This document shows positions 1-64,000 of a stretch of 64,000 bases of DNA, piece by piece. Positions within the stretch are counted from its first letter, which is position 1. Each line of letters opens with the position of its first letter. The translations under genes were made by a program, and so were the position numbers. This stretch comes from Salipaludibacillus neizhouensis (GTDB taxonomy: Bacteria > Bacillota > Bacilli > Bacillales > Salisediminibacteriaceae), in assembly GCF_002886185.1 (NCBI RefSeq), contig NZ_KZ614146.1:2154930-2218929 (forward strand). The letters are read 5' to 3'. Below the pieces are notes generated by a model. It saw only the letters and a list, made by a program, of their open reading frames with translations, was not told where the DNA came from and ran no database searches.

Positions 1-424
1 TTGGCTGCATATTTAATTTCGTAAAGTCCGATAATGCTGACAAATATGACCCCGCCAATATATTGCCTACTTCATTTAATGCTGATGCACCCATTTCATT
101 AATCGGCTCCTCACTAAAATCAATCGTTGAGTCCCCAACTAATTGCTGAACCAATCGGCTTGCTTCGTCAACCGGTAACATAAAAAACATATTACCTGGT
201 GCATCCCCTTTTATACGGAGGAAAATAGCTGCCACGACCACTTCTTCTCCTCCTACTAAATTACTTATTTCATTAAAAGGAACTACCTTAACTGCAGGCA
301 CCTTCATATCAATGGTTTTATTTAACATTTGAGATAAAGCGGTAGCAGCATTTCCAGCACCTATATTTCCAATTTCTTTAAGAATATCTAAGTGTTCGAG
401 TCTAATATCGCTTAAATCCTTCAT
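1..424 (-). CDS. cheC: CheC, CheY-P phosphatase (3' end cut by the window edge)
   Basis: Chemotaxis phosphatase that removes phosphate from CheY-P and, in B. subtilis, works with CheD in adaptation. The first 141 codons are visible; the frame stays open to the window edge. It starts MKDLSDIRLEHLDILKEIGN, and both CheC active-site helices can be read: EIGNIGAGNAATAL near residues 17-30 and NEMGASALNEVGNILAGS near 109-126, each with the family's Glu-x-x-Asn pair. The ATG shares one base with the cheW stop (TAATG), so the two are translationally coupled. cheD and sigD would be expected just outside the window. Confidence 0.93.
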   Translation of the reverse strand, partial: MKDLSDIRLEHLDILKEIGNIGAGNAATALSQMLNKTIDMKVPAVKVVPFNEISNLVGGEEVVVAAIFLRIKGDAPGNMFFMLPVDEASRLVQQLVGDSTIDFSEEPINEMGASALNEVGNILAGSYLSALSDFTKLNMQP

Positions 425-903
425 TATACGGACCTCTCGATATCTTTCATTTGCTCTCTTTCTGTTCGGTTTAACACCTTGTCCAAATTTAGTAAGATCA
501 ATAGTCTTTTTTCAAGTTTTGCCACACCTTGAATATATTCTGCCTCCAAAGAACCTACTACCTCTGGAGGAGGTTCTACTGACTCCCGAGAAATATCAAT
601 CACATCGTTAGCTGCATCTACCACTAAACCAACATCCATATTCCCTACCGTAACAATAATCACCCTTGTTGTATCCGTATGATCTATTGCCTCGATCTCA
701 AATCTTTTACGAAGATCAATAATAGGCGTTACTACCCCACGAAGATTAATTACTCCCTCGACAAAATCAGGAGTACTTGGTACACGAGTTATATGCTCTA
801 CTCGCTCTATTGACCTGACTTGGTCCACCTCAACTCCGTATTCTTCATCTTTCAACTGAAAAACAATTACTTTCATATCTTGTAAACCAGATCCTTCACT
901 CAT
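424..903 (-). CDS. cheW: CheW, chemotaxis coupling protein
   Basis: Scaffold that joins CheA to the methyl-accepting receptors. 159 aa, a single CheW (SH3-like) domain, recognised by FVEGVINLRGVVTPIIDLR at about residues 47-65 and VDAANDVIDI near 96-105. The family is soluble and acts at the polar receptor array. It lies 68 bp after cheA and overlaps cheC by one base. The ATG follows a GAGGACG-like ribosome site. Length is normal. Confidence 0.96.
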   Translation of the reverse strand: MSEGSGLQDMKVIVFQLKDEEYGVEVDQVRSIERVEHITRVPSTPDFVEGVINLRGVVTPIIDLRKRFEIEAIDHTDTTRVIIVTVGNMDVGLVVDAANDVIDISRESVEPPPEVVGSLEAEYIQGVAKLEKRLLILLNLDKVLNRTEREQMKDIERSV

Positions 904-971
904 TGTCCTCGTCCTCCCTTATATTATTAATTGAAAATATGTTAAGTTCATAACCATTCACATAGAAACAT

Positions 972-2978
972 TTATTTTATTAAAGCATTGCAATCAATGA
1001 TTAACGCAACTTGTCCATTTCCAAGAATTGTGGCGCCAGATATAGCAAATGCATTGTTCAAATAGTCGCCTAAAGACTTTAATACTATTTCTTGCTGTCC
1101 AATAAAGGCATTTACTACTAATGCAGCCATTTTTTCGCCTTTTCGAATAATAACTATTGAATAAAATTCATCGTCTTCCCTTGTCTTAGGTACATCGAAG
1201 AAGTTTGTTAGGTTAATTAGTGGAACCACGCTGCCTCTAAAATCAATGACCTTCTGGTTGTGAGCGGCCATTATATCTTCTTTTTTAATAATAGCCGTTT
1301 CAATAATCGATGATAGTGGAACCGCATATTTCTCATCTTGAACTTCAACAAGCATGACAGAGATGATAGATAATGTTAACGGTAATTGGATTGAAAATAC
1401 AGTCCCTTGATCAAGCACAGAGTTAACAGTTACATGTCCACCTAATGATTCAATTTTATTCTTAACAACATCAAGACCTACGCCTCTACCTGAAATATCT
1501 GAAATTTCATCTGCAGTGCTTAATCCGCTTGAGAAAAGTAATTCATAGACTTGTGTATCCGTTAAGTTAGCTGCATTTTCTTGGGAGACAACGCCACGAC
1601 TAATTGCTTTAGCAAGCACTTTGTCACGGTTAATACCTGCACCATCGTCAGATACTTCTATAAATACATGATTTCCACTGTGATAAGCCTTTAACGTAAT
1701 TTGACCTTCTTCTGATTTTCCTGCTTGTTTTCTTACAGCAGGAACTTCAACACCATGGTCAATAGAATTACGTAACAAATGTACGAGTGGGTCTCCTATT
1801 TCGTCGATTACTGTTCGATCCAACTCTGTCTCCGCTCCAATAATATTTAAATTCATTTTCTTATCAAGATCTTTGGCAAGGCCTCTGACCATTCTAGGGA
1901 AACGATTAAATACTTGCTCAACAGGCACCATTCGCATATTAAGAATGATACTTTGCAGGTCTCCCGAAATACGTGACATATGTTCCACAGTTTCTGTTAA
2001 TTCACTGCTGCTTAAATCCTTTGAAATTTGCTCGAGCCTTCCACGATCAATGACTAGTTCTTCGAATAGATTCATAAGGCTGTCTAATCGATCGATATTT
2101 ACGCGAATTGTTTTACTTGAGGCAGGAGATGTTTTCTTTTCTTGTTGCCCCTCCTCCTCATTCGAAACAGTTTCATTCGCTTGTTGCTGATCATTACTAG
2201 TGTTTTCTTTTTCCTCTTTTGAATCAGGAGTCTCTATTAAAGTGATCTTGACATCTTCAATTTCTGAAACTTTCATAACTTTTGCTTTTACATCTTCTTC
2301 CGGATCCTTAGTAACAATTGTCACTGAAAAACTTAAGTCAAAATTTTCCTCTTCTAGTTGATCAACAGTAGGCACTGATTTGATCACTTCCCCAATTTGT
2401 TCTAATACTTCGAAGACCATAAATACTCTTGCTGCTTTTAGAATAACATCCGCTCTAAGAGAGATCTCCAAAGAGTACCCTTGAAATCCTTGTTCCTTTG
2501 ATTGCGATAACACCGTTAATTCAAAATCGTCAAAGTCATGTTTCTGATTTGAAGAAGTTTTTTCCATCTCTTTAGTCGCAGCAACCTCACTCAGTACTTC
2601 TCCTTTTTCTAGCCTCTCTAGCTTACTAACAGCGGCCGAAACGTCTCGTTTACCTTCACCACCGTTAGCAACATCTGTTACCATTGCTTCGAGGTCATCC
2701 ACCGACTCAAAAACGACATCCATTAATTCACTGCTAGCCTTTAACTTGTTATTCCGGATTGCATCCAATACATTTTCCATATGATGAGTTAACTTAGCTA
2801 AATCTTCATACCCCATCGTAGCGGACATTCCCTTCAGTGTATGAGCTGAACGAAAAATTTCATCGATGATTGAATTGTCAGTCGGATTACTTTCCAGTTT
2901 AAGTAAATTGTCATTCATAGCTTGCAGGTGCTCAGTACTTTCATCAAGAAACATATCTAAATATTGATTTTTGTCCAA
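972..2978 (-). CDS. cheA: CheA, chemotaxis histidine kinase
   Basis: Autophosphorylating kinase that passes phosphate to CheY and CheB. 668 aa with the full five-domain layout: P1 Hpt with the phospho-acceptor His46 in RSAHTLKGM; P2 response-regulator docking at about 150-255; an acidic, Gln/Glu-rich linker; P3 dimerisation helices near 290-360; P4 ATPase with the N-box LLRNSIDHG and the G-box SGRGVGLDVVK; and a C-terminal CheW-like P5 from about 540. The start codon is TTG (2976-2978), preceded by AGGAGGGAT at good spacing. The next gene downstream is cheW. Confidence 0.97.
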   Translation of the reverse strand: MDKNQYLDMFLDESTEHLQAMNDNLLKLESNPTDNSIIDEIFRSAHTLKGMSATMGYEDLAKLTHHMENVLDAIRNNKLKASSELMDVVFESVDDLEAMVTDVANGGEGKRDVSAAVSKLERLEKGEVLSEVAATKEMEKTSSNQKHDFDDFELTVLSQSKEQGFQGYSLEISLRADVILKAARVFMVFEVLEQIGEVIKSVPTVDQLEEENFDLSFSVTIVTKDPEEDVKAKVMKVSEIEDVKITLIETPDSKEEKENTSNDQQQANETVSNEEEGQQEKKTSPASSKTIRVNIDRLDSLMNLFEELVIDRGRLEQISKDLSSSELTETVEHMSRISGDLQSIILNMRMVPVEQVFNRFPRMVRGLAKDLDKKMNLNIIGAETELDRTVIDEIGDPLVHLLRNSIDHGVEVPAVRKQAGKSEEGQITLKAYHSGNHVFIEVSDDGAGINRDKVLAKAISRGVVSQENAANLTDTQVYELLFSSGLSTADEISDISGRGVGLDVVKNKIESLGGHVTVNSVLDQGTVFSIQLPLTLSIISVMLVEVQDEKYAVPLSSIIETAIIKKEDIMAAHNQKVIDFRGSVVPLINLTNFFDVPKTREDDEFYSIVIIRKGEKMAALVVNAFIGQQEIVLKSLGDYLNNAFAISGATILGNGQVALIIDCNALIK

Positions 2979-2992
2979 AAAGATCCCTCCTA

Positions 2993-4066
2993 TTAGGATT
3001 GTTCAACTAAATATTTTGCTATTTTGTCTAAATCTAACTCTTTATCGACTAATGATGTTTCAATCGCTGATTTTGGCATTCCGAAAACGATAGATGTTTT
3101 CTCAGATTCCGCAATGGCAAGTGTAGGTAATTTTTCCTTTAATTCAACTAATCCCTTTTTACCATCCGTTCCCATCCCGGTCATGATCACTGCAATAACT
3201 TTTTTCACTTTGACTGATGAAAGCGATAAAAACATTGTATCTACCGAAGGTCTATGTCCATTTACTAATTCTGATTGATCTAAATGAATCGCGACTGAAG
3301 TCCCAATAGTCCTTACTTTTAAATGGTATCCTCCCGGAGCAATATAGGCAATACCTTTTTTTAAAATTTCTCCATCTTTTGCTTCTTTTACAGTAATGGC
3401 GGACAAGGAATCCAATCTTTCACTGAGTGATTTCGTGAATCCTTTTGGCATATGCTGAACAATTAGAATAGGGTAAGGAAAATCGGAAGGCAGTTTAGTT
3501 ATCACTTGATGTAATGCCTTAGGACCCCCTGTAGAAGTCCCTATAGCAACAATAGTCTGCATCCCCGTTCCTGATTCTCTATATTTAGGTTTGCTGTCGC
3601 TGATTGGAATTACATGCTCAATTTTACCTTCTCGACTATTTTTGATGGGAGAATGATTTATTTTATGAATAGAAACCTTGGAAGCGTGAATAACTTTCTC
3701 AATAAGATCCTTTTCCACTAAATTAATATCTAATGAGATAGAACCTGATGGTTTAGAGATAAAATCAAATGCGCCATACTCCATCGCTTTAATCGTTGTT
3801 TCTGTACCTTTTTTCGTTATACTCGATACCATAACCACGGGAGTAGGCCGAGTTTGCATAATTTCTTTCAACGCTTCTAAACCAGACATAACCGGCATCT
3901 CTACATCCATAGTTACTACGTCAGGATGTAACTTCATTACTTTATCGACAGCATCTTTCCCATTCCTAGCTTTATCAATAACTTCAATTTCTGCATGCTT
4001 ACTTAGCATATCTGCAATCATTTTTCTCATAAATGCTGAATCATCAACTACGAGTACCCGTATCAC
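2993..4066 (-). CDS. cheB: CheB, receptor methylesterase/glutamine deamidase
   Basis: Response-regulator methylesterase that demethylates chemoreceptors during adaptation. 357 aa. The N-terminal receiver has the acidic pocket DD8-9 and phospho-acceptor Asp54 (VTMDVEMP), then a linker. The C-terminal CheB domain carries the catalytic triad Ser178 (GTSTGG), His205 (VQHMPKG) and Asp301 (MGTDG). The start is GTG at 4064-4066 behind GAGGGGTGGG. It sits between flhG and cheA, as in B. subtilis. Confidence 0.97.
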   Translation of the reverse strand: MIRVLVVDDSAFMRKMIADMLSKHAEIEVIDKARNGKDAVDKVMKLHPDVVTMDVEMPVMSGLEALKEIMQTRPTPVVMVSSITKKGTETTIKAMEYGAFDFISKPSGSISLDINLVEKDLIEKVIHASKVSIHKINHSPIKNSREGKIEHVIPISDSKPKYRESGTGMQTIVAIGTSTGGPKALHQVITKLPSDFPYPILIVQHMPKGFTKSLSERLDSLSAITVKEAKDGEILKKGIAYIAPGGYHLKVRTIGTSVAIHLDQSELVNGHRPSVDTMFLSLSSVKVKKVIAVIMTGMGTDGKKGLVELKEKLPTLAIAESEKTSIVFGMPKSAIETSLVDKELDLDKIAKYLVEQS

Positions 4067-4088
4067 GTTCCCACCCCTCTCTAAAGTA

Positions 4089-4970
4089 CTAGTTTGAAAT
4101 AAAACTCTTTAACTTGGATAAAAAAGTTCCCATAGTTATTAGTTTGCCGGAGTCTTTCTTATCTCTTCCTATAAAAACGTCAATTGTGTTTTCTATAGCT
4201 TTGGAACATTTTGAATTTGGTGCGAGCAATAAAAACGGCTGTTGCGAACGAACGGCTTTCAAAACTGTGTCATCATTTGGAATATACGTTAAATATGTAA
4301 TCGATTTATTTAAAAACCGGTTTGTAACATTGATGACATTTTCTGCAGTACGATCCGCTTCCTTTTTTGAAAAAGCTCGATTTACCACCATAGAAATAGG
4401 GATTTCCTCGTCTTCAAGGTGAATAAATTTTATCATTGCATAGGCATCGGTTATTGAGGTCGGCTCAGGGGTAGTTACCAGTAAAATCTCATGTGATGAG
4501 AGTAGAAAATGTAAACTACTTGTTGTTACACCTGCTCCCATATCTAGTAATATGTAATCAAAGCTCGACTCTAAAGATTCAATTTGTCTATAGAAAAAAT
4601 CAGCTTTCTCCTTATTCATTTCGAATAATCGAGTTAAACCACTTCCACCAGCAACATAAGATAAACCAAGAGGTCCTTTTTCAACGATCGACCAAATAGA
4701 CATTTCTTGCTCTAGCATGTCGACAATAGAATATTTTGAAGATTGACCTAACAGAATATCAATATTGGCCATACCGATATCCAAATCAATAATTAATACA
4801 TTCTTATTTCTCTTTTGCAGACCTAGAGCAAAATTAACGACAAAATTTGATTTGCCAACTCCACCCTTGCCACTGACGACAGAGATTACTTGAATAGATG
4901 TATTTGATTTTTCATTCCCTTCGTCTGCTACTAATAATTGATTTCGAAGTGAATCAGCTTGATCTCTCAC
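4089..4970 (-). CDS. flhG: FlhG (YlxH), MinD/ParA-like flagellar number ATPase
   Basis: ATPase of the SIMIBI class that controls flagellar placement and stimulates the FlhF GTPase. 293 aa. An N-terminal helix with a Gln residue (DQADSLRNQL) resembles the FlhF-activating peptide. A deviant Walker A (SGKGGVGKS) spans about 33-41, LIIDLDIGMAN about 79-89 and DYILLDMGAG near 135-145. The start codon is GTG (4968-4970), with AGGAGATGAGG upstream; part of that site overlaps the flhF stop TGA, so translation is coupled. Confidence 0.95.
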   Translation of the reverse strand: MRDQADSLRNQLLVADEGNEKSNTSIQVISVVSGKGGVGKSNFVVNFALGLQKRNKNVLIIDLDIGMANIDILLGQSSKYSIVDMLEQEMSIWSIVEKGPLGLSYVAGGSGLTRLFEMNKEKADFFYRQIESLESSFDYILLDMGAGVTTSSLHFLLSSHEILLVTTPEPTSITDAYAMIKFIHLEDEEIPISMVVNRAFSKKEADRTAENVINVTNRFLNKSITYLTYIPNDDTVLKAVRSQQPFLLLAPNSKCSKAIENTIDVFIGRDKKDSGKLITMGTFLSKLKSFISN

Positions 4971-4977
4971 AGGATCC

Positions 4978-6090
4978 TCATCTCCTTATTAGCCTTTCGA
5001 GGATGTTTCCTTGAGTTGCTTCTTCAATGTCATCAGGTACGTTTTGTCCAGTAGTGAGATAACTACTACCAATTTTAGAATCTGCAATGATATTCACCAT
5101 TGCTCCCAACGTCTCTGTTTCATCCAGTTTTGTGAAAATAAGCTTGTCTACCTTAATTAACTTAAACTGTTCAAGAATCTTTTTCATATCTCGGTATTTT
5201 GATGTTACTGCTAAAACGAGGTGAGTCTCCGTTTCATCATTAAAATCCATAATTTCATTAAGCTGTTCTACGTAAACTGCATTTCTGTAATTTCTCCCTG
5301 CGGAGTCAATTAAAATAAAATCATAGTCTTGTAGTCGTGTAAGAGCTTCTTTGAAATCTTCCATCGAATAAGCGACTTCAACTGGGACATTTAATATTTT
5401 AGCGTAAGTTTTCAATTGTTCTATAGCAGCAATCCTAAACGTATCAGTTGTAACAAAAGCTACTTTCTTTTTTTCCTGGAGAACTGCTCTAGCAGCGATT
5501 TTTGCTAATGTCGTCGTTTTACCAACGCCGGTAGGACCGACAACGTTCAAATACTTTTTATCGTATTTGAATTCACCAAAGGAAGCTTCAGAAGTGAGCG
5601 CCCGAAGTTCACTTTCCAACCATTCTTTTATATCATTTTGTTTCTTATTTTCGCCTTCCTCTTTATACCATCGTCTTAAAAGATTTTTCATAATAAGCGA
5701 ACGGTAGTTAGAGTGAATCTCTTGGTCAATTAGCTGACTATTAATCACTTTCAAAGCCTCAGGATAATCTTCACTTGCTGAGGGGCCATCGCCTTGCATA
5801 TTCGTAATCATCCTTTTTAACTCATCAATTTCAGATGATAACTGATTAGGAGTCTCTTTTTGTTCCGTTTGATTCAATTTTGCAGGAGATACTTTCTTTT
5901 TTGATCGAACTGGCGGCAGTTCTTGATCTAAGGCCGCAATAACTTCAATACTTTTTTTAGTGAAAAAACCAAGAAATCCACCGGTTTCCACTTGTTTTGA
6001 ATTCAGAATCACAGCATTGTGACCTAATTCATTTTTTATTTTAGTCATTGCTTGAGCCATGTCTTTGGCTTGATATTTCTTTACTTTCAT
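4978..6090 (-). CDS. flhF: FlhF, SRP-type GTPase for flagellar placement
   Basis: Third SRP-family GTPase beside Ffh and FtsY; it recruits early basal-body components to the membrane. 370 aa: a basic N-terminal B region (1-75), a low-complexity linker, an NG domain with G1 [10 protein letters not shown] (185-194), DTFRIAA, G3 DSAGR and a TKLDET motif in the G4 region. Its ATG overlaps the flhA stop by four bases (ATGA). flhG follows directly, which matches their joint role in flagellar number and position. Confidence 0.96.
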   Translation of the reverse strand: MKVKKYQAKDMAQAMTKIKNELGHNAVILNSKQVETGGFLGFFTKKSIEVIAALDQELPPVRSKKKVSPAKLNQTEQKETPNQLSSEIDELKRMITNMQGDGPSASEDYPEALKVINSQLIDQEIHSNYRSLIMKNLLRRWYKEEGENKKQNDIKEWLESELRALTSEASFGEFKYDKKYLNVVGPTGVGKTTTLAKIAARAVLQEKKKVAFVTTDTFRIAAIEQLKTYAKILNVPVEVAYSMEDFKEALTRLQDYDFILIDSAGRNYRNAVYVEQLNEIMDFNDETETHLVLAVTSKYRDMKKILEQFKLIKVDKLIFTKLDETETLGAMVNIIADSKIGSSYLTTGQNVPDDIEEATQGNILERLIRR

Positions 6091-8132
6091 CCACCATTCA
6101 CCACCCCTACACTCTGTACTTCAATGTGTGACTCAAGTTCGTTATAAGATAATACTGGAACTTGAGGAATATACCGTTCAATTAAGTGTCTCACATACAT
6201 TCGAACCGCGGGCGAACAAAGAATAACTGGCATTTGTCCAGTTTCCTGCATACGTTCTACTTCGGACATGACGGATTCCATAATCGCCTGTGCTTTGGAA
6301 GGGTCTAAATTAAGAAAAGTTCCATGCTCTGTTTTTTGAATCGCATCGGCTAACGCTTTCTCAACACTTCCACTCACGGTAATAACGTATAATGCTTCAC
6401 CTTCTGCTGTGTAATGTTTAGATATTTGTCGTGAAAGGGATTGACGGACATACTCCGTTATTAAATCCGTATCCTTTGTCATCTGTCCATAATCCGCAAG
6501 CGTTTCAAATATAATTGGTAAATTTCGGATAGACACTTTTTCTCTTAAAAGATTACTCAAAACTTTTTGAATATCACCAGTAGACAATGGGTTTGGTGTT
6601 ACATCTTCTACAAGTGTTGGATATGTTTCATTCAAATGGTCAATAAGCTGTTTTGTTTCTTGTCTTCCAATGAGCTCATGAGCATGCTTTTTAATCACTT
6701 CTGTTAAATGAGTCGAAACCACAGAAGGTGGATCTACTACCGTGTAACCAGATAACTCGGCTTGCTCTTTTAACTCCTCGGAAATCCATAAAGCTGGCAA
6801 TCCAAATGCTGGTTCAACTGTCTCTATACCTGTAATATTTTCATCATCTACTCCGGGACTCATAGCCATAAAATGATCAAGAAGTAATTCTCCTCTTGCT
6901 ACTTCATTGCCCTTAATTTTAATCGAGTATTCATTCGGTTGAAGCTGAATATTATCGCGAATTCGAATCACTGGTACAACCATTCCCATTTCTATCGCTA
7001 ATTGTCGACGGATCATCACTACTCTGTCAAGAAGATCTCCTCCTTGGTTTGCATCAGCTAACGGGATAAGCCCATATCCAAATTCAAATTCAATCGGGTC
7101 TACCTGAAGAAGATTTATAACGCTCTCAGGTGATTTAATATCTTCTTCAGCATTAGCAGCCTGTTCTTCTTCCTGATCCTCTATCTGCACCAGTTTCTTT
7201 GCATTTCTTTCTATTGCAAGACCACCAACACCTAAAATTGCCGCTATCGTAGAAGTAACTATTAAGGAAATAGGTGTGAAAATTCCTAGTGCAAGAACGG
7301 TTCCGCCTGCTACATAAAGCATTTTTGGATATGCAAAGAGCTGGGAGGTAATGTCGTGACCCAAATTACCTTCGGATGCACCTCTTGTCACTACAATCCC
7401 TGTAGCAGTAGCAATTAAGAGAGCAGGAATTTGACTGACTAAACCATCACCTACGGTAAGAAGTGTATATTTACTAGCAGCCTCTGCTACAGGTAGTCCT
7501 TCTTGTAACATACCAATAACTAAACCAAATATAATATTTATAATTACAATGACGATACCCGCGATAGCATCCCCTTTAACAAACTTACTTGCTCCATCCA
7601 TAGAACCATAGAAATCAGCTTCTTGTTCAATCTTTTTTCGCCGATCTCTTGCTTCTGTATCAGAAATCATCCCTGCATTCAAATCAGCATCGATACTCAT
7701 CTGTTTACCAGGCATGGCATCCAGCGTAAATCTTGCGCCAACCTCAGAAACTCTTTCCGCACCTTTTGTAATAACAATAAATTGAATGACGACCAAAATA
7801 ACGAATACAACAAAACCTACTAAAGCATTTCCCCCAACAACAAAATCTCCAAATGTAGCAATAACATTCCCTGCATCACCTTGGTTACCTAAAATTGCTC
7901 GAGTAGTAGAAACGTTTAATCCTAAACGAAACAAAGTTACTAATAATAATAAAGTTGGAAAAATCGAGAATTGTAATGGTTCTTTCGTATTCATAGATAC
8001 TAAAATAATCAAGAGTGCAAATGTAATATTTACAATAATCAAGAAATCTATTATTCCAGTCGGTAGTGGAATAATTAACATAATGACTATTAAGATGACT
8101 GTTAATAATACGCTAAAATCTTTTAAAGGCAT
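6087..8132 (-). CDS. flhA: FlhA, flagellar type III export gate protein
   Basis: Inner-membrane component of the flagellar export gate. 681 aa from the chosen ATG (8130-8132), which has AAGAGGAGAG upstream; an in-frame ATG seven codons earlier overlaps that ribosome site and is less likely. The N-terminal half has about eight membrane segments, with the FHIPEP signature region (RFTLDAMPGKQMSIDADLNAG) near residue 140-160. The C-terminal half is the cytosolic substrate/chaperone docking domain and includes the conserved ESPVINLL-to-DRVVMIRR stretch. Close to full identity over long runs with the B. subtilis protein as I remember it. Confidence 0.97.
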   Translation of the reverse strand: MPLKDFSVLLTVILIVIMLIIPLPTGIIDFLIIVNITFALLIILVSMNTKEPLQFSIFPTLLLLVTLFRLGLNVSTTRAILGNQGDAGNVIATFGDFVVGGNALVGFVVFVILVVIQFIVITKGAERVSEVGARFTLDAMPGKQMSIDADLNAGMISDTEARDRRKKIEQEADFYGSMDGASKFVKGDAIAGIVIVIINIIFGLVIGMLQEGLPVAEAASKYTLLTVGDGLVSQIPALLIATATGIVVTRGASEGNLGHDITSQLFAYPKMLYVAGGTVLALGIFTPISLIVTSTIAAILGVGGLAIERNAKKLVQIEDQEEEQAANAEEDIKSPESVINLLQVDPIEFEFGYGLIPLADANQGGDLLDRVVMIRRQLAIEMGMVVPVIRIRDNIQLQPNEYSIKIKGNEVARGELLLDHFMAMSPGVDDENITGIETVEPAFGLPALWISEELKEQAELSGYTVVDPPSVVSTHLTEVIKKHAHELIGRQETKQLIDHLNETYPTLVEDVTPNPLSTGDIQKVLSNLLREKVSIRNLPIIFETLADYGQMTKDTDLITEYVRQSLSRQISKHYTAEGEALYVITVSGSVEKALADAIQKTEHGTFLNLDPSKAQAIMESVMSEVERMQETGQMPVILCSPAVRMYVRHLIERYIPQVPVLSYNELESHIEVQSVGVVNGG

Positions 8133-8298
8133 TTGCACGTCTCTCCTCTTCATTCAGACTTTGATACAAACTAGAGTCGACTACAAAGTCTTGAGCTGAC
8201 CAAAAGTCAGTAGTGTTCTAGATTTAGTGCAGCAATGTAACACTTAGTCATTGCTTTAGTGGACACTTCATGCAGTTTTCAAGATGAAGTAATCATTT
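8133..8298 (-). other. 166-bp spacer between flhB and flhA with two short hairpins
   Basis: Most neighbours in this operon overlap or are a few bases apart, so this gap stands out. It holds CTGAC-caaaa-GTCAG at 8196-8210 and an AGCAATG...CATTGCT pair at about 8231-8255. Neither is followed by a convincing T-run on the minus strand. There is no ORF and no clear promoter. It could be an mRNA processing or stability site; the function is unknown. Confidence 0.4.
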
Positions 8299-9378
8299 TT
8301 ATACTTTCTTTTCGATACGATAAACATATGCTAACACTTCCGCTACAGCCTTAAATAGATCCTCTGGTACTTGGTCCCCAATTTCTGCTTGGGCATATAA
8401 GGCTCTAGCCAAAGGCCGATTTTCTACGGTAATTACCTCGTTGTTTTTTGCGACATTGATGACTTTTAAAGCAATGTAGTCAACACCTTTCGCAATAACA
8501 ACAGGAGCTTCCATTTTTCCATCCTCATACTTTAATGCAACTGCATAGTGAGTAGGATTTGTAATTACAACGTCTGCTTTCGGAACTTCCTGCATCATTC
8601 TGCTCATCGCCATCTGACGCTGTTTTTCTTTAATCTTCCCTTTAATTAAAGGGTCACCTTCCGTTTTCTTATATTCATCTTTCATATCCTGTTTTGACAT
8701 ACGAATGTTCTTTTCGTGATCGTATTTTTGATACATGTAATCTAGGATAGATAGAAAAATGAGTAAGACAGAAACGGATATTCCCATTAACACAACAAGT
8801 TCTATAATTAAAATCATACCGTCTTCTATTGAATAAAGACCTAAGCTTAATAAGTCCTCCATAAAAATCCAAAGGACACCGCCAGTAACAAGACTCACTA
8901 AAAATATTTTCAGCATTGATTTTAGAAACTCTACGAGCGCACGAACAGAAAAGATTCGTTTAAACCCTTTGATTGGATCAAGTTTACTTAACTTCACTTG
9001 TATTGCTTCAGGTGCAAATAAAAATCCAACTTGAATATAATTACTGAAAATAGCTGCACAAATGGTAACTAACATGATAGGTGCAAGCACAATGGTCGAT
9101 TGATAAGTAAATTCCATGAACATAGCGACAACATTTTCTTCTGATAATTCCAGTAGTAAATAATCAGTAAATGTAAATCTTGCCATAGCAAACAACTGGT
9201 CTACAACAAAAGTTCCGATGACTCCAAAAAATAAGAAGACGACTAATAGAATAATTGCTGTATTCACATCGGCACTTTTAGCTACTTGTCCTTTATTTCT
9301 TTCCTCTTTACGTTTCTTCGGAGAGGCTTTTTCAGTTTTCTCTTGGGCAAAGTATTGCAAGTCGAGGGAAATATACAT
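8299..9378 (-). CDS. flhB: FlhB, export switch protein
   Basis: Membrane protein of the flagellar type III secretion system that switches export from hook to filament substrates after self-cleavage. 359 aa; a basic N-terminus (EKTEKASPKKRKEERNKGQV), four membrane helices at about 40-65, 90-115, 150-175 and 185-215, then the cytosolic FlhBC with the autocleavage motif NPTH at 274-277. Four bases separate it from fliR. A shorter paralogue of its C-terminal domain (ylqH) lies at 36.6 kb. Confidence 0.97.
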   Translation of the reverse strand: MYISLDLQYFAQEKTEKASPKKRKEERNKGQVAKSADVNTAIILLVVFLFFGVIGTFVVDQLFAMARFTFTDYLLLELSEENVVAMFMEFTYQSTIVLAPIMLVTICAAIFSNYIQVGFLFAPEAIQVKLSKLDPIKGFKRIFSVRALVEFLKSMLKIFLVSLVTGGVLWIFMEDLLSLGLYSIEDGMILIIELVVLMGISVSVLLIFLSILDYMYQKYDHEKNIRMSKQDMKDEYKKTEGDPLIKGKIKEKQRQMAMSRMMQEVPKADVVITNPTHYAVALKYEDGKMEAPVVIAKGVDYIALKVINVAKNNEVITVENRPLARALYAQAEIGDQVPEDLFKAVAEVLAYVYRIEKKV

Positions 9379-9381
9379 CCT

Positions 9382-10158
9382 CTAAACTCCTCCATATAAC
9401 TGCATCAACGTTCTCATCGCAATAATCATCGTATCCACCAGATGTGAAACAACCATGAAAAATGGTGCCATAGTTAACATCATCACTATAAAACCTAAAA
9501 ATATTTTTAGTGGTAACCCAATAACAAACACATTTACTTGAGGTACCGTTCTAGCAACCATACCTAAAGCTACATCAACCAAAAAGATCGAGCCAACAAT
9601 GGGCATGGACATTTGGAAAGCAATGATAAACATTGTGCTGAAAGTTGCCACTACATGATCCACAACAGCCTCATCACCGAAAGGTATAAACACTTGATCC
9701 ATGGGAATAAATTGGTAACTGTAAAATACTCCATCTAGTAAAAGATGGTGAGCATTAGTCGCTAAGAGAAATAATAACGAAAACGTATATAAATAACTCC
9801 CGATCAAAGGTGACTGAGCACCAGTTTGAGGGTCTATAACATTCGCAATCATGAACCCTAGTTTCAAGTCTATAAGTCCACCTGCAACCTGAATTGCGTA
9901 TAGCAAAATAGTTGCAATCAGACCTACTGTCAAACCTACTAATGCTTCCTTAAGAATCAGCAGAAAAAACTCATAGTTGATTTCTAATAATGGCCAATCA
10001 CCCGTGAAAAACATAATCCATGAAAGAAAGATAGAAATTCCAATCTTCACTTGACTAGGTATATTTTGGTAAGAGAAAAAAGGCAGTGTGATGAAAAAAG
10101 CTGATACTCGAACTAGAATGAGCAAATAAGCAGGAAGCCATTCAAATATATTTACCAT
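9382..10158 (-). CDS. fliR: FliR, flagellar export gate membrane protein
   Basis: One of the FliP/Q/R core proteins that form the export pore. 258 aa with about six hydrophobic segments; the family signature GLIATILLYAIQVAGGLIDL is visible near residue 77-96. The ATG is four bases downstream of the fliQ stop. Normal length. Confidence 0.95.
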   Translation of the reverse strand: MVNIFEWLPAYLLILVRVSAFFITLPFFSYQNIPSQVKIGISIFLSWIMFFTGDWPLLEINYEFFLLILKEALVGLTVGLIATILLYAIQVAGGLIDLKLGFMIANVIDPQTGAQSPLIGSYLYTFSLLFLLATNAHHLLLDGVFYSYQFIPMDQVFIPFGDEAVVDHVVATFSTMFIIAFQMSMPIVGSIFLVDVALGMVARTVPQVNVFVIGLPLKIFLGFIVMMLTMAPFFMVVSHLVDTMIIAMRTLMQLYGGV

Positions 10159-10162
10159 ATGA

Positions 10163-10432
10163 TCATCCTATGAATTGATGAAGATTACTAAATATTTCTT
10201 CGGCAAACGTAAGCATCTGCGTTAACATCCATGGGCCGAAAACGATGAGTGCGATGAGAACCCCGGCGATTTTCGGTATGAAAGCTAATGTTTGCTCTTG
10301 AATTTGTGTCGTTGCCTGGAAGATACTAACTGCCAAACCTATTGCCAATGCAGTAATTAAGAGTGGACCCGATATAAGCAGTGTTGTAAATACCCCTTGC
10401 TCTGCCCAATGAATAACCATTTCTGTACTCAT
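10163..10432 (-). CDS. fliQ: FliQ, flagellar export gate membrane protein
   Basis: Small two-helix membrane protein of the export pore. 89 aa; hydrophobic segments at about 15-38 and 52-72 flanking the conserved FQATTQIQEQTL loop. Sits between fliP and fliR as in all flagellar type III operons. Confidence 0.95.
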   Translation of the reverse strand: MSTEMVIHWAEQGVFTTLLISGPLLITALAIGLAVSIFQATTQIQEQTLAFIPKIAGVLIALIVFGPWMLTQMLTFAEEIFSNLHQFIG

Positions 10433-10446
10433 ACGAATTCCCCCTT

Positions 10447-11127
10447 TTAAAAGCTAAATAATAATGATCGAACTATTAAGTGCCATCCATCAACCATGAC
10501 AAATAGTAATATTTTAAATGGTAATGCTATCATTACTGGAGGTAACATCATCATCCCCATTGACATCAGAACACTTGCTACTATCATATCGATCACTAAA
10601 AAGGGAACAAATATCATAAAACCAATTTGGAAAGCTGTTTTCAGTTCACTAATTGCAAACGCAGGAACTAATGACGTCAAAGGAATATCATCTAGCGTTT
10701 CCGGTCTTTCTTGTCCTGCATATCCCATAAATAATGCTAAATCTTTTTCTCTAGTGTGTTCTGCCATGAATTCTTTGAATGGTTCTGTTGCTGCTGCGAA
10801 AGCCTCTTCCTGTGAAATCTCCGCATTAGAAAGTGGTTGCAAAGCATTTTCATTTACTTCCGCCAGTACAGGGGCCATAATAAAAAATGTTAAGAAAAGT
10901 GCTAAACCTATTAAAACTTGGTTAGGGGGCATTTGTTGCGTTGCAAGCCCAGATCTTACAAAGGATAATACGATAACAATACGAGTGAAACACGTCATCA
11001 AAATTAATATTGCCGGTGCAAGCGATAAAACTGTAAGTAATAGTAACAATTGGATCGTTGCTGTTAAATCGTTGGAATCATCACTGAAAACGTCTAAAGC
11101 CGGTATTTGGAATAATAAATCGATCAT
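10447..11127 (-). CDS. fliP: FliP, flagellar export gate membrane protein
   Basis: Forms the pentameric core of the export pore. 226 aa. Contains the FliP signature around TCFTRIVIVLSFVRSGLATQ and PPNQVLIGLALFLTFFIMAP (about 44-86), and C-terminal helices around FQIGFMIFVPFLVIDM. No long cleaved signal peptide is evident. Its ATG overlaps the upstream fliO/fliZ stop by four bases. Confidence 0.96.
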   Translation of the reverse strand: MIDLLFQIPALDVFSDDSNDLTATIQLLLLLTVLSLAPAILILMTCFTRIVIVLSFVRSGLATQQMPPNQVLIGLALFLTFFIMAPVLAEVNENALQPLSNAEISQEEAFAAATEPFKEFMAEHTREKDLALFMGYAGQERPETLDDIPLTSLVPAFAISELKTAFQIGFMIFVPFLVIDMIVASVLMSMGMMMLPPVMIALPFKILLFVMVDGWHLIVRSLLFSF

Positions 11128-11855
11128 CGGTCTTTCTCCTCTAATGCAGAATGAACCTTTTTATGTGTTTTTTTTACATCGGTTAATTCTTGCTTTAATA
11201 AATTCTGAAATGCTGTTGCATCCGAATTTGAAGAACCAGCTGCACTTGAGTTTGAAAATCCATTTAATTTTTTCTTTTTCAACCACCCTGTGAATTTTGT
11301 TAAAGGTTGTTCAAATAATTCTTGTGATTGATTAGATTTTAAAATAACTTCCAGTTCATCAGGATCATCAATTTCTTTTAATAACTGTACTGTTTCACCT
11401 ACACCTACAATAAGAACACGACTCCCGATATGAACTACCTGAACAGACCGATTAGTACCGACTCCAACACCACCAATGTTTCGAACGAGTGAATTTCCAT
11501 GGACATTCTGTGATCGCTTATTAATAAATCTCAAAACTACATAAATACCAAGAATAACCACCCCTAAAGCAAGAAATAACTGTAGAGTAAGAAAAAATAA
11601 ATTCTGTTCACCCATTCCTGTATCTTCATTACCTTCAAGAGCGGGCATTTGTACATTATCAGACTCCGTATCATTTTCTTCGTTAATCCCGGAGTCCGTA
11701 TTTTCTTCCTCACTATTACTTGGTGTCTGTAATATTTCATTAATTCTTCGATCGCCTTCTCCAAAATTATTAGTTTCTGCATTTACCACAAAAGTTGAAG
11801 AAAAACAGAGAATAATAACAAAAGAAAAAACATATAGGTTACATAAATTTCTCAC
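11124..11855 (-). CDS. fliZ: FliO/FliZ, export-apparatus assembly membrane protein
   Basis: FliO-family protein (called FliZ in B. subtilis) that helps assemble FliP. About 243 aa. An N-terminal signal-like segment ends near VVNA; an acidic extracytoplasmic stretch follows (many E/N/D), then one membrane helix (about 90-112) and a cytosolic tail with VVHIGSRVLIVGVGETVQLL. I chose the GTG at 11853-11855, nine bases after TAAGGAG. A GTG three codons earlier overlaps that site. Confidence 0.9.
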   Translation of the reverse strand: MRNLCNLYVFSFVIILCFSSTFVVNAETNNFGEGDRRINEILQTPSNSEEENTDSGINEENDTESDNVQMPALEGNEDTGMGEQNLFFLTLQLFLALGVVILGIYVVLRFINKRSQNVHGNSLVRNIGGVGVGTNRSVQVVHIGSRVLIVGVGETVQLLKEIDDPDELEVILKSNQSQELFEQPLTKFTGWLKKKKLNGFSNSSAAGSSNSDATAFQNLLKQELTDVKKTHKKVHSALEEKDR

Positions 11856-11876
11856 TGTGGTCACTCCTTAAGAGCC

Positions 11877-12239
11877 TTAGCCTAACGTTTTATTTATTGC
11901 TTCCAGAACTCTGTCAGCCTGAAATGGTTTTACAATAAAGTCCTTTGCACCAGCTTGGATTGCGTCTATTACCATTGCCTGCTGCCCCATTGCCGAACAC
12001 ATAATTACCTTTGCATTCGGGTCAAACTTTTTGATTTCTTTCAAAGAAGTAATCCCGTCCATCTCTGGCATCGTAATATCCATCGTCACAAGATCGGGAG
12101 AGTGTTCTTTATACATCTCTACTGCTTGCGCACCGTCTCCTGCTTCACCAATAATTTCAAAATTATTTTTTGATAAAATATCCTTAATCATCATTCTCAT
12201 AAATGCTGCATCATCTACTATTAGTACTTTCGTTGCCAT
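11877..12239 (-). CDS. cheY: CheY, chemotaxis response regulator
   Basis: Single-domain receiver. 120 aa with the acidic pair DD9-10, phospho-acceptor Asp54 (VTMDITMPEM), a conserved Ser/Thr-type residue in CSAMGQQ (Ser82) and Lys104 (VKPF). In Bacillus CheY-P binds FliM/FliY and promotes smooth swimming. It lies next to fliY, which encodes one of its phosphatases. Confidence 0.97.
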   Translation of the reverse strand: MATKVLIVDDAAFMRMMIKDILSKNNFEIIGEAGDGAQAVEMYKEHSPDLVTMDITMPEMDGITSLKEIKKFDPNAKVIMCSAMGQQAMVIDAIQAGAKDFIVKPFQADRVLEAINKTLG

Positions 12240-12272
12240 AACTTTCGTCCTCCTTAGTTTTTCAAAACATGT

Positions 12273-13514
12273 TTACTTTAATTTATTTAACCGATCTTTT
12301 TGGCTAACAATATCTGTGACTCTAACACCGAAGTTTTCGTCAATTACGACTACTTCACCTTTTGCAATCAATCTTTGATTCACTAAAATATCAACTGGCT
12401 CTCCGGCAAGTTTATCAAGCTCAACAACTGAACCCGGAGACAATTCCAAAATATCTTTAATCGATCTTTTTGTTCTGCCCAATTCCACCGTCACGGAAAG
12501 AGGGATGTCCAATAACATATCTAAGTTCTTGGCTTCATTCTCATTTAATGAAGGTGTATCAAAGTTTGAGAAAGCAGCAGGTTGAACATTTACAGATCGG
12601 CCAGGAGCAGAATAACCTGAAGTAACGTGTTGAGGCTCTGTTCGATTTGCATACTGCTGTCCACCCAAGTTAGTATCCGAAGATTCCCGTGAACTAGGTT
12701 GTGAAGCAGGAACCGTGTTATCTTCCTGTTGACTCTGTGGTTGTGGTGGCAATTCTTCCTGAGCATGCTGAATGACATCATTAGAAGGTGTATCATCTTG
12801 AGTAGGATTCATTAGTTGATCAACCATATCTTTCGCAAAAGAAATCGTAACAAGCTGCATGATCTTAGAGTCAATTAAATCCCCTACTTTTAAATTAAAT
12901 GAAATATTAACCAACACGTCATCATCAGGCAATTCTACATTGCTTTGATTGTTAGAAAAGTCCAATAAATCGATGCCTGGCGGAGAAATATCAACTTTTT
13001 TGTTGAATATCGTAGACATCGAGGTAGAAGCTGACCCCATCATCTGATTCATAGCTTCTTGAACTGCACTTATTTCCATATCGCCTAAATCATCAGGAGC
13101 GTTTAATCCATCATTGCCCATCATTAAATCTGCGATGATCGAAGCATCAGATTGCTTGATTACAAGTAAATTTACACCTTCGAATCCCACCGTATATTCT
13201 ACCGAAATTGCCACGTGTGGTTTAGGAAACTCTTTCTCAATCTCTTTTTTACTAATAACGGAAACTTTCGGTGTCGTTATATCAACTTTTTGATTCAATA
13301 ACGTTGACAAGGCAGTTGCAGAACTTCCAAAGGAAATATTACCTATCTCACCTAGTGCATCTTGCTCTATACTTGACAAGTAGTTTTCAACTTTAAGATT
13401 ATTATCACTTACATTTTCTTCAGTGTTCTCTTCTTCATTGTCACTGTTATCATCATTATCCATGCCACTCAAAAGGGCATTAATTTCATCTTGAGAGAGC
13501 ATATCATCATTCAT
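12273..13514 (-). CDS. fliY: FliY, C-ring protein with CheY-P phosphatase domain
   Basis: Switch-complex protein that replaces FliN in Bacillus and also dephosphorylates CheY-P. 413 aa: an N-terminal CheY-P binding motif (LSQDEINALLSGM); a CheC-like domain with two active-site helices (ALGEIGNISFGSS and SAVQEAMNQMMGS), both keeping Glu-x-x-Asn; a Gln/Ser/Pro-rich linker at about 235-300; and a C-terminal FliN/SpoA domain (LDIPLSVTVELGRTKRSIKD). The ATG at 13512-13514 overlaps the fliM end by eight bases; the TTG one codon upstream is less likely. Confidence 0.96.
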   Translation of the reverse strand: MNDDMLSQDEINALLSGMDNDDNSDNEEENTEENVSDNNLKVENYLSSIEQDALGEIGNISFGSSATALSTLLNQKVDITTPKVSVISKKEIEKEFPKPHVAISVEYTVGFEGVNLLVIKQSDASIIADLMMGNDGLNAPDDLGDMEISAVQEAMNQMMGSASTSMSTIFNKKVDISPPGIDLLDFSNNQSNVELPDDDVLVNISFNLKVGDLIDSKIMQLVTISFAKDMVDQLMNPTQDDTPSNDVIQHAQEELPPQPQSQQEDNTVPASQPSSRESSDTNLGGQQYANRTEPQHVTSGYSAPGRSVNVQPAAFSNFDTPSLNENEAKNLDMLLDIPLSVTVELGRTKRSIKDILELSPGSVVELDKLAGEPVDILVNQRLIAKGEVVVIDENFGVRVTDIVSQKDRLNKLK

Positions 13515-14502
13515 CAATGTTCCCCTCCTCTTCTAAAATGTCCGTGACTTGAACGGCCACATGGTTTTTCAATTTACCTGGTTGAACTTTGAATTTAGGT
13601 TCGCCCCCAACACGAAGCAAAAGAGATTCTTCAATTGACTGATCCAGTTCAATGATATCGTTCGCGCCTAGATTTAAAAATTCAGCTATAGTAATCTCTG
13701 AATGTCCAAGCTCAACGACTACATCAAGTGGAGCTTGTTTAATATTTCTTCTTAACGATTCTATTTCAATCGGTTGGAGTTCTTTTTTCTTTGTTTGCAT
13801 CCATAAGTGAACAGACAGCAACGGAAGAAGTGACTCAATCACGACGTGCGGAAGACATATATTAATCATCCCGGAAGACTCCCCTATCGTTGTAGATAAA
13901 GAAATTACAACCACGGTCTCATTCGGTGATACTAATTGCAAAAACTGAGGGTTCACTTCCATGTCATCCATTATTGGATCTAATTCTTTCACAGAAAGCC
14001 AGGCCTCTCGAAAGGTTTCCAGAGTTCTTTGAAATAATTGTGTCATAATCTTTGTTTCAATTTCAGTTAAATCTTCTACCTTATTATAGGCTTCGCCTTT
14101 TCCACCAAGCATACGATCCATCATCGCAAAGGCAATGTTTGGATTCACTTCCATCACGAATCGTCCTTCTAATGGGTAAGGTTCAAACACGTTCAAGATG
14201 GTCATCCGCGGAACTGAACGAATGAATTCGTCATAGGGTAGCTGATCGACTGATGCCACAGAAATTTGAACAAAAGTTCTTAATTGTGCGGATAAATGTG
14301 TTGTTAATAATCGAGCAAAGTTCTCATGAATTCTTGTTAAACTTCGAACTTGGTCTTTAGAAAACCTTAACGCTCTTTTAAAGTCATACGACCTTATTTT
14401 TCTCTCGGTGTCTTCTTTTTTCAGTTCATCTGCATCCATCTCACCAGTGGATATGGCTGATAATAGTGCATCAATTTCACCCTGTGATAGAACATCTGCC
14501 AT
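13507..14502 (-). CDS. fliM: FliM, flagellar motor switch protein
   Basis: C-ring protein that binds CheY-P and sets rotation direction. 331 aa. N-terminal CheY-P docking motif LSQGEIDALLSAI (5-17), a middle CheC/X-like domain without phosphatase residues, with the conserved MDRMLGGKGEA near 128-138, and a C-terminal SpoA domain (DVVVELGHSEITIAEFLNL). Overlaps fliY. Confidence 0.97.
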   Translation of the reverse strand: MADVLSQGEIDALLSAISTGEMDADELKKEDTERKIRSYDFKRALRFSKDQVRSLTRIHENFARLLTTHLSAQLRTFVQISVASVDQLPYDEFIRSVPRMTILNVFEPYPLEGRFVMEVNPNIAFAMMDRMLGGKGEAYNKVEDLTEIETKIMTQLFQRTLETFREAWLSVKELDPIMDDMEVNPQFLQLVSPNETVVVISLSTTIGESSGMINICLPHVVIESLLPLLSVHLWMQTKKKELQPIEIESLRRNIKQAPLDVVVELGHSEITIAEFLNLGANDIIELDQSIEESLLLRVGGEPKFKVQPGKLKNHVAVQVTDILEEEGNIDE

Positions 14503-14542
14503 CTTTTTTTCACCTCACTTTTTCAGACATTTAAACGCAGTA

Positions 14543-14974
14543 TTATTGAATAACGCGTTGATTCATATAAACTTCAACTACCTTACCATCCTGCATAATT
14601 TCATTGACGCGATCTCTAATACGACTTTCTAATTCCTTAATTCCCTCAGAACCTTGAAAATCAACATCACGCATGTCAGATAGTTCTTGAATAATAATAT
14701 TTTCTACTTGAAAGCTTCGTTTTTCAAACTCTACTTTCGCATCATCGTTTTCTAATTGAATAACAAATTGTGATCTAATAATATGATTAGACAATAAATT
14801 TGTTGTAATTTCTTCCGTTTCAACGGATCTTTCTACAACCTGATCTACGGTAGGTTCCCCTTCAGCTTCCGCTTCCTGGAAAAATTGTGTGTATAACACA
14901 AGAGCTAAAACTCCTATTAGGGTTAATGCTATTAAAATGATCATCATAATATTGACTAGCTTGTTCTTAAACAT
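14543..14974 (-). CDS. fliL: FliL, motor-associated membrane protein
   Basis: Single-pass protein near the stator that supports motor torque. 143 aa; membrane helix at about 8-28 (IMMIILIALTLIGVLALVLY), then an extracytoplasmic FliL domain ending VEVYMNQRVIQ. The ATG is three bases after swrD. Confidence 0.92.
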   Translation of the reverse strand: MFKNKLVNIMMIILIALTLIGVLALVLYTQFFQEAEAEGEPTVDQVVERSVETEEITTNLLSNHIIRSQFVIQLENDDAKVEFEKRSFQVENIIIQELSDMRDVDFQGSEGIKELESRIRDRVNEIMQDGKVVEVYMNQRVIQ

Positions 14975-14977
14975 GGT

Positions 14978-15202
14978 TTATACCTCCTCATTAGAGTCAT
15001 AGTGTTTCGAAACAAGAGAGGTTAATCCAATCTGTTTATAGAATTCGGTAATTTTTTGATATAACTCTTGTTCTGTTTCTTTCACAACAATCTTTTTGCC
15101 ATTGGTTAAAGTGACTGTTGTATCCGGAAATGCTTGAACCTGCTCTATGTAAAGGGCATTTAATGTAAAAGATTGGTCATTCAATTTGGTTAAAATTATC
15201 AT
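14978..15202 (-). CDS. swrD: SwrD/FlbD-family small protein
   Basis: 74-aa FlbD-family protein (YlzI/SwrD in B. subtilis, where it raises motor power). Starts MIILTKLNDQSFTLNALYIE, with a VTLTNGKKIVVKET core typical of the family. Encoded between flgE and fliL as in B. subtilis. Not to be confused with the Caulobacter transcription factor of the same name. Confidence 0.9.
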   Translation of the reverse strand: MIILTKLNDQSFTLNALYIEQVQAFPDTTVTLTNGKKIVVKETEQELYQKITEFYKQIGLTSLVSKHYDSNEEV

Positions 15203-15305
15203 TAGTTTAACGAGCTACACTTTATAAAGCGGGCTCTTCTCTTCCTCCTTTAATTCAAAAATAAGGTTGACTTAGCGCCTAAAATGACACTAAGCCAATC
15301 AAACA

Positions 15306-16106
15306 TTATCGTTTTAAATTTATAAGTTCTTGTAAAATCTCATCCGATGTTGTAATCATTTTTGTGTTTGCCTGGAATCCACGTTGTGCCACGATCATTT
15401 CAGCAAATTCAGCAGCAAGGTCTACGTTAGACATTTCAAGTGTTGAGTTGACTAGATCACCACGCCCTTGTTCACCTGGATTACCAATGATTGGGTCTCC
15501 TGAGTTGGCTGTCGCGGTAAATAAATTTCCACCAGCTTTTGAGAGCCCTCCTGGGTTAGCAAAAGTAGCAATTTGAATTTGTCCCAATTCAGCTGGAGGT
15601 TGGCCGTCTGAGAAAATGCCGCTAACAACTCCTGAACCAGAGATTGTATAACTTTCATAACCTGCATTTGGATCTATTTCTATTTGTCCATTATCACTCA
15701 CTACAAAATACCCGTCTGAATTGACTAGTGTTCCCTCTGCATCGAGATAAAAGTTACCTGCTCTCGTATAGCTTTCTGCTCCGTCACCATCCTGCATAAC
15801 AAAATAGCCATCGCCGGAAATAGCTAAATCTAAATCTCTACCGGTTGTTTGTAAAGAGCCTTGTGTCGAAATCGTATCAATCGTTGACAGCCCTCCACCC
15901 AAACCAACTTGTTGCGGGTTAGTTCCTCCTCGTACATCCCCAGGTTCACTTGCACCTTTCATCTGCTGACTTATCAAGTCATTAAAAGTTGCCCGTCCCT
16001 TTTTAAAGCCAAATGTATTCACGTTTGAAATATTGTTACCAATTGTATCTAATTTTGTTTGAAAGTTATTCATTCCGCCAATACCTGAGTATAAAGATCT
16101 AATCAT
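15306..16106 (-). CDS. flgE: FlgE, flagellar hook protein (short Bacillus type)
   Basis: Hook subunit exported by the flagellar system. 266 aa, close to the short B. subtilis hook protein and far shorter than the enterobacterial one. The N-terminal rod/hook signature MIRSLYSGIGGMNNFQTKLD and IGNNISNVNTFGFKK, and the C-terminal SNVDLAAEFAEMIVAQRGFQANTK are both clear. The start at 16104-16106 has a GGGGATTAA site; the 16 codons upstream in the same frame are not family-like. Older annotations may call such proteins FlgG. Confidence 0.93.
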   Translation of the reverse strand: MIRSLYSGIGGMNNFQTKLDTIGNNISNVNTFGFKKGRATFNDLISQQMKGASEPGDVRGGTNPQQVGLGGGLSTIDTISTQGSLQTTGRDLDLAISGDGYFVMQDGDGAESYTRAGNFYLDAEGTLVNSDGYFVVSDNGQIEIDPNAGYESYTISGSGVVSGIFSDGQPPAELGQIQIATFANPGGLSKAGGNLFTATANSGDPIIGNPGEQGRGDLVNSTLEMSNVDLAAEFAEMIVAQRGFQANTKMITTSDEILQELINLKR

Positions 16107-16195
16107 AATATTAATCCCCTTTTTGATGGTTCTTTTAATAGCTGTTTCCGTCAATCCACAGCATAAGGCTTCCTGTTAAGGTCCAGCCAGATTAC

Positions 16196-16588
16196 TTAAT
16201 TATTGATAATAATCGCACCATTTATATTCGTAAACAATTGAGACGCCGCTTCCTCTCGGTCCATCGCAGTTATGACGGTGTCGTTTGTGGCACTAATAAC
16301 AAATGCTGCATCATTCGTTAAAACAAGAGAATCATTCACGCCTTTGTCGCGTGCTTCTCTTACTTTTGTCTGTATCTCATTCCATGTTTCATTAGATATT
16401 TCAATGCCTCTATCCATCATTCTTTTCTCAGCATGTTTACTGATTTTTAATTCTTCTTGACTCTCCAATGTTTTTGTAAGCATATTTTGAAAGCTGTTTT
16501 TTTCAGTTGCTTTAGATTCAGAAGTTTGCTTCACTGATGGTTTTGGTAAAGTATGATGTAGATGATGAGGCATGATTTTTACACTCAT
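16196..16588 (-). CDS. Bacillus-type flagellar operon protein (TIGR02530-like)
   Basis: 130-aa protein of the conserved Firmicute family found between flgD and flgE. Matches the remembered family pattern: LKISKHAEKRMMDRGIEIS, then VNDSLVLTNDAAFVISATNDTVITAMDREE and a C-terminal NINGAIIINN. No membrane segment. The role is not established; from position, a hook-assembly function is likely. The ATG at 16586-16588 lies six bases after AGAGGTG. Confidence 0.85.
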   Translation of the reverse strand: MSVKIMPHHLHHTLPKPSVKQTSESKATEKNSFQNMLTKTLESQEELKISKHAEKRMMDRGIEISNETWNEIQTKVREARDKGVNDSLVLTNDAAFVISATNDTVITAMDREEAASQLFTNINGAIIINN

Positions 16589-16613
16589 GTTAATCACCTC
16601 TTAGCTTGATTGT

Positions 16614-17072
16614 TTACTTCGGATTCGTTACAGAAACAACATCTGTGGTATTTATTTTCGTTTCACCATCAATAACAAGCTGCGCTTGTCCATCTTTGAA
16701 AATCACGGATGTTACAATTCCGGACTTGGAAACCGTTTCCGTATCATCGTCTTCTGCTGTTTTGTCCCATTCAACTTGTTTACCAATTAAATCACTATGA
16801 GAAACAAAATTTTGCGTTGTTTGCATATCCAAGAACTTCTCTAAATTGGAATTCATGTTTGTCGTTTGTTCTAGCGCAGAAAACTGAGCCATTTGTGCAA
16901 TAAATTCCTGGTCTTTCATAGGATTCATCGGATCTTGATTTTGCAATTGGGTTAAAAGTAATTTTAAAAACTCATCCTTACCCAAGGTTGAACCAGTATT
17001 ATTTTGAGCTTTTTGTTTCTCCAAATAATCAGCATGATAATTACTTTCTGTAGCTTGCACATTTACCGGCAT
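16614..17072 (-). CDS. flgD: FlgD, hook cap/assembly protein
   Basis: Hook scaffolding protein. 152 aa from the ATG at 17070-17072, eight bases after AAGGAGG; twenty upstream in-frame codons are not family-like and include that site. Family signature LGKDEFLKLLLTQLQNQDPMNPMKDQEFIAQMAQFSALEQ near residues 30-70 in the mature frame. The C-terminal part is short (hook-cap beta domain reduced), as in B. subtilis FlgD (YlxG). Confidence 0.93.
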   Translation of the reverse strand: MPVNVQATESNYHADYLEKQKAQNNTGSTLGKDEFLKLLLTQLQNQDPMNPMKDQEFIAQMAQFSALEQTTNMNSNLEKFLDMQTTQNFVSHSDLIGKQVEWDKTAEDDDTETVSKSGIVTSVIFKDGQAQLVIDGETKINTTDVVSVTNPK

Positions 17073-17085
17073 CCATTCTGCCTCC

Positions 17086-18474
17086 TTAAACTTCCGTATT
17101 AATCGTTGCTTCCAGGAATTCAGCGAAATCAAGGATATCTTCTTCCTCGGTCTCCTCTTTTTTTCGATCAGATTGTTGCTCAGCTGTTTGTTCCTCTTTA
17201 GGATTACCTTGAGACAAATCTTTCAGCGTTTGCTGACTTTGTTGCTGAGTTACTTCTATTTTATCAACCTGAATATTTTGCGATTGAAAAGCATTTTTTA
17301 AATGTTGTATCTGACCTTCAATTAAGTCTCGAGCAACCGCTGTTGTAGTCATCATTTTAGCAACTAAAACTCCATTCACTTGCTGAATAGTTATATCCAA
17401 CCTTCCTAGCGAAGCAGGGTTTAACTTCAGGTTTAATTGTTGGACCCCATTACTTAGTTGTTGAAATGAGCTTTTAGCTAACATACTTTGAAACTGGCGA
17501 ATAAACTGCTCTTGTTGAGGTCGCTCAGTCTGAGACTCTCCGGTATGAACCATAAATTGCTGTAATCTAGCCATATGGCTGTTAGACGTATCGAACAAAA
17601 CTGGACTCTGATTATCACGGACTACAGGTTTTGCAGAACTACTTGCTAGCTGATTTTGGTGAGCTAACTCTGCAATACGAGTTGTTAAAGTAGACGGTTG
17701 AAAGTCAAGCTTAGCTTGTCCCCTTGATAAATCTGTTTTTGATGTACTAGCCAGTTGATTGAGCTGAGCTAATTCAGCAATGCGTATTGCTAGAGTTGAT
17801 GTTGGTGCTTGTGCTTGTAATGGTGCTGTTTTCACCTGTGCATTTTGAGCTTCAGCAAAAAACTCTTTTAATTGATTGAAGACTTGATGAAGATTTGATG
17901 TTTTTTCATTCCCTTGGATTGCCTGTGGAAAGTATGCAGCGACTAGCTGTTGTAAAGCTTGAAATTCATTTCCGCTCTTTAACTCTAATCCTTGTTGTTC
18001 TTTTACAGTGAAACTAGTAATGATAGCAAGAAGGATTACTGGATCTCCTGTTGTCTCAAACTCTTCCATAAGCCCTTCAATTGACACATAGCTGTCCATC
18101 AACTCTTCTAAATCTTTTTTCCAGGATTCCGGAAGTACATCAAGAAATGCAGCTACTTCCTCGCCCATTAGAATATCCTCAGGTATAAAACCTTCGTCTG
18201 TTGGAATCTCTTCTAAAAGCTTATATATTACCTTTAGCAACTCTTCTGTGTCTATTTCCATAAGTTGAGCAATAAAGTCTTTCTCTTCTGAAGATTCCAA
18301 TGAAAATGCGCTGAGACTATCTTTATTTGTCTCTTTTCCCTCTTTCATAAGACCCTCTAGTGCATGTATGAATGACTCAGACTTTCCCGCCGATTCTTTT
18401 TTAGCTAATGAGAAACCTTCCCCATTACCCGTTTTACTTACGTTTACCATTGATGACATCATCATTGCGTTCAA
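17086..18474 (-). CDS. fliK: FliK, hook-length control protein
   Basis: Secreted ruler that stops hook growth and triggers the FlhB switch. About 462 aa. A long variable N-terminal region; a C-terminal Flg_hook domain around GVQQLNLKLNPASLGRLDITIQQVNGVLVAKM (about 355-385); and a Gln/Glu-rich tail. The start looks like TTG at 18472-18474 behind GAGGGGGTG; ATG three codons later is the alternative. Residues about 240-300 hold a two-copy internal repeat, with cores RIAELAQLNQLAS and RIAELAHQNQLAS. Confidence 0.9.
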   Translation of the reverse strand: MNAMMMSSMVNVSKTGNGEGFSLAKKESAGKSESFIHALEGLMKEGKETNKDSLSAFSLESSEEKDFIAQLMEIDTEELLKVIYKLLEEIPTDEGFIPEDILMGEEVAAFLDVLPESWKKDLEELMDSYVSIEGLMEEFETTGDPVILLAIITSFTVKEQQGLELKSGNEFQALQQLVAAYFPQAIQGNEKTSNLHQVFNQLKEFFAEAQNAQVKTAPLQAQAPTSTLAIRIAELAQLNQLASTSKTDLSRGQAKLDFQPSTLTTRIAELAHQNQLASSSAKPVVRDNQSPVLFDTSNSHMARLQQFMVHTGESQTERPQQEQFIRQFQSMLAKSSFQQLSNGVQQLNLKLNPASLGRLDITIQQVNGVLVAKMMTTTAVARDLIEGQIQHLKNAFQSQNIQVDKIEVTQQQSQQTLKDLSQGNPKEEQTAEQQSDRKKEETEEEDILDFAEFLEATINTEV

Positions 18475-18510
18475 TTTTTCACCCCCTCTCATTGACGTTA
18501 ATGCCAATCG

Positions 18511-19110
18511 CTAATTTGACATTTCACTAAGTAAGCCCGCTGCGGCTTCGGCATCCATTTTACTTAAAATCTCAGATCTCGAGTTAACTTGCATGATTCG
18601 TAAATATGTAATTGCCTCGTCTTGAGGAATCTCTCCGATAATATCTGCAGCTTTAGATGAAGTCATTTCTTCCAGCGTTTTAACGATATCATTTATATCT
18701 GTAGTATCGTTCTCTGGTTCTTCCCCTTCAATACCAAGATCTTCCGATTGAATCGTCACTAACTCTTCCTGAAGACTTACAATTTCTTCATCTTTCGAGT
18801 TGAGTTCACTCTCTATTCGCGTTATTTCTTGTAAGTAGGTTTCATTCTCATTTTCAAGTTGCAAAATATATTCTTCGTCCGAAATACCCTCTTCGCTTTC
18901 TTCACCTGATTCGCTCGCATCTTCCATTTCTTCCTGCGGTTCTTCAATAAAAGGAAGTACACTTGCCAAACGTTGAAGCTGGTCTCCAAATCCAAAATAA
19001 AAAGCAAGAACTACTGCCAATATCAGTGCAAAAACGGCAGGAATTAAGATAACCATGAAGAAAACTAAAAACTTACTTTGACCTGATTCTTTCGGTTTAT
19101 TTTTACTCAT
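18511..19110 (-). CDS. ylxF: MotE-like (YlxF) membrane protein
   Basis: Flagellar operon membrane protein related to YlxF/MotE. About 199 aa: one membrane helix near residues 15-40 (FLVFFMVILIPAVFALILAV), an acidic Glu/Ser-rich stretch, a predicted coiled coil (about 75-125), and a C-terminal MgtE-N-like helical repeat (VKTLEEMTSSKAADIIGEIP). In other bacteria MotE helps secrete or stabilise motor parts. The ATG at 19108-19110 lies after AGGTGAG. Confidence 0.85.
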   Translation of the reverse strand: MSKNKPKESGQSKFLVFFMVILIPAVFALILAVVLAFYFGFGDQLQRLASVLPFIEEPQEEMEDASESGEESEEGISDEEYILQLENENETYLQEITRIESELNSKDEEIVSLQEELVTIQSEDLGIEGEEPENDTTDINDIVKTLEEMTSSKAADIIGEIPQDEAITYLRIMQVNSRSEILSKMDAEAAAGLLSEMSN

Positions 19111-19124
19111 AGTCTCACCTGATT

Positions 19125-19562
19125 TCATCGTCTGACAAACTGTTGAACTGAAATTTCATCAAGAAACCTCTGTTCCTCTTGTTTTTCATTCTCTAAGTAT
19201 TCTTGCAACTTAATTTCTTTCATTTTTTCATATTTTTTTAAATCAACAGCTTTAAAATTTAAGTAATTCTCTTTTTCGTTCATTTTTATTCTTGCTTTTT
19301 GAGTCATCATTTGCAACTCTTCAATTTCCTTTTGAATAAATTCTATCGTTTGTTCATTCCATTGAATCATAGAAATGGCCAAACCAGTTTGAAGCTTTTT
19401 ATTGTTTTCTTCTGCAAGGACTTCTTTCCTTTTCATCAATTCATATAAATTTGTCGCAATCTCTTCGAATTTCTTTACGGAATCAGTATAAGCAAGCTCG
19501 GCATCCGATTTTTCATAATCCTTCATTTCAAGCACTTTTTGTAGTGTAAATTGAAAACTCAT
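19125..19562 (-). CDS. fliJ: FliJ, export-apparatus stalk protein
   Basis: Coiled-coil protein that links the FliI ATPase ring to FlhA. 145 aa, almost entirely helical and rich in Lys/Glu; begins MSFQFTLQKVLEMKDYEKSD, as is usual for FliJ. The ATG shares one base with the fliI stop (TGATG). Confidence 0.92.
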   Translation of the reverse strand: MSFQFTLQKVLEMKDYEKSDAELAYTDSVKKFEEIATNLYELMKRKEVLAEENNKKLQTGLAISMIQWNEQTIEFIQKEIEELQMMTQKARIKMNEKENYLNFKAVDLKKYEKMKEIKLQEYLENEKQEEQRFLDEISVQQFVRR

Positions 19563-20881
19563 CAATTACCTCCCTTGCTAAACTTCAACGACATCTCATG
19601 AATTGTTTCCTGGAAAGTATACTCTTCTTCTAATTCTTGTTTGAGAAATCTCATAATTTCGGGATACTTTACGATAGCTTCATCGATCTCTTTATTTGTT
19701 CCTTTTTTATAAGCACCAATCGTAATTAAATCTTCAGAATCAGCGTAAGTAGATAATAAACTGCGCATATAATCTGCAAGCCCTTTATGTTCTTGCGAAG
19801 CAATATCATTCATTACTCGACTTATGCTCTTTAGTACATTAATTGCAGGAAAATGACCTTTATTCGCAAGTTTGCGATCTAATACCAAGTGCCCATCTAA
19901 TATCCCTCGCACACTGTCAGCAATTGGTTCATTCATATCATCCCCATCCACAAGTACAGTATAAAAGGCTGTAATTGAGCCGACCTTATTCATGCCACTT
20001 CTTTCTAACAGTCTTGGTAAAAGCGCAAATACAGAAGGAGTATACCCTTTAGTAGTAGGTGGTTCTCCTATAGCTAAACCGATCTCCCGCTGTGCCATAG
20101 CAACTCTGGTCACCGAATCCATCATCAACGTGACATTCATCCCTTGATCCCGGAAAAATTCTGCAATGGCTGTTGCAGTCATCGCTCCTTTTATCCGCAT
20201 TAAAGCAGGTTGATCAGAGGTTGCGACTACTACGATCGTATTTTTTAGCCCCTCTTCACCTAAATCTCTTTCAACGAAATCTCTTACCTCTCTACCACGT
20301 TCACCAATAAGAGCAATCACATTAAGGTCTGCATCTGAGTTTTTGGCGATCATTGCCATAAGAGTACTTTTTCCTACTCCGCTTCCTGCAAAAATACCTA
20401 AACGCTGGCCTTTTCCTACTGAAAACAAACCGTCGATTGCCTTGACACCTAAACTCATCGGCTCACTTATCCTAGGGCGATCCATTGGGTTGGGAGGATG
20501 ATTGTCGGTAGAAATTGATTGATAGGCTCCTTGAGTGATTTTATCGTCAAATGGACGACCTAGCCCATCAACAACAGAACCGATCATACTCGATCCAACA
20601 CTAATTTGAAGAGGTTTATGTGTTGTTTCTACTAAACTTCCAGGTGAAATCTCGTCAACACGATCATATGGCATTAGAAGAACTTTCTGATCCCTGAAAC
20701 CCACTACTTCTACGAAAATACGTCTTGGTTTTTTTTTACCTACAAGAATTGTACACAGATCACCTACTGAAGCTTGTGGACCCTTTGACTCAATCATAAG
20801 TCCAACCACTTGAGTAACTTTTCCATACGTTTTAAAGGGAGTAATGCTATCGACATGTGACTGAAGTTGTTTAATACTCAC
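19562..20881 (-). CDS. fliI: FliI, flagellar export ATPase
   Basis: F1-beta-like ATPase that energises export. 439 aa. Walker A AGSGVGKS (165-172), GERGREVRDFVERDLG (about 193-208), Walker B LMMDSVTRVAMAQRE, and the family stretch GEPPTTKGYTPSVFALLPRLLER. The start is GTG (20879-20881), overlapping the end of fliH by eleven bases; AGGGAGG lies upstream. Confidence 0.97.
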   Translation of the reverse strand: MSIKQLQSHVDSITPFKTYGKVTQVVGLMIESKGPQASVGDLCTILVGKKKPRRIFVEVVGFRDQKVLLMPYDRVDEISPGSLVETTHKPLQISVGSSMIGSVVDGLGRPFDDKITQGAYQSISTDNHPPNPMDRPRISEPMSLGVKAIDGLFSVGKGQRLGIFAGSGVGKSTLMAMIAKNSDADLNVIALIGERGREVRDFVERDLGEEGLKNTIVVVATSDQPALMRIKGAMTATAIAEFFRDQGMNVTLMMDSVTRVAMAQREIGLAIGEPPTTKGYTPSVFALLPRLLERSGMNKVGSITAFYTVLVDGDDMNEPIADSVRGILDGHLVLDRKLANKGHFPAINVLKSISRVMNDIASQEHKGLADYMRSLLSTYADSEDLITIGAYKKGTNKEIDEAIVKYPEIMRFLKQELEEEYTFQETIHEMSLKFSKGGN

Positions 20882-21680
20882 CTGAGTTTCCCTCCCTTAA
20901 CTTTTCAAACAATGATTTTTTTATTTCCAAGAGTTGACTGTCTAAAGAAACATCCATTTGACCGTAAGGAGTTTCAATGATACATCCATTTTCTTGCAAA
21001 TATTCATCAGGATAAATAAGTAGTTCTCTCGAGTGAAGAGCTATTTCCTGTAATTCATTTTTATGAAAAAGAGTTAACTCAAACCATTTAGGATGAACGT
21101 ATAGTTTTACTTCTTCTTGTTCACGTACCTCTAGTACCGCTTTTTTGAGAAGTTCCAGCCATGACTTTTCATTGTCAGCTAATGTTTCGCCTATAACCTT
21201 TTTAGCAATTGTAATCGCTAAATCAAGCATAATCGGCTCTGAAGACTCTATCTTTTTTAAATAATCGTCTTTAGCCACTGTCACTGTGTTTTCTGCTTGT
21301 TTAATATGTGCAGAATACTCTTTTTTAACTTGTTCAATCGCATCAGAGTAGCCTTGATTATATCCTTCTTCAGCTGCCTGATTTGCTTTAAAATCAGCAG
21401 TCTCATCCATCAGAATTTGCTGCTGTTTTTTCTCTTGTAACCAATCTTCTTTTTCTCGTTCAAGGTCGTTTTTTTGCTGTTCTAAACGATTCTTTTCTAG
21501 TTGGATTAGTTCTTGTTCATTATAGTGAACATAATCACCTTCAGATTCTATCATTTCTGACGAATTCGTATCAGTTCCGTTATCATAATGGGTAAACGCA
21601 GGTGTAATACTTTTCAAGTGAATTAATTTTTCATTAGAAACTCTTTGATCGGTAGAGGCAGATTTAATTAATTTAGACAA
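20871..21680 (-). CDS. fliH: FliH, regulator of the export ATPase
   Basis: Stator-like protein that inhibits and anchors FliI. About 269 aa: N-terminal variable part, a long coiled coil (about 65-130, many Glu/Lys/Gln), and a C-terminal domain with LDLAITIAKKVIGETL and IETPYGQMDVSLDSQL. The start is uncertain: TTG at 21678-21680, nine bases after GGAGGAG, or ATG at 21687-21689. Both lie inside the end of fliG. Confidence 0.9.
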   Translation of the reverse strand: MSKLIKSASTDQRVSNEKLIHLKSITPAFTHYDNGTDTNSSEMIESEGDYVHYNEQELIQLEKNRLEQQKNDLEREKEDWLQEKKQQQILMDETADFKANQAAEEGYNQGYSDAIEQVKKEYSAHIKQAENTVTVAKDDYLKKIESSEPIMLDLAITIAKKVIGETLADNEKSWLELLKKAVLEVREQEEVKLYVHPKWFELTLFHKNELQEIALHSRELLIYPDEYLQENGCIIETPYGQMDVSLDSQLLEIKKSLFEKLREGNSGEY

Positions 21681-22683
21681 TAATATCATCTCCTCCACCA
21701 CGGGCGATGACAATCTCTCCTGCTTCTTCCAATCTGCGAATTATCGCAACAATTCTTGATTGTGCTTCCTCAACATCTTTTAAACGGACAGGTCCCATGA
21801 ATTCCATTTCTTCTTTAAATGTGTCTGACATCCTCTGCGACATGTTATTGAAAACAATCTCTTTCACTTCATCACTTGCTACTTTTAGTGAAAGTTGCAA
21901 GTCATCATTCTCAACGTCACGAATAACTCTTTGTATCGAACGATTATCCAATGTAACAATATCTTCGAATACAAACATACGCTTTTTAATCTCTTCCGCT
22001 AATTCAGGGTCCTGAATTTCCAAAGCATCTAAAATTGTTCGTTCTGTACTGCGGTCAACACTATTTAATACTTCTACCACAGACTCAATTCCACCCGCTT
22101 TAGTAAAGTCTTGGGTAACAGTCGTAGAAAGCTTTTTTTCCAGAATACTTTCAACTTCACTAATTATTTCTGGTGAAGTGCTATCCATAACGGCAATTCT
22201 TTTTGCGACATCCGCTTGCACTTCTTGTGGAAGGGAAGACAAAATTTGGCCTGATTGCTCACTTTCCAAATACGAAAGAATGAGTGCAATCGTTTGTGGA
22301 TGTTCGTTTTGAATGAAATTAAAAATTTGAGACGGGTCTGCTTTACGAGCAAAATCAAACGGTCTTACTTGCAAAGTAGATGTAAGACGATTGATAATTT
22401 CCATTGCTTCAGCCGAACCTAGTGCTTTTTCCAATACATCTCTCGCATATCCTATTCCACCTTGAGTAATATAATCTTGGGCTATTGCTAGATGGTGAAA
22501 TTGCTCAATGACATCATCTTTCGTATCTTGCTCCACACGTCTCACACCTGCAATTTCAAGTGTGAGTTTTTCAATCTCTTCTTCTGACAAATGTTTATAA
22601 ACTTGAGCAGAAACATCAGGACCTAAAGAGATTAATAAAATGGCGGCTTTTTCTTTACCTGATAATTCTTTTTTTCTCGCCAC
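21673..22683 (-). CDS. fliG: FliG, motor switch protein
   Basis: C-ring protein that contacts the stators. 336 aa with the N, middle and C domains; signature EHPQTIALILSYLESEQSGQILSSLP near 126-151, and the C-terminal torque helix DDLQLSLKVASDEVKEIVFNNMSQRM with the charged residues used for stator contact. The start is GTG (22681-22683) behind AAAGGGAGG. Confidence 0.97.
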   Translation of the reverse strand: MARKKELSGKEKAAILLISLGPDVSAQVYKHLSEEEIEKLTLEIAGVRRVEQDTKDDVIEQFHHLAIAQDYITQGGIGYARDVLEKALGSAEAMEIINRLTSTLQVRPFDFARKADPSQIFNFIQNEHPQTIALILSYLESEQSGQILSSLPQEVQADVAKRIAVMDSTSPEIISEVESILEKKLSTTVTQDFTKAGGIESVVEVLNSVDRSTERTILDALEIQDPELAEEIKKRMFVFEDIVTLDNRSIQRVIRDVENDDLQLSLKVASDEVKEIVFNNMSQRMSDTFKEEMEFMGPVRLKDVEEAQSRIVAIIRRLEEAGEIVIARGGGDDIIV

Positions 22684-22698
22684 TATGATTTCCTCCCT

Positions 22699-24288
22699 TT
22701 AGTCCTCTGATAACCATGTTCGTACCAGTTTTGAAAACTCTTCTGGTTTATCTTTGGCCAATTTTTCTAGTTGCTTACGACGAGCTTTTTCTTCTGAATC
22801 AGGTCCACTATCGATTGGAGGTACTTCGTATGGATTGCTATCCTCCATTGAAACTTCCTTCACTTCTTCTTCAGTTTTACGACCTCTAAACAAGAGGAAT
22901 ATTAACAAAAGAACTACAGCAATCAGAGCACCTACGATATAGTACCAAAACGGAATCCCCTCTGCTGGCTCTTCAAATTCGACTTTTCCGAAAAACGGTT
23001 GTGACGCAACAAAGATGCGTTCTTCCAATTCTTCTGGTCCCCACTCCGCCGTCAAATCACTATCTACAGATGTTTTCACTATTTGACCTAGTATTTGTTG
23101 GATGTCATCAAGGCGTTCTTGTGGAAGTGAATTTGGATCCTCAGGATCAGGAGGTTCTACCATCACTTGAATACCGATGTCCTTTATTTGATATGGGCTT
23201 TCCACAATATCTTTTGATATCCGATTAACTTCATTATTTATTCGCTCTTCCAATCGCTCTGAGTCGCCTTGAACAACTCCATTAACTCCCTGGTATGCAG
23301 GTATATCTTCCTCACCGGTTCCAGCAACACCACCATCTACTAATTCGCCTCCGGTGTATGTCTCAGTGATTCGCTCAACACTGATAGCCAAACCTTCCAT
23401 ATTCTCTTCATCCACCGGCTCGACTAATTCCTCTTGCCGGTTCTCTTGAGTGAAATCAAGATCCGTTGAAATAGACACGAGTACTTTGTCCTGCCCCATC
23501 ATTGTACCTAGCATTTGTTGAACTTGTTGTTGGATATCCCGTTCTATATCTCGTTGTATATTTCGATGTTCTTCATAAACTGAAAGCGCAGAATCCCCAC
23601 CACTGCCAGGACTATCTTGTAATTCTAAATACCTGGATAATTGGTCCATCATTACAATGTTTTCTACTGGTAAGTCTGGAACACTTCTTGACACTAGATG
23701 ATACAAGGCTCGAATTTGATTTTCATCCATGGAGTGCCCTGCTTCTAATTGTAACAAAACAGAAGCAGTAGCTTGTTCTGGTTCGTCTCCTAGCCATACA
23801 CTCTCTTCTGGTAAAGTTATCATCACTTGTGATGCCTGAACCCCATCCACATTGCGAATTAGGTCTTCTAAAGAAGTTTGAATAGCCGCTCTCTCAAGAA
23901 GTTCAAATTCATTATCCGTTGTTCCAAAACCCATATTATCCCTAAAAGTAGCATAATCAATTCTGCCTGTTTGTGGAACGCCTTCTGCAGCTAAACTAAC
24001 TTTTAGGTCATCTACTAAAGCCTCTGAAACTGAAATGGATGTCCCGTCGCTACTCACTTCGCTAGCAACACCTTGACTGTCTAATGTTGCTTTTATTTCA
24101 CCAGTTTCTTGTATTGTTAAATTCGAATAAAGAGGAACATAATTTGTACGTGAACCTAAAATCGAAAATGCTAGAAAAATAACTATGATAAATGCAATTG
24201 AGCCAATAAACAATCCTTTTTGTTTCTTTGTCCGAGATTGCCAAAATTCTATTGTTTTATTTTTATAACCAGTCACTGTATCGTTCAT
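22699..24288 (-). CDS. fliF: FliF, MS-ring protein
   Basis: Basal-body MS-ring subunit, the assembly platform for the flagellum. 529 aa with two membrane helices (about 22-45 and 440-462), the ring-building motif region NYVPLYSNLTIQETGEIKATLD, and a C-terminal FliG-binding tail. The ATG at 24286-24288 follows GGGAGG. Unlike in B. subtilis, where fliE and fliF nearly touch, a 371-bp gap lies upstream. Confidence 0.96.
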   Translation of the reverse strand: MNDTVTGYKNKTIEFWQSRTKKQKGLFIGSIAFIIVIFLAFSILGSRTNYVPLYSNLTIQETGEIKATLDSQGVASEVSSDGTSISVSEALVDDLKVSLAAEGVPQTGRIDYATFRDNMGFGTTDNEFELLERAAIQTSLEDLIRNVDGVQASQVMITLPEESVWLGDEPEQATASVLLQLEAGHSMDENQIRALYHLVSRSVPDLPVENIVMMDQLSRYLELQDSPGSGGDSALSVYEEHRNIQRDIERDIQQQVQQMLGTMMGQDKVLVSISTDLDFTQENRQEELVEPVDEENMEGLAISVERITETYTGGELVDGGVAGTGEEDIPAYQGVNGVVQGDSERLEERINNEVNRISKDIVESPYQIKDIGIQVMVEPPDPEDPNSLPQERLDDIQQILGQIVKTSVDSDLTAEWGPEELEERIFVASQPFFGKVEFEEPAEGIPFWYYIVGALIAVVLLLIFLLFRGRKTEEEVKEVSMEDSNPYEVPPIDSGPDSEEKARRKQLEKLAKDKPEEFSKLVRTWLSED

Positions 24289-24659
24289 GTTGCCTCCCAC
24301 ACTGCCCTAACCATTTAAAAAAGAGAATAAGTCTTTATAGTTAATCTTTTTTAAATTCTTTAGTATAATTTGTTAAGAATCGGTTTAGATATCCGATATA
24401 TCTTATAGGACATTCAATAATCTAAGCCTTATGTACATTTTTGTCTCTTGTTTGTCCTCATTAACTATAAGAAATAGAATCGACATAACGTAACAGGGTG
24501 ATTGTCCCATCACAGAATAAAACAACAGCTAATCATTTTTTTATCCTCTAACGAAAATTATGTTCCTCATAAAATATCACTTATAATAGCATCTTATCTA
24601 AAAATTAAAAATAAATTTTACCACTCACAATTTAGTGGTATTTAAGATAAAAGTAGAGA
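24289..24659. other. 371-bp gap between fliE and fliF
   Basis: No ORF with a ribosome site is visible. The fliE-proximal end carries a terminator-like hairpin (listed separately). The middle contains a palindromic stretch at about 24385-24402 with GATATCCGATATATC. I found no strong sigma-A or sigma-D promoter for fliF: a TATACT-like box near 24361-24368 on the minus strand lacks a good -35. fliF transcription must either read through the hairpin or use a weak promoter here. Confidence 0.5.
24601..24640 (-). terminator. Terminator-like hairpin after fliE
   Basis: On the minus strand TACCACT and AGTGGTA (24619-24625 and 24634-24640) pair around an eight-base loop. The tail is AAAATTTATTTTT. 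The stem is short (7 bp), so termination may be partial. Confidence 0.5.
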
Positions 24660-24971
24660 TTAGACTTGCATTCTCATGACTTCTTGATACGCTTCTATTG
24701 CTTTATTACGAATCTCTGTCGTTGTTTGTAATGTAACTGTAGCTTTTTGGCTTGCAATCATAACATCATGCAAATCAACTTGCTCTCCACGGGCCATTTT
24801 TTCCGTCATAACAGTTGAATTGACTTGTGTGTCATTCACATTAGTAATTGCTTCATTCAACCAAGTCTTAAAAGATACTTGTGCTTCATGTGGAGTACTC
24901 ATCGTGTTATTGTTTTTTATTTGTGGATTCATTATAGACTTCGTCTGTTGAAGTGGATTAATATCCATCAT
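24660..24971 (-). CDS. fliE: FliE, MS-ring/rod junction protein
   Basis: Small exported adaptor between MS ring and rod. 103 aa; conserved C-terminus with NDTQVNSTVMTEKMARGEQVDLHDVMIASQKATVTLQTTTEIRNKAIEAYQEVMRMQV. Follows flgC by 52 bp and has a CTAGGAGGGG ribosome site. Confidence 0.95.
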   Translation of the reverse strand: MMDINPLQQTKSIMNPQIKNNNTMSTPHEAQVSFKTWLNEAITNVNDTQVNSTVMTEKMARGEQVDLHDVMIASQKATVTLQTTTEIRNKAIEAYQEVMRMQV

Positions 24972-25023
24972 TTTACACCCCTCCTAGTACCTAGTAATTA
25001 ATGAGATCTGGAAAAGTTGATTA

Positions 25024-25479
25024 CTATCTTCCTATTTCCAACGCTTTTAACATCATATTCTTATGAGCATCCAGCGTCGTTACATTGGCTTCATAAGATC
25101 TTTGGGCACCCATTAAATCAATCATTTCTTTCAACGGATCAACATTAGGAAGTTCTACAAAACCCTCTTCATTTGCATCTGGATGATCAGGTTGAAAAAC
25201 TTGTCTGAAAGGAGTCTGATCTTCAATTATATTTTTGACTTTAACACCTTGCCCAACATCCTTACTCATACCCAAGGCTTGATTAAAATGTGATCGGAAT
25301 CCTGACTCCTGATTTGCCTGCATCGTTACCATTTTTCTTCTGTAAGGTTCCCATTCTCCGTCTACTAATCGGCCTCTCGTAGATTCTGCATTGGCCATAT
25401 TACTAGATACAACGTCCATTCTTAGACGTTGTGATGTTAAAGCAGAGGCAGAAATATTCATTCCGTGAAACATTGACAT
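25024..25479 (-). CDS. flgC: FlgC, proximal rod protein
   Basis: Rod subunit. 151 aa with the N-terminal rod signature FHGMNISASALTSQRLRMDVVSSNMANAEST and C-terminal VDPLKEMIDLMGAQRSYEANVTTLD. Five bases downstream of flgB, so co-translated. Confidence 0.96.
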   Translation of the reverse strand: MSMFHGMNISASALTSQRLRMDVVSSNMANAESTRGRLVDGEWEPYRRKMVTMQANQESGFRSHFNQALGMSKDVGQGVKVKNIIEDQTPFRQVFQPDHPDANEEGFVELPNVDPLKEMIDLMGAQRSYEANVTTLDAHKNMMLKALEIGR

Positions 25480-25484
25480 TTTAA

Positions 25485-25889
25485 TTACCTCCCATGTCCA
25501 ATAACTGTCTGTATACTGCTGAATCTTCCATTCATACGATCTACCAGAACATTATAATAAATTTGATTCTTAGCTAGTTCACTCATTTCTTGATCAATAT
25601 CAACATTGTTCCCATTATGGTTATATGTAGTATTCGTTCTTTCTACAACTTTGGCGGCATCATTATTAACAGTACCCCCAAAATGGTTGTGACGCTCATC
25701 TGTCCGGTGTGCTGATAATTGTTGATTACTCATGGCTTCGTTTAATTGGTGAGAAAAAACAGTTTTTTTAGCTTTATAATTTGGTGTATCTACATTTGCA
25801 ATATTTTGTGATATTGTATTTTGCCTAGTCATTGAAGAAGACAAAGCAGTTTCTAACAATTGAGTAGTAGGATTATTAATTGCGTTCAT
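25485..25889 (-). CDS. flgB: FlgB, proximal rod protein
   Basis: First gene of the fla/che operon. 134 aa from the ATG at 25887-25889, behind GAAAGGAAG. Rod signature RQNTISQNIANVDTPNYKAKK and a C-terminal DQEMSELAKNQIYYNVLVDRMNGRF. The in-frame ATG ten codons upstream lies before the ribosome site. Confidence 0.95.
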   Translation of the reverse strand: MNAINNPTTQLLETALSSSMTRQNTISQNIANVDTPNYKAKKTVFSHQLNEAMSNQQLSAHRTDERHNHFGGTVNNDAAKVVERTNTTYNHNGNNVDIDQEMSELAKNQIYYNVLVDRMNGRFSSIQTVIGHGR

Positions 25890-25951
25890 TGTGCTTTCTT
25901 CCTTTCGTCTAGATAACATGTCTTGTTAAAATAGAACTACTATCTAGATGT

Positions 25952-25980
25952 ATTCTATAGAATAAACGGGTCATTGTCTA
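25952..25980 (-). promoter_or_regulatory. Probable sigma-A promoter of the flgB (fla/che) operon
   Basis: On the minus strand TAGACA (25975-25980) and TAGAAT (25952-25957) are 17 bp apart, 63 bp from the flgB start. A second weaker pair (TTGTCA, 17 bp, TTAATT) lies near 26050-26080. A 17-bp palindrome (GAAAATATAATATTTTC, about 25990-26006) is just upstream and could bind a regulator. No sigma-D type GCCGATAT box was seen. Confidence 0.45.
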
Positions 25981-26170
25981 ACAGTTATGGAAAATATAAT
26001 ATTTTCATAAAAAAGTACTAGATTACATTAGGGTTATAGTCACGGTTCGTCACAAATTAACAATTGAAGTCACAATATGACAAAGTTCAACTTTTTCCCC
26101 CCTCTATTTTAAACTTTAACATATTTTTTACCATTTTATATATAAAATATCAGTTTATTTTTTGGATACA

Positions 26171-26204
26171 AAAAAAGAAGGCTAAAGTACTAACAGCCTT
26201 CTTT
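26171..26204 (-). terminator. codY terminator
   Basis: On the minus strand AAAGAAGGCT and AGCCTTCTTT form a 10-bp stem with an 11-base loop and a run of T (TTTTTTTTGT), 27 bp after the codY stop. It separates the xerC-hslVU-codY operon from the flagellar operon. Confidence 0.85.
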
Positions 26205-26230
26205 AATATATCTATCTTTTCTTGTTTGAG

Positions 26231-27007
26231 TTAATTTTTATGTTTTTCTAACTCCGTGAGGAACTTATCATTTAATACTTTAATGTATGTCCCTTTCATA
26301 CCTAGTGATCGTGATTCAATAACACCAGCACTTTCCAATTTTCGTAGCGCATTTACGATAACTGATCTGGTAATTCCTACCCGGTCTGCTATTTTACTTG
26401 CAACAAGCAGCCCTTCCGTACCATCCAACTCCTCGAAGATGTGGTCTACAGCTTCAAGTTCACTGTAAGATAACGAACTTATTGCCATTTGCACAACAGC
26501 TTTACTACGTGCCTCGTGCTCAATTTCCTCTGTTTTTTCATGCAGAATCTCCATCCCTACAACTGTAGAACCGTATTCCGCCAGTAACAAATCGTCATCA
26601 TCAAAGCTCTTATCCAAGCGCGCTAGTATTAGCGTTCCTAAACGTTGACCACCACCTTGAATGGGAACAATTGTTGTTAAACCTTTAGCAAACAGATCTT
26701 TATTCTCTACAGGAAATGCAGTAAATTGACTTTCCACATCAAGATTGGAAGAAGTCTCTTCAATCTTAAATAACCCTGAGGTATAATCTTCTGGAAACTG
26801 TCGTTCCTCTAACATTTGCTTCATTCGGGAATTTTCTATCTCTTGTTTTATCGAAAATCCGAGCAATTTTCCTCTGCGACTTACAATAAAAATATTAGAT
26901 TCAATGACATCTCTTAATGTCTCAGCCATATCTTTAAAGTTAACAGATTGCCCTCCACTTTTTTGCAGTAAATCATTAATTGTTCTAGTTTTTGATAATA
27001 AATCCAT
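26231..27007 (-). CDS. codY: CodY, GTP/branched-chain amino acid-sensing repressor
   Basis: Global regulator of stationary-phase and nutrient genes. 258 aa: N-terminal GAF domain (1-150) with the branched-chain amino acid pocket region [12 protein letters not shown]-terminal winged [37 protein letters not shown] (about 203-236). Last gene of the xerC-hslV-hslU-codY operon, 13 bp after hslU. Confidence 0.98.
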
Positions 27008-27020
27008 TGTGTGCCTCCTG

Positions 27021-28427
27021 TTATAATATAAATTGACTTAGATCACGGTTTTTAACTACGTCTTGAAGTTTTTCTTCTACATAGTTAGGCGTAATTAAAA
27101 TTTCTTCCATGGATATTTCTGACGCTTCGAATGATAAGTCTTCCAGTAATTTCTCTAAAATTGTATGAAGTCTTCTTGCTCCAATGTTTTCAGTTTCATC
27201 ATTAACTTCAGTTGCTATTTCCGCAATTTTACGAATAGCATCGTCAGAAAATTTCAATTTTATTCCTTCCACCAGTAAAAGTGCTTGATATTGTTTGACT
27301 AACGCAAAATCAGGCTCTACTAATATCCGAACAAAATCGTCTACATTTAAGCTGTTTAGCTCTACTCTTATTGGAAATCTTCCTTGTAATTCAGGAATTA
27401 GATCCGATGGTTTCGCAAAGTGAAAAGCACCGGCAGCTATAAACAGCATATGATCTGTTTTTACAGGACCGTATTTTGTCACTACTGTTGATCCCTCTAC
27501 TATCGGAAGAATATCACGTTGTACACCTTCTCTTGAGACATCTGCTGACTGCTGTTTGCCTTTCCCAGCAACTTTATCAATTTCATCAATAAAAATAATT
27601 CCCAATTGTTCGGCTTTTGAAACTGCCTCTTGATGAACCTCATCCATATCGATGAGCTTTTGCGCCTCATCCTCTGTTAACACTTTTCTAGCTTCTCTTA
27701 CTGGGAGTTTTCTTTTCTTTTTCTTTTTAGGCATCATATTTCCAAGCATATCCTGCATATTCATACCCATTTGTTCCATACCAGCACCTTGAAACATATC
27801 AGAAAAACTTTGTTGTTGCTCATCAACTTCAATACTAATTTCTTCATTTTCAAGTTGACCATCAGCTAATTTTTTTGATATTTTTTGTCTGCGGTCTCTA
27901 ATCGAACTATCTTCTTGAGATTCACCTGTTTCTGTTTCCTCGCCTGCGTCCTGCTGATTACCTTGAAAAAGCATTTCAAAAGGGTTTCGATAACTCGTTT
28001 CTTTCTTCTGTGAAGGTACCAATAATTCTACTAATCGGTGATTGGCATTTTTTTCTGCTTGCTCTTTCACTTTCGATATTCTTTCATGCTTTACAATTCT
28101 AATAGAAGTTTCTACTAAGTCACGAACCATTGATTCGACATCTCTTCCTACGTAGCCTACTTCCGTAAATTTAGTTGCTTCTACTTTTACAAACGGAGCA
28201 CCAACTAATTTAGCTAATCTTCTTGCAATTTCAGTTTTACCTACACCTGTAGGGCCTATCATTAAAATATTTTTGGGAGTTATTTCATCTCTTATTGCCT
28301 CATCAAGCTGACTGCGTCTATATCTGTTCCTTAAGGCAACTGCTACAGATTTTTTCGCTTTATTCTGTCCTACTATGGATTGGTCAAGTTTTTCTACAAT
28401 TTGTTTAGGTGTCAAATCACTACTCAT
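27021..28427 (-). CDS. hslU: HslU (ClpY), protease ATPase subunit
   Basis: AAA+ unfoldase partner of HslV. 468 aa, with Walker [10 protein letters not shown] near 62-70, a Bacillus-type I domain with the PKKKKKRKL basic stretch, Walker [11 protein letters not shown], and the conserved C-terminus DLSQFIL that docks into HslV. The ATG at 28425-28427 follows GTGAGGG; 29 upstream codons overlap hslV and are not family-like. Confidence 0.97.
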
Positions 28428-28455
28428 GTCTTTTCCCTCACTTTTAAAGAACATT

Positions 28456-29013
28456 TTAGTTTTTTTCTTTGCTAGATAATTCCTCGACAATAATCTGATG
28501 ATTTGTGTAGACACAAATATCCGCTGCAGTTTTCAGACTAGCATAGGCGATTTCTTTAGCCGTTAAATTAGGGGCATGTTCTTTCAACGCTCTCCCAGCA
28601 GAAAGCGCATAATTACCACCCGATCCAATTGCTAATATTCCGTCATCCGGCTCGATTACTTCACCAGTACCTGCAATTAAATACAGGTTCGTATGATCCA
28701 TTACAAGGAGCATGGCCTCTAGCTTTCTGAGGACGCGATCACTACGCCATTCCTTCGCAAGCTCAACTGCAGCCCTTTGAAGATTACCATTAAACTCTTC
28801 AAGTTTTGTTTCAAATTTTTCATAAAGTGTAAATGCATCGGCAACTGATCCTGCAAAACCTGCTATTACCTGCCCACGATAAAGTCTTCGAACCTTTTTA
28901 GCTGAATGCTTCATGACTACAGCATTGCCAAATGTGACCTGGCCATCTCCTGCAATCGCAGACTGTCCATTATGTTGAATAGCAAAAATTGTTGTCCCTT
29001 TGATCTCTTCCAT
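28456..29013 (-). CDS. hslV: HslV (ClpQ), peptidase subunit
   Basis: Proteasome-like peptidase that pairs with HslU. 185 aa. N-terminus [20 protein letters not shown], followed by [15 protein letters not shown] and [17 protein letters not shown]. Related Bacillus proteins start M-S-S-F-H-A-T-T and are known to use the N-terminal Ser; here residue 2 is Glu and the TT pair sits at 7-8. The ribosome site GGAGGG fixes this start. See finding. Confidence 0.96.
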
Positions 29014-29039
29014 AGTATCTGTTTCCCTCCTAACCTGTT

Positions 29040-29936
29040 TTAAGCCCTTGGGTGTGAGGCACGATAAACCTCTCTAAGTCGATCCTTTGTAACATGAGTA
29101 TAAATTTGAGTAGACGATAATTGACTGTGACCTAGCAATTCTTGGACAGTTCTCAAATCAGCCCCTTCATTTAACATGTGAGTAGCAAATGTATGACGAA
29201 GGACGTGTGGACTGATTCTGGAGGATATAGAAGCATCTTTAACAAGGTTATTTAATACTTTTCGAATACTTCTATCACCTAATCTTTTTCCTCGATAACT
29301 AAGAAACAAGGCTTTTTCATCTTGTGCATCGTTATGTAATATCATCGGTCGACTTTTCGATAAATAAACATCAAGCGTATCAGCCGCAAAACTACCGACC
29401 GGAACATAGCGCTCTTTTCTGCCTTTACCTCTAACAAGTAATGTTCCAATAGTTCTGTCAAAATCTTGTAGGTTCAAGCCAACACATTCACTTACCCGCA
29501 TTCCCGTACCATACAAAAGTTCTACTAGTGCCAAATTTCTTTTGCCTAGTGGATTCTCGACATTTATAACATCAAAAATTGCTTGCATTTCATCCTCATA
29601 GAAAAAAGTAGGTAGGCGTTTCTCAAGTCTCGGAGTCGTAACCATTTGAAACGGATTCTTCATTACTAATTCTTCCCTAACCAAGAAGGTCCAAAACGAA
29701 CGTAAACAAGAAATTTTCCTGGCTACTGTTTTCCTTGCATAATTCTTATGATGTAATTCCGTTAAATACACGCGAATATCTCCATGGGAAACAGCAGCGA
29801 TTGATTTAATCAAATGCTGCTCAATAAAATGAAAAAAGTCATTAATATCCAACGTATAGTTTTCAATCGTGTGAGGGGAAGCACCTTTTTCAATTTGTAA
29901 ATACTCAATAAAGCGCAGTAACCAATCTCTATTCAT
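29040..29936 (-). CDS. xerC: XerC (CodV), tyrosine recombinase
   Basis: Site-specific recombinase that resolves chromosome dimers at dif with XerD/RipX. 298 aa. N-terminal SAM-like domain; C-terminal catalytic domain with Arg in [21 protein letters not shown] (His-x-x-Arg) and the nucleophile Tyr in QIYTHVT. ATG at 29934-29936 after AGGTGA. First gene of the operon that ends in codY. Confidence 0.96.
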
Positions 29937-30255
29937 TGATTTCACCTATTTTATTCAACATTAAGAGCTACTAAATCTTACCACAGATTAGTAGCCCTTT
30001 CAAATATTTATACTCTTTTTTCGCAAAATTCTGAATTGTTGCTGTTGATCACCCAGCATACGTTTTATCTTCTTTTCACATTTGGTTTGCTCTTCGAAAA
30101 GTGGCCACAGTATTGATTGCTAAAATTTTTATGGATATTCGGTGGTATGAACTCTTTCATTGCTACGCCCATTGTATCCTTTGAAATACACAATGAGCGT
30201 TTTTCTCAGCATAGTATGGCTCCATTCTTCAGCAAGCCTGACAGCACTTATGCAG
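29937..30255. other. 319-bp gap where trmFO is usually found
   Basis: In B. subtilis trmFO (gid) sits between topA and codV/xerC; there is no room for it here. The minus strand has two hairpins: an 11-bp stem AGGGCTACTAA/TTAGTAGCTCT at 29963-29998, and a bulged stem at about 30164-30199 whose plus-strand side is followed by TTTTT. A minus-strand frame stays open for about 45 codons from within the topA end to TAA at 30129, and another short frame (about 30008-30110) ends in LRKKSINI. Neither has a start with a ribosome site. I do not recognise a product. Confidence 0.5.
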
Positions 30256-32331
30256 TTAATTACTTTCTTCCTTATAATCACATTGTGAACACTGAACATG
30301 AACACCTTTTTTAGATTTTTTCTCTACTAACATACTTTCACACTTAGGACATGGTCTCGCAATTGGTTTATCCCAAGAAATAAAATCACATTCCGGATAT
30401 CTGTCACATCCATAAAAAATACGTCTTTTTTTACTTCGTCTTTCAACAATATTTCCTTCTGAACATGTAGGACATTTCACTCCAATATCTTTCACTATCG
30501 CTTTTGTATTTCTGCAATTTGGAAAGTTTGAACAAGCCATGAATTTCCCATATCTACCCATTTTAAATACCATTTCATTCTCGCATTTTTCGCAATCTTC
30601 ACCAGCTGGTTCATCTTTTATTTCTACTTCTTTCATCTCTTCTTCTGCGTACCTGAGACGTTTTTCAAAACCTTGGTAAAATTGATCGATGATGTTTACC
30701 CAATCTTTTTCGCCTTCTTCAATAGAATCTAAATTAGATTCCATCTCAGCAGTAAATTCAACGTTTAGAATCTCAGGAAAGAATTCGTTAATGAGTTCTA
30801 ATACGATATCACCAAGTTCAGTGGGAATAAAACGTTTATCCTCCAATGAAACATAACCTCTGCGTTGGATTGTATCTAGTGTTGGTGCAAAAGTCGATGG
30901 TCTGCCTATTCCTAGTTCTTCTAAAGTTCGAACTAACCTTGCCTCTGTATATCTTGGAGGTGGTTGAGTAAAATGCTGATTAGGGTCAATACTTTCAGAA
31001 GTTGCCTTTTCTCCTTCTGTCATGTCTGGCAGAAGACGGTCTTCTTCTTTTTTCCCTTCATCATTTCCTTCTATATATACTTTCATAAAACCCGCAAACT
31101 TTAATTTAGATCCAGTTGCACGGAACATTATACCGTTGTTCGTTAAATCAACTGACATCGTATCCATCACTGCAGGTGACATTTGTGAGGCTACCATACG
31201 TTCCCAAATTAGCTTATATAGTTTATGCTGATCACGACTTAAATAAGATTTAATTTGTTTTGGATCAAGCATGACAGAAGTAGGTCTAACAGCCTCGTGC
31301 GCATCTTGACTATTTTTACTCGCCTGCGTCTTTTTTGTTTCTCCTTTATTATGATATTCTTCACCATAATTTGTTTCAATGTAGTCTTTAGCTTCTTGCT
31401 TGGCAGTCTCAGATAGCCGTGTGGAATCTGTTCTCATATACGTAATAAGACCAATAGTTCCTGATTTACCGATATCGATTCCTTCATAAAGTTGTTGAGC
31501 AATCATCATTGTCTTTTTCGCTCGGTAATTTAATTTTCTCGCCGCTTCCTGTTGAAGCGAAGAAGTTGTAAAAGGAACGACAGGATTTCTCTTACGTTCT
31601 CTTTTTTTCACTTGATCAATATGAAATTCAGTTCCTTCGATTCGCGTCAATACTTCTTTAACTTCTTCTTCAGAGGATAGCTCTGTTTTCTTTCCATCAA
31701 CTGACATGAATTTTGCTTCAAATTCCTGGCCTTCTTTTTTCATGGAAGCTGTGATTGACCAATATTCCTCTGGATTAAAAGCTTTTATTTCATTTTCGCG
31801 ATCAATAATCATCTTTACTGCAACAGATTGAACTCTTCCCGCACTTAATCCTTTTTTCACTTTCTTCCAAAGTAAAGGACTAATATTATAACCTACTAAC
31901 CTGTCTAAAACTCGACGGGCCTGTTGCGCATCAACTAAGTTCGTATTGATCGTTCTCGGATGTTTAAATGAATCCTTGATCGCTTGCTTCGTAATTTCAT
32001 TGAACACCACTCGGCATTCAGAAGTTTTATCAATATTTAAGCTCTCTGCTAAATGCCACGCGATTGCTTCCCCTTCTCTATCAGGGTCAGCTGCTAGATA
32101 AATGCGTTTAGCTTTTTTAGCTGCTTGTTTTAATTCTTTTAATATCGGGCCTTTCCCGCGAATAGTAATATATTTAGGTGTATAATTTTCTTCCACATCA
32201 ACGCCCATTTGACTTTTTGGTAAGTCGATTACATGTCCCATAGATGCTTTCACAGAATATTTCTTCCCTAAATACTTCCCTATAGTTTTAGCTTTTGCGG
32301 GAGATTCCACGATTACTAGGTAATCGGCCAT
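30256..32331 (-). CDS. topA: TopA, DNA topoisomerase I
   Basis: Type IA topoisomerase that relaxes negative supercoils. 691 aa. Toprim domain with DPDREGEA near 81-88, active-site Tyr in [11 protein letters not shown] (about 300), and three C-terminal zinc ribbons: CEKC...CSNFPNC, CPTC...CDRYPEC and CPKC...CSQC. Length matches B. subtilis TopA. Confidence 0.98.
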
Positions 32332-32675
32332 ACATTAGTTCCTCCCCTTTAGAGGTATATTAAATCTTCCCCATTATTAAACACTCTTTTATCATTTGTC
32401 AAATTCCACAAGAATAAAGTTATAATAAAACAGCATGAATAGTCAAAAAAATCGTGTTATTCATGTCATTTTTTAATTTATTTGAATTCATTAGCTTTCT
32501 ACAGAATAACATAGGAATAAGCAAAATGTATAAAATATCTAATAAAGCTCTAAAAACAGATGGTATATTATTCGGATTCATTTATGAAAACGCCCGCCTG
32601 TGACTTGTAATTAAGTGTAGGAAAAAGAGTCGAACAAAACTCAGTTTTACATATAAAGGGGAGGTATATCAGAAG
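32332..32675. other. 344-bp gap upstream of topA
   Basis: No ORF with a ribosome site. Contains the topA promoter (separate entry) and an 8-bp inverted repeat CATGAATA/TATTCATG (32434-32441 and 32458-32465) that overlaps its -35 box. The dprA-proximal part shows no clear terminator. AT-rich with no other structure that I can support. Confidence 0.5.
32419..32446 (-). promoter_or_regulatory. Probable sigma-A promoter of topA
   Basis: Minus strand TTGACT (32441-32446), 16 bp, TATAAC (32419-32424), about 90 bp before the topA ATG. The -35 overlaps one arm of an 8-bp inverted repeat. Confidence 0.55.
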
Positions 32676-33560
32676 TTATAACGAATATTCTTCGAGGATA
32701 TCACTTGCATGTAGAATCATTTTGGCTCCTTCTTGGATAAGTCTATTTGTACCTTTGGAATGCATGTCTATTATTCTTCCTGGCAATGCAAAGACATCCC
32801 TGTTTTGAGATAGTGCAGAATCACTTGTGATTAATGAACCACTTTTTTCTTTAGCTTCAATTACAAAGGTAGCTTGGGATAAACCACTGATGATGCGGTT
32901 TCTTTCAGGAAATTGCCATCGATTAGGTTGAACATAAGGTGGATATTCCGTTATAATCAATTGATTCTTTTCTAAGTTCTCCTTGAATATAGAAAGATTC
33001 TTAGGATACGTATAGTCCAATCCGTAACCTAGTACTGCTATAGTATTTCCATCAGCTCTTAAACATAGCTCATGAGCCAAAGAATCAATTCCTATTGCCA
33101 TACCACTCACGATTGGCAGTCCTGTCTGTACAACGTCTACCAGTATCGTGTTTAACGAATCTTTGGCATAGTCTGATGGATGTCTCGTACCTACAACACT
33201 TAATTTGTTGGGATAACTTAACAAATGAAGATTTCCACGATAATAAAGGAGCCAAGGGGGGTCGTAAATAGTGGATAATAATGAGGGATAACACGGGTGA
33301 ACGATAGAAATATAACCAATGTTCTTTTTTGCAAGCTCGTACTTTAAAAAAGAAATATCTATTTTTTTTAATGTATCAAAAATCTCTGACGCTCTTTTTG
33401 ATGATTTAGGAAAAAATTTAAGGAAATATTGTTTATCCGTATGATAAATCCATTCCAATGTTGGATCAACTTGCATACAAGTTTGGAGGAATTTAAAGCT
33501 TCCTGACGAAGAATAGTGGAGATGAAGCAAACGCTCATCCAAAGTAGTGGGGAGGTTCAT
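32676..33560 (-). CDS. dprA: DprA (Smf), DNA-processing protein
   Basis: Loads RecA on incoming single-stranded DNA during transformation. 294 aa. N-terminal helical region, then a Rossmann-like DprA domain with VVGTRHPSDYAKD, VSGMAIGIDSLAH, AVLGYGLDYTYPK, EYPPYVQPNRWQFPERNRIISGLS and ALPGRI. Encoded between sucD and topA as in B. subtilis. The C-terminal winged helix of some homologues is absent. Confidence 0.95.
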   Translation of the reverse strand: MNLPTTLDERLLHLHYSSSGSFKFLQTCMQVDPTLEWIYHTDKQYFLKFFPKSSKRASEIFDTLKKIDISFLKYELAKKNIGYISIVHPCYPSLLSTIYDPPWLLYYRGNLHLLSYPNKLSVVGTRHPSDYAKDSLNTILVDVVQTGLPIVSGMAIGIDSLAHELCLRADGNTIAVLGYGLDYTYPKNLSIFKENLEKNQLIITEYPPYVQPNRWQFPERNRIISGLSQATFVIEAKEKSGSLITSDSALSQNRDVFALPGRIIDMHSKGTNRLIQEGAKMILHASDILEEYSL

Positions 33561-33601
33561 GGGAGAATCCTTTCTCTAATGAAGTTTCGGAGAATTTTTA
33601 T

Positions 33602-33648
33602 AAAGGTTGTGCCAAACGTCGTTTTGTTACGTTTGGCACAACCTTTTT
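33602..33648 (-). terminator. sucCD terminator (probably bidirectional)
   Basis: A 16-bp perfect stem (AAGGTTGTGCCAAACG with CGTTTGGCACAACCTT), loop of 11, nine bases after the sucD stop. T-runs lie on both sides; the plus-strand side (TTTTTT) is stronger. Confidence 0.85.
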
Positions 33649-33656
33649 TCACTATT

Positions 33657-34562
33657 TTATTTGTGAGTTAAACATTTTTCATATAAATTAGCTTCTTTCA
33701 ATGCCGCAATAAGCGTCTCACCCATTACAGCAGGTGTTTCCGCTACTTTAACACCTGCAGCAGTTAATGCTTTCATTTTCTCATCAGCAGTACCTTTACC
33801 GCCTGAGATAATTGCACCAGCATGACCCATTCGCTTACCTGGAGGTGCTGTTTGACCACCAATAAAGCCTACAACTGGTTTTGTCATATTAGCTTTAATC
33901 CACTCAGCAGCTTCTTCCTCTGCTGACCCGCCAATCTCACCAATCATGATCACGGCTTCCGTATCTGGATCTTCATTAAATAAATTTAATACATCAATGA
34001 AGTCTGTACCATTGACCGGGTCTCCCCCAATTCCTACTGCAGTTGATTGACCAATACCTTCAGTAGAAAGCTGGTGGACAGCTTCGTAAGTTAAGGTACC
34101 TGAACGGGAAACAACCCCCACATGTCCTTTTTTATGAATGTATCCTGGCATAATACCTATTTTACATTCATCAGGAGTAATCACACCAGGACAATTCGGT
34201 CCGATTAAGCGTGTTTTTTTGCCTTCAAGATAACGTTTTACTTTTATCATATCAATAACAGGAATACCTTCAGTAATCGTAATGACAACATCTACACCTG
34301 CATCTGTCGCTTCCATAATTGCGTCTGCCGCAAATGCTGGTGGAACGTAAATTACGGAAGCATTTGCACCAGTTTTTGCAACAGCTTCACTTACTGTATC
34401 AAATACTGGAATGCCTTCTACTTCTGTTCCACCTTTTCCTGGTGTCACGCCTCCGACAACTTGTGTACCATATTCCACAGCTTGTTTAGTGTGAAAAAGA
34501 CCAGTAGCACCGGTAATTCCTTGAACAATGACTTTAGTATCTTTATTGATCAAGATGCTCAT
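33657..34562 (-). CDS. sucD: Succinyl-CoA ligase, alpha subunit
   Basis: TCA-cycle enzyme that makes ATP or GTP from succinyl-CoA with SucC. 301 aa. CoA-binding fold ([18 protein letters not shown]), GPNCPGVI, and the phospho-His in [21 protein letters not shown]. Follows sucC by 17 bp. Confidence 0.98.
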
Positions 34563-34579
34563 ATATATCCCCGCCTTCC

Positions 34580-35743
34580 TTACGCTTTAACTAATGAAAC
34601 TATTTTTTCTGCACCATCAGCCATAGAGTCTGCCGCAGTAATATTTAATCCAGATTCTTTAAGAATCTTTTTCCCAAGCTCCACATTGGTTCCTTCAAGA
34701 CGAACCACTAATGGAATTTCTAAACCAACTTGCTTTGTAGCAGCTACAACACCATCAGCAATGATGTCACACTTCATGATCCCGCCAAAAATGTTTACAT
34801 AAATACCTTTTACATTTTTATCCGACAAGATGATTTTAAAGGCTTCTGTAACCTTTTCTTTTGTTGCACCGCCCCCAACATCTAAGAAGTTAGCAGGATC
34901 ACCAGAATAGTGCTTGATAATGTCCATTGTAGACATAGCTAATCCAGCTCCATTAACCATACAACCGATATTTCCATCTAAAGAAATATAACTGAGATCA
35001 AATTTTGAAGCTTCAATTTCCTTCTCGTCCTCTTCATCTAAATCACGATACTCGATGATGTCTTTTTGACGGTATAGTGCATTGGAATCGAAATTAAATT
35101 TCGCATCTAATGCCATAACTTTTCCGTCTCCAGTTGTCACTAGTGGGTTAATTTCAGCAATTGAGCAATCTTTTTCTGAAAATACTTTGTAGAGACCCAT
35201 CATAAATTTCACAGCTTCACGAACAAGCTCTTTTGGAATGTTAATATTAAAAGCTAGTCGTCTTGCTTGGTAAGGCATCAGTCCAGTTACAGGATCAACG
35301 ACCTCTTTGAAAATCTTTTCCGGTGTAGCTTCTGCTACCTCTTCAATTTCTGTTCCGCCCTCTTCTGATGCCATCATGACAATTCGTGAAGTAGCACGGT
35401 CAACAACTAATCCAACGTAATATTCATTTTGGATATCGCAACCTTCTTCAATTAGCAAGCGCTTTACTAATTTACCTTCAGGGCCCGTTTGATGTGTGAC
35501 AAGCGTTTTACCTAGAATCTCGTCAGCATATGTACGAACTTCATCTAAGTTCTTCGCAACTTTGACACCGCCGGCTTTTCCTCGTCCACCTGCATGGATT
35601 TGGGCCTTAACAACGTTTACAGCGCCCCCTAAAGATTTAGCTGCTTCTACAGCCTCTTCAACAGAGTATGCAACTTGTCCATTAGGTACTGCAACGCCAT
35701 AATTTCTTAACAGTTCTTTTCCTTGATACTCATGGATATTCAT
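34580..35743 (-). CDS. sucC: Succinyl-CoA ligase, beta subunit
   Basis: ADP/GDP-forming subunit. 387 aa. ATP-grasp domain at the N-terminus ([34 protein letters not shown]) and the C-terminal ligase-CoA domain ([31 protein letters not shown]). The ATG at 35741-35743 follows AAGGAGG; 34 in-frame upstream codons cover the promoter region and are not coding. Confidence 0.98.
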
Positions 35744-35788
35744 TTCCATCCTCCTTACTGATTCAAATAATGATGAATCTACACAACC

Positions 35789-35818
35789 ATTATAATAACA
35801 TTGCTGTGTTGTTGACAA
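35789..35818 (-). promoter_or_regulatory. Probable sigma-A promoter of sucCD
   Basis: Minus strand TTGTCA (35813-35818), 18-bp spacer, perfect TATAAT (35789-35794), 46 bp from the sucC ATG. Confidence 0.65.
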
Positions 35819-36052
35819 ATCCAACAAATCCTTTATTAGAAACAATTATCTAATTGAAGGAACCAAGAAAAGACAAAGTGAAGCTTTGTTATCTTTTCAC
35901 ACAATAACCATTTTACTATACTTTCCGACAATTATGTGAATAAAAAGCTTAAAAATTTTAATAAATCTACATTTTCATTTTTGAATAGGGAAAGTGGAAT
36001 TTTTAGTTTGTTCAAATTCGTGTTTTCATGCTAAATGAATAAATTTACATTG

Positions 36053-36551
36053 GAATTGATCGCTTTTCTCCTTGGTTTGATCGCGTTCCTCTCAAATGAA
36101 TGCGTTCCCTCCTGAATTGATCACGTTTCTCTTTCAATTGAACACGTTCCCCTTAAATGAATGCGTTCCTCCATGAATTGATTGCGCTTCTCTCTCAATT
36201 GATCACGGTTCTCTTTAAATTGTCCGCGTCTTTCCTCGAATTGAACGCGTTCCCCTCAAATGAATGCGTTCCCTCCTGAATTGATCACGTTTCTCTTTCA
36301 ATTGAACACGTTCCCCTCAAATGAATGCGTTCCTCCATGAATTGATTGCGTTTCTCTCTCAATTGATCACGGTTCTCTTTCAATTGACCGCGTCTTTCCT
36401 CGAATTGAACGCGTTCCTCTCAAATGAATGCGTTCCCTCCTGAATTGATTGCGTTCTTCTCTCAATTGATCACGTTTCTCTTCCAATCAATCTCGTCTTC
36501 CCTTGATTTGAATACGCTCCTCTCAAATGAATGCATCTGCCCTCCATCTCA
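36053..36551. repeat. Tandem array: about 20-bp degenerate units in a 164-bp higher-order repeat
   Basis: Units of 19-21 bp follow the pattern AATTGA-nn-gCGTT-YCTCTYnn or AATGAATGCGTTCC-n, about 24 in a row. They build a higher-order period of exactly 164 bp: the same 8-unit block begins at 36094, 36258 and 36422. The first two blocks differ at five positions by my reading. The third diverges after about 45 bp. One strand is purine-rich (GAGAGGAACGCG...). No gene, promoter or RNA explains it. It fills most of the gap between sucC and ylqH. The rest of that gap (35819-36052) is AT-rich with one small AAAGACAAAG/CTTTGTtaTCTTT hairpin near 35867-35898. Confidence 0.93.
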
Positions 36552-36590
36552 ATTAAGTACTCGATCATCCATAACAATCAACCACATACA

Positions 36591-36633
36591 AAAGGTCACT
36601 GAAAAAGTAACATTTACTTTTTCAGTGACCTTT
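36591..36633 (-). terminator. 20-bp perfect hairpin after ylqH
   Basis: AAAGGTCACTGAAAAAGTAA, loop of three, and its exact complement, 13 bp after the ylqH stop. The minus-strand tail is only TTTTG, so this may be a terminator or a copy of a hairpin family with core CTGAAAAAGT, also seen at 52958-53006 and 61791-61834. Confidence 0.65.
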
Positions 36634-36645
36634 CAAATTCATGCT

Positions 36646-36954
36646 CTATTTCTTTTTTAATTCCTCTTTATCTAGCCGATATACAAAAGCAAATACTTCT
36701 GCAACTACATCATATAAATTTTCTGGAATTCGTTCATTAATATCTAACTGAGATAATATTTCAACTAACGAGGCATCTTCTTGAATCGGAATGTTATGTT
36801 GTTTTGCCCGGTCAATAATTTCCTCGGCTACATAACCTTTTCCTTTTGCCTTTAAACTTGGAGCAGAGTCTTTCAAAACATCATAACCAAGAGCTATTGC
36901 TCTTTTACTGTAATCTATTTTCTTATCTCTTTGGTTTGAAGCCTTTTCACTCAT
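36646..36954 (-). CDS. ylqH: YlqH-like, homologue of the FlhB C-terminal domain
   Basis: 102-aa stand-alone relative of FlhBC. IALGYDVLKDSAPSLKAKGKGYVAEEIIDRAKQHNIPIQEDASLVEILSQLDINERIPENLYDVVAEVFAFVYRLDKE parallels the FlhB stretch after NPTH (IALKVINVAKNNEV...ELFKAVAEVLAYVYRIEKK). The NPTH autocleavage motif and membrane part are absent. Overlaps ylqG by four bases. Function unproven; an export-switch modulator is possible. Confidence 0.88.
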   Translation of the reverse strand: MSEKASNQRDKKIDYSKRAIALGYDVLKDSAPSLKAKGKGYVAEEIIDRAKQHNIPIQEDASLVEILSQLDINERIPENLYDVVAEVFAFVYRLDKEELKKK

Positions 36955-38708
36955 ATTCTTACGTCAACCCCTCTATATCCATATTCGTCCTTTCGATAGA
37001 TATTTCCCGGTTGAGAAAAGACTTGATTACTTGTTTCTGATTTTAAAGGTTGTTTCCATTGGATACTCGATAATTGATAATCCATATTGGATAGTTTTTC
37101 TTTAAGAATCGGAAACCAGCGTTCAGCCACAGATTTTGGTTTTTCTGTTTCATTAAATATAGTTAATGTCATGATTCGATTTTGAATCTGAACATCGACA
37201 ACAGTTTCATTCAGTGCTTCTAAATTCAAGTAAAATATGATTCGACAATGGGATTCGTCTATGAGCCCATTTTTTGTTTGACCTTCCCATTGAATCGTAA
37301 GATCTTGATACTTGTCCGTAATTTTTACGGGCGCTTGAAAAAGAGTATGCTGAATAGGACCATGTTGTTCAGAGGACATTAATTGTTGCCCAGTCACTCT
37401 TTGCAGTAAAAATTCCGCCTGCTCTCTCGCCCCTTGAGTTTGAGTGGAAGTCTGTTGCAGAAACTGCATCAGTAAAGACTTTAACGATTGTACTTTTTGC
37501 TGTGCTTCCTGGTTTGTCATAGACCGTAAATCACCTTCGTGTTGTAACCCGAATTGTTGCAATAACATGCGTAGAGGCGATTCATCCCTTGTACCGTTTC
37601 CATTCGTTAAAAAAAATGATTCTTTCGATGCATTTTGTACGTTTGACCAAACTTCTCGAATTTGGTCACTAGGTTGTTGAAGAAGCCATTGTTGGAACTG
37701 ATTAGTCATATTTGCAGAATTACCGCCCGGGTTCAAAAGTTGCAACATCATTTGCATTCCTTGAGGCTGATCCATTCGGACATTATTCATGAAAGCTTGA
37801 AACAATGCCTTTGGTTCCATTGCCTGCATTGCCGTCTGGCTTTGATTACCTTGAAATAGCTGTGGTGCAATTTGACGTAATAACTCTTGATTTTCAGGCT
37901 TTAAAATAGTTGCTTTAAACTGCTTGAAGAACTCTGGTAATCGTTGATTTTCCGGAATAACTCCGATTTGATTTGCGACTGTAGCTGCTTGTTGTGCTGT
38001 TAATCCGTTGCCTCCAAGCTGCTGTAAAAGAGTATGAAATGCTCCCGTTGTGCGAGAGGGGTCTGCTTGATTTAATATCGTAGAAAGCATTTGCTGTAAT
38101 TGCTGATTTACTGCAGTTCCTTGTGGTGTTGATTGAAGTTGCGTGTAAAGGCTTGACATTGTCTCTCCCATGGACTGGTTCGATTGCATAGACACTAACG
38201 ATTGGAAAGTTGTAGTTGTCAAAGGAAAGCCTCGTTGAATCATATTTATAACTACTTCTAATGATTGTTGCTGATTAAGAGAACTCTTTTGTAGAAGCTG
38301 TCCACCTTCTAATATATTCGATCGGGTAAAGGGGAGATTAAGCTGTTGCAGTTGCTGCAGGACTCGTTCGTATGTAGCCCCTTGAGGCACCCCGAGCTGT
38401 TGCAGTACTGCTTGCGCATTCGATGGACTTTGGTTACTTCCCGAGGAAGGGGGGACATTCTCTAATACTTGTAACCGAGGAATACCTTCTCCTCCCATGA
38501 CTCGAAACCAATATCTGGATCCTTTTTCTAGGTGTGCTTCCAACTGCGCAGAGAGTGTCATTGACCCTAACTGAAGCTGAGCTAGCTGCCCCGGATAAAG
38601 TTGAGTAATCGTTCCTTGGAAAACTTGTCCGGGTCTCAACTGTATCGTTTTAGAGTGAATAGGATCTAATCCTTTTACAAGATTTTGGAGAATTTTAGTT
38701 TCGAACAT
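36951..38708 (-). CDS. ylqG: YlqG-like large Gln-rich protein, distant FliK relative
   Basis: 585 aa, very rich in Gln, Leu and Asn, no membrane segment. The N-terminus has a beta-rich stretch (LRPGQVFQGTITQLYPGQLAQLQLGSM). The middle is repetitive low-complexity helix. The C-terminal 110 residues (LTIQWEGQTKNG..., LNLEALNETVVDVQIQNRIMTLTIF) look like a Flg_hook/FliK C-terminal domain. Encoded with ylqH next to rnhB as in B. subtilis. ATG at 38706-38708 after GGGGGAGAGG. Confidence 0.8.
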   Translation of the reverse strand: MFETKILQNLVKGLDPIHSKTIQLRPGQVFQGTITQLYPGQLAQLQLGSMTLSAQLEAHLEKGSRYWFRVMGGEGIPRLQVLENVPPSSGSNQSPSNAQAVLQQLGVPQGATYERVLQQLQQLNLPFTRSNILEGGQLLQKSSLNQQQSLEVVINMIQRGFPLTTTTFQSLVSMQSNQSMGETMSSLYTQLQSTPQGTAVNQQLQQMLSTILNQADPSRTTGAFHTLLQQLGGNGLTAQQAATVANQIGVIPENQRLPEFFKQFKATILKPENQELLRQIAPQLFQGNQSQTAMQAMEPKALFQAFMNNVRMDQPQGMQMMLQLLNPGGNSANMTNQFQQWLLQQPSDQIREVWSNVQNASKESFFLTNGNGTRDESPLRMLLQQFGLQHEGDLRSMTNQEAQQKVQSLKSLLMQFLQQTSTQTQGAREQAEFLLQRVTGQQLMSSEQHGPIQHTLFQAPVKITDKYQDLTIQWEGQTKNGLIDESHCRIIFYLNLEALNETVVDVQIQNRIMTLTIFNETEKPKSVAERWFPILKEKLSNMDYQLSSIQWKQPLKSETSNQVFSQPGNIYRKDEYGYRGVDVRI

Positions 38709-38724
38709 GTTTACCTCTCCCCCG

Positions 38725-39504
38725 TTAACTTCCTGAATCAATTACTTGTTTAATAGGTGCAAAGCTCGTGCGGTGTTCATCCATTACTCCATAAGTTTCA
38801 AGAGCTTCTAAATGTACCTTGGTTCCGTATCCCATGTGACGATTAAAATGATAGTTTGGATACTTTTTATGTAGATCTTCCATATAACGGTCTCTTGTAA
38901 CCTTAGCGACAACAGAGCTAGCCGCTATTGATATTGACCGGGAATCCCCTTTAATCAAGTCTAACTGGGGAATTGAGGTCGGCAGCTTCATCGCATCCAC
39001 TAACAAATAGTCAGGCTTTTGAGAAAGTTTTTCCAAAGCTCTCATCATGGCATGCTTTGAAGACTGGTAAATATTGAATCTATCAATTTCTTTAGAAGAT
39101 GCTTCGCCAACCTCAACGGCTATAGCATAACGAAGAATTTCTTCGTAAAATTCCTCTCGTTTCGCCTTCGATAACTTTTTAGAGTCTGTTAAACCCGGCA
39201 AATAAAAATCTTTTGGTAAAATAACACATGCGGCCACTACCGGTCCGGCAAGTGGTCCTCTTCCTACCTCATCAATTCCTGCAATGAAATTGCTTCCTTG
39301 CTTATAAGCCTGTTTTTCATAATACATCATGTCATAGAATTGGGTACGCAACTGTTCTTTTTCATTTTGCTTTTTCTTCCATGAAGTAATCAGCTTTTGT
39401 ACGCCTTTTCTGTCGTCCTCAGACAACTCTTTTAATATGCTTACTTCTTCCGTATCTAAGTTTTCTAAGATATTTTTAACTTCAATAATTGTTTTTTTCG
39501 TCAT
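38725..39504 (-). CDS. rnhB: Ribonuclease HII
   Basis: Removes RNA from RNA:DNA hybrids and misincorporated ribonucleotides. 259 aa. An N-terminal substrate-binding helical extension (1-70) as in B. subtilis; catalytic acidic residues in GIDEVGRGPLAG (Asp/Glu), LLVDAMKLP (Asp) and the later RDRYMEDLH (Asp); Tyr in GYGTKVH. Confidence 0.96.
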   Translation of the reverse strand: MTKKTIIEVKNILENLDTEEVSILKELSEDDRKGVQKLITSWKKKQNEKEQLRTQFYDMMYYEKQAYKQGSNFIAGIDEVGRGPLAGPVVAACVILPKDFYLPGLTDSKKLSKAKREEFYEEILRYAIAVEVGEASSKEIDRFNIYQSSKHAMMRALEKLSQKPDYLLVDAMKLPTSIPQLDLIKGDSRSISIAASSVVAKVTRDRYMEDLHKKYPNYHFNRHMGYGTKVHLEALETYGVMDEHRTSFAPIKQVIDSGS

Positions 39505-39653
39505 ACAAAAACCCTCTCTTACTATCTATCGGCTAATCCGTGTTTTAGTTGATTCATTATTAAAAAATGAATCATTTTCTAGTTCGGTTTTAAGAATTAT
39601 AATTTCCTTTAGATGGACAAAAGAAAAGACACGCATTTGCGCATCTCATCCCT

Positions 39654-40502
39654 TTATTTATTAGGTCTTTCTAAACTAATATTTCCTAGTTTTCCTTGTC
39701 GGAAATCACGAAAGACAATTTCTGCAACACGGTCGTAGTCAACATGTCCACCGGGAACGAGGCACCCTCTTCTTTTCCCAATTGCGTCAAAAAGATCAAC
39801 AACATCCTCTGTTAACTCCGTCAAATCATATCTTTCTTTAAGCAAATTCGGATATTCATCCTTTAGATAACTAAGTAGAAATACCATCGTTTCTTGAAAA
39901 TCAAAAATTTCTTCCTTAATTGCACCAGTTATCGCTAACCTAAACCCAACGTCTTGATCCTCAAATTTCGGCCATAATATACCTGGTGTATCAAGTAGTT
40001 CCATTTCTTTTCCTACTTTAATCCACTGTTGCCTTTTCGTAACTCCTGGCTTATCACCAATATTCGTAATCCTTTTATTTGCCAGACGGTTAATGACTGT
40101 TGATTTCCCCACATTAGGGATACCTAGAATCATTGCTCTTATCGCTCTTGGATTAATACCTTTTGATCTAAACTTATCTAAAAGAGGTTTTGCCTGTTCC
40201 ATCACTTTTAAAGGAACATCTTTTATTCCTTTGCCTCGCTGAGCATCAATTATAAGCGTTGCCCAATTTTCTTTTTCGAAATAAGCAACCCATTCTTTAG
40301 TTATACTAGGATCTGCGAGATCTGCTTTATTTAATAATACGAGCCTAGGCTTATGAGAAGTCAATTCATCGACCATTGGATTCCTCGAAGATACAGGTAT
40401 TCGAGCATCAACGATTTCTATCACTACATCGATGAGCTTTAATTTTTCCACGACCTGCCTTCGTGCCTTCGCCATATGCCCCGGGTACCATTGTATTGTC
40501 AT
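39654..40502 (-). CDS. rbgA: RbgA (YlqF), 50S ribosome assembly GTPase
   Basis: Circularly permuted GTPase needed for late 50S maturation. 282 aa. Motif order G4 (LLNKADLAD, near 57), G1 (GIPNVGKST, near 128), G3 (DTPG, near 173) confirms permutation. C-terminal RNA-binding region with [11 protein letters not shown]-type motif ([11 protein letters not shown]). 15 bp after the signal peptidase gene. Confidence 0.97.
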
Positions 40503-40517
40503 CGTGCGTAAAACCTC

Positions 40518-41063
40518 CTAATCCACCATACGAACTTCCTGGAACGGCCAGAAGACAAAGTTTGCCTTCCCTACTACATCCTCGGAGTTTACAACGCCTA
40601 TATGGCGGCTATCTTTACTATGTTGACGATTATCCCCTAAAACAAAAATATGTCCTTCAGGGATTGTTTCTACCCCTGTGACTTCCTCTAACTGGAAATC
40701 ACCTGTTAACGGTTTACTTGGAGCTTCTTCTTTATAAACATCGAGATAAGGTTCTTCCACTTCCTCACCATTTATATATAAAACATCATTTTCATATTCT
40801 ATTGTGTCTCCTGGAAGTCCAATGACACGTTTGATATAGTCTTTATTTTGCGGTGCATGAAAAACAACAATATCAAATCGATCGGGTTCAGAAATATTGT
40901 AGCCAATTTTATTAACAATCATGCGATCATTATTCTCTAGCGTAGGCATCATTGATTCTCCGTCAACTACAATTGGAGCAAAAAAGAAATATCGGATAAC
41001 GATCGCTAAAGTTAAGGCTACTGCTACCGCTTTAATCCATTCCCATGATTCTGACTTTGCCAT
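40518..41063 (-). CDS. sipS: Type I signal peptidase
   Basis: Cleaves secretory signal peptides at the membrane. 181 aa. One N-terminal membrane helix (about 9-30). Catalytic Ser37 (DGESMMPTL) and Lys78 (DYIKRVIGLPGD); box E is GDNRQHSKDSRHIG. Small Sip type (SipS/T/U/V); the exact paralogue cannot be told from sequence alone. Confidence 0.94.
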   Translation of the reverse strand: MAKSESWEWIKAVAVALTLAIVIRYFFFAPIVVDGESMMPTLENNDRMIVNKIGYNISEPDRFDIVVFHAPQNKDYIKRVIGLPGDTIEYENDVLYINGEEVEEPYLDVYKEEAPSKPLTGDFQLEEVTGVETIPEGHIFVLGDNRQHSKDSRHIGVVNSEDVVGKANFVFWPFQEVRMVD

Positions 41064-41250
41064 GAAACATCCATCCTTTTAATAAAATGTGCTGATTACA
41101 ACAGGCTATCACCTCGTGTGACAAGAACCCGCATCTATCATCCATTTATTCTACCACATTACTAGTTGATTGTGGTTATCATAAATAGTTATATATGGAT
41201 AGTTCATTTAGTACATGAACATCTAGTATTATTTATGTATTTTCAAAACA

Positions 41251-41278
41251 AAAAGGAGCTTGATCACAAGCTCCTTTT
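41251..41278 (-). terminator. rplS terminator
   Basis: Minus strand AAAAGGAGCTTG and CAAGCTCCTTTT form a 12-bp stem with a 4-base loop; TTTTTG follows. 31 bp after the rplS stop. Confidence 0.9.
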
Positions 41279-41308
41279 AGAAAATTCTCTTTCATACCCA
41301 AACGTAAT

Positions 41309-41659
41309 TTAACGGTATGCACGTTCTTTGATACGAGCTGCTTTACCGCGTAGATCACGCAAGTAATACAATTTCGCACGACGTACTCTACCACGACGAG
41401 CTACTTCTAGCTTATCAATACGTGGGGAATGCACTGGAAATGTACGTTCAACACCTACACCGTAAGATATCTTACGAACAGTGAATGTCTCGCTTATACC
41501 AGTTCCACGACGCTTAATGACAACACCTTCGAATACCTGAATACGCTCACGAGTACCCTCGACAACCTTCGCGTGTACTTTAAGAGTATCACCAGGACGG
41601 AAGTCTGGAATGTCTGTTTTCAGTTGGTCTTTTGTAATATTACGAATGATTTGTTCCAT
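41309..41659 (-). CDS. rplS: 50S ribosomal protein L19
   Basis: Ribosomal protein at the 30S-50S interface. 116 aa; typical [32 protein letters not shown] and [38 protein letters not shown] with GGAGGCG upstream. It has its own promoter and leader rather than depending on trmD. Confidence 0.99.
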
Positions 41660-41740
41660 TTATCTGTTCGCCTCCTTCCCTACAGATCTTCATGTCTTTT
41701 AAAATGACAGCGGAACATCTTGATCTGGCCAAAGCCACAA
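41660..41740 (-). ncRNA. rplS leader, resembling the L19 autoregulatory leader
   Basis: The minus-strand leader between promoter and rplS folds into nested stems: CAGATC (41723-41728) with GATCTG, ATGT with ACAT, and TGTC-attttaaaa-GACA in the centre, just before the ribosome site GGGAAGGAGG. B. subtilis rplS carries a known L19-binding leader at this place. Assignment is by position and fold; I could not run a covariance model. Confidence 0.55.
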
Positions 41741-41745
41741 AGACT

Positions 41746-41774
41746 ATAATATCATATATATTACTTTGGCTCAA
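41746..41774 (-). promoter_or_regulatory. Sigma-A promoter of rplS
   Basis: Minus strand TTGAGC (41769-41774), 17 bp, TATTAT (41746-41751); transcription would start at about 41739, giving an 80-base leader. Confidence 0.65.
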
Positions 41775-41873
41775 GGTATAAATCTTTTACTTTGGCTATC
41801 TTCGTAAATTTTGTTGTTTTTATCGAACTGCTTGAAGAAATGAAAAACGGCCAGCCTTGATTCGAAGAGTCAG

Positions 41874-42614
41874 TTATTTTAAAAATTTAATAAAATCAGC
41901 ATCTTTATCTGATAATTCTATTTCCTCTAACATATCGGGCCGTCTTTCAAACGTTCTTTTTAACGATTGTTGTCTTCTCCACGTATTTATCCGCTCATGA
42001 TGCCCGGATAAGAGAATATCAGGGACTTTCATGTTCCGAAATTCAGCTGGTCTAGTATAATGAGGATATTCAAGAAGCCCTGTACTATGTGAATCAGTCA
42101 CTGCAGACTGCTCATTACCCAGCGCACCAGACTGGAGCCTGGTGATGCTGTCTGAGATAACCATTGCTCCAATTTCTCCCCCGGTAAGAACATAATCACC
42201 TATGGATATTTCATCAGTAATAATGTGTTCACGAATTCTTTCATCATAACCTTCGTAATGACCGCAAATTAACATTAGATGATCTTCTTTTGCAAGTTCT
42301 TCGGCTTTTTCCTGCGTGTATTTCTCTCCTTGTGGGCATAACAATATTACCCTGGGAGGCTTTTCATTAGATGCAGATGATTGCTCTGCTTTTAGAGCAT
42401 CGACAGCATCAAATAAAGGCTGGGGCGTTAATACCATGCCTCCTCCACCACCGTAAGGATAATCATCTACTCTTTTATGACGGTCAGTGGAGTAATCCCT
42501 GAAGTTTACGACATTAAATTGGATAACCCCTTTCTCCTGAGCCTGTTTTAAAATAGAGCTCGAGAAGACACCATGAAACATTTCCGGAAAAAGAGTAAGA
42601 ATGGAGACCTTCAT
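41874..42614 (-). CDS. trmD: TrmD, tRNA (guanine37-N1)-methyltransferase
   Basis: Methylates G37 of tRNA to prevent frameshifting. 246 aa. SPOUT knot residues [38 protein letters not shown] at 42612-42614 shares a base with the rimM stop (TGATG); the TTG one codon upstream is less likely. Confidence 0.98.
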
Positions 42615-43135
42615 CAATCTAACAGTCCTTCCATTGGCGTAATTGTAATTACTTCTGTTTCCAGATCAACTTTTTTCACAACTTGATCAATATAAGGAAT
42701 CAAAATATCCTTTCCTCTATTGTTTGGACGAACAACCCATACATCGTTCGCTCCAGGAGAAAGAATTTCTACTACTTTCCCAATGTCTTCGCCGTCATCA
42801 GTAACTACCTGTAAGCCGACAATATCACGATAATAGAATTCATCTTCACTCAATTTGTCGTCTAAGTCTGAAGCATCTATTTTCAAGAGAGTATCTTTGA
42901 ATTTCACTACGTCATTAACATTTCCGTATCCTTCAAATGTTAATAAATCAAATTGTTTATGCTGCCGCCATGATTGTACTTTGACAATAGTTGTTTTATT
43001 ATTTTTGTCAAAGATAACAAGTTTGTTCCCTTTCGCGTATCGTTCCTCCGGAAAATCAGTTCGTGAAATAACACGAACTTCTCCTTGAATGCCGTGAGTG
43101 TTAACGATTTTTCCAACGTTTAACCACTCAGTCAT
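42614..43135 (-). CDS. rimM: RimM, 16S rRNA processing factor
   Basis: Assists 30S maturation at the head domain. 173 aa from the ATG at 43133-43135, which follows GGGAGG. N-terminal RimM domain ([18 protein letters not shown]) and C-terminal PRC-barrel ([28 protein letters not shown]). Overlaps ylqD by eight bases. Confidence 0.97.
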
Positions 43136-43541
43136 CTTCCATGCCTCCCTGGCGCAGTTGATGCACAACACCATCTTTTATCACGATTTCGGTTCCTTTC
43201 ATTATTTCTTCCCAGTTGTCACCTTCCTCAACTTGCTCGATCATCTGAATTGTGCCTTCACGTAATTCAGAGCCAAGATCGAGTTCATCCAGTTGGCCGA
43301 GCTTTAGCTCTAATTGACGAAGCTGTCCCTGTCGTTTCGCAACTTCTTTATTAAAACTCTCTTTAAGAGACGTTTGGTAACTTGCACTTTTATTTTCTTT
43401 CATTTTTTTATGTAAGACGAATTCTAACTGCTTCATTTCTTTAGATAATTGATATTGTCTTGCAAGAAATTGCTCCTTCAACCTAGTCCTGCTACTATCT
43501 GTCAAAATTTGTTTAACCACTACTTTTTTAATAATTTCCAT
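43128..43541 (-). CDS. ylqD: YlqD-family protein
   Basis: 137-aa conserved Bacillales protein of unknown function. An N-terminal strand ([14 protein letters not shown]), a coiled coil of about 70 residues ([21 protein letters not shown]...), and a C-terminal beta part ending [25 protein letters not shown] at 43539-43541 behind GGAGGG. Always near rimM/khpA, so a translation-linked role is likely. Confidence 0.88.
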
Positions 43542-43689
43542 CTTATAACCCTCCATACTTTTCACTTATTAACTCTTTTATTTTACCATACTTTATTATT
43601 ATGTAAGAATGTCTAAAATTTTTATCTTAAAAGAGAGCCATATTCCAAATAAATCCCTTTCTTTGACGACTCAACGCCTAGTCAATCTT

Positions 43690-43735
43690 GCAAATGCGCT
43701 AAGCCTCCTTCAAGGCGGTTACGCTTTCTTTATAC
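43690..43735. repeat. Hairpin with GC-rich arms upstream of ylqD
   Basis: The minus strand reads GCGTAACCGCCT-tga-AGGAGGCTTAGCGC, an imperfect 12-bp stem inside the 228-bp spacer between khpA and ylqD. No T-run follows, so it is not a standard terminator. Function unknown. Confidence 0.5.
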
Positions 43736-43740
43736 ATACA

Positions 43741-43771
43741 GAAAAAAGGGAGAGGTTTTCCTCGCCCTTTT
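43741..43771 (-). terminator. Terminator after khpA
   Basis: Minus strand AAAAGGGCGAGG-aaaa-CCTCTCCCTTTTTT, 12-bp stem (one G-T pair) with T6. The stem includes the last base of the khpA stop codon. It should end the rpsP-khpA transcript, so ylqD-rimM-trmD needs read-through or another promoter. Confidence 0.85.
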
Positions 43772-43997
43772 ATCCAATCTCTAATTGAATTCTTTGGTTT
43801 TGATTCGCTCCTGCTGCATTCACAACCGACCGAATCGCTTTTGCAATTCGACCTTGCTTTCCAATCACTTTGCCCATGTCGTCCGCGTGTACTTCCAGCT
43901 TCAGTGTGAGTGAACGACCGTTTTCCACTTCTGTTACGACGACATCATCAGGATAATCAACAAGTGCCTTAGCAATAGATTCAACGAGTTCTTTCAT
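43770..43997 (-). CDS. khpA: KhpA (YlqC), KH-domain RNA-binding protein
   Basis: Small KH protein that partners KhpB/Jag in many Firmicutes. 75 aa with the KH loop VIGKQGRIAKAIRSVV. ATG at 43995-43997 after AAGGTGA; the GTG two codons upstream abuts the ribosome site. 38 bp after rpsP. Confidence 0.95.
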   Translation of the reverse strand: MKELVESIAKALVDYPDDVVVTEVENGRSLTLKLEVHADDMGKVIGKQGRIAKAIRSVVNAAGANQNQRIQLEIG

Positions 43998-44034
43998 GGT
44001 CACTCACCTTCTTGGATTATTTCCACACGAAGGA

Positions 44035-44307
44035 CTATTTTGCGTTCTTCGCGTTGTGAAGTTGTTCCATAAGACCAACCTTTGAAAACAAGTTACGAAC
44101 TGTATCGGAAGGCTTCGCTCCATCTAACATCCATTTCAACGATTTCTCTTGATCTACGTTAAATTCAATCGGATTTTTTAGTGGATTATACGTTCCTAGT
44201 TCTTCAATAAATCGACCGTCACGTGGAGAACGAGAATCCGCTACAACTACACGATAGAACGGCGCCTTTTTTTGTCCCATTCGTTTCAAACGAATTTTAA
44301 CTGCCAT
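44035..44307 (-). CDS. rpsP: 30S ribosomal protein S16
   Basis: 90 aa; [42 protein letters not shown] is the S16 signature. ATG at 44305-44307 behind GGAGGTG. Ten upstream in-frame codons lie before the ribosome site and are excluded. Confidence 0.99.
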
Positions 44308-44343
44308 GTGTTTCACCTCCATAAATCTTTCACACAATTAATT

Positions 44344-44372
44344 ATATTATCATAAAACCTACCAGGGATCAA
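44344..44372 (-). promoter_or_regulatory. Probable sigma-A promoter of rpsP
   Basis: Minus strand TTGATC (44367-44372), 17 bp, TAATAT (44344-44349). A 7-bp imperfect inverted repeat (ACTAGGG/CCCTGGT) spans the -35 box. Confidence 0.6.
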
Positions 44373-44441
44373 CCCTAGTAAAGTAAAAAAACTTTACAGC
44401 ATCTTTTTACACCTGAAATACAAGGGTTAATCTTCAAGAAA

Positions 44442-45785
44442 TTACATGAAAGGAAGCTTCATACCGCCTTTTTTCTTTCCTTTTTGCATTCCCGACATTT
44501 GCTTCATCATCTTTTTCATTTCATCAAATTGTTTCACTAAACGGTTAACTTCTGGTACGGAAGTCCCGCTTCCTTTAGCAATTCGTCTTTTTCGACTACC
44601 GTTTAAGAGTGAAGGTTCTTCCCTCTCAGCCTTCGTCATAGATTTGACAATTGCCTCAATGTGCACAATCTGCTTCTCATCTACTTGGATATTCTTTAAA
44701 CCTTTCATCTTACCTGCACCAGGCATCATATTAAGAAGTTCGTCTAAAGGTCCCATACTACGAACCTGGGCGAGTTGTTCAAGAAAATCATCAAATGTTA
44801 ATTCATTCGTACGCATTTTGCGCTCTAATTCTCTTGCACGTTCCTCATCAACACTCGATTCGGCTTTCTCTATTAAGGAGAGAACATCACCCATGCCGAG
44901 AATACGTGATGCCATTCTCTCAGGATGAAAAGGCTCAAGTGCATCTGATTTCTCCCCCATCCCTGCAAACTTAATGGGGGTGTTTGTCACTGCTTTAACT
45001 GAAATGGCTGCACCACCTCTAGTGTCGCCATCAAGCTTCGTGAGCACCACACCAGTAATGCCTAGTCGTTCATTAAAGTTCTGGGCAACGTTCACAGCAT
45101 CCTGTCCAGTCATCGCATCAACAACAAGAAGAATTTCATCAGGTGAAACCACTTCTTTGATTTCATCTAATTCACCCATTAAATTTTCATCCACGTGCAA
45201 CCGACCAGCAGTATCAATAATGACATAATCGTGATGCTCTTCCTTAGCCTTCGCTATAGCTTGCTTGGCTATCTCCACTGGGCTGACTTGATCACCTAAA
45301 GAAAACACCGGCATATCTAATTGCTTCCCTAATGTTTCAAGTTGCTTAATTGCAGCAGGTCGATAAATATCAGCTGCCACCATTAATGGACTGCGATTAT
45401 GCTTTTTCCGTAAATGAAGGGCCAATTTACCCGTGGTCGTTGTTTTACCGGCACCTTGAAGACCAACCATCATGACGACAGTTGGGGGCTTCTGCGCAGT
45501 AGCAATCTTGCTTTGCTCCCCACCCATAAGTTTCGTTAGCTCTTCATTGACAATTTTAATAACTTGTTGACCTGGGGTTAAGCTATCTAAAATATCCTGC
45601 CCCACTGCGCGTTCCTTAACATCAGATACGAATTTTTTCACTACTTTAAAGTTAACATCCGCCTCTAGAAGAGCCAGACGTACTTCACGCATCATTTCTT
45701 TTACATCTTGCTCCGCAACTTTACCTTTACCCCGCATTTTCTTTATCGAGCCTTGGAGTCGCTCTGCCAATCCTTCAAATGCCAT
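44442..45785 (-). CDS. ffh: Ffh, signal recognition particle GTPase
   Basis: SRP54 homologue that targets nascent membrane proteins. 447 aa: N domain, G domain with G1 GLQGAGKTTT (about 107-116), DTAGR, TKLDGDTRGG, and a Met-rich M domain (MMPGAGKMKGL, MKKMMKQMSGMQKGKKKGGMKLPFM). 14 bp after ylxM. Confidence 0.98.
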   Translation of the reverse strand: MAFEGLAERLQGSIKKMRGKGKVAEQDVKEMMREVRLALLEADVNFKVVKKFVSDVKERAVGQDILDSLTPGQQVIKIVNEELTKLMGGEQSKIATAQKPPTVVMMVGLQGAGKTTTTGKLALHLRKKHNRSPLMVAADIYRPAAIKQLETLGKQLDMPVFSLGDQVSPVEIAKQAIAKAKEEHHDYVIIDTAGRLHVDENLMGELDEIKEVVSPDEILLVVDAMTGQDAVNVAQNFNERLGITGVVLTKLDGDTRGGAAISVKAVTNTPIKFAGMGEKSDALEPFHPERMASRILGMGDVLSLIEKAESSVDEERARELERKMRTNELTFDDFLEQLAQVRSMGPLDELLNMMPGAGKMKGLKNIQVDEKQIVHIEAIVKSMTKAEREEPSLLNGSRKRRIAKGSGTSVPEVNRLVKQFDEMKKMMKQMSGMQKGKKKGGMKLPFM

Positions 45786-45799
45786 ATAAATGTGCCCCC

Positions 45800-46129
45800 C
45801 TATTCCAGTTTCTCGAGAGATTCAACGATCTGGATCAAACGATCGGGACTTTCCTTTTGTTGTATTGATTCTCTTAACCGACTAATATATGTTTGCCGTT
45901 GCTCAAATCGAGCGTGAAGATTTAATTTATCTTCATATTCTTCCAACAGAGCTTCTGTACGTTTAATATTATCATACACAGCTTGCCGGCTCACATGGTA
46001 GCTTTCTGCAATTTCACCTAATGACCAATCATCCAAATAATACATTGCCATATAGTGATTTTGCTTTATCGTTAATAACGATTGATAAAAGTCATATAAA
46101 TTATTCATGCGGATTGTCTTTTCTATCAA
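45800..46129 (-). CDS. ylxM: YlxM, SRP-associated HTH protein
   Basis: 109-aa helix-turn-helix protein (UPF0122) that modulates SRP GTPase activity in some Firmicutes. HTH stretch [24 protein letters not shown] (about 36-59). The start is TTG at 46127-46129; the residues it adds (MIEKTIRMN) match the usual MxLEKTxRMN family start. Confidence 0.95.
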
Positions 46130-46249
46130 GATTTACACCGCCTTGTTAAGGTATTTTCCTTTACGTGTAATTATGATACAAGAGCTTGTAAAGTATGTCA
46201 AATTTAATCCTTGTTTCTTGCAAGACTTTATCAGCTCTAGAGACATTCT

Positions 46250-47257
46250 CTATTTTGGTCCGCTATCCGCTGCCTCTTCTACTTGTTCCAACACATCCGA
46301 AAATAACCCGTGAACAAACTGATCTGCTTCAAACTCATAGAGATCATCTAAGCCTTCACCTAAGCCAATTAATTTAACAGGTATATCCAATTCATGACGA
46401 ATTGCTAAGACAATTCCGCCTTTTGCTGTACCATCTAACTTTGTGAGTACAATACCTGTAACATCTGTAGCTTTTTGAAAGACTTTTGCCTGACTCATTG
46501 CATTCTGACCAGTAGTTGCATCTAATACGAGTAATACCTCATGAGGTGCATCCGGTATTTCTTTCGTTAATACTCGCTTGACCTTTTCAAGTTCATTCAT
46601 TAAGTTAACTTTATTTTGCAACCGACCTGCTGTATCACACAAAAGAATATCTACTTTTCTTGATTTAGCGGATTGAATCGCATCAAACATTACCGCTGCA
46701 GGATCTGAACCTGCCTGTTGTTTTATCACATCTACACCTACACGCTCGCCCCATACTTCCAGTTGCTCAATCGCACCTGCTCTAAAAGTATCTCCTGCAG
46801 CAAGAAGCACCTTTTTGTTTTCTTGTTTAAACTTATGAGCAAGCTTACCAATACTAGTTGTTTTCCCTACTCCGTTCACTCCGACAAATAATATGACAGT
46901 CAGTTCATTTTCTTTGATAAGGAGATGTGATTCTTGATCTGATTTTTGCAGTAACTCCGCAAGTTTTTCAGAAATGACAGGCTGAATATCTTTAGCATCT
47001 TGAATGTTTCTTTTTCTAGCTTCATCTTTTAAATCATCTATTAACTCCATAACAGTATGAACACCGACATCTGCAGAGATTAAGATTTCTTCTAACTCTT
47101 CAAAGAAATCCTCATCGACGGTACGATAATTTTTTACCAGATCGTTCATTGCTCCAACGAAAGAATTTCTCGTCTTGGACAAACCTTCTTTAAATTTCTC
47201 TGTTACAGCATCTGATTGCCCGGTAAATTTTTCTTTCATTTTTTTAAAAAAACTCAT
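46250..47257 (-). CDS. ftsY: FtsY, SRP receptor
   Basis: Membrane-associated receptor for the SRP-ribosome complex. 335 aa: a short basic N-terminus, N domain, G1 GVNGVGKTTS (about 133-142), DTFRAGA, DTAGR, TKLDGTAKGG. Shares the NG fold with ffh and flhF in this window. Follows smc by 23 bp. Confidence 0.98.
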   Translation of the reverse strand: MSFFKKMKEKFTGQSDAVTEKFKEGLSKTRNSFVGAMNDLVKNYRTVDEDFFEELEEILISADVGVHTVMELIDDLKDEARKRNIQDAKDIQPVISEKLAELLQKSDQESHLLIKENELTVILFVGVNGVGKTTSIGKLAHKFKQENKKVLLAAGDTFRAGAIEQLEVWGERVGVDVIKQQAGSDPAAVMFDAIQSAKSRKVDILLCDTAGRLQNKVNLMNELEKVKRVLTKEIPDAPHEVLLVLDATTGQNAMSQAKVFQKATDVTGIVLTKLDGTAKGGIVLAIRHELDIPVKLIGLGEGLDDLYEFEADQFVHGLFSDVLEQVEEAADSGPK

Positions 47258-47280
47258 TTTTTTCCTCCATTCACGTTCTC

Positions 47281-50200
47281 TTATTTCGTAGTCATTAATT
47301 CTTTTGTTTCCTCTAATTTTACAGAAACCATATTGGAAACTCCTGATTCCTGCATGGTTACACCATATAGCACATCTGCTTCCTCCATTGTTCCCTTACG
47401 GTGTGTAACAACGATAAACTGTGTCTGTTCACTAAAATCTTTTAAATAGTGTGCAAATCGGACAACGTTGGCATCATCCAAGGCTGCTTCCACTTCGTCC
47501 AGTACACAGAAAGGGACAGGACGGACCTTTAAGATAGAGAATAATAAAGCAATCGCAGTTAATGCTCGTTCTCCACCTGATAACAAAGCAAGATTTTGCA
47601 GTTTTTTACCGGGTGGCTGTGCGACAATCTCTACCCCCGTATGAAGAAGGTCTTCTGGGTCTGTTAATTCAAGTGACGCCCTTCCGCCACCAAAGAGCTC
47701 CCGGAAAACTTCTTGGAAATGTGACTGTATCTGATCAAAGGTTTCTTTGAAAAGACGGGTCATCTCTTCATCCATTTCCGAAATAACCTGATGAAGGGTA
47801 GCCTTCGCTTCCTCTAAATCCGCTTTCTGTTCTGCTAAAAATTCATACCTTTCCTTGACGCGGTCATACTCTTCAATCGCACCTACGTTTACTGAACCTA
47901 ACTCTTCCATCGCCATCTTAATTAACTTAACTTTTGTTTTCGCTTCCTCTAAAGGTATTTGGAGTGGGAATTTCTCTTTTGCACCGTCATAACTTACTTC
48001 ATATTCTTCTTGCAGTTTAGTTAGTCTAGTATCCAGCTCCACATCAAGGCGATTTACTTTCACTTCTTTTTCATGAAGTGTCTGTGAAACAAATTTAAGC
48101 TGCCTGTTTAACTCTTTCGATTCCCGTTCTTTATCATCATGATTTTGTTGAAGAGCGAGACGATCTTTACGTCTTGTTGTGATCAATCCAATTGTCTTGT
48201 CTTTTTCTTCTTTCCGATGATCAATCACTTGATCAAGATCAGACGCATTCACCGCTTGATTAGACAGTTCCTGCTCCAGTTGCATAAAATCTTGATCTTT
48301 CGTGAGAATTAATTGTGAGACTTCCTGTAACTCCTGCGAGAAACGATTGAATTCTGCTTGGAAATTTGAAAGCTGCTCTTGTTCTGTAGCAAATTGAATT
48401 TTTTGCTCAGTCAGTTTGGAAGATAACTCCTGTTTATTTGATTGATCCTTCTTCTGCTGCTTACCAATCTTTTCAATTTGCTCGTTTAATACTTCAATTT
48501 TAAGCTCTGCTTTTTCAATCATTTCAGAGAGATCAGTAATTCGATTCGTTTTCTCTGTCATCTCATCCTTGTAATCATTATATTCTAAATCATAAACTTT
48601 CAATCGCTCATTCAAATTACCTTCAGAAAGCTCCAACTCTTTTAACAAGGCTCGCTTATCTTGTTCCGTTGTACGAGCCTGTTCACCTTCTTCAGTCAGC
48701 GATCTTTTCTTGTCCTGGATGTTCATTCTTTCTTCTTTAAGAAGGCTCACTTGTTTTTGCAGTTCTGCCGTTTGGCTATCTAGCTTCTGAACTTTTTCTT
48801 GTACCCGTTCAAGCTCTTGCTGCCGACCTAATATTTGACTTTGATTTTGCTTGACACTACCGCCTGTCATACCCCCGCCAGGATTCACAACATCTCCATC
48901 TAACGTCACAATTCGAAAACGGTAGTTTAATGTTCTCGCAATTTCTTGCGCTCCTTTCATGTCCTTAGCAATCACTACATTTCCTAGAATATGCTGAATA
49001 ACAGATGTGAATTTTACATCAAAATTGACTAAATCACTGCCAATGCCTATAAAGCCTTGGAGCGATTTTATTCGATTATGGTCATGCGAAGGAACAGATC
49101 TAGGCTTTACTACATCTATTGGTAAAAAAGTCGCCCTTCCTAACTTTCTCTCTTTTAGAAATTGGATTGCTTTTCTTCCGGTATTCTCATCGACTACAAC
49201 AATATGTTGTTGTGATGCCCCTAAAGCAATTTCAATTGCAGTCTGGCGACTGGTCTCTACTTCAATAATTTCAGCTACCGCTCCATGGATACCAGGGAAA
49301 GTTCGATCACGTTCCTTCAATATTTCTTTTACACCATGGAAAAAACCTGCATAGTCATTTTGCATTTCTTCAATAACTTCTTTACGAGAGGTTAATTGCT
49401 GCAAATGTCTTAGTGCATCATAGAGAAGCTTTTCTTTTTTCTCATATTCTCCATCTTTACTTTCTTCCTCGCGTTTCACATTCTGATAATCCATTAAGAG
49501 CTTATCAACATTTTCTTTAGCTTCTGTCCATGAAGATGTAGCCTTTTCTTTTTCCTGTTGGATGTTTTGCCGTCGTTCTACCAACCCTTCATTATCTCTT
49601 TCTAAACGTAACCGCTTGTCTTCACTTTTCACAGTTTGCTCTTTTAAAAAACTTTGTTCATTTTTATAGGATGCCTTTTCGTTAAGCCACTCTATGTAGT
49701 CCGCTTTTAAGCTTTCCAGTTTTTCTTCTGAACCCTCTTCAAGTTCCTCAAGTTTGCTTTCAAGCTCTTTAACAGCTTTACTCGTAATCGTAACTTTCTC
49801 TTTATGCTCTTGCACAAGTAGCTCTTGTTTTTTTAATTGTAGAGATATTTCCTGCTTTTTATCTTTTAAATTTGAGATTTCCAGTGAAAACTGATCTTTA
49901 TTTTGAGCGAAATTTTTTCTTCGCTCCTTCCAAACTTCTCTTTGCCCTTCTTGTTTTTCGAGATCTTCACTCGCAGTTAGTAAGATGCTTTGAAGATCCT
50001 CAATCGAATCGTCCAGTGTCTGCATGTTAGAGCGGTAGCGTTCTAATTTCGCCTCCAGATTCTGAACGGCCACTTGCAGTGTACCCTCCCGCCCCCTTAA
50101 ATCATCAAGTTCTTTTTTCCCATCTGACCATTCTTCATGGAGAATTTCAATTTCTTTAACTAAAACTCCAACTTCATTGTTCTTTAGTTCCTCTTTCTTC

Positions 50201-50850
50201 TCTAAATACTCTTTAGCAATCGAAGCTTGCTCTTTCAGTGGCTCAACTTGAGCTTCCAATTCATGTAAAATATCTTTGACTCGATTTAAATTGTCTTGTG
50301 TATCAAATAATTTTTTCTCTGATTTTTGTTTGCGGTTTTTGTATTTTAAAACCCCTGCGGCTTCTTCAAAAATCATCCTGCGTTCTTCAGGTTTACTACT
50401 AAGGATTTCTTCAACACGACCTTGTCCAATAATGGAAAAGGCTTCTTTTCCCAGGCCGGAATCCATAAATAAATCAACAATATCTTTGAGACGGCATGAT
50501 TGTCTATTAATTAAATATTCACTATCTCCAGAGCGAAATACTCTTCTTGTAATAGAAACCTCACTATAATCAATGGAAAGATGCTGATCCTCATTATCCA
50601 AAACCAGCGTTATTTCAGCCATGTTTAAGGCTGCTCTACTATCACTGCCTGAAAAAATAACATCTTCCATTTTTGCACCACGTAGATTCTTTGCTGATTG
50701 TTCCCCTAAAACCCAACGTATAGCATCTGAAATATTACTTTTTCCACTTCCGTTAGGTCCCACAACTGCAGTAACACCTTTTACGAAGTCTATAGATAGA
50801 CGTTCCGCAAAGGATTTAAATCCTACTAGTTCTAATCTTTTAAGGAACAA
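47281..50850 (-). CDS. smc: Smc, chromosome condensation ATPase
   Basis: Core of the SMC-ScpAB complex that organises and segregates the chromosome. 1189 aa: N-terminal head with Walker A GPNGSGKSNI (32-41), a long coiled coil (about 170-500), a hinge (about 500-690, FPGIHGAVAEI...GGGMTGGSVKQ), a second coiled coil, and the C-terminal head with LSGGERALTA and FCVLDEVEAALDD. The start codon is TTG (50848-50850) with AGAGGTG seven bases upstream. Confidence 0.98.
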   Translation of the reverse strand: MFLKRLELVGFKSFAERLSIDFVKGVTAVVGPNGSGKSNISDAIRWVLGEQSAKNLRGAKMEDVIFSGSDSRAALNMAEITLVLDNEDQHLSIDYSEVSITRRVFRSGDSEYLINRQSCRLKDIVDLFMDSGLGKEAFSIIGQGRVEEILSSKPEERRMIFEEAAGVLKYKNRKQKSEKKLFDTQDNLNRVKDILHELEAQVEPLKEQASIAKEYLEKKEELKNNEVGVLVKEIEILHEEWSDGKKELDDLRGREGTLQVAVQNLEAKLERYRSNMQTLDDSIEDLQSILLTASEDLEKQEGQREVWKERRKNFAQNKDQFSLEISNLKDKKQEISLQLKKQELLVQEHKEKVTITSKAVKELESKLEELEEGSEEKLESLKADYIEWLNEKASYKNEQSFLKEQTVKSEDKRLRLERDNEGLVERRQNIQQEKEKATSSWTEAKENVDKLLMDYQNVKREEESKDGEYEKKEKLLYDALRHLQQLTSRKEVIEEMQNDYAGFFHGVKEILKERDRTFPGIHGAVAEIIEVETSRQTAIEIALGASQQHIVVVDENTGRKAIQFLKERKLGRATFLPIDVVKPRSVPSHDHNRIKSLQGFIGIGSDLVNFDVKFTSVIQHILGNVVIAKDMKGAQEIARTLNYRFRIVTLDGDVVNPGGGMTGGSVKQNQSQILGRQQELERVQEKVQKLDSQTAELQKQVSLLKEERMNIQDKKRSLTEEGEQARTTEQDKRALLKELELSEGNLNERLKVYDLEYNDYKDEMTEKTNRITDLSEMIEKAELKIEVLNEQIEKIGKQQKKDQSNKQELSSKLTEQKIQFATEQEQLSNFQAEFNRFSQELQEVSQLILTKDQDFMQLEQELSNQAVNASDLDQVIDHRKEEKDKTIGLITTRRKDRLALQQNHDDKERESKELNRQLKFVSQTLHEKEVKVNRLDVELDTRLTKLQEEYEVSYDGAKEKFPLQIPLEEAKTKVKLIKMAMEELGSVNVGAIEEYDRVKERYEFLAEQKADLEEAKATLHQVISEMDEEMTRLFKETFDQIQSHFQEVFRELFGGGRASLELTDPEDLLHTGVEIVAQPPGKKLQNLALLSGGERALTAIALLFSILKVRPVPFCVLDEVEAALDDANVVRFAHYLKDFSEQTQFIVVTHRKGTMEEADVLYGVTMQESGVSNMVSVKLEETKELMTTK

Positions 50851-51019
50851 TGTTATTCACCTCTTTTATTTTTTCTCAGAGGCCTTAAGTTACTGACCCC
50901 AACTTATTTATTTTATCACAAAAAACTACTGATATTAATTGATTTTAAAGGTTACTATGGTGTTTTCCTTAGGTCATGTTAAAATAGAGTCAACTGATTA
51001 TGTTGAAAGGGTGAGATCA

Positions 51020-51253
51020 TTGTCAAATGAGGAAAAAAAGAGAGAAGATCTATCTATAATGATTGAGGATATTAAAAAGCAACTCCATATCGTAAATGGG
51101 GCAGCGATTAAGCCTGAGAACTTCTCATTAAAAAAATATGATGATATAGAAGAAATACACACTATGGTTATGAAAAAAACTAATTTTAGTGTCAGTGAAT
51201 TGGACGCAATCGTGTCTGAACTAGGAACTATGCGAGATAAAGATCCAGAATAA
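51020..51253 (+). CDS. UPF0435/DUF1128 family protein (YfkK-like)
   Basis: 77-aa small soluble protein of unknown function, conserved in Bacillales. Core EDIKKQLHIVNGAAIKPENF...YDDIEEIHTMVMKKTNFSVSELDAIVSELGTM. The start is TTG at 51020-51022, eight bases after GAAAGGG; upstream in-frame codons are not family-like. First of two plus-strand genes in a minus-strand region. Confidence 0.88.
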   Translation: MSNEEKKREDLSIMIEDIKKQLHIVNGAAIKPENFSLKKYDDIEEIHTMVMKKTNFSVSELDAIVSELGTMRDKDPE

Positions 51254-51290
51254 AATAAAAATGCCTAGTATCTTTTATTTACAGCATTAA

Positions 51291-51325
51291 AACCACTTCT
51301 TACCAGGAGTGGTTCTTAATTTTTC
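51291..51325 (+). terminator. Terminator after the UPF0435 gene
   Basis: Plus strand AACCACT...AGTGGTT stem (7 bp, plus partial pairing) followed by CTTAATTTTT, 37 bp after the stop. Confidence 0.65.
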
Positions 51326-51394
51326 TGAAGTTTCATGTAAAGTATAACAGCTATGCTAAACTTTATACGAAGTTACTTAGAAAGGGGTTTTTAT

Positions 51395-51784
51395 ATGAGC
51401 GAAGAATTTCAGCCAGGACAAACTGTAACAGGGTTATATAAAACCGGAAAATATATTGGTGAATTAATCAGCCAAAATCGAGCAGGAACACACTTCGTAG
51501 TAAAAGTTCTTGCAGTAATAAAACACCCTACTCAGGGTGATCTTCATTCTCCTAAAAGTGTCGATGTTCCACTTTTTCACGAACGACGGGCATTAAGTTT
51601 TTCAGAAAAGACGAACATACCGCAAACATACTTAAAACCTTTTGACGGCGATATTCCAGAGTATGGAGAATCATTGAAACATGCTCTAGAAGAACAAAAA
51701 CGCGAGCTCCAAGAACTAGACAACGACTGGGCAAACAAATCCATAGAAACATTAGAAACACTTGAAAAAGATTATTTCAAGTAA
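51395..51784 (+). CDS. kapB: KapB-like (kinase-associated protein B) family protein
   Basis: 129 aa. Matches the KapB family, linked in B. subtilis to KinB activity in the sporulation phosphorelay: FQPGQTVTGLYKTGKYIGEL, VKVLAVIKHPTQGDLHSPKSVDVPLFHERRALSFSEKTNIP. No lipobox or signal peptide is visible here, so it is probably cytosolic. ATG at 51395 after AAAGGGG; the 14 codons upstream are not coding. No kinB is present in the window. Confidence 0.85.
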   Translation: MSEEFQPGQTVTGLYKTGKYIGELISQNRAGTHFVVKVLAVIKHPTQGDLHSPKSVDVPLFHERRALSFSEKTNIPQTYLKPFDGDIPEYGESLKHALEEQKRELQELDNDWANKSIETLETLEKDYFK

Positions 51785-51801
51785 AACGTACGCTAAAAAT
51801 A

Positions 51802-51841
51802 GAGGTGTCTCAAAAGGTTATGAAAATTTTTGAGGCATCTC
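51802..51841. terminator. Bidirectional terminator between convergent genes
   Basis: GAGGTGTCTCAAAA and TTTTGAGGCATCTC pair over 14 bp (two wobble pairs), 17 bp after kapB and 12 bp from the stop of the convergent PAS-STAS gene. Confidence 0.7.
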
Positions 51842-51853
51842 ATCAGATTTTAA

Positions 51854-52621
51854 TCAGGTTTTGATCAAAAGATTCAATGCCTGTTTTACATTAGACATCG
51901 TTCTTAGTGAAGTTACATTCGGACAAGAACTTACTGCTTTTCGAGCTAGACCAGGTCTTAACCCCGTAAATATAAGAGAAATCCCCAGCAATTTCATAAT
52001 CGCACTAATTTCATAAAGGAAATTAATTACAACTTCATCAATATTATAAATGCCAGAGACGTCTATTATTAAATATTGCAAATCATGGCCTTGAATTTTT
52101 TGAGGAATAATATCTATTAGTTGTTGCGTTCTATCTTCATCTATCTCACCAACGATAGGGATAACAGCGATTCCTTCAAAAACTGGAACAATGGGTGTAG
52201 CTACTTCACTTATTAATCGTTTTAATTTTTTTTCTGATTCTTTACGTGAAGTGATGTCTCTGATGATTGATTGGATTGCTTGCCGGTCACCAAAATTGAC
52301 TGGGTGGCAATATAATTCAACATCCACATTAGTTCCATCAAATATGTGAACTGTCGTTTCGATAAGCTCTCCAATTTGATTCTCTTCTGTTGCTCTTCTA
52401 ATTCTTTCAGTGATCACTTCTTTAAATTCATCCGTAAAAACATCAACAACCTTTGCCCCTATAATAGTCTTTTTTTCTGTCTTGAAAAAATCTGCTCCTG
52501 ATTGATTTATATAGAGAATTCTATTATCTGAATGAATAATTGTAGTTTCAAATGAGTATTCAACAATTTGGCGGTACATTTCTTCTCTTTCCGAAATTGA
52601 TAAATGATTATTATCCGACAT
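51854..52621 (-). CDS. PAS-STAS protein, RsbR-like
   Basis: About 255 aa: an N-terminal PAS domain (about 15-127; YSFETTIIHSDNRILYINQSGADFF and IQSIIRDITSRKESE) and a C-terminal STAS domain (about 142-252; VIPIVGEIDEDRTQQLID, IIDVSGIYNIDEVVINFL, FTGLRPGLA). This is the layout of RsbR/YtvA-type stressosome proteins. The Thr/Ser normally after the conserved Asp of the STAS loop is Glu, and the second site is Lys. No rsbS, rsbT or sigB gene lies nearby. ATG at 52619-52621; a GTG three codons upstream is possible. Confidence 0.85.
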   Translation of the reverse strand: MSDNNHLSISEREEMYRQIVEYSFETTIIHSDNRILYINQSGADFFKTEKKTIIGAKVVDVFTDEFKEVITERIRRATEENQIGELIETTVHIFDGTNVDVELYCHPVNFGDRQAIQSIIRDITSRKESEKKLKRLISEVATPIVPVFEGIAVIPIVGEIDEDRTQQLIDIIPQKIQGHDLQYLIIDVSGIYNIDEVVINFLYEISAIMKLLGISLIFTGLRPGLARKAVSSCPNVTSLRTMSNVKQALNLLIKT

Positions 52622-52729
52622 TTGTTTCACCCTACCTCCCCTCCCTACTTCCTAAATATATATTGAATAGTTTCAATGATACTCCGACTTCTCTAAATGT
52701 CTACAGTTATAATTATTCAACGAATATTC

Positions 52730-52805
52730 TTTGTCCGAAGCAGAAGCATGCCCACGGAAAGCGTCCGCCTAGAGCGGATTCGAGACTCCTTGTTCGATGA
52801 AAACA
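52730..52805 (+). repeat. Dispersed repeat, partial copy (relative of 61599-61745)
   Basis: About 76 bp shared with the 3' half of the element at 61599-61745: TTTGTCCGAAG, then GGAAAGCGTCCGCCTAGAGC, then a tail GTTCGATGAAAAC. No ORF. It lies in the 400-bp gap (52622-53021) upstream of the PAS-STAS gene. Confidence 0.85.
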
Positions 52806-52825
52806 ACAATCTCTAGAAAACCGAT

Positions 52826-52844
52826 AATTTTATAAATTCTTATC
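52826..52844 (+). repeat. 19-bp direct repeat, left copy
   Basis: AATTTTATAAATTCTTATC, identical to 53383-53401. The pair brackets the excisionase-like gene and its terminator. Confidence 0.85.
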
Positions 52845-52957
52845 TTGCAAGAAAAACTGCATTGCAGTCTTTAAAAACCTTTATATCTAATTTGGTGAAT
52901 TTATTGCTATGTTATCCTCGAAGGTGCTTTCTTAGCTGTTAAAAGGAATGACTAATG

Positions 52958-53006
52958 AAAAAGGGCTCTAAAAAGGTTAAATGACTTTTTCAGAGTTCCC
53001 TTTTTC
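52958..53006 (-). terminator. Terminator of the excisionase-like gene
   Basis: Minus strand GAAAAAGGGAACTCTG-AAAAAG...CTTTTTAGAG-CCCTTTTTC, a long stem with T5, 16 bp after the stop. Shares the CTGAAAAAG core with the hairpins at 36.6 and 61.8 kb. Confidence 0.75.
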
Positions 53007-53021
53007 CTATCACCGTATCAA

Positions 53022-53252
53022 TTAATCCTCGTCTTTCACATCCGGATCCTCCGGAATTGGTTCCTGTTTCCATTCATCTATAAGCTGTTTAACCTTTTCT
53101 AATTGATCAAAGTGGTCGTTGAACTGTTCAATATTAATAACAAATTGCTCTCCATCATGAACCGCTCTAATTTTGCCTTCGTGAACAAGATGCAGGATGA
53201 TTGGCTCAGACATAGATAAATAATCTGCAACTTCCTTTACGGTAAAGTACAT
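53022..53252 (-). CDS. Small excisionase-like HTH protein
   Basis: 76 aa. An N-terminal winged HTH of the excisionase/MerR type (MYFTVKEVADYLSMSEPIILHLVHEGKIRAVHDGEQFVI) and an acidic helical tail ending PIPEDPDVKDED. ATG at 53250-53252, eight bases after AAAGGTGG. No integrase is nearby. Such short proteins can be Xis factors or plain transcription regulators; the partner is unknown. It is bracketed by exact 19-bp direct repeats. Confidence 0.75.
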   Translation of the reverse strand: MYFTVKEVADYLSMSEPIILHLVHEGKIRAVHDGEQFVINIEQFNDHFDQLEKVKQLIDEWKQEPIPEDPDVKDED

Positions 53253-53280
53253 GTTGAAATCCACCTTTGTCTTTAAGAAA

Positions 53281-53384
53281 AACGCGTAGCGTCTTTTATT
53301 AATGCAGCGTCAGCTTCCACCGCCATCTTTTAAGTATCAAGGATGGGTTTCCCTTGATACTTGCGGTGTGAAGGTAGCTACCAA
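53281..53384 (+). repeat. Hairpin repeat family, copy A
   Basis: Shares AACGYGTAGCGTCTTTT and CAGCGTSAGCTT on the left arm, and GGGTTTCCCTTGATAC plus AAGGTAGCT on the right arm, with 61447-61577. The arms pair (AGCTTcCACCGC with GCGGTGTGAAGGTAGCT). The centre here is a separate stem GTATCAAGG/CCCTTGATAC, which differs from copy B. Confidence 0.85.
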
Positions 53385-53401
53385 TTTTATAAATTCTTAT
53401 C
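53383..53401 (+). repeat. 19-bp direct repeat, right copy
   Basis: AATTTTATAAATTCTTATC, identical to 52826-52844 and 557 bp away start to start. Confidence 0.85.
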
Positions 53402-53431
53402 ACTTTAAAAAAACTATTATAAGAAAACAGC

Positions 53432-53863
53432 CTAATTTAAGGTTGTACGATAAACATAGCTTACTTTTTTATAATTCATTTTTCCTTCATAAAAACGGTG
53501 TGTATCTTTTCGATCTATCCCAGAGGACAATGCGACCGAATTATATTTATTCTTTCTTGCCCAGTCATGGACAAAAGTTAGAAGTTCTTCACCAAATCCA
53601 GACGAGCGCTGTGTTTCATCTGTAACTAAGTCACACACCCATATAAACCTTCCGTAATACAAGGTAATCATAGGCATGAAACCTATTACAGCAACTATTT
53701 TTTCATTTTCGTACAAAGCAAACAAACGATATTGCTCTTTTATTTGAGCTTCTAAAATTAATTCTACATATGCTTTTTCAGACAGATGATTCCGAAGTTG
53801 GCTCATGATAGGATACGCTGACTCTATTTCTTCCTGTGTCTTCAACTCTTCAATGAGAGACAT
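53432..53863 (-). CDS. GNAT-family N-acetyltransferase
   Basis: 143 aa, single GNAT fold: FALYENEKIVAVIGFMPMITLYYGRFIWVCDLVTDETQRSSGFGEELLTFVHDWARKNKYNSVALSSGIDR with the acetyl-CoA loop around QRSSGFG (normally Q/R-x-x-G-x-G/A) and a C-terminal HRFYEGKMNYKKVSYVY. The substrate cannot be told. Stands alone between rnc and the excisionase-like gene. Confidence 0.88.
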   Translation of the reverse strand: MSLIEELKTQEEIESAYPIMSQLRNHLSEKAYVELILEAQIKEQYRLFALYENEKIVAVIGFMPMITLYYGRFIWVCDLVTDETQRSSGFGEELLTFVHDWARKNKYNSVALSSGIDRKDTHRFYEGKMNYKKVSYVYRTTLN

Positions 53864-54014
53864 TTTCCATCCTCACCTTTCTTTTTGAATCTAAATGAAT
53901 TCCATGTGATCGGAATATATCTTTATGTTGAGTACTTTAATTATTACCATTGATCTTTTATCCAACTATATTTTATTAATCGATATACATTCCACTATAT
54001 ATAAATACCCCTAT

Positions 54015-54064
54015 AAAAAGCCCCTATACGGTAAAAGAATTTACCTTCAGGCTTCTTATCGGGG
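54015..54064 (-). terminator. rnc terminator
   Basis: Minus strand nested stem AAGCC-tgaa-GGTAAA-ttct-TTTACC-gtata-GGGGCTT, then TTTTTATAG, 16 bp after the rnc stop. A CCCC/GGGG pair extends the base. Confidence 0.7.
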
Positions 54065-54079
54065 AATGTGATCTCTAAT

Positions 54080-54856
54080 TTATTTTGTCTCAAGTTTTTC
54101 TAGAGCTTTTTGAGCTGCCATTTGCTCTGCTTCTTTTTTCGATTTACCAGTTCCTACTCCTAGCTCCTCTGAAGACAGGGCAACTTGCGATACAAATTCT
54201 CTTGCATGAGCAGGACCTTTTTCTTGTACAATACGATATTCAACTTGTCCCTGATTTTCCCGTTGAATAAGTTCCTGCAATTGACTTTTGAAATCCATCA
54301 TATGTGAAAAAGTACCATTGTGAATTTTAGGATAAACATGATTTTCTAGAAATTGATACACCGCATCCATCCCTAAGTCCAAGTACAGAGCACCTATAAA
54401 AGCTTCAAAAACATCAGCTAATAAAGCAGGTCTTTTTCTGCCGCCTGTCATTTCTTCCCCTTTACCTAGTAAAACGTAGTCACCGAACTTTAATTCATCT
54501 GCATTAATAGCAAGAGACGGTTCACAGACGATTGCAGCCCTGAGTTTGGTCATTTCACCTTCACTCATATGATCAAAGAGCTTAAATAAATATTGTGATA
54601 TTGCCAGCTCTAAAACTGCATCTCCAAGAAATTCAAGTCGTTCATTATCATCGTGTGGACGAATCCTATGTTCATTTACATAGGAAGAATGAGTAAAAGC
54701 TTGGATAAATAAGTCTTCATTTTTATATTCCACACATAACACCTTAAGAAATTGACGATATTTTTGTTTTTGAGCATTCGTCATTTGCATTTTCTTAGAT
54801 TGACGCTTCATTCCTCTTCTATGTATCTTCCTTGTTTGTTGCATGCGAACCCCCAT
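54080..54856 (-). CDS. rnc: Ribonuclease III
   Basis: Double-strand-specific endoribonuclease for rRNA and mRNA processing. About 258 aa: the RNase III signature [52 protein letters not shown], and a C-terminal dsRBD ([14 protein letters not shown]...[17 protein letters not shown]). A basic N-terminal tail of about 25 residues precedes the domain. Start uncertain: ATG 54854-54856 (GGGAG six bases upstream) or ATG 54842-54844. smc is separated from it here by a 3 kb island. Confidence 0.96.
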
Positions 54857-55186
54857 CACTGTCTCCCAATGAAATCATTCAAAAACTAGGAAAACGTCTT
54901 ATGAACATCATTATCATTTCTCCACTTTTACATATGAAATGAAAATTCCATCGCTCAAAGAGTCGTTCCATAAATAAATGTTTTACATATTTTCCTTGTT
55001 TTTGAATTACTCATTTGTATTTTAAATCCCAAGTCCTCCATTTTAAAAGAAGACTTGGGTGTAGTATACCTGCCAAAATAGACAATTGTTTATAAGAGAA
55101 AAAATCTCAAATTAACCTAATTGTAAAAACCATCGCTTGTAACTAGATAGCGTCAACACAGAGCTAGCGTTGATTAAATCAATATA
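54857..55186. other. 330-bp gap between acpP and rnc
   Basis: No ORF with a ribosome site. It holds one hairpin on the minus strand, CCCAAGTC...GACTTGGG (55028-55059), followed by ATTTAAAATA, which may be a weak acpP terminator. The rest is AT-rich; I see no strong promoter for rnc. Confidence 0.5.
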
Positions 55187-55420
55187 TTATTGATGACGCT
55201 CTATGTATTCCATCACGTCACCAACTGTCGCTATTTTTTCAGCGTCCTCATCAGAGATTTCCAAATCAAATTCATCTTCAAGTTCCATCACTAGCTCAAC
55301 AACATCTAGAGAATCAGCTCCAAGATCATCCTTGAAAGTAGCTTCTTTTTTAACCTCAGACTCGTCAACACCGAGGCGTTCGGAGACGATTTTCGTAATT
55401 CTTTCATTAATCGTTGCCAT
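55187..55420 (-). CDS. acpP: Acyl carrier protein
   Basis: 77 aa, acidic. The phosphopantetheine Ser37 is in [21 protein letters not shown]. Carries acyl chains for FabD, FabG and PlsX encoded beside it. 122 bp after fabG, so it may also have its own promoter, as expected for a highly expressed gene. Confidence 0.98.
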
Positions 55421-55542
55421 TATTACTTCACCTCCTCTCAGTTATTATAGGATACTGTAAGATAAATTACTAGTTCGTTTTTTGAAAACCAACAGAATAC
55501 CTATCACTATACCCATTTAGCAATGTTCACATTCAATAAGAC

Positions 55543-56283
55543 TTAGGGCATCACCATGCCGCCATCTACATGAATGGTCTGTCCAGTAATATAAGATGCC
55601 GCGTCGCTAGCTAAAAAGGTAACTACTTTTGCAACATCTTCCGGTTTCCCTAATTCTCCAAGAGGAATTTGCTTTAGTAATTCATCTTTCGTCTCATCAG
55701 TCAGCTGGTCAGTCATTTCTGTTTGTATAAAACCAGGTGCTATTGAATTAGCTCTGATATTTCTATTTGCAAGCTCACGTGCTAACGATTTAGTTAAACC
55801 AATCACACCCGCTTTACTGGCAACATAATTAGCTTGCCCGGCATTCCCTAATACTCCTACCACGGAAGAAATATTAATGATTCTGCCATATCGCTGCTTC
55901 ATCATTGGACGTGTAACTGCCTTTGCGCAGTTAAATACGCCTTTTAAATTCGTATCAATGACAGCATCAAAGTCTTCTTCTTTCATTCGCATAATAAGTG
56001 TGTCACGAGTAATGCCTGCATTGTTTACAAGGATCTCAATCGAACCGAATGTCTCCACTACAGTCTTGATCATCTGCTGCACACTTGCGGAGTCAGCGAC
56101 ATTTGCTTGTAAAGTGATAGATTCTACTCCGAACTCCCTACAAGCTTCTGCAACCGCTTCTGCCTTCTCTTTACTACCTGAATAATTTACGGCCACATGA
56201 ACACCTTGACTAGCTAATTCCAAGCAAATTGCTTTGCCGATTCCTCTTGATCCTCCTGTGACGAGGGCGTGTTGTCCTTTCAT
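55543..56283 (-). CDS. fabG: FabG, 3-oxoacyl-ACP reductase
   Basis: NADPH-dependent short-chain dehydrogenase of fatty acid elongation. 246 aa; TGGSRGIG (9-16), NNAGITRD, the catalytic ISSVVG...YVASKAG (Ser, Tyr, Lys) near 138-158, and [13 protein letters not shown]. Seven bp after fabD. Confidence 0.97.
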
Positions 56284-56290
56284 TAAATCG

Positions 56291-57238
56291 TCACTCTCCT
56301 TCCATTTTTAATGTACTAATAGCCTTATTCAAGGTCTCTATGTCAAAAACCGGAAGAACTGTTGCTCTTCTCGAAACTTTTTTTACTAAACCGCTAAGAA
56401 CTTTTCCGGGGCCAACTTCAATAAATGTATCTACCCCTTCTTCCACCAGTTTATTGATCGTATCTTCCCACAATACTGGGGAATAAATTTGTTGAACCAA
56501 GGCATCCTTAATTGCAGTAGCCGAATCCACAGCTTCCGCTGACACGTTGGCAATCACTTTTAACTGAGGTTCTTCGAACGCAATGTTATCAAGGATTACT
56601 TTCATTTTATCTGCTGCAGGTTTCATTAAATCAGAGTGGAAAGGACCACTAACTGAAAGAGGCAATGCACGTTTGGCACCCTTTTCTTTCGCTAACTCAA
56701 TGGCACGTTCCACGCCTTCTACAGAACCGGAAATAACAATTTGACCAGGGCAATTAAAATTAGCCGGTTGCACAGGTCCAGCTTCTTGAGTGGCTTGGGT
56801 TGTTACTTCCATTAATATTTCCCGGTCAAGCCCAAGAATAGCTGCCATCGTTCCTTTTCCTTTAGGAACGGCCTCTTCCATGAATTGACCTCGCTTACGA
56901 ACAGAGACTACTGCATCCTCAAATGTCATTGCACCGCTTGCTACAAGCGCTGAATACTCTCCTAAACTATGTCCTGCAGCAAACTCCCCATGAATATCGT
57001 GTTCTTGAAGAACTTTCCAAATAGCAATACTTGTTGTTAACAAAGCTGGCTGTGTATTTTCTGTCTTTTTAAGTTCTTCGTCATCGCCTGTGAAAATTAA
57101 TGATGTAAAATCTTCAGCTAGGGCTTTGTCAGCTGCTTTAAAAACATCGGCACATACAGAATACTCATTGGCTAACTCTTGTCCCATCCCAACCTTTTGA
57201 GAGCCTTGTCCTGGGAATAATAAAGCTATTTTACTCAT
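56291..57238 (-). CDS. fabD: FabD, malonyl-CoA:ACP transacylase
   Basis: Loads malonyl groups onto ACP. 315 aa; [12 protein letters not shown] at the N-terminus, nucleophile Ser91 (GHSLGEYSA), and the catalytic His in SGPFHSDLM (about 200). ATG overlaps the plsX stop by two bases and its ribosome site lies in plsX. Confidence 0.97.
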
Positions 57239-58242
57239 CCTTCTCCTCCTTGAAGCTTCGAACCTAATTCAAGCTCTGTTTTAATCGTTTCAATCACTTC
57301 TTCATCGTGCATTAATTTTGCTTGACGAATGGCACTATAAAAAGCTAATTCACCTGAGGAACCATGCGCTTTTATAATTGGTGCAGCCAACCCGAATAAT
57401 CCTGCCCCGCCGTACTCCGAATAATCCATTTTTTGTTTTACTCGATTAAATGAAGGTTTTAAAAATCCTGCTGCCAGTTTGTTAGGCACAGAAGAAGTTA
57501 ATTCTGATTTAAGTATAGAGAATAATGACATGGCAGTACCCTCTATAGTTTTCAACACGAGATTACCTGAAAACCCATCACAAACGACGACGTCCGCAAC
57601 ACCGTTGAGTAAATCTCTTGATTCTACATTTCCGATAAAATTCAACGAACTATCTTTTAGTTTTGTAAATACATGTTTTGTAAGGTCTGTCCCTTTCCCG
57701 GGCTCAGATCCAACATTTAAAAGTCCTATCCGAGGTTCTTTAATTCCACGAACCTTCTTCATGTACACATCGCCCATCATTGCATATTGGACAAGATGTG
57801 AAGGTTTTGCATCCATATTGGCTCCCACATCCAACAGCAAAAATCCTTCTCCGCCAAGTGTTGGCAGCATCGGAGCTAATGCAGGGCGTTCTATGCCCTT
57901 CGTTCTCCCAACTACCAGAAGACCTGCTGTCATTAACGCTCCTGTATTTCCTGCTGAAACTGCTGCATCAGCGCGTCCGTCTTTTACAAGTTGCACCGTT
58001 AAAACCAAGGAAGAATTTTTTTTGCGGCGAACTGCTTTTACAGGAGAGTCTTCACCTTCAATTACTTCATTCGTATGTAAGACATCGATTTTATCAGTTT
58101 TTTTTAAAAATGGCTTAATTTTAGTTTCATCGCCAATAAGTGTAATATGCAAATCCTTAAATGTTTCCACTGCTTTTACACAGCCTTTAACAATGCTCTC
58201 AGGTGCATTGTCTCCACCCATTGCATCTACTGCTAACCTCAT
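57235..58242 (-). CDS. plsX: PlsX, phosphate acyltransferase
   Basis: Makes acyl-phosphate from acyl-ACP for PlsY, the first step of phospholipid synthesis. 335 aa; [53 protein letters not shown] and [15 protein letters not shown] are family hallmarks. Two bp after the fapR stop. The acyl-phosphate pool also links to FakA/FakB encoded upstream. Confidence 0.98.
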
Positions 58243-58244
58243 GA

Positions 58245-58817
58245 TTAACTCTCCTTCCCTTCATTCGCATCATCCCGGAACATAGAGAACTCACCTTTAA
58301 AAACAAGTTCTTGTTCGACATAGCTTTGAACTTCTACGATTGTTCTATTATCTTTTATTTCAAGAACCTTTGCTTTGGCAACAACACGTTCCCCATCATT
58401 AACTTGAGACTTAAAAGATACATTCGCTTGAGCGGTTAGTGCTAATTCATCATTGATAATTGCTACAGCTAATGAGTTAGCTTGTGCAAATATATGATGT
58501 CCTCTTGCAATTCCTGTACGGGAAAAAACATGTTCTCTTTTTATGTCTAAGATAGAAATAGCGTGGCTGTCCAATTCCAGATCAATCATTTCTCCAATTA
58601 CTTCTTCAATAGGTAGAGCCTTCACAGTATCATACTGCTGCTTGGCTACATACTTAATTCTTTCTCTAACTTCCGGTATATTCATTTCCAAACGATCTAA
58701 ACGTACAGTCTGAACACTTACCTCAAATTCCACGGCTAATACGTCATCCGTAATAAATGGATTCTGTTCAATTTTTTCTTTTAATAACGGCTGACGTTTC
58801 CTTTTAGATAATTTCAT
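58245..58817 (-). CDS. fapR: FapR, malonyl-CoA-responsive repressor of lipid synthesis
   Basis: 190 aa: an N-terminal HTH ([36 protein letters not shown]) and a C-terminal hot-dog effector domain with [28 protein letters not shown] at 58815-58817 after GGAAGTGATAAG; an in-frame ATG seven codons upstream lies beside the operator and is rejected. Represses its own operon and other fap genes when malonyl-CoA is low. Confidence 0.97.
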
Positions 58818-58836
58818 TCTTATCACTTCCACACTC

Positions 58837-58855
58837 ATATGACTAGGTACTAACA
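58837..58855 (-). promoter_or_regulatory. FapR operator
   Basis: Minus strand TTAGTACCTAGTCAT matches the conserved FapR box (core TTAGTACCTAnTC) as I know it from B. subtilis. It sits directly after the -10 box, over the expected start of transcription, so bound FapR would block it. Confidence 0.85.
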
Positions 58856-58857
58856 GT

Positions 58858-58886
58858 AGTATATATTTCTATTGGTTTGTTTTCAA
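58858..58886 (-). promoter_or_regulatory. Sigma-A promoter of the fapR operon
   Basis: Minus strand TTGAAA (58881-58886), 17 bp, TATACT (58858-58863), in the 84-bp gap after recG. Confidence 0.8.
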
Positions 58887-58901
58887 CCGAAAATATAATC
58901 A

Positions 58902-60935
58902 TTAATCAAATTTGTGGTCTTGAAATGCTCCTTGCTTCTCTAAAATGTCTCTCAAATTCATGTAATCTGAACTGTTCCAAAAAGCATTAGAATGAACGAG
59001 TTTACTTGCGTCTTGTCTAGCTATCTCCAACACACGGTAATCTTCTATTAAATCTGCCACCTTAAAAATAGGCAGTCCACTTTGTTTTACCCCAAAAAAG
59101 TCACCCGGTCCCCGAAGTTCTAAATCACGTTGAGATAATTCAAAACCATCATTCGTTTCAGCCATAATACTCATTCGCTCTTTGCCGACTTCTGTTTTCG
59201 GATTTGCTAATAAAATACAATAAGCTTGCTCTTGCCCGCGTCCGACTCTTCCTCTTAGCTGGTGGAGCTGTGACAAACCAAAACGATCAGCATCGTATAT
59301 CACCATCAATGTTGCATTAGGAACATTTACCCCAACTTCGACAACGGTTGTAGAAACTAAAACTTGAACCCTATTTTGCGCAAATTCATTCATTACGGCA
59401 TCTTTCTCTTCGTGATGAAGTCTTCCATGCATTAGCCCCACCCTTAATGATGATAATGCTTGAGAGAGTTGTGCATGAACATCTATTGCATTTTGGACAT
59501 CTAGTTTATCGGATTCTTCTATTAATGGGCAAATAACATACACTTGATGTCCCTTTTTGATTTCCTTTTTCATCAGTTCAATGACTCTCGGCAATACATC
59601 TGGTGGTGCCCAATGGGTTTCAATCGGTTTACGTCCTTTTGGCATCTCATCTATCGTGGAGACGTCCATGTCTCCATACGCAGATATCGCAAGCGTTCGT
59701 GGGATTGGAGTCGCCGTCATAAATAAAACATCTGGTCGAATACCTTTGTTTCTCAAAACTCGTCGTTGCTCCACACCAAAACGATGTTGTTCATCTGTTA
59801 TAACAAAACCGAGATTTTGAAAATCGACGCCTTCTTGAATAAGAGCATGAGTTCCAACAATAATATCTACGGTCCCATCTCGTAAAGCTGCTAGTGTTTC
59901 CCTTCGCTCTTTCACTCGTGCAGATCCAGAAAGAAAAGCTATCGTAACATCCATTCCTTCAAACAGTTCGCGAAGAGATGTTGCATGCTGCTCAGCAAGA
60001 ATTTCCGTCGGAACCATGAGTGCTCCTTGATTACCGGCCAAAACATTTGCGTACAATGCAATAGCTGCAATAATTGTTTTCCCCGAACCAACATCCCCTT
60101 GCAATAATCTGTTCATTCGATAGGCAGACTGAAGATCGTGACAAATCTCCTGTAAAACTCGCTGCTGTGCACCCGTTAAATCGAAAGGAAGTCGATCAAT
60201 AAACGTATTGACTTCTGTTTGATCAAATACCTTTTCTTGCCCTTCAGCACCTTCTCGTTCCCGCTTCCGGAATATTTGCATTTTTAATTGAAATAATAAA
60301 AGTTCCTCATAGATCATCCGCCGTTTCGCTTGGCGAAAAGCTTCCATGTCTAACGGAAAGTGCAAATGATAAACTGCTGTTTTTCGATCAACTAAACGAT
60401 AGGCATTCTTCAACTGTAACGGCAGTACTTCTGTAATTTGTTCCCCATATTGAGTAAAGGCTTTTTCAATATATTTTCGAAGCATATGTACTTTTAAATC
60501 ACCTTTTACTGAATATACTGGTTCTAACCCTGCTTCTCGATCACCTGATTGAGATTTAATTGTTCCGCCTGTCATTGCTAATCTGTTTCGATCAAGTTTT
60601 CCTGAGAAAATCAGATGCTCTCCTAATTGAATTTGTTTTTTTAGAAATGGTTGATTGAAGAAAATCGCTTGAACGAGGAGGCCATCTACGAGAATGCGAA
60701 CAGACAATCGAGACTTTTTCTTCCCAAAAAATCGTAAATCTGGTTCACTATGAACTTTCCCTTGCAAGGTTGCTTTCTCGTTATGCTGTACCTCTTGTAT
60801 CGGACGAATTGCATTATCTTCATATCTAAAAGGAAAGTGTTCCAGTAGATCCTGGATCGTCACAATCTTCATTTCATTTAGCTGCTCCATAGCCTTAGGT
60901 CCAACGCCATGTAGTTCTGAAATCGAATCATTCAT
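58902..60935 (-). CDS. recG: RecG, ATP-dependent DNA helicase
   Basis: Branch-migrates Holliday junctions and reverses stalled forks. 677 aa: an N-terminal wedge/OB domain (GVGPKAMEQLNEMKIVTIQDLLEHFPFRYED), Walker A GDVGSGKTIIA (about 280), DEQH box (ITDEQHRFG), TATPIPRTL, and motif VI QLRGRVGRG. Terminates just before the fapR promoter. Confidence 0.98.
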   Translation of the reverse strand: MNDSISELHGVGPKAMEQLNEMKIVTIQDLLEHFPFRYEDNAIRPIQEVQHNEKATLQGKVHSEPDLRFFGKKKSRLSVRILVDGLLVQAIFFNQPFLKKQIQLGEHLIFSGKLDRNRLAMTGGTIKSQSGDREAGLEPVYSVKGDLKVHMLRKYIEKAFTQYGEQITEVLPLQLKNAYRLVDRKTAVYHLHFPLDMEAFRQAKRRMIYEELLLFQLKMQIFRKREREGAEGQEKVFDQTEVNTFIDRLPFDLTGAQQRVLQEICHDLQSAYRMNRLLQGDVGSGKTIIAAIALYANVLAGNQGALMVPTEILAEQHATSLRELFEGMDVTIAFLSGSARVKERRETLAALRDGTVDIIVGTHALIQEGVDFQNLGFVITDEQHRFGVEQRRVLRNKGIRPDVLFMTATPIPRTLAISAYGDMDVSTIDEMPKGRKPIETHWAPPDVLPRVIELMKKEIKKGHQVYVICPLIEESDKLDVQNAIDVHAQLSQALSSLRVGLMHGRLHHEEKDAVMNEFAQNRVQVLVSTTVVEVGVNVPNATLMVIYDADRFGLSQLHQLRGRVGRGQEQAYCILLANPKTEVGKERMSIMAETNDGFELSQRDLELRGPGDFFGVKQSGLPIFKVADLIEDYRVLEIARQDASKLVHSNAFWNSSDYMNLRDILEKQGAFQDHKFD

Positions 60936-61208
60936 CTAAATCACACCTTATTTTGAGCGCAAACCAAAATTTGCTCTTTTTATTATAGAATTGGACGCTG
61001 TTAACTATGAAAATCTGTCAGGTAATCACTTTTTAGTAATAACTCTACCCGAACAAACTTTCTCCTTATTGTATTCTAACAAACTCAACAACAAACGGCT
61101 ATAATCAAAAGTTATTCTCTTTTCCTTAGGATTTTCGTAAAACAACAATTTTTAAGAAAATCACATAGAGGTTTTTGTATTTAATTTGTAGCTTGATTAT
61201 CATGGAAG

Positions 61209-61335
61209 GTTGTTTGGAAAAATTACCGCTCCCTTTCCGTGGATGATCCGCGAGCCTCCTCGAGCAAACTGGCGCTCTGCGGGGTCTCGCTTGGATCATT
61301 CTTCCACAGGAGTCTCGCGGATTTTTCCAAACAAC
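61209..61335. repeat. MITE-like element with perfect 15-bp terminal inverted repeats
   Basis: Starts GTTGTTTGGAAAAAT (61209-61223) and ends with its exact complement ATTTTTCCAAACAAC (61321-61335); CCGC/GCGG pairs follow inside. The 127-bp body folds back on itself (GGATGATCC...GGATCATT) and is GC-richer than its surroundings. Its minus strand resembles the element at 61599-61745 (GACTCCTG..., ...GACCCCGCAG, GAGGAGGCT, GGAAAG). No coding capacity. Confidence 0.8.
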
Positions 61336-61446
61336 AATTTTTATAAAGGCAGTTTACATAACGGTTATTGTTTCTAGATTTTAAAAAACAAATAAACACA
61401 ACGTTTTAAAAAGGCTGTCTACGTTGACTTTCTTTTTTATAAGTAA

Positions 61447-61577
61447 AACGTGTAGCGTCTTTTGTTAAATACAGCGTGAGCTTTCGCCACCCCGATTAGC
61501 ACCTACGTACTGAGTGTACGTGCTAACCGAAAGGAGGCGGGTTTCCCTTGATACGCGTGGCGTAAAGGTAGCTGTCA
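61447..61577 (+). repeat. Hairpin repeat family, copy B
   Basis: Same arms as 53281-53384 (AACGTGTAGCGTCTTTT, CAGCGTGAGCTTTCGCC; GGGTTTCCCTTGATAC, GTAAAGGTAGCT) but the centre is replaced by another stem, TAGCACcTACGTAC/GTACGTGCTA. The conserved arms and changed core suggest an RNA or cruciform structure under selection, or a modular mobile repeat. Confidence 0.85.
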
Positions 61578-61598
61578 ACTTATTTCCGAACAAAATAA

Positions 61599-61745
61599 CT
61601 CGAAGTAGCGAAGGGGGCGACTCCTGCGGGATTAGCAATAGCTGAAGACCCCGCAGGACGGTCTTTGTCCGAAGAGGCTGAAGCATTGCCCCGCGGAAAG
61701 CGTCCGCCTAGAGCGAATTTGAGACTTTATGTTCGATGAAAACAT
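61599..61745 (+). repeat. GC-rich dispersed repeat, full copy
   Basis: 147 bp, with internal stems TCCTGCGGG/CCCGCAGGA and CGGAAAGCGTCCG. Its second half recurs at 52730-52805. Similar GC-rich intergenic repeats are, from memory, common in Bacillaceae genomes. Adjoins copy B of the hairpin family. Confidence 0.8.
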
Positions 61746-61790
61746 CTTTCTGTAAACAGCACCCAAAAAAATTTCCTATTCTCGAAAAAC

Positions 61791-61834
61791 AAAAAAAGGC
61801 ACTAAAAAAGTCTTAATCAACTTTTTCAGTACCA
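61791..61834 (-). terminator. degV terminator
   Basis: Minus strand GGTACTGAAAAAGT and ACTTTTTTAGTGCC form a 14-bp stem with one or two mismatches and an 8-base loop; T7 follows. 29 bp after the degV stop. Confidence 0.88.
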
Positions 61835-61862
61835 CGACACTATTGAACAGCCTTGAAATTCG

Positions 61863-62726
61863 TTAGCTTTTCATTTTAGTAACAGCAATGGAGAGAGTTC
61901 CAGGTCCTACGTGAGTACCTATTACTGGACCTATATCTGTAATAACTTCCTTCTTAATAGAAAAGTGTTCGTGTAATTGTTTCATAACTTCTATCGCTTC
62001 ATCCTTTGCCTCCGCATGGGAAATGCCAATATGAAGATCTGCATCCCCGTACTTATCTGTGAGTTCTTGGATAATACGTTGAACCGCTTTCTTTTTTCCT
62101 CGTACTTTCTCAAACGGATACACCTCTCCTTCAGGATTTAATGAAAGGATTGGTTTTATTTTCAAAAGAGAACCTAAAATGGCGGACGCTTTACCGATTC
62201 TACCGTTTTTCTCTAAATATTCCAATGTATCCACCATAAAGTAAACATTTGTATCTTCCAGAAGCTCACTTAATCGATCCATACAAACCTTTTTACTAGC
62301 ACCAGCCTGAGCAAGAGTTGCTAGCTCTACAATAATTACGCCAATAGCATAAGAAGCCCTTTTAGAGTCTACAACAGTTACCGGAACTTCATCGCCCAAT
62401 GTCTGAGAAGCAATATAAGAGGACTGAAACGTACCACTCAACTTTGAGGATAAATGAATAGAAATAATATCAGATTGATTATACTCCTCATGTAGGCGAC
62501 GATACACTGTCTCGAACTGATGCGGGGTCGGCTGAGAGGTAGTTGGTATGTCTTGCGTGCTTGTTAGCTTTTCGTAAAATTCACCGGATGTTAAATCGAC
62601 CCCATCTTCATAAGAATCTTCCCCAAAATGAACAGTTAATGGTACAACAGAAATGTCTAATTCCTTTTGTAGATACAGTGGAATATCAGCAGTAGAATCT
62701 GTAACAATTTTTACTGTTTTCATCAT
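61863..62726 (-). CDS. DegV-family fatty-acid-binding protein (FakB type)
   Basis: 287 aa. Binds a fatty acid and presents it to the kinase FakA. Family marks: IVTDSTADIP, PTTSQPTPHQF (fatty-acid contact Thr/Ser), IHLSSKLSGTFQSS, VDTLEYLEKNGRIGKASA and IGPVIGTHVGPG. Lies 21 bp after fakA, which supports a FakAB pair; which FakB type (saturated or unsaturated preference) cannot be told. Confidence 0.9.
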   Translation of the reverse strand: MMKTVKIVTDSTADIPLYLQKELDISVVPLTVHFGEDSYEDGVDLTSGEFYEKLTSTQDIPTTSQPTPHQFETVYRRLHEEYNQSDIISIHLSSKLSGTFQSSYIASQTLGDEVPVTVVDSKRASYAIGVIIVELATLAQAGASKKVCMDRLSELLEDTNVYFMVDTLEYLEKNGRIGKASAILGSLLKIKPILSLNPEGEVYPFEKVRGKKKAVQRIIQELTDKYGDADLHIGISHAEAKDEAIEVMKQLHEHFSIKKEVITDIGPVIGTHVGPGTLSIAVTKMKS

Positions 62727-62747
62727 TTTATCCCCCTAATATAATCA

Positions 62748-64000
62748 CTATTCCACCGCTAAGATGTAGGAATATAATGGTTGATCTCCGATGTGAATTT
62801 CTACTTCGATGTCTTCATATTTTCCTTCAATATATTCTCCTAGCTCTTTTGCTTCCACGGAATTACGGTCTTCACCATGAATAATCGTGACAATTTCACA
62901 ATTTTCGTCAACCATTTGATCAATCAGTTCTTTTGCCACATTTTGAACAGAAGACCCCGTAGAAATGATATTTTTTTCATGAATTCCCATGAAATCACCT
63001 TTTTTAATCTTCACTCCGTTAAGGCTTGTATCACGGACAGCATACGTGACCTCACCAGTTTTTACGTCTGTCATTGCTTCTGCCATTTCTTTCGCATTCT
63101 CCTCAAGAGAAAGTATATTATTGAAAGCCAGCATAGCTGCAAGACCTTGTGGTACAGATTTAGAAGCAACAACGACTACTTCTAGTTCAGATACTTCTGC
63201 TGCTTGATTTGCAGCCATCACGATATTACTGTTGTTAGGTAACAAAATCACTTTTTCAGCATTGCAACCTTCAATGGCTTTAACAAAGTCTTCTGTAGAT
63301 GGATTCATTGTTTGACCACCTTCGATCACTCTTTTTACACCTAAACCTTTAAATAAGTCGGCTATTCCAGAGCCCATACCCACTGTAATAACAGCAAACT
63401 CCGTTTTCTTTTCTTTTGCATTTGTTGTGGAATTTTGTTCAGAAGCCTGCGAATCATCGTTTAAAATACTCGAATGTTGTTCTCTCATATTTTCAATTTT
63501 TACATTAACTAATGAGCCGAATTTTTGGGCTTCGGTAATCACATTTCCAGGGTATTCCACATGAATGTGAATTTTTAATAAGTCTTCGTCGGAAACAACT
63601 AATAAAGAATCTCCATATTCATCCAACTTGTTTCGGAATTGATCTTCATTGAAGGCATTTTCCTTTATTTTATCGTTATCAAACTTAACCATGACCTCTG
63701 TGCAATAGCCAAATTCAATATCCTCTGTGGCCATATGGCTTTGGGCTGATAATTGATGGTGCTCAAGTTTTATTAACTCGTCCAAGTCAGGAGCGTCTTG
63801 TTCTACCATATCAACAATTTTCTCACCTTTTAACACAGCCAAAAAGCCCTCATAAATTGTTACAAGGCCTTGTCCTCCAGAATCAACTACGCCGACTTCC
63901 TTTAAAACAGGAAGTAAATCTGGAGTCCTTTCTAGGGAATCCTTTGATTCTTGGAGAATATCCTGCATTACTTTAATAATATCATTGTTCTTTTTACTTG
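62748..64000 (-). CDS. fakA: FakA (YloV), fatty acid kinase catalytic subunit (5' end cut by the window edge)
   Basis: About 417 C-terminal residues are visible; the frame stays open to the right edge, so the ATG at 63966-63968 is internal. The end of the DhaL/DAK2 nucleotide-binding domain is seen in DSGGQGLVTIYEGFLAVLKG; then a middle domain and a C-terminal DegV-like domain (ILLPNNSNIVMAANQAA, GLAAMLAFN). The whole B. subtilis YloV is about 550 residues. Makes acyl-phosphate with FakB, feeding PlsX/PlsY. Confidence 0.93.
   Translation of the reverse strand, partial: SKKNNDIIKVMQDILQESKDSLERTPDLLPVLKEVGVVDSGGQGLVTIYEGFLAVLKGEKIVDMVEQDAPDLDELIKLEHHQLSAQSHMATEDIEFGYCTEVMVKFDNDKIKENAFNEDQFRNKLDEYGDSLLVVSDEDLLKIHIHVEYPGNVITEAQKFGSLVNVKIENMREQHSSILNDDSQASEQNSTTNAKEKKTEFAVITVGMGSGIADLFKGLGVKRVIEGGQTMNPSTEDFVKAIEGCNAEKVILLPNNSNIVMAANQAAEVSELEVVVVASKSVPQGLAAMLAFNNILSLEENAKEMAEAMTDVKTGEVTYAVRDTSLNGVKIKKGDFMGIHEKNIISTGSSVQNVAKELIDQMVDENCEIVTIIHGEDRNSVEAKELGEYIEGKYEDIEVEIHIGDQPLYSYILAVE

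Follow-up and report, generated by a model that had tools for sequence, protein, structure and literature searches.

What is the long tandem array that fills the intergenic region between sucC and ylqH in Salipaludibacillus neizhouensis, how did it arise, and are its units of any use to the host? The array, here called A1, lies within a 64,000-nucleotide stretch of contig NZ_KZ614146.1 (the window), consists of head-to-tail copies of a unit in the 10- to 100-bp range that defines minisatellites, and is probably a non-coding minisatellite of intergenic DNA that shares its unit type with at least four other arrays in this genome.

The array between sucC and ylqH

A first-pass annotation of the window described about 24 degenerate units of 19 to 21 bp, organized as a higher-order repeat with an exact 164-bp period. 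Tandem Repeats Finder (TRF), which it proposed as a check, recovers the 164-bp period with 2.4 copies, 94% matches, and a score of 716, and every other array in the window scores 46 or less. Sub-periods of 61 and 103 bp are also reported within A1, and segmentation places 24 anchors at spacings of 21 bp (17 instances) and 19 bp (6 instances), with a mean of 20.5 bp. One strand was said to be purine-rich, and the minus strand is indeed 65% purine; read on this strand, a unit starts with TCAATT or TCATTT, continues with a purine-rich run, and closes with ACG and about three terminal bases. The best-conserved columns are TCA, the TT of TCAWTT, and CG, such that the CG of the originally proposed core GGAACGCG is among them but its remaining letters are not.

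Three block starts had been placed at the 164-bp period. Two of these head whole blocks, which differ at five of 164 sites as originally counted, but the third block matches the block starts exactly over its first 28 bp, after which it is out of register (79 to 80 differences without gaps), so that the period rests on two whole blocks and a stub. Single units within A1 differ by a mean of 31%, versus 5/164 between whole blocks, in support of the earlier suggestion of recent duplication or homogenization.

Table 1. Coordinates of A1, its surroundings, and the related arrays (window positions unless marked C1, which denotes positions on the same contig)
Feature	Position	Strand	Details
sucC, ADP-forming succinate-CoA ligase beta subunit	34580..35743	-	
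Sigma-70-like hexamers upstream of sucC	35789..35818	-	TTGTCA-18-TATAAT
sucC upstream element	35885..35969	-	blastn, E up to 1e-3; ends 84 bp before A1
Tandem array A1	36053..36551	-	about 24 units in 21-bp and 19-bp forms
Block 1 of A1 higher-order repeat	36094..36257		164 bp, eight units; 5/164 differences from block 2
Block 2 of A1 higher-order repeat	36258..36421		164 bp
Third A1 block	36422..36534		rearranged and truncated; 103-bp TRF period
Inverted repeat	36591..36633		perfect, 20-bp arms, 3-bp loop; directly after ylqH
ylqH, FlhB-like small protein (PF01312)	36646..36954	-	
Array A2	C1 891804-892305		chain score 306; first found by BLAST; neighbors CrtD-like protein (below cut-off) and HAD hydrolase
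Array A3	C1 250048-250248		chain score 74; first found by sequence-only model; neighbors AdeR/CdaR-like regulator and peptidase related to ectoine hydrolase (both below cut-off)
Array A4	C1 348081-348194		chain score 58; first found by looser pattern; neighbors tyrS and rpsD
Array A5	C1 2575892-2576069		chain score 54; first found by looser pattern; neighbors deoD and lplA

The surroundings of A1 include an inverted repeat that is read as a putative ylqH terminator and is not among the results of a terminator scan. On the sucC side, full or partial matches to the upstream element occur in 23 of the 28 orthologous loci described below, and the count of sigma-70-like sites in the sucC region is not above that in shuffled sequences. 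A known structured RNA was considered and rejected, with no Rfam match at gathering score; there are seven weak matches (six at the inverted repeat and one at 35765-35814), none of them near that score.

The orthologous set comprises 28 ylqH loci of relatives from 35 family genomes searched, 31 of which matched, including this one, with two having a FlhB-type match alone. None of the 28 has an array at the orthologous site (best TRF score 50 versus 716 for A1), with sucC falling outside the stretch in two of them. A small ORF adjoins ylqH in 19 of the 28, including all seven sampled congeners (tblastn), and at one locus (L093) it has a SASP match barely over the cut-off (22.5 versus 22 bits, E 1.1e-4). 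There is no trace in the window, 36551-36646 included, of the small SASP-like gene of the relatives (loci L092-L119), and A1 occupies the sucC site where the seven sampled congeners have it.

Related arrays in this genome and searches in others

The first-pass annotation noted that no listed feature explains the array, which holds locally but not more widely, as A1 belongs to a set of no fewer than five related arrays in the genome and relatives have arrays with a similar period. A search for the unit, another of its proposals, yields four further arrays in this genome (A2 to A5) and no array of the unit type in other genomes of the order examined. A2 matches A1 by BLAST (E 1.4e-50, 73% over 393 bp). 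The looser pattern has 29 matches in the genome and none in the control, with 28 of the 29 within A1 to A5 and the other in a coding-looking stretch of contig C3 without an array. A profile-chain detector scores A1 at 288 and the best of 80 shuffled 20-kb strands at 15.2, although it was trained on A1 to A5 and these scores reflect separation and do not amount to an independent find. Applied to untargeted 20-kb stretches, 16 from this genome and 20 from congener G001, it scores 13.0 or less except in stretch L188, where a three-box match at 6295-6348 (20.9, above the shuffled maximum) was left uncounted as unconvincing. The model search scored 15 to 150 candidates per genome, and more arrays may therefore be missed.

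All five arrays sit between ORFs, with the same unit type present at several intergenic sites. A1, A3, A4, and A5 start shortly after hairpins that by eye are read as putative terminators, and the orientation of the arrays relative to adjoining genes is mixed. The TRF period of both A2 and A5 is 82 bp, half of 164 and equivalent to four units, and A4 has no 20-bp TRF row. The closest relative of a unit is usually in its own array in A1 (22 of 23) and A2 (20 of 24), with corresponding counts of 5/9, 1/5, and 4/9 for A3, A4, and A5, which are diverged (unit differences of about 0.5 from A1) and were detected with profiles and patterns that require the core. A1 and A2 have no common order of units (870 of 1,000 permutations are as good), and this, together with the nearest units being in the same array, fits concerted evolution by block duplication.

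Two palindrome-bearing sites were also encountered. A 91-bp unit with 2.5 copies at L188 7934-8164 (contig C2) carries a GTAGGTGCTAC/GTAGCACCTAC palindrome, which recurs at about 1147-1178 of L139, between deoD and array A5, and is perhaps a dispersed palindromic repeat.

The process that these features suggest is one in which slippage or unequal recombination would amplify several units at a time, in blocks of 164 bp (eight units) in A1 and 82 bp (four units) in A2 and A5, and the copying of such blocks would homogenize each array. New arrays may be founded on the rare occasions when a few consecutive units are copied, and would survive in gene-free stretches, with slippage plus drift as the putative main process.

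The absence of arrays of this unit type from other genomes of the order holds within the limits of each search. Across 397 genomes of the order, a strict pattern gives 19 matches in this genome and at most one in each other, and the loosest pattern gives 29 here and zero to six in each of the 396 others, against a background that exceeds the control (matches occur in 312 of the 397 genomes, and controls give up to four per genome). Two model matches in other genera (L121 and L122) were rejected as dimers without an array, and three further loci (L042, L088, and L089) have no TRF rows. Blastn of the array against 72,556 plasmids and 50,697 phages gives no match, and there is no exact match in viral contigs. 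Among 84,980 species there are nine records with one match each, in a search that used the exact pattern and may not cover the genome of origin. TRF on 110 loci of other genomes places one of the nine, L054, and one of the pattern matches within the family, L029, in arrays of 20 to 21 bp, and the chain detector, run on 90 such loci, scores L054 at 25.8 and all others at 18.5 or less. Among the papers listed in searches of an open-licence library, none concerns the A1 unit.

The conserved core and arrays of the same period

The columns TCAWWT and CG are conserved in both A1 and A2, the two largest arrays (rho 0.735, p 1.5e-4), despite the lack of a common unit order, and this suggests possible protein binding, which the first-pass annotation had raised for each unit. 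The functional interpretation would be that a 12-bp box in the units, AWWTGAWYRCGT (window plus strand), is bound by a candidate nucleoid or regulatory protein, with a box about every two helical turns and the arrays acting as putative anchoring or titration sites. It draws further on the mean unit spacing, on the absence of so high a correlation from all 300 neutral runs started from a single-unit founder, and on the correlation of A2 with A3, A4, and A5 (rho 0.75, 0.49, and 0.52; p 1e-4, 0.02, and 0.015), which is subject to ascertainment bias. However, neutral runs with multi-unit founders do reach rho 0.735 (3, 15, and 37 of 150 runs with two, four, and eight units, respectively), although only one run of 450 combines this with near-observed clustering of units by array. 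The correlations of A1 with A3, A4, and A5 are weak and not significant (rho 0.40, 0.26, and 0.38; p 0.07, 0.26, and 0.09), and the CG keeps its G in A1 and A2, but the commonest letter of that column reaches only 40 to 55% in A3 to A5. The 19-bp units break the helical phase, orientation to adjoining genes is mixed, the array is not conserved at the orthologous site, and there is no candidate protein. A binding array is an unlikely explanation. Either a DNA-binding protein exerting weak selection or a founder of several units may account for the conserved core.

Arrays with the same period and other units are present in related genera. A pattern match to the A1 unit (L029) led to an intergenic array in G008, of another genus in the same family, with 13.8 copies of a 20-bp unit, TCTCRCGTGCGGTGAATTGA (L211 10752-11026). 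It resembles A1 in its period, its AATTGA-containing unit, and its higher-order block (80 bp, four units, 84%), but by eye the two units have in common only AATTGATC and CGT. A second short array with a similar unit is 1.3 kb away. The same genome has several intergenic arrays of 20 to 21 bp with differing units (L211 7269-12410, L215 1622-11344, and L225 15777-15906), one of which has an 80-bp higher-order block with variable 7-bp slots separating constant boxes, as well as three arrays of a 32-bp unit (L212, L218, and L223). In G010, of a third genus of the family, a single 21-bp unit forms four arrays within 6 kb (L260 2773-8470), two of them classed as coding by the ORF rule. Congener G001 has 33 copies of a 51-bp unit at 84% match (L199 6018-7701; C1:1706018-1707701 of that genome), with an internal inverted repeat in the unit and the array partly coding by the same rule.

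TRF was also run on 94 untargeted stretches (1.88 Mb) from eight genomes of the family, with thresholds of period at least 10, copies at least 2.5, and score at least 60, and with intergenic and coding arrays separated by a simple ORF rule. Among the 34 arrays found, 19 are intergenic and 15 coding; periods of 20 to 21 bp are the commonest among the intergenic arrays (8 of 19, with 32 bp in three and other periods in eight) and account for 3 of the 15 coding arrays, these being small numbers in which several arrays have a unit in common. The eight come from G008 (four), G010 (two), G015 (one), and this genome (one, perhaps coding), and there are none in the 800 kb sampled from congeners G001, G004, and G006. 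The occurrence of same-period arrays with other units in related genera implies that this kind of array persists in the family while its sequences turn over. It could also be that the family keeps intergenic arrays for their period and not their letters, implying a process tied to DNA geometry; unrelated units of 20 to 21 bp (about two helical turns) are present in three genera, with four- or eight-unit blocks in two. We regard this as rather doubtful; if true, it would mean either that each lineage has a DNA-organizing protein coevolving with its unit or that slippage is set by helical pitch.

Outside the phylum, the array at L054 5549-5826 (Dysgonamonadaceae metagenome-assembled genome JAIRNV010000222.1, Bacteroidota) has 13.3 copies of GTTCTCAATTGAAAAGAGAAC at period 21 and stands after an 897-aa ORF that by eye is outer-membrane-protein-like. 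Its unit is strikingly like that of A1, with TCAATTGA, a purine run, and ACG in 21 bp, but it is palindromic (GTTCTC/GAGAAC) and leaves reading frames of 119 and 96 aa open. The similarity is likely convergence, as the array was found with a pattern that requires the shape of the A1 unit.

Remaining explanations and known repeats

Three further explanations fare poorly. A1 could be a degenerated coding repeat, a pseudogenized protein with 7-residue repeats, since most spacings are 21 bp (seven codons) and A2 contains a 66-aa frame; but that frame has no Pfam match, the frames inside A1 are 40 aa long (its ORFs of at least 40 aa number three, all plus-strand, two measuring 40 aa and a third, of 78 aa, extending beyond A1), and coding is excluded because the 19-bp units and the 82- and 164-bp blocks break the reading frame, making this very improbable. 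Iterons and ParR centromeres have repeats in a size range that includes about 20 bp, as in A1, but descent from the replication or partition region of a plasmid is hardly credible given ordinary genes as immediate flanks at all five sites, with no rep or par there, and no match among the plasmids and phages searched, which also speaks against a phage origin; the same applies to a CRISPR-like array, as the degenerate units follow each other directly and have no unique spacers between them. Misassembly is a common hazard with tandem repeats, but five related arrays with differing unit variants and block lengths make an assembly or collapse artefact barely conceivable, although there may still be an error in the number of copies. 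REP/BIME palindromic units were likewise rejected, as the A1 folds contain no regular unit-by-unit hairpin. Folding of the whole of A1 gives z-scores of -1.84 for the minus strand (4 of 100 shuffles are as good) and -2.66 for the plus strand (0 of 100), and its predicted RNA structure is weak.

A1 to A5 are best read as minisatellites scattered over intergenic sites, multiplying in blocks and changing quickly from one species to the next. The main use made of such scattered tandem arrays in bacteria is as markers for typing. With several unit families of one period in a single bacterial family, ongoing block duplication, and a core conserved between arrays, one can ask if bacterial satellites of this sort are neutral or are maintained by a protein or by DNA geometry.

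A1 to A5 are the same kind of thing as several published repeats, as these are described in three sources. PMC2884548 describes 20-bp small dispersed repeats that are tandemly repeated and possibly mobile; these are like the A1 type in their unit of about 20 bp, their several intergenic sites, and their lineage specificity, but A1 is long and degenerate with an eight-unit block, and the comparison is one of descriptions. The LTRR sequences of Nostoc PCC 7120 (PMC2408588, citing Masepohl 1996) are also intergenic repeats of one lineage whose function is not known, although they belong to another phylum and a hairpin is predicted for an LTRR copy, whereas the A1 unit folds weakly. The fast-evolving tandem repeats of Borgs (PMC9879509) resemble A1 in being recently formed, rapidly evolving direct repeats, some of them intergenic; Borg arrays arise independently, whereas A1 to A5 have a common unit type and reside in an ordinary chromosome.
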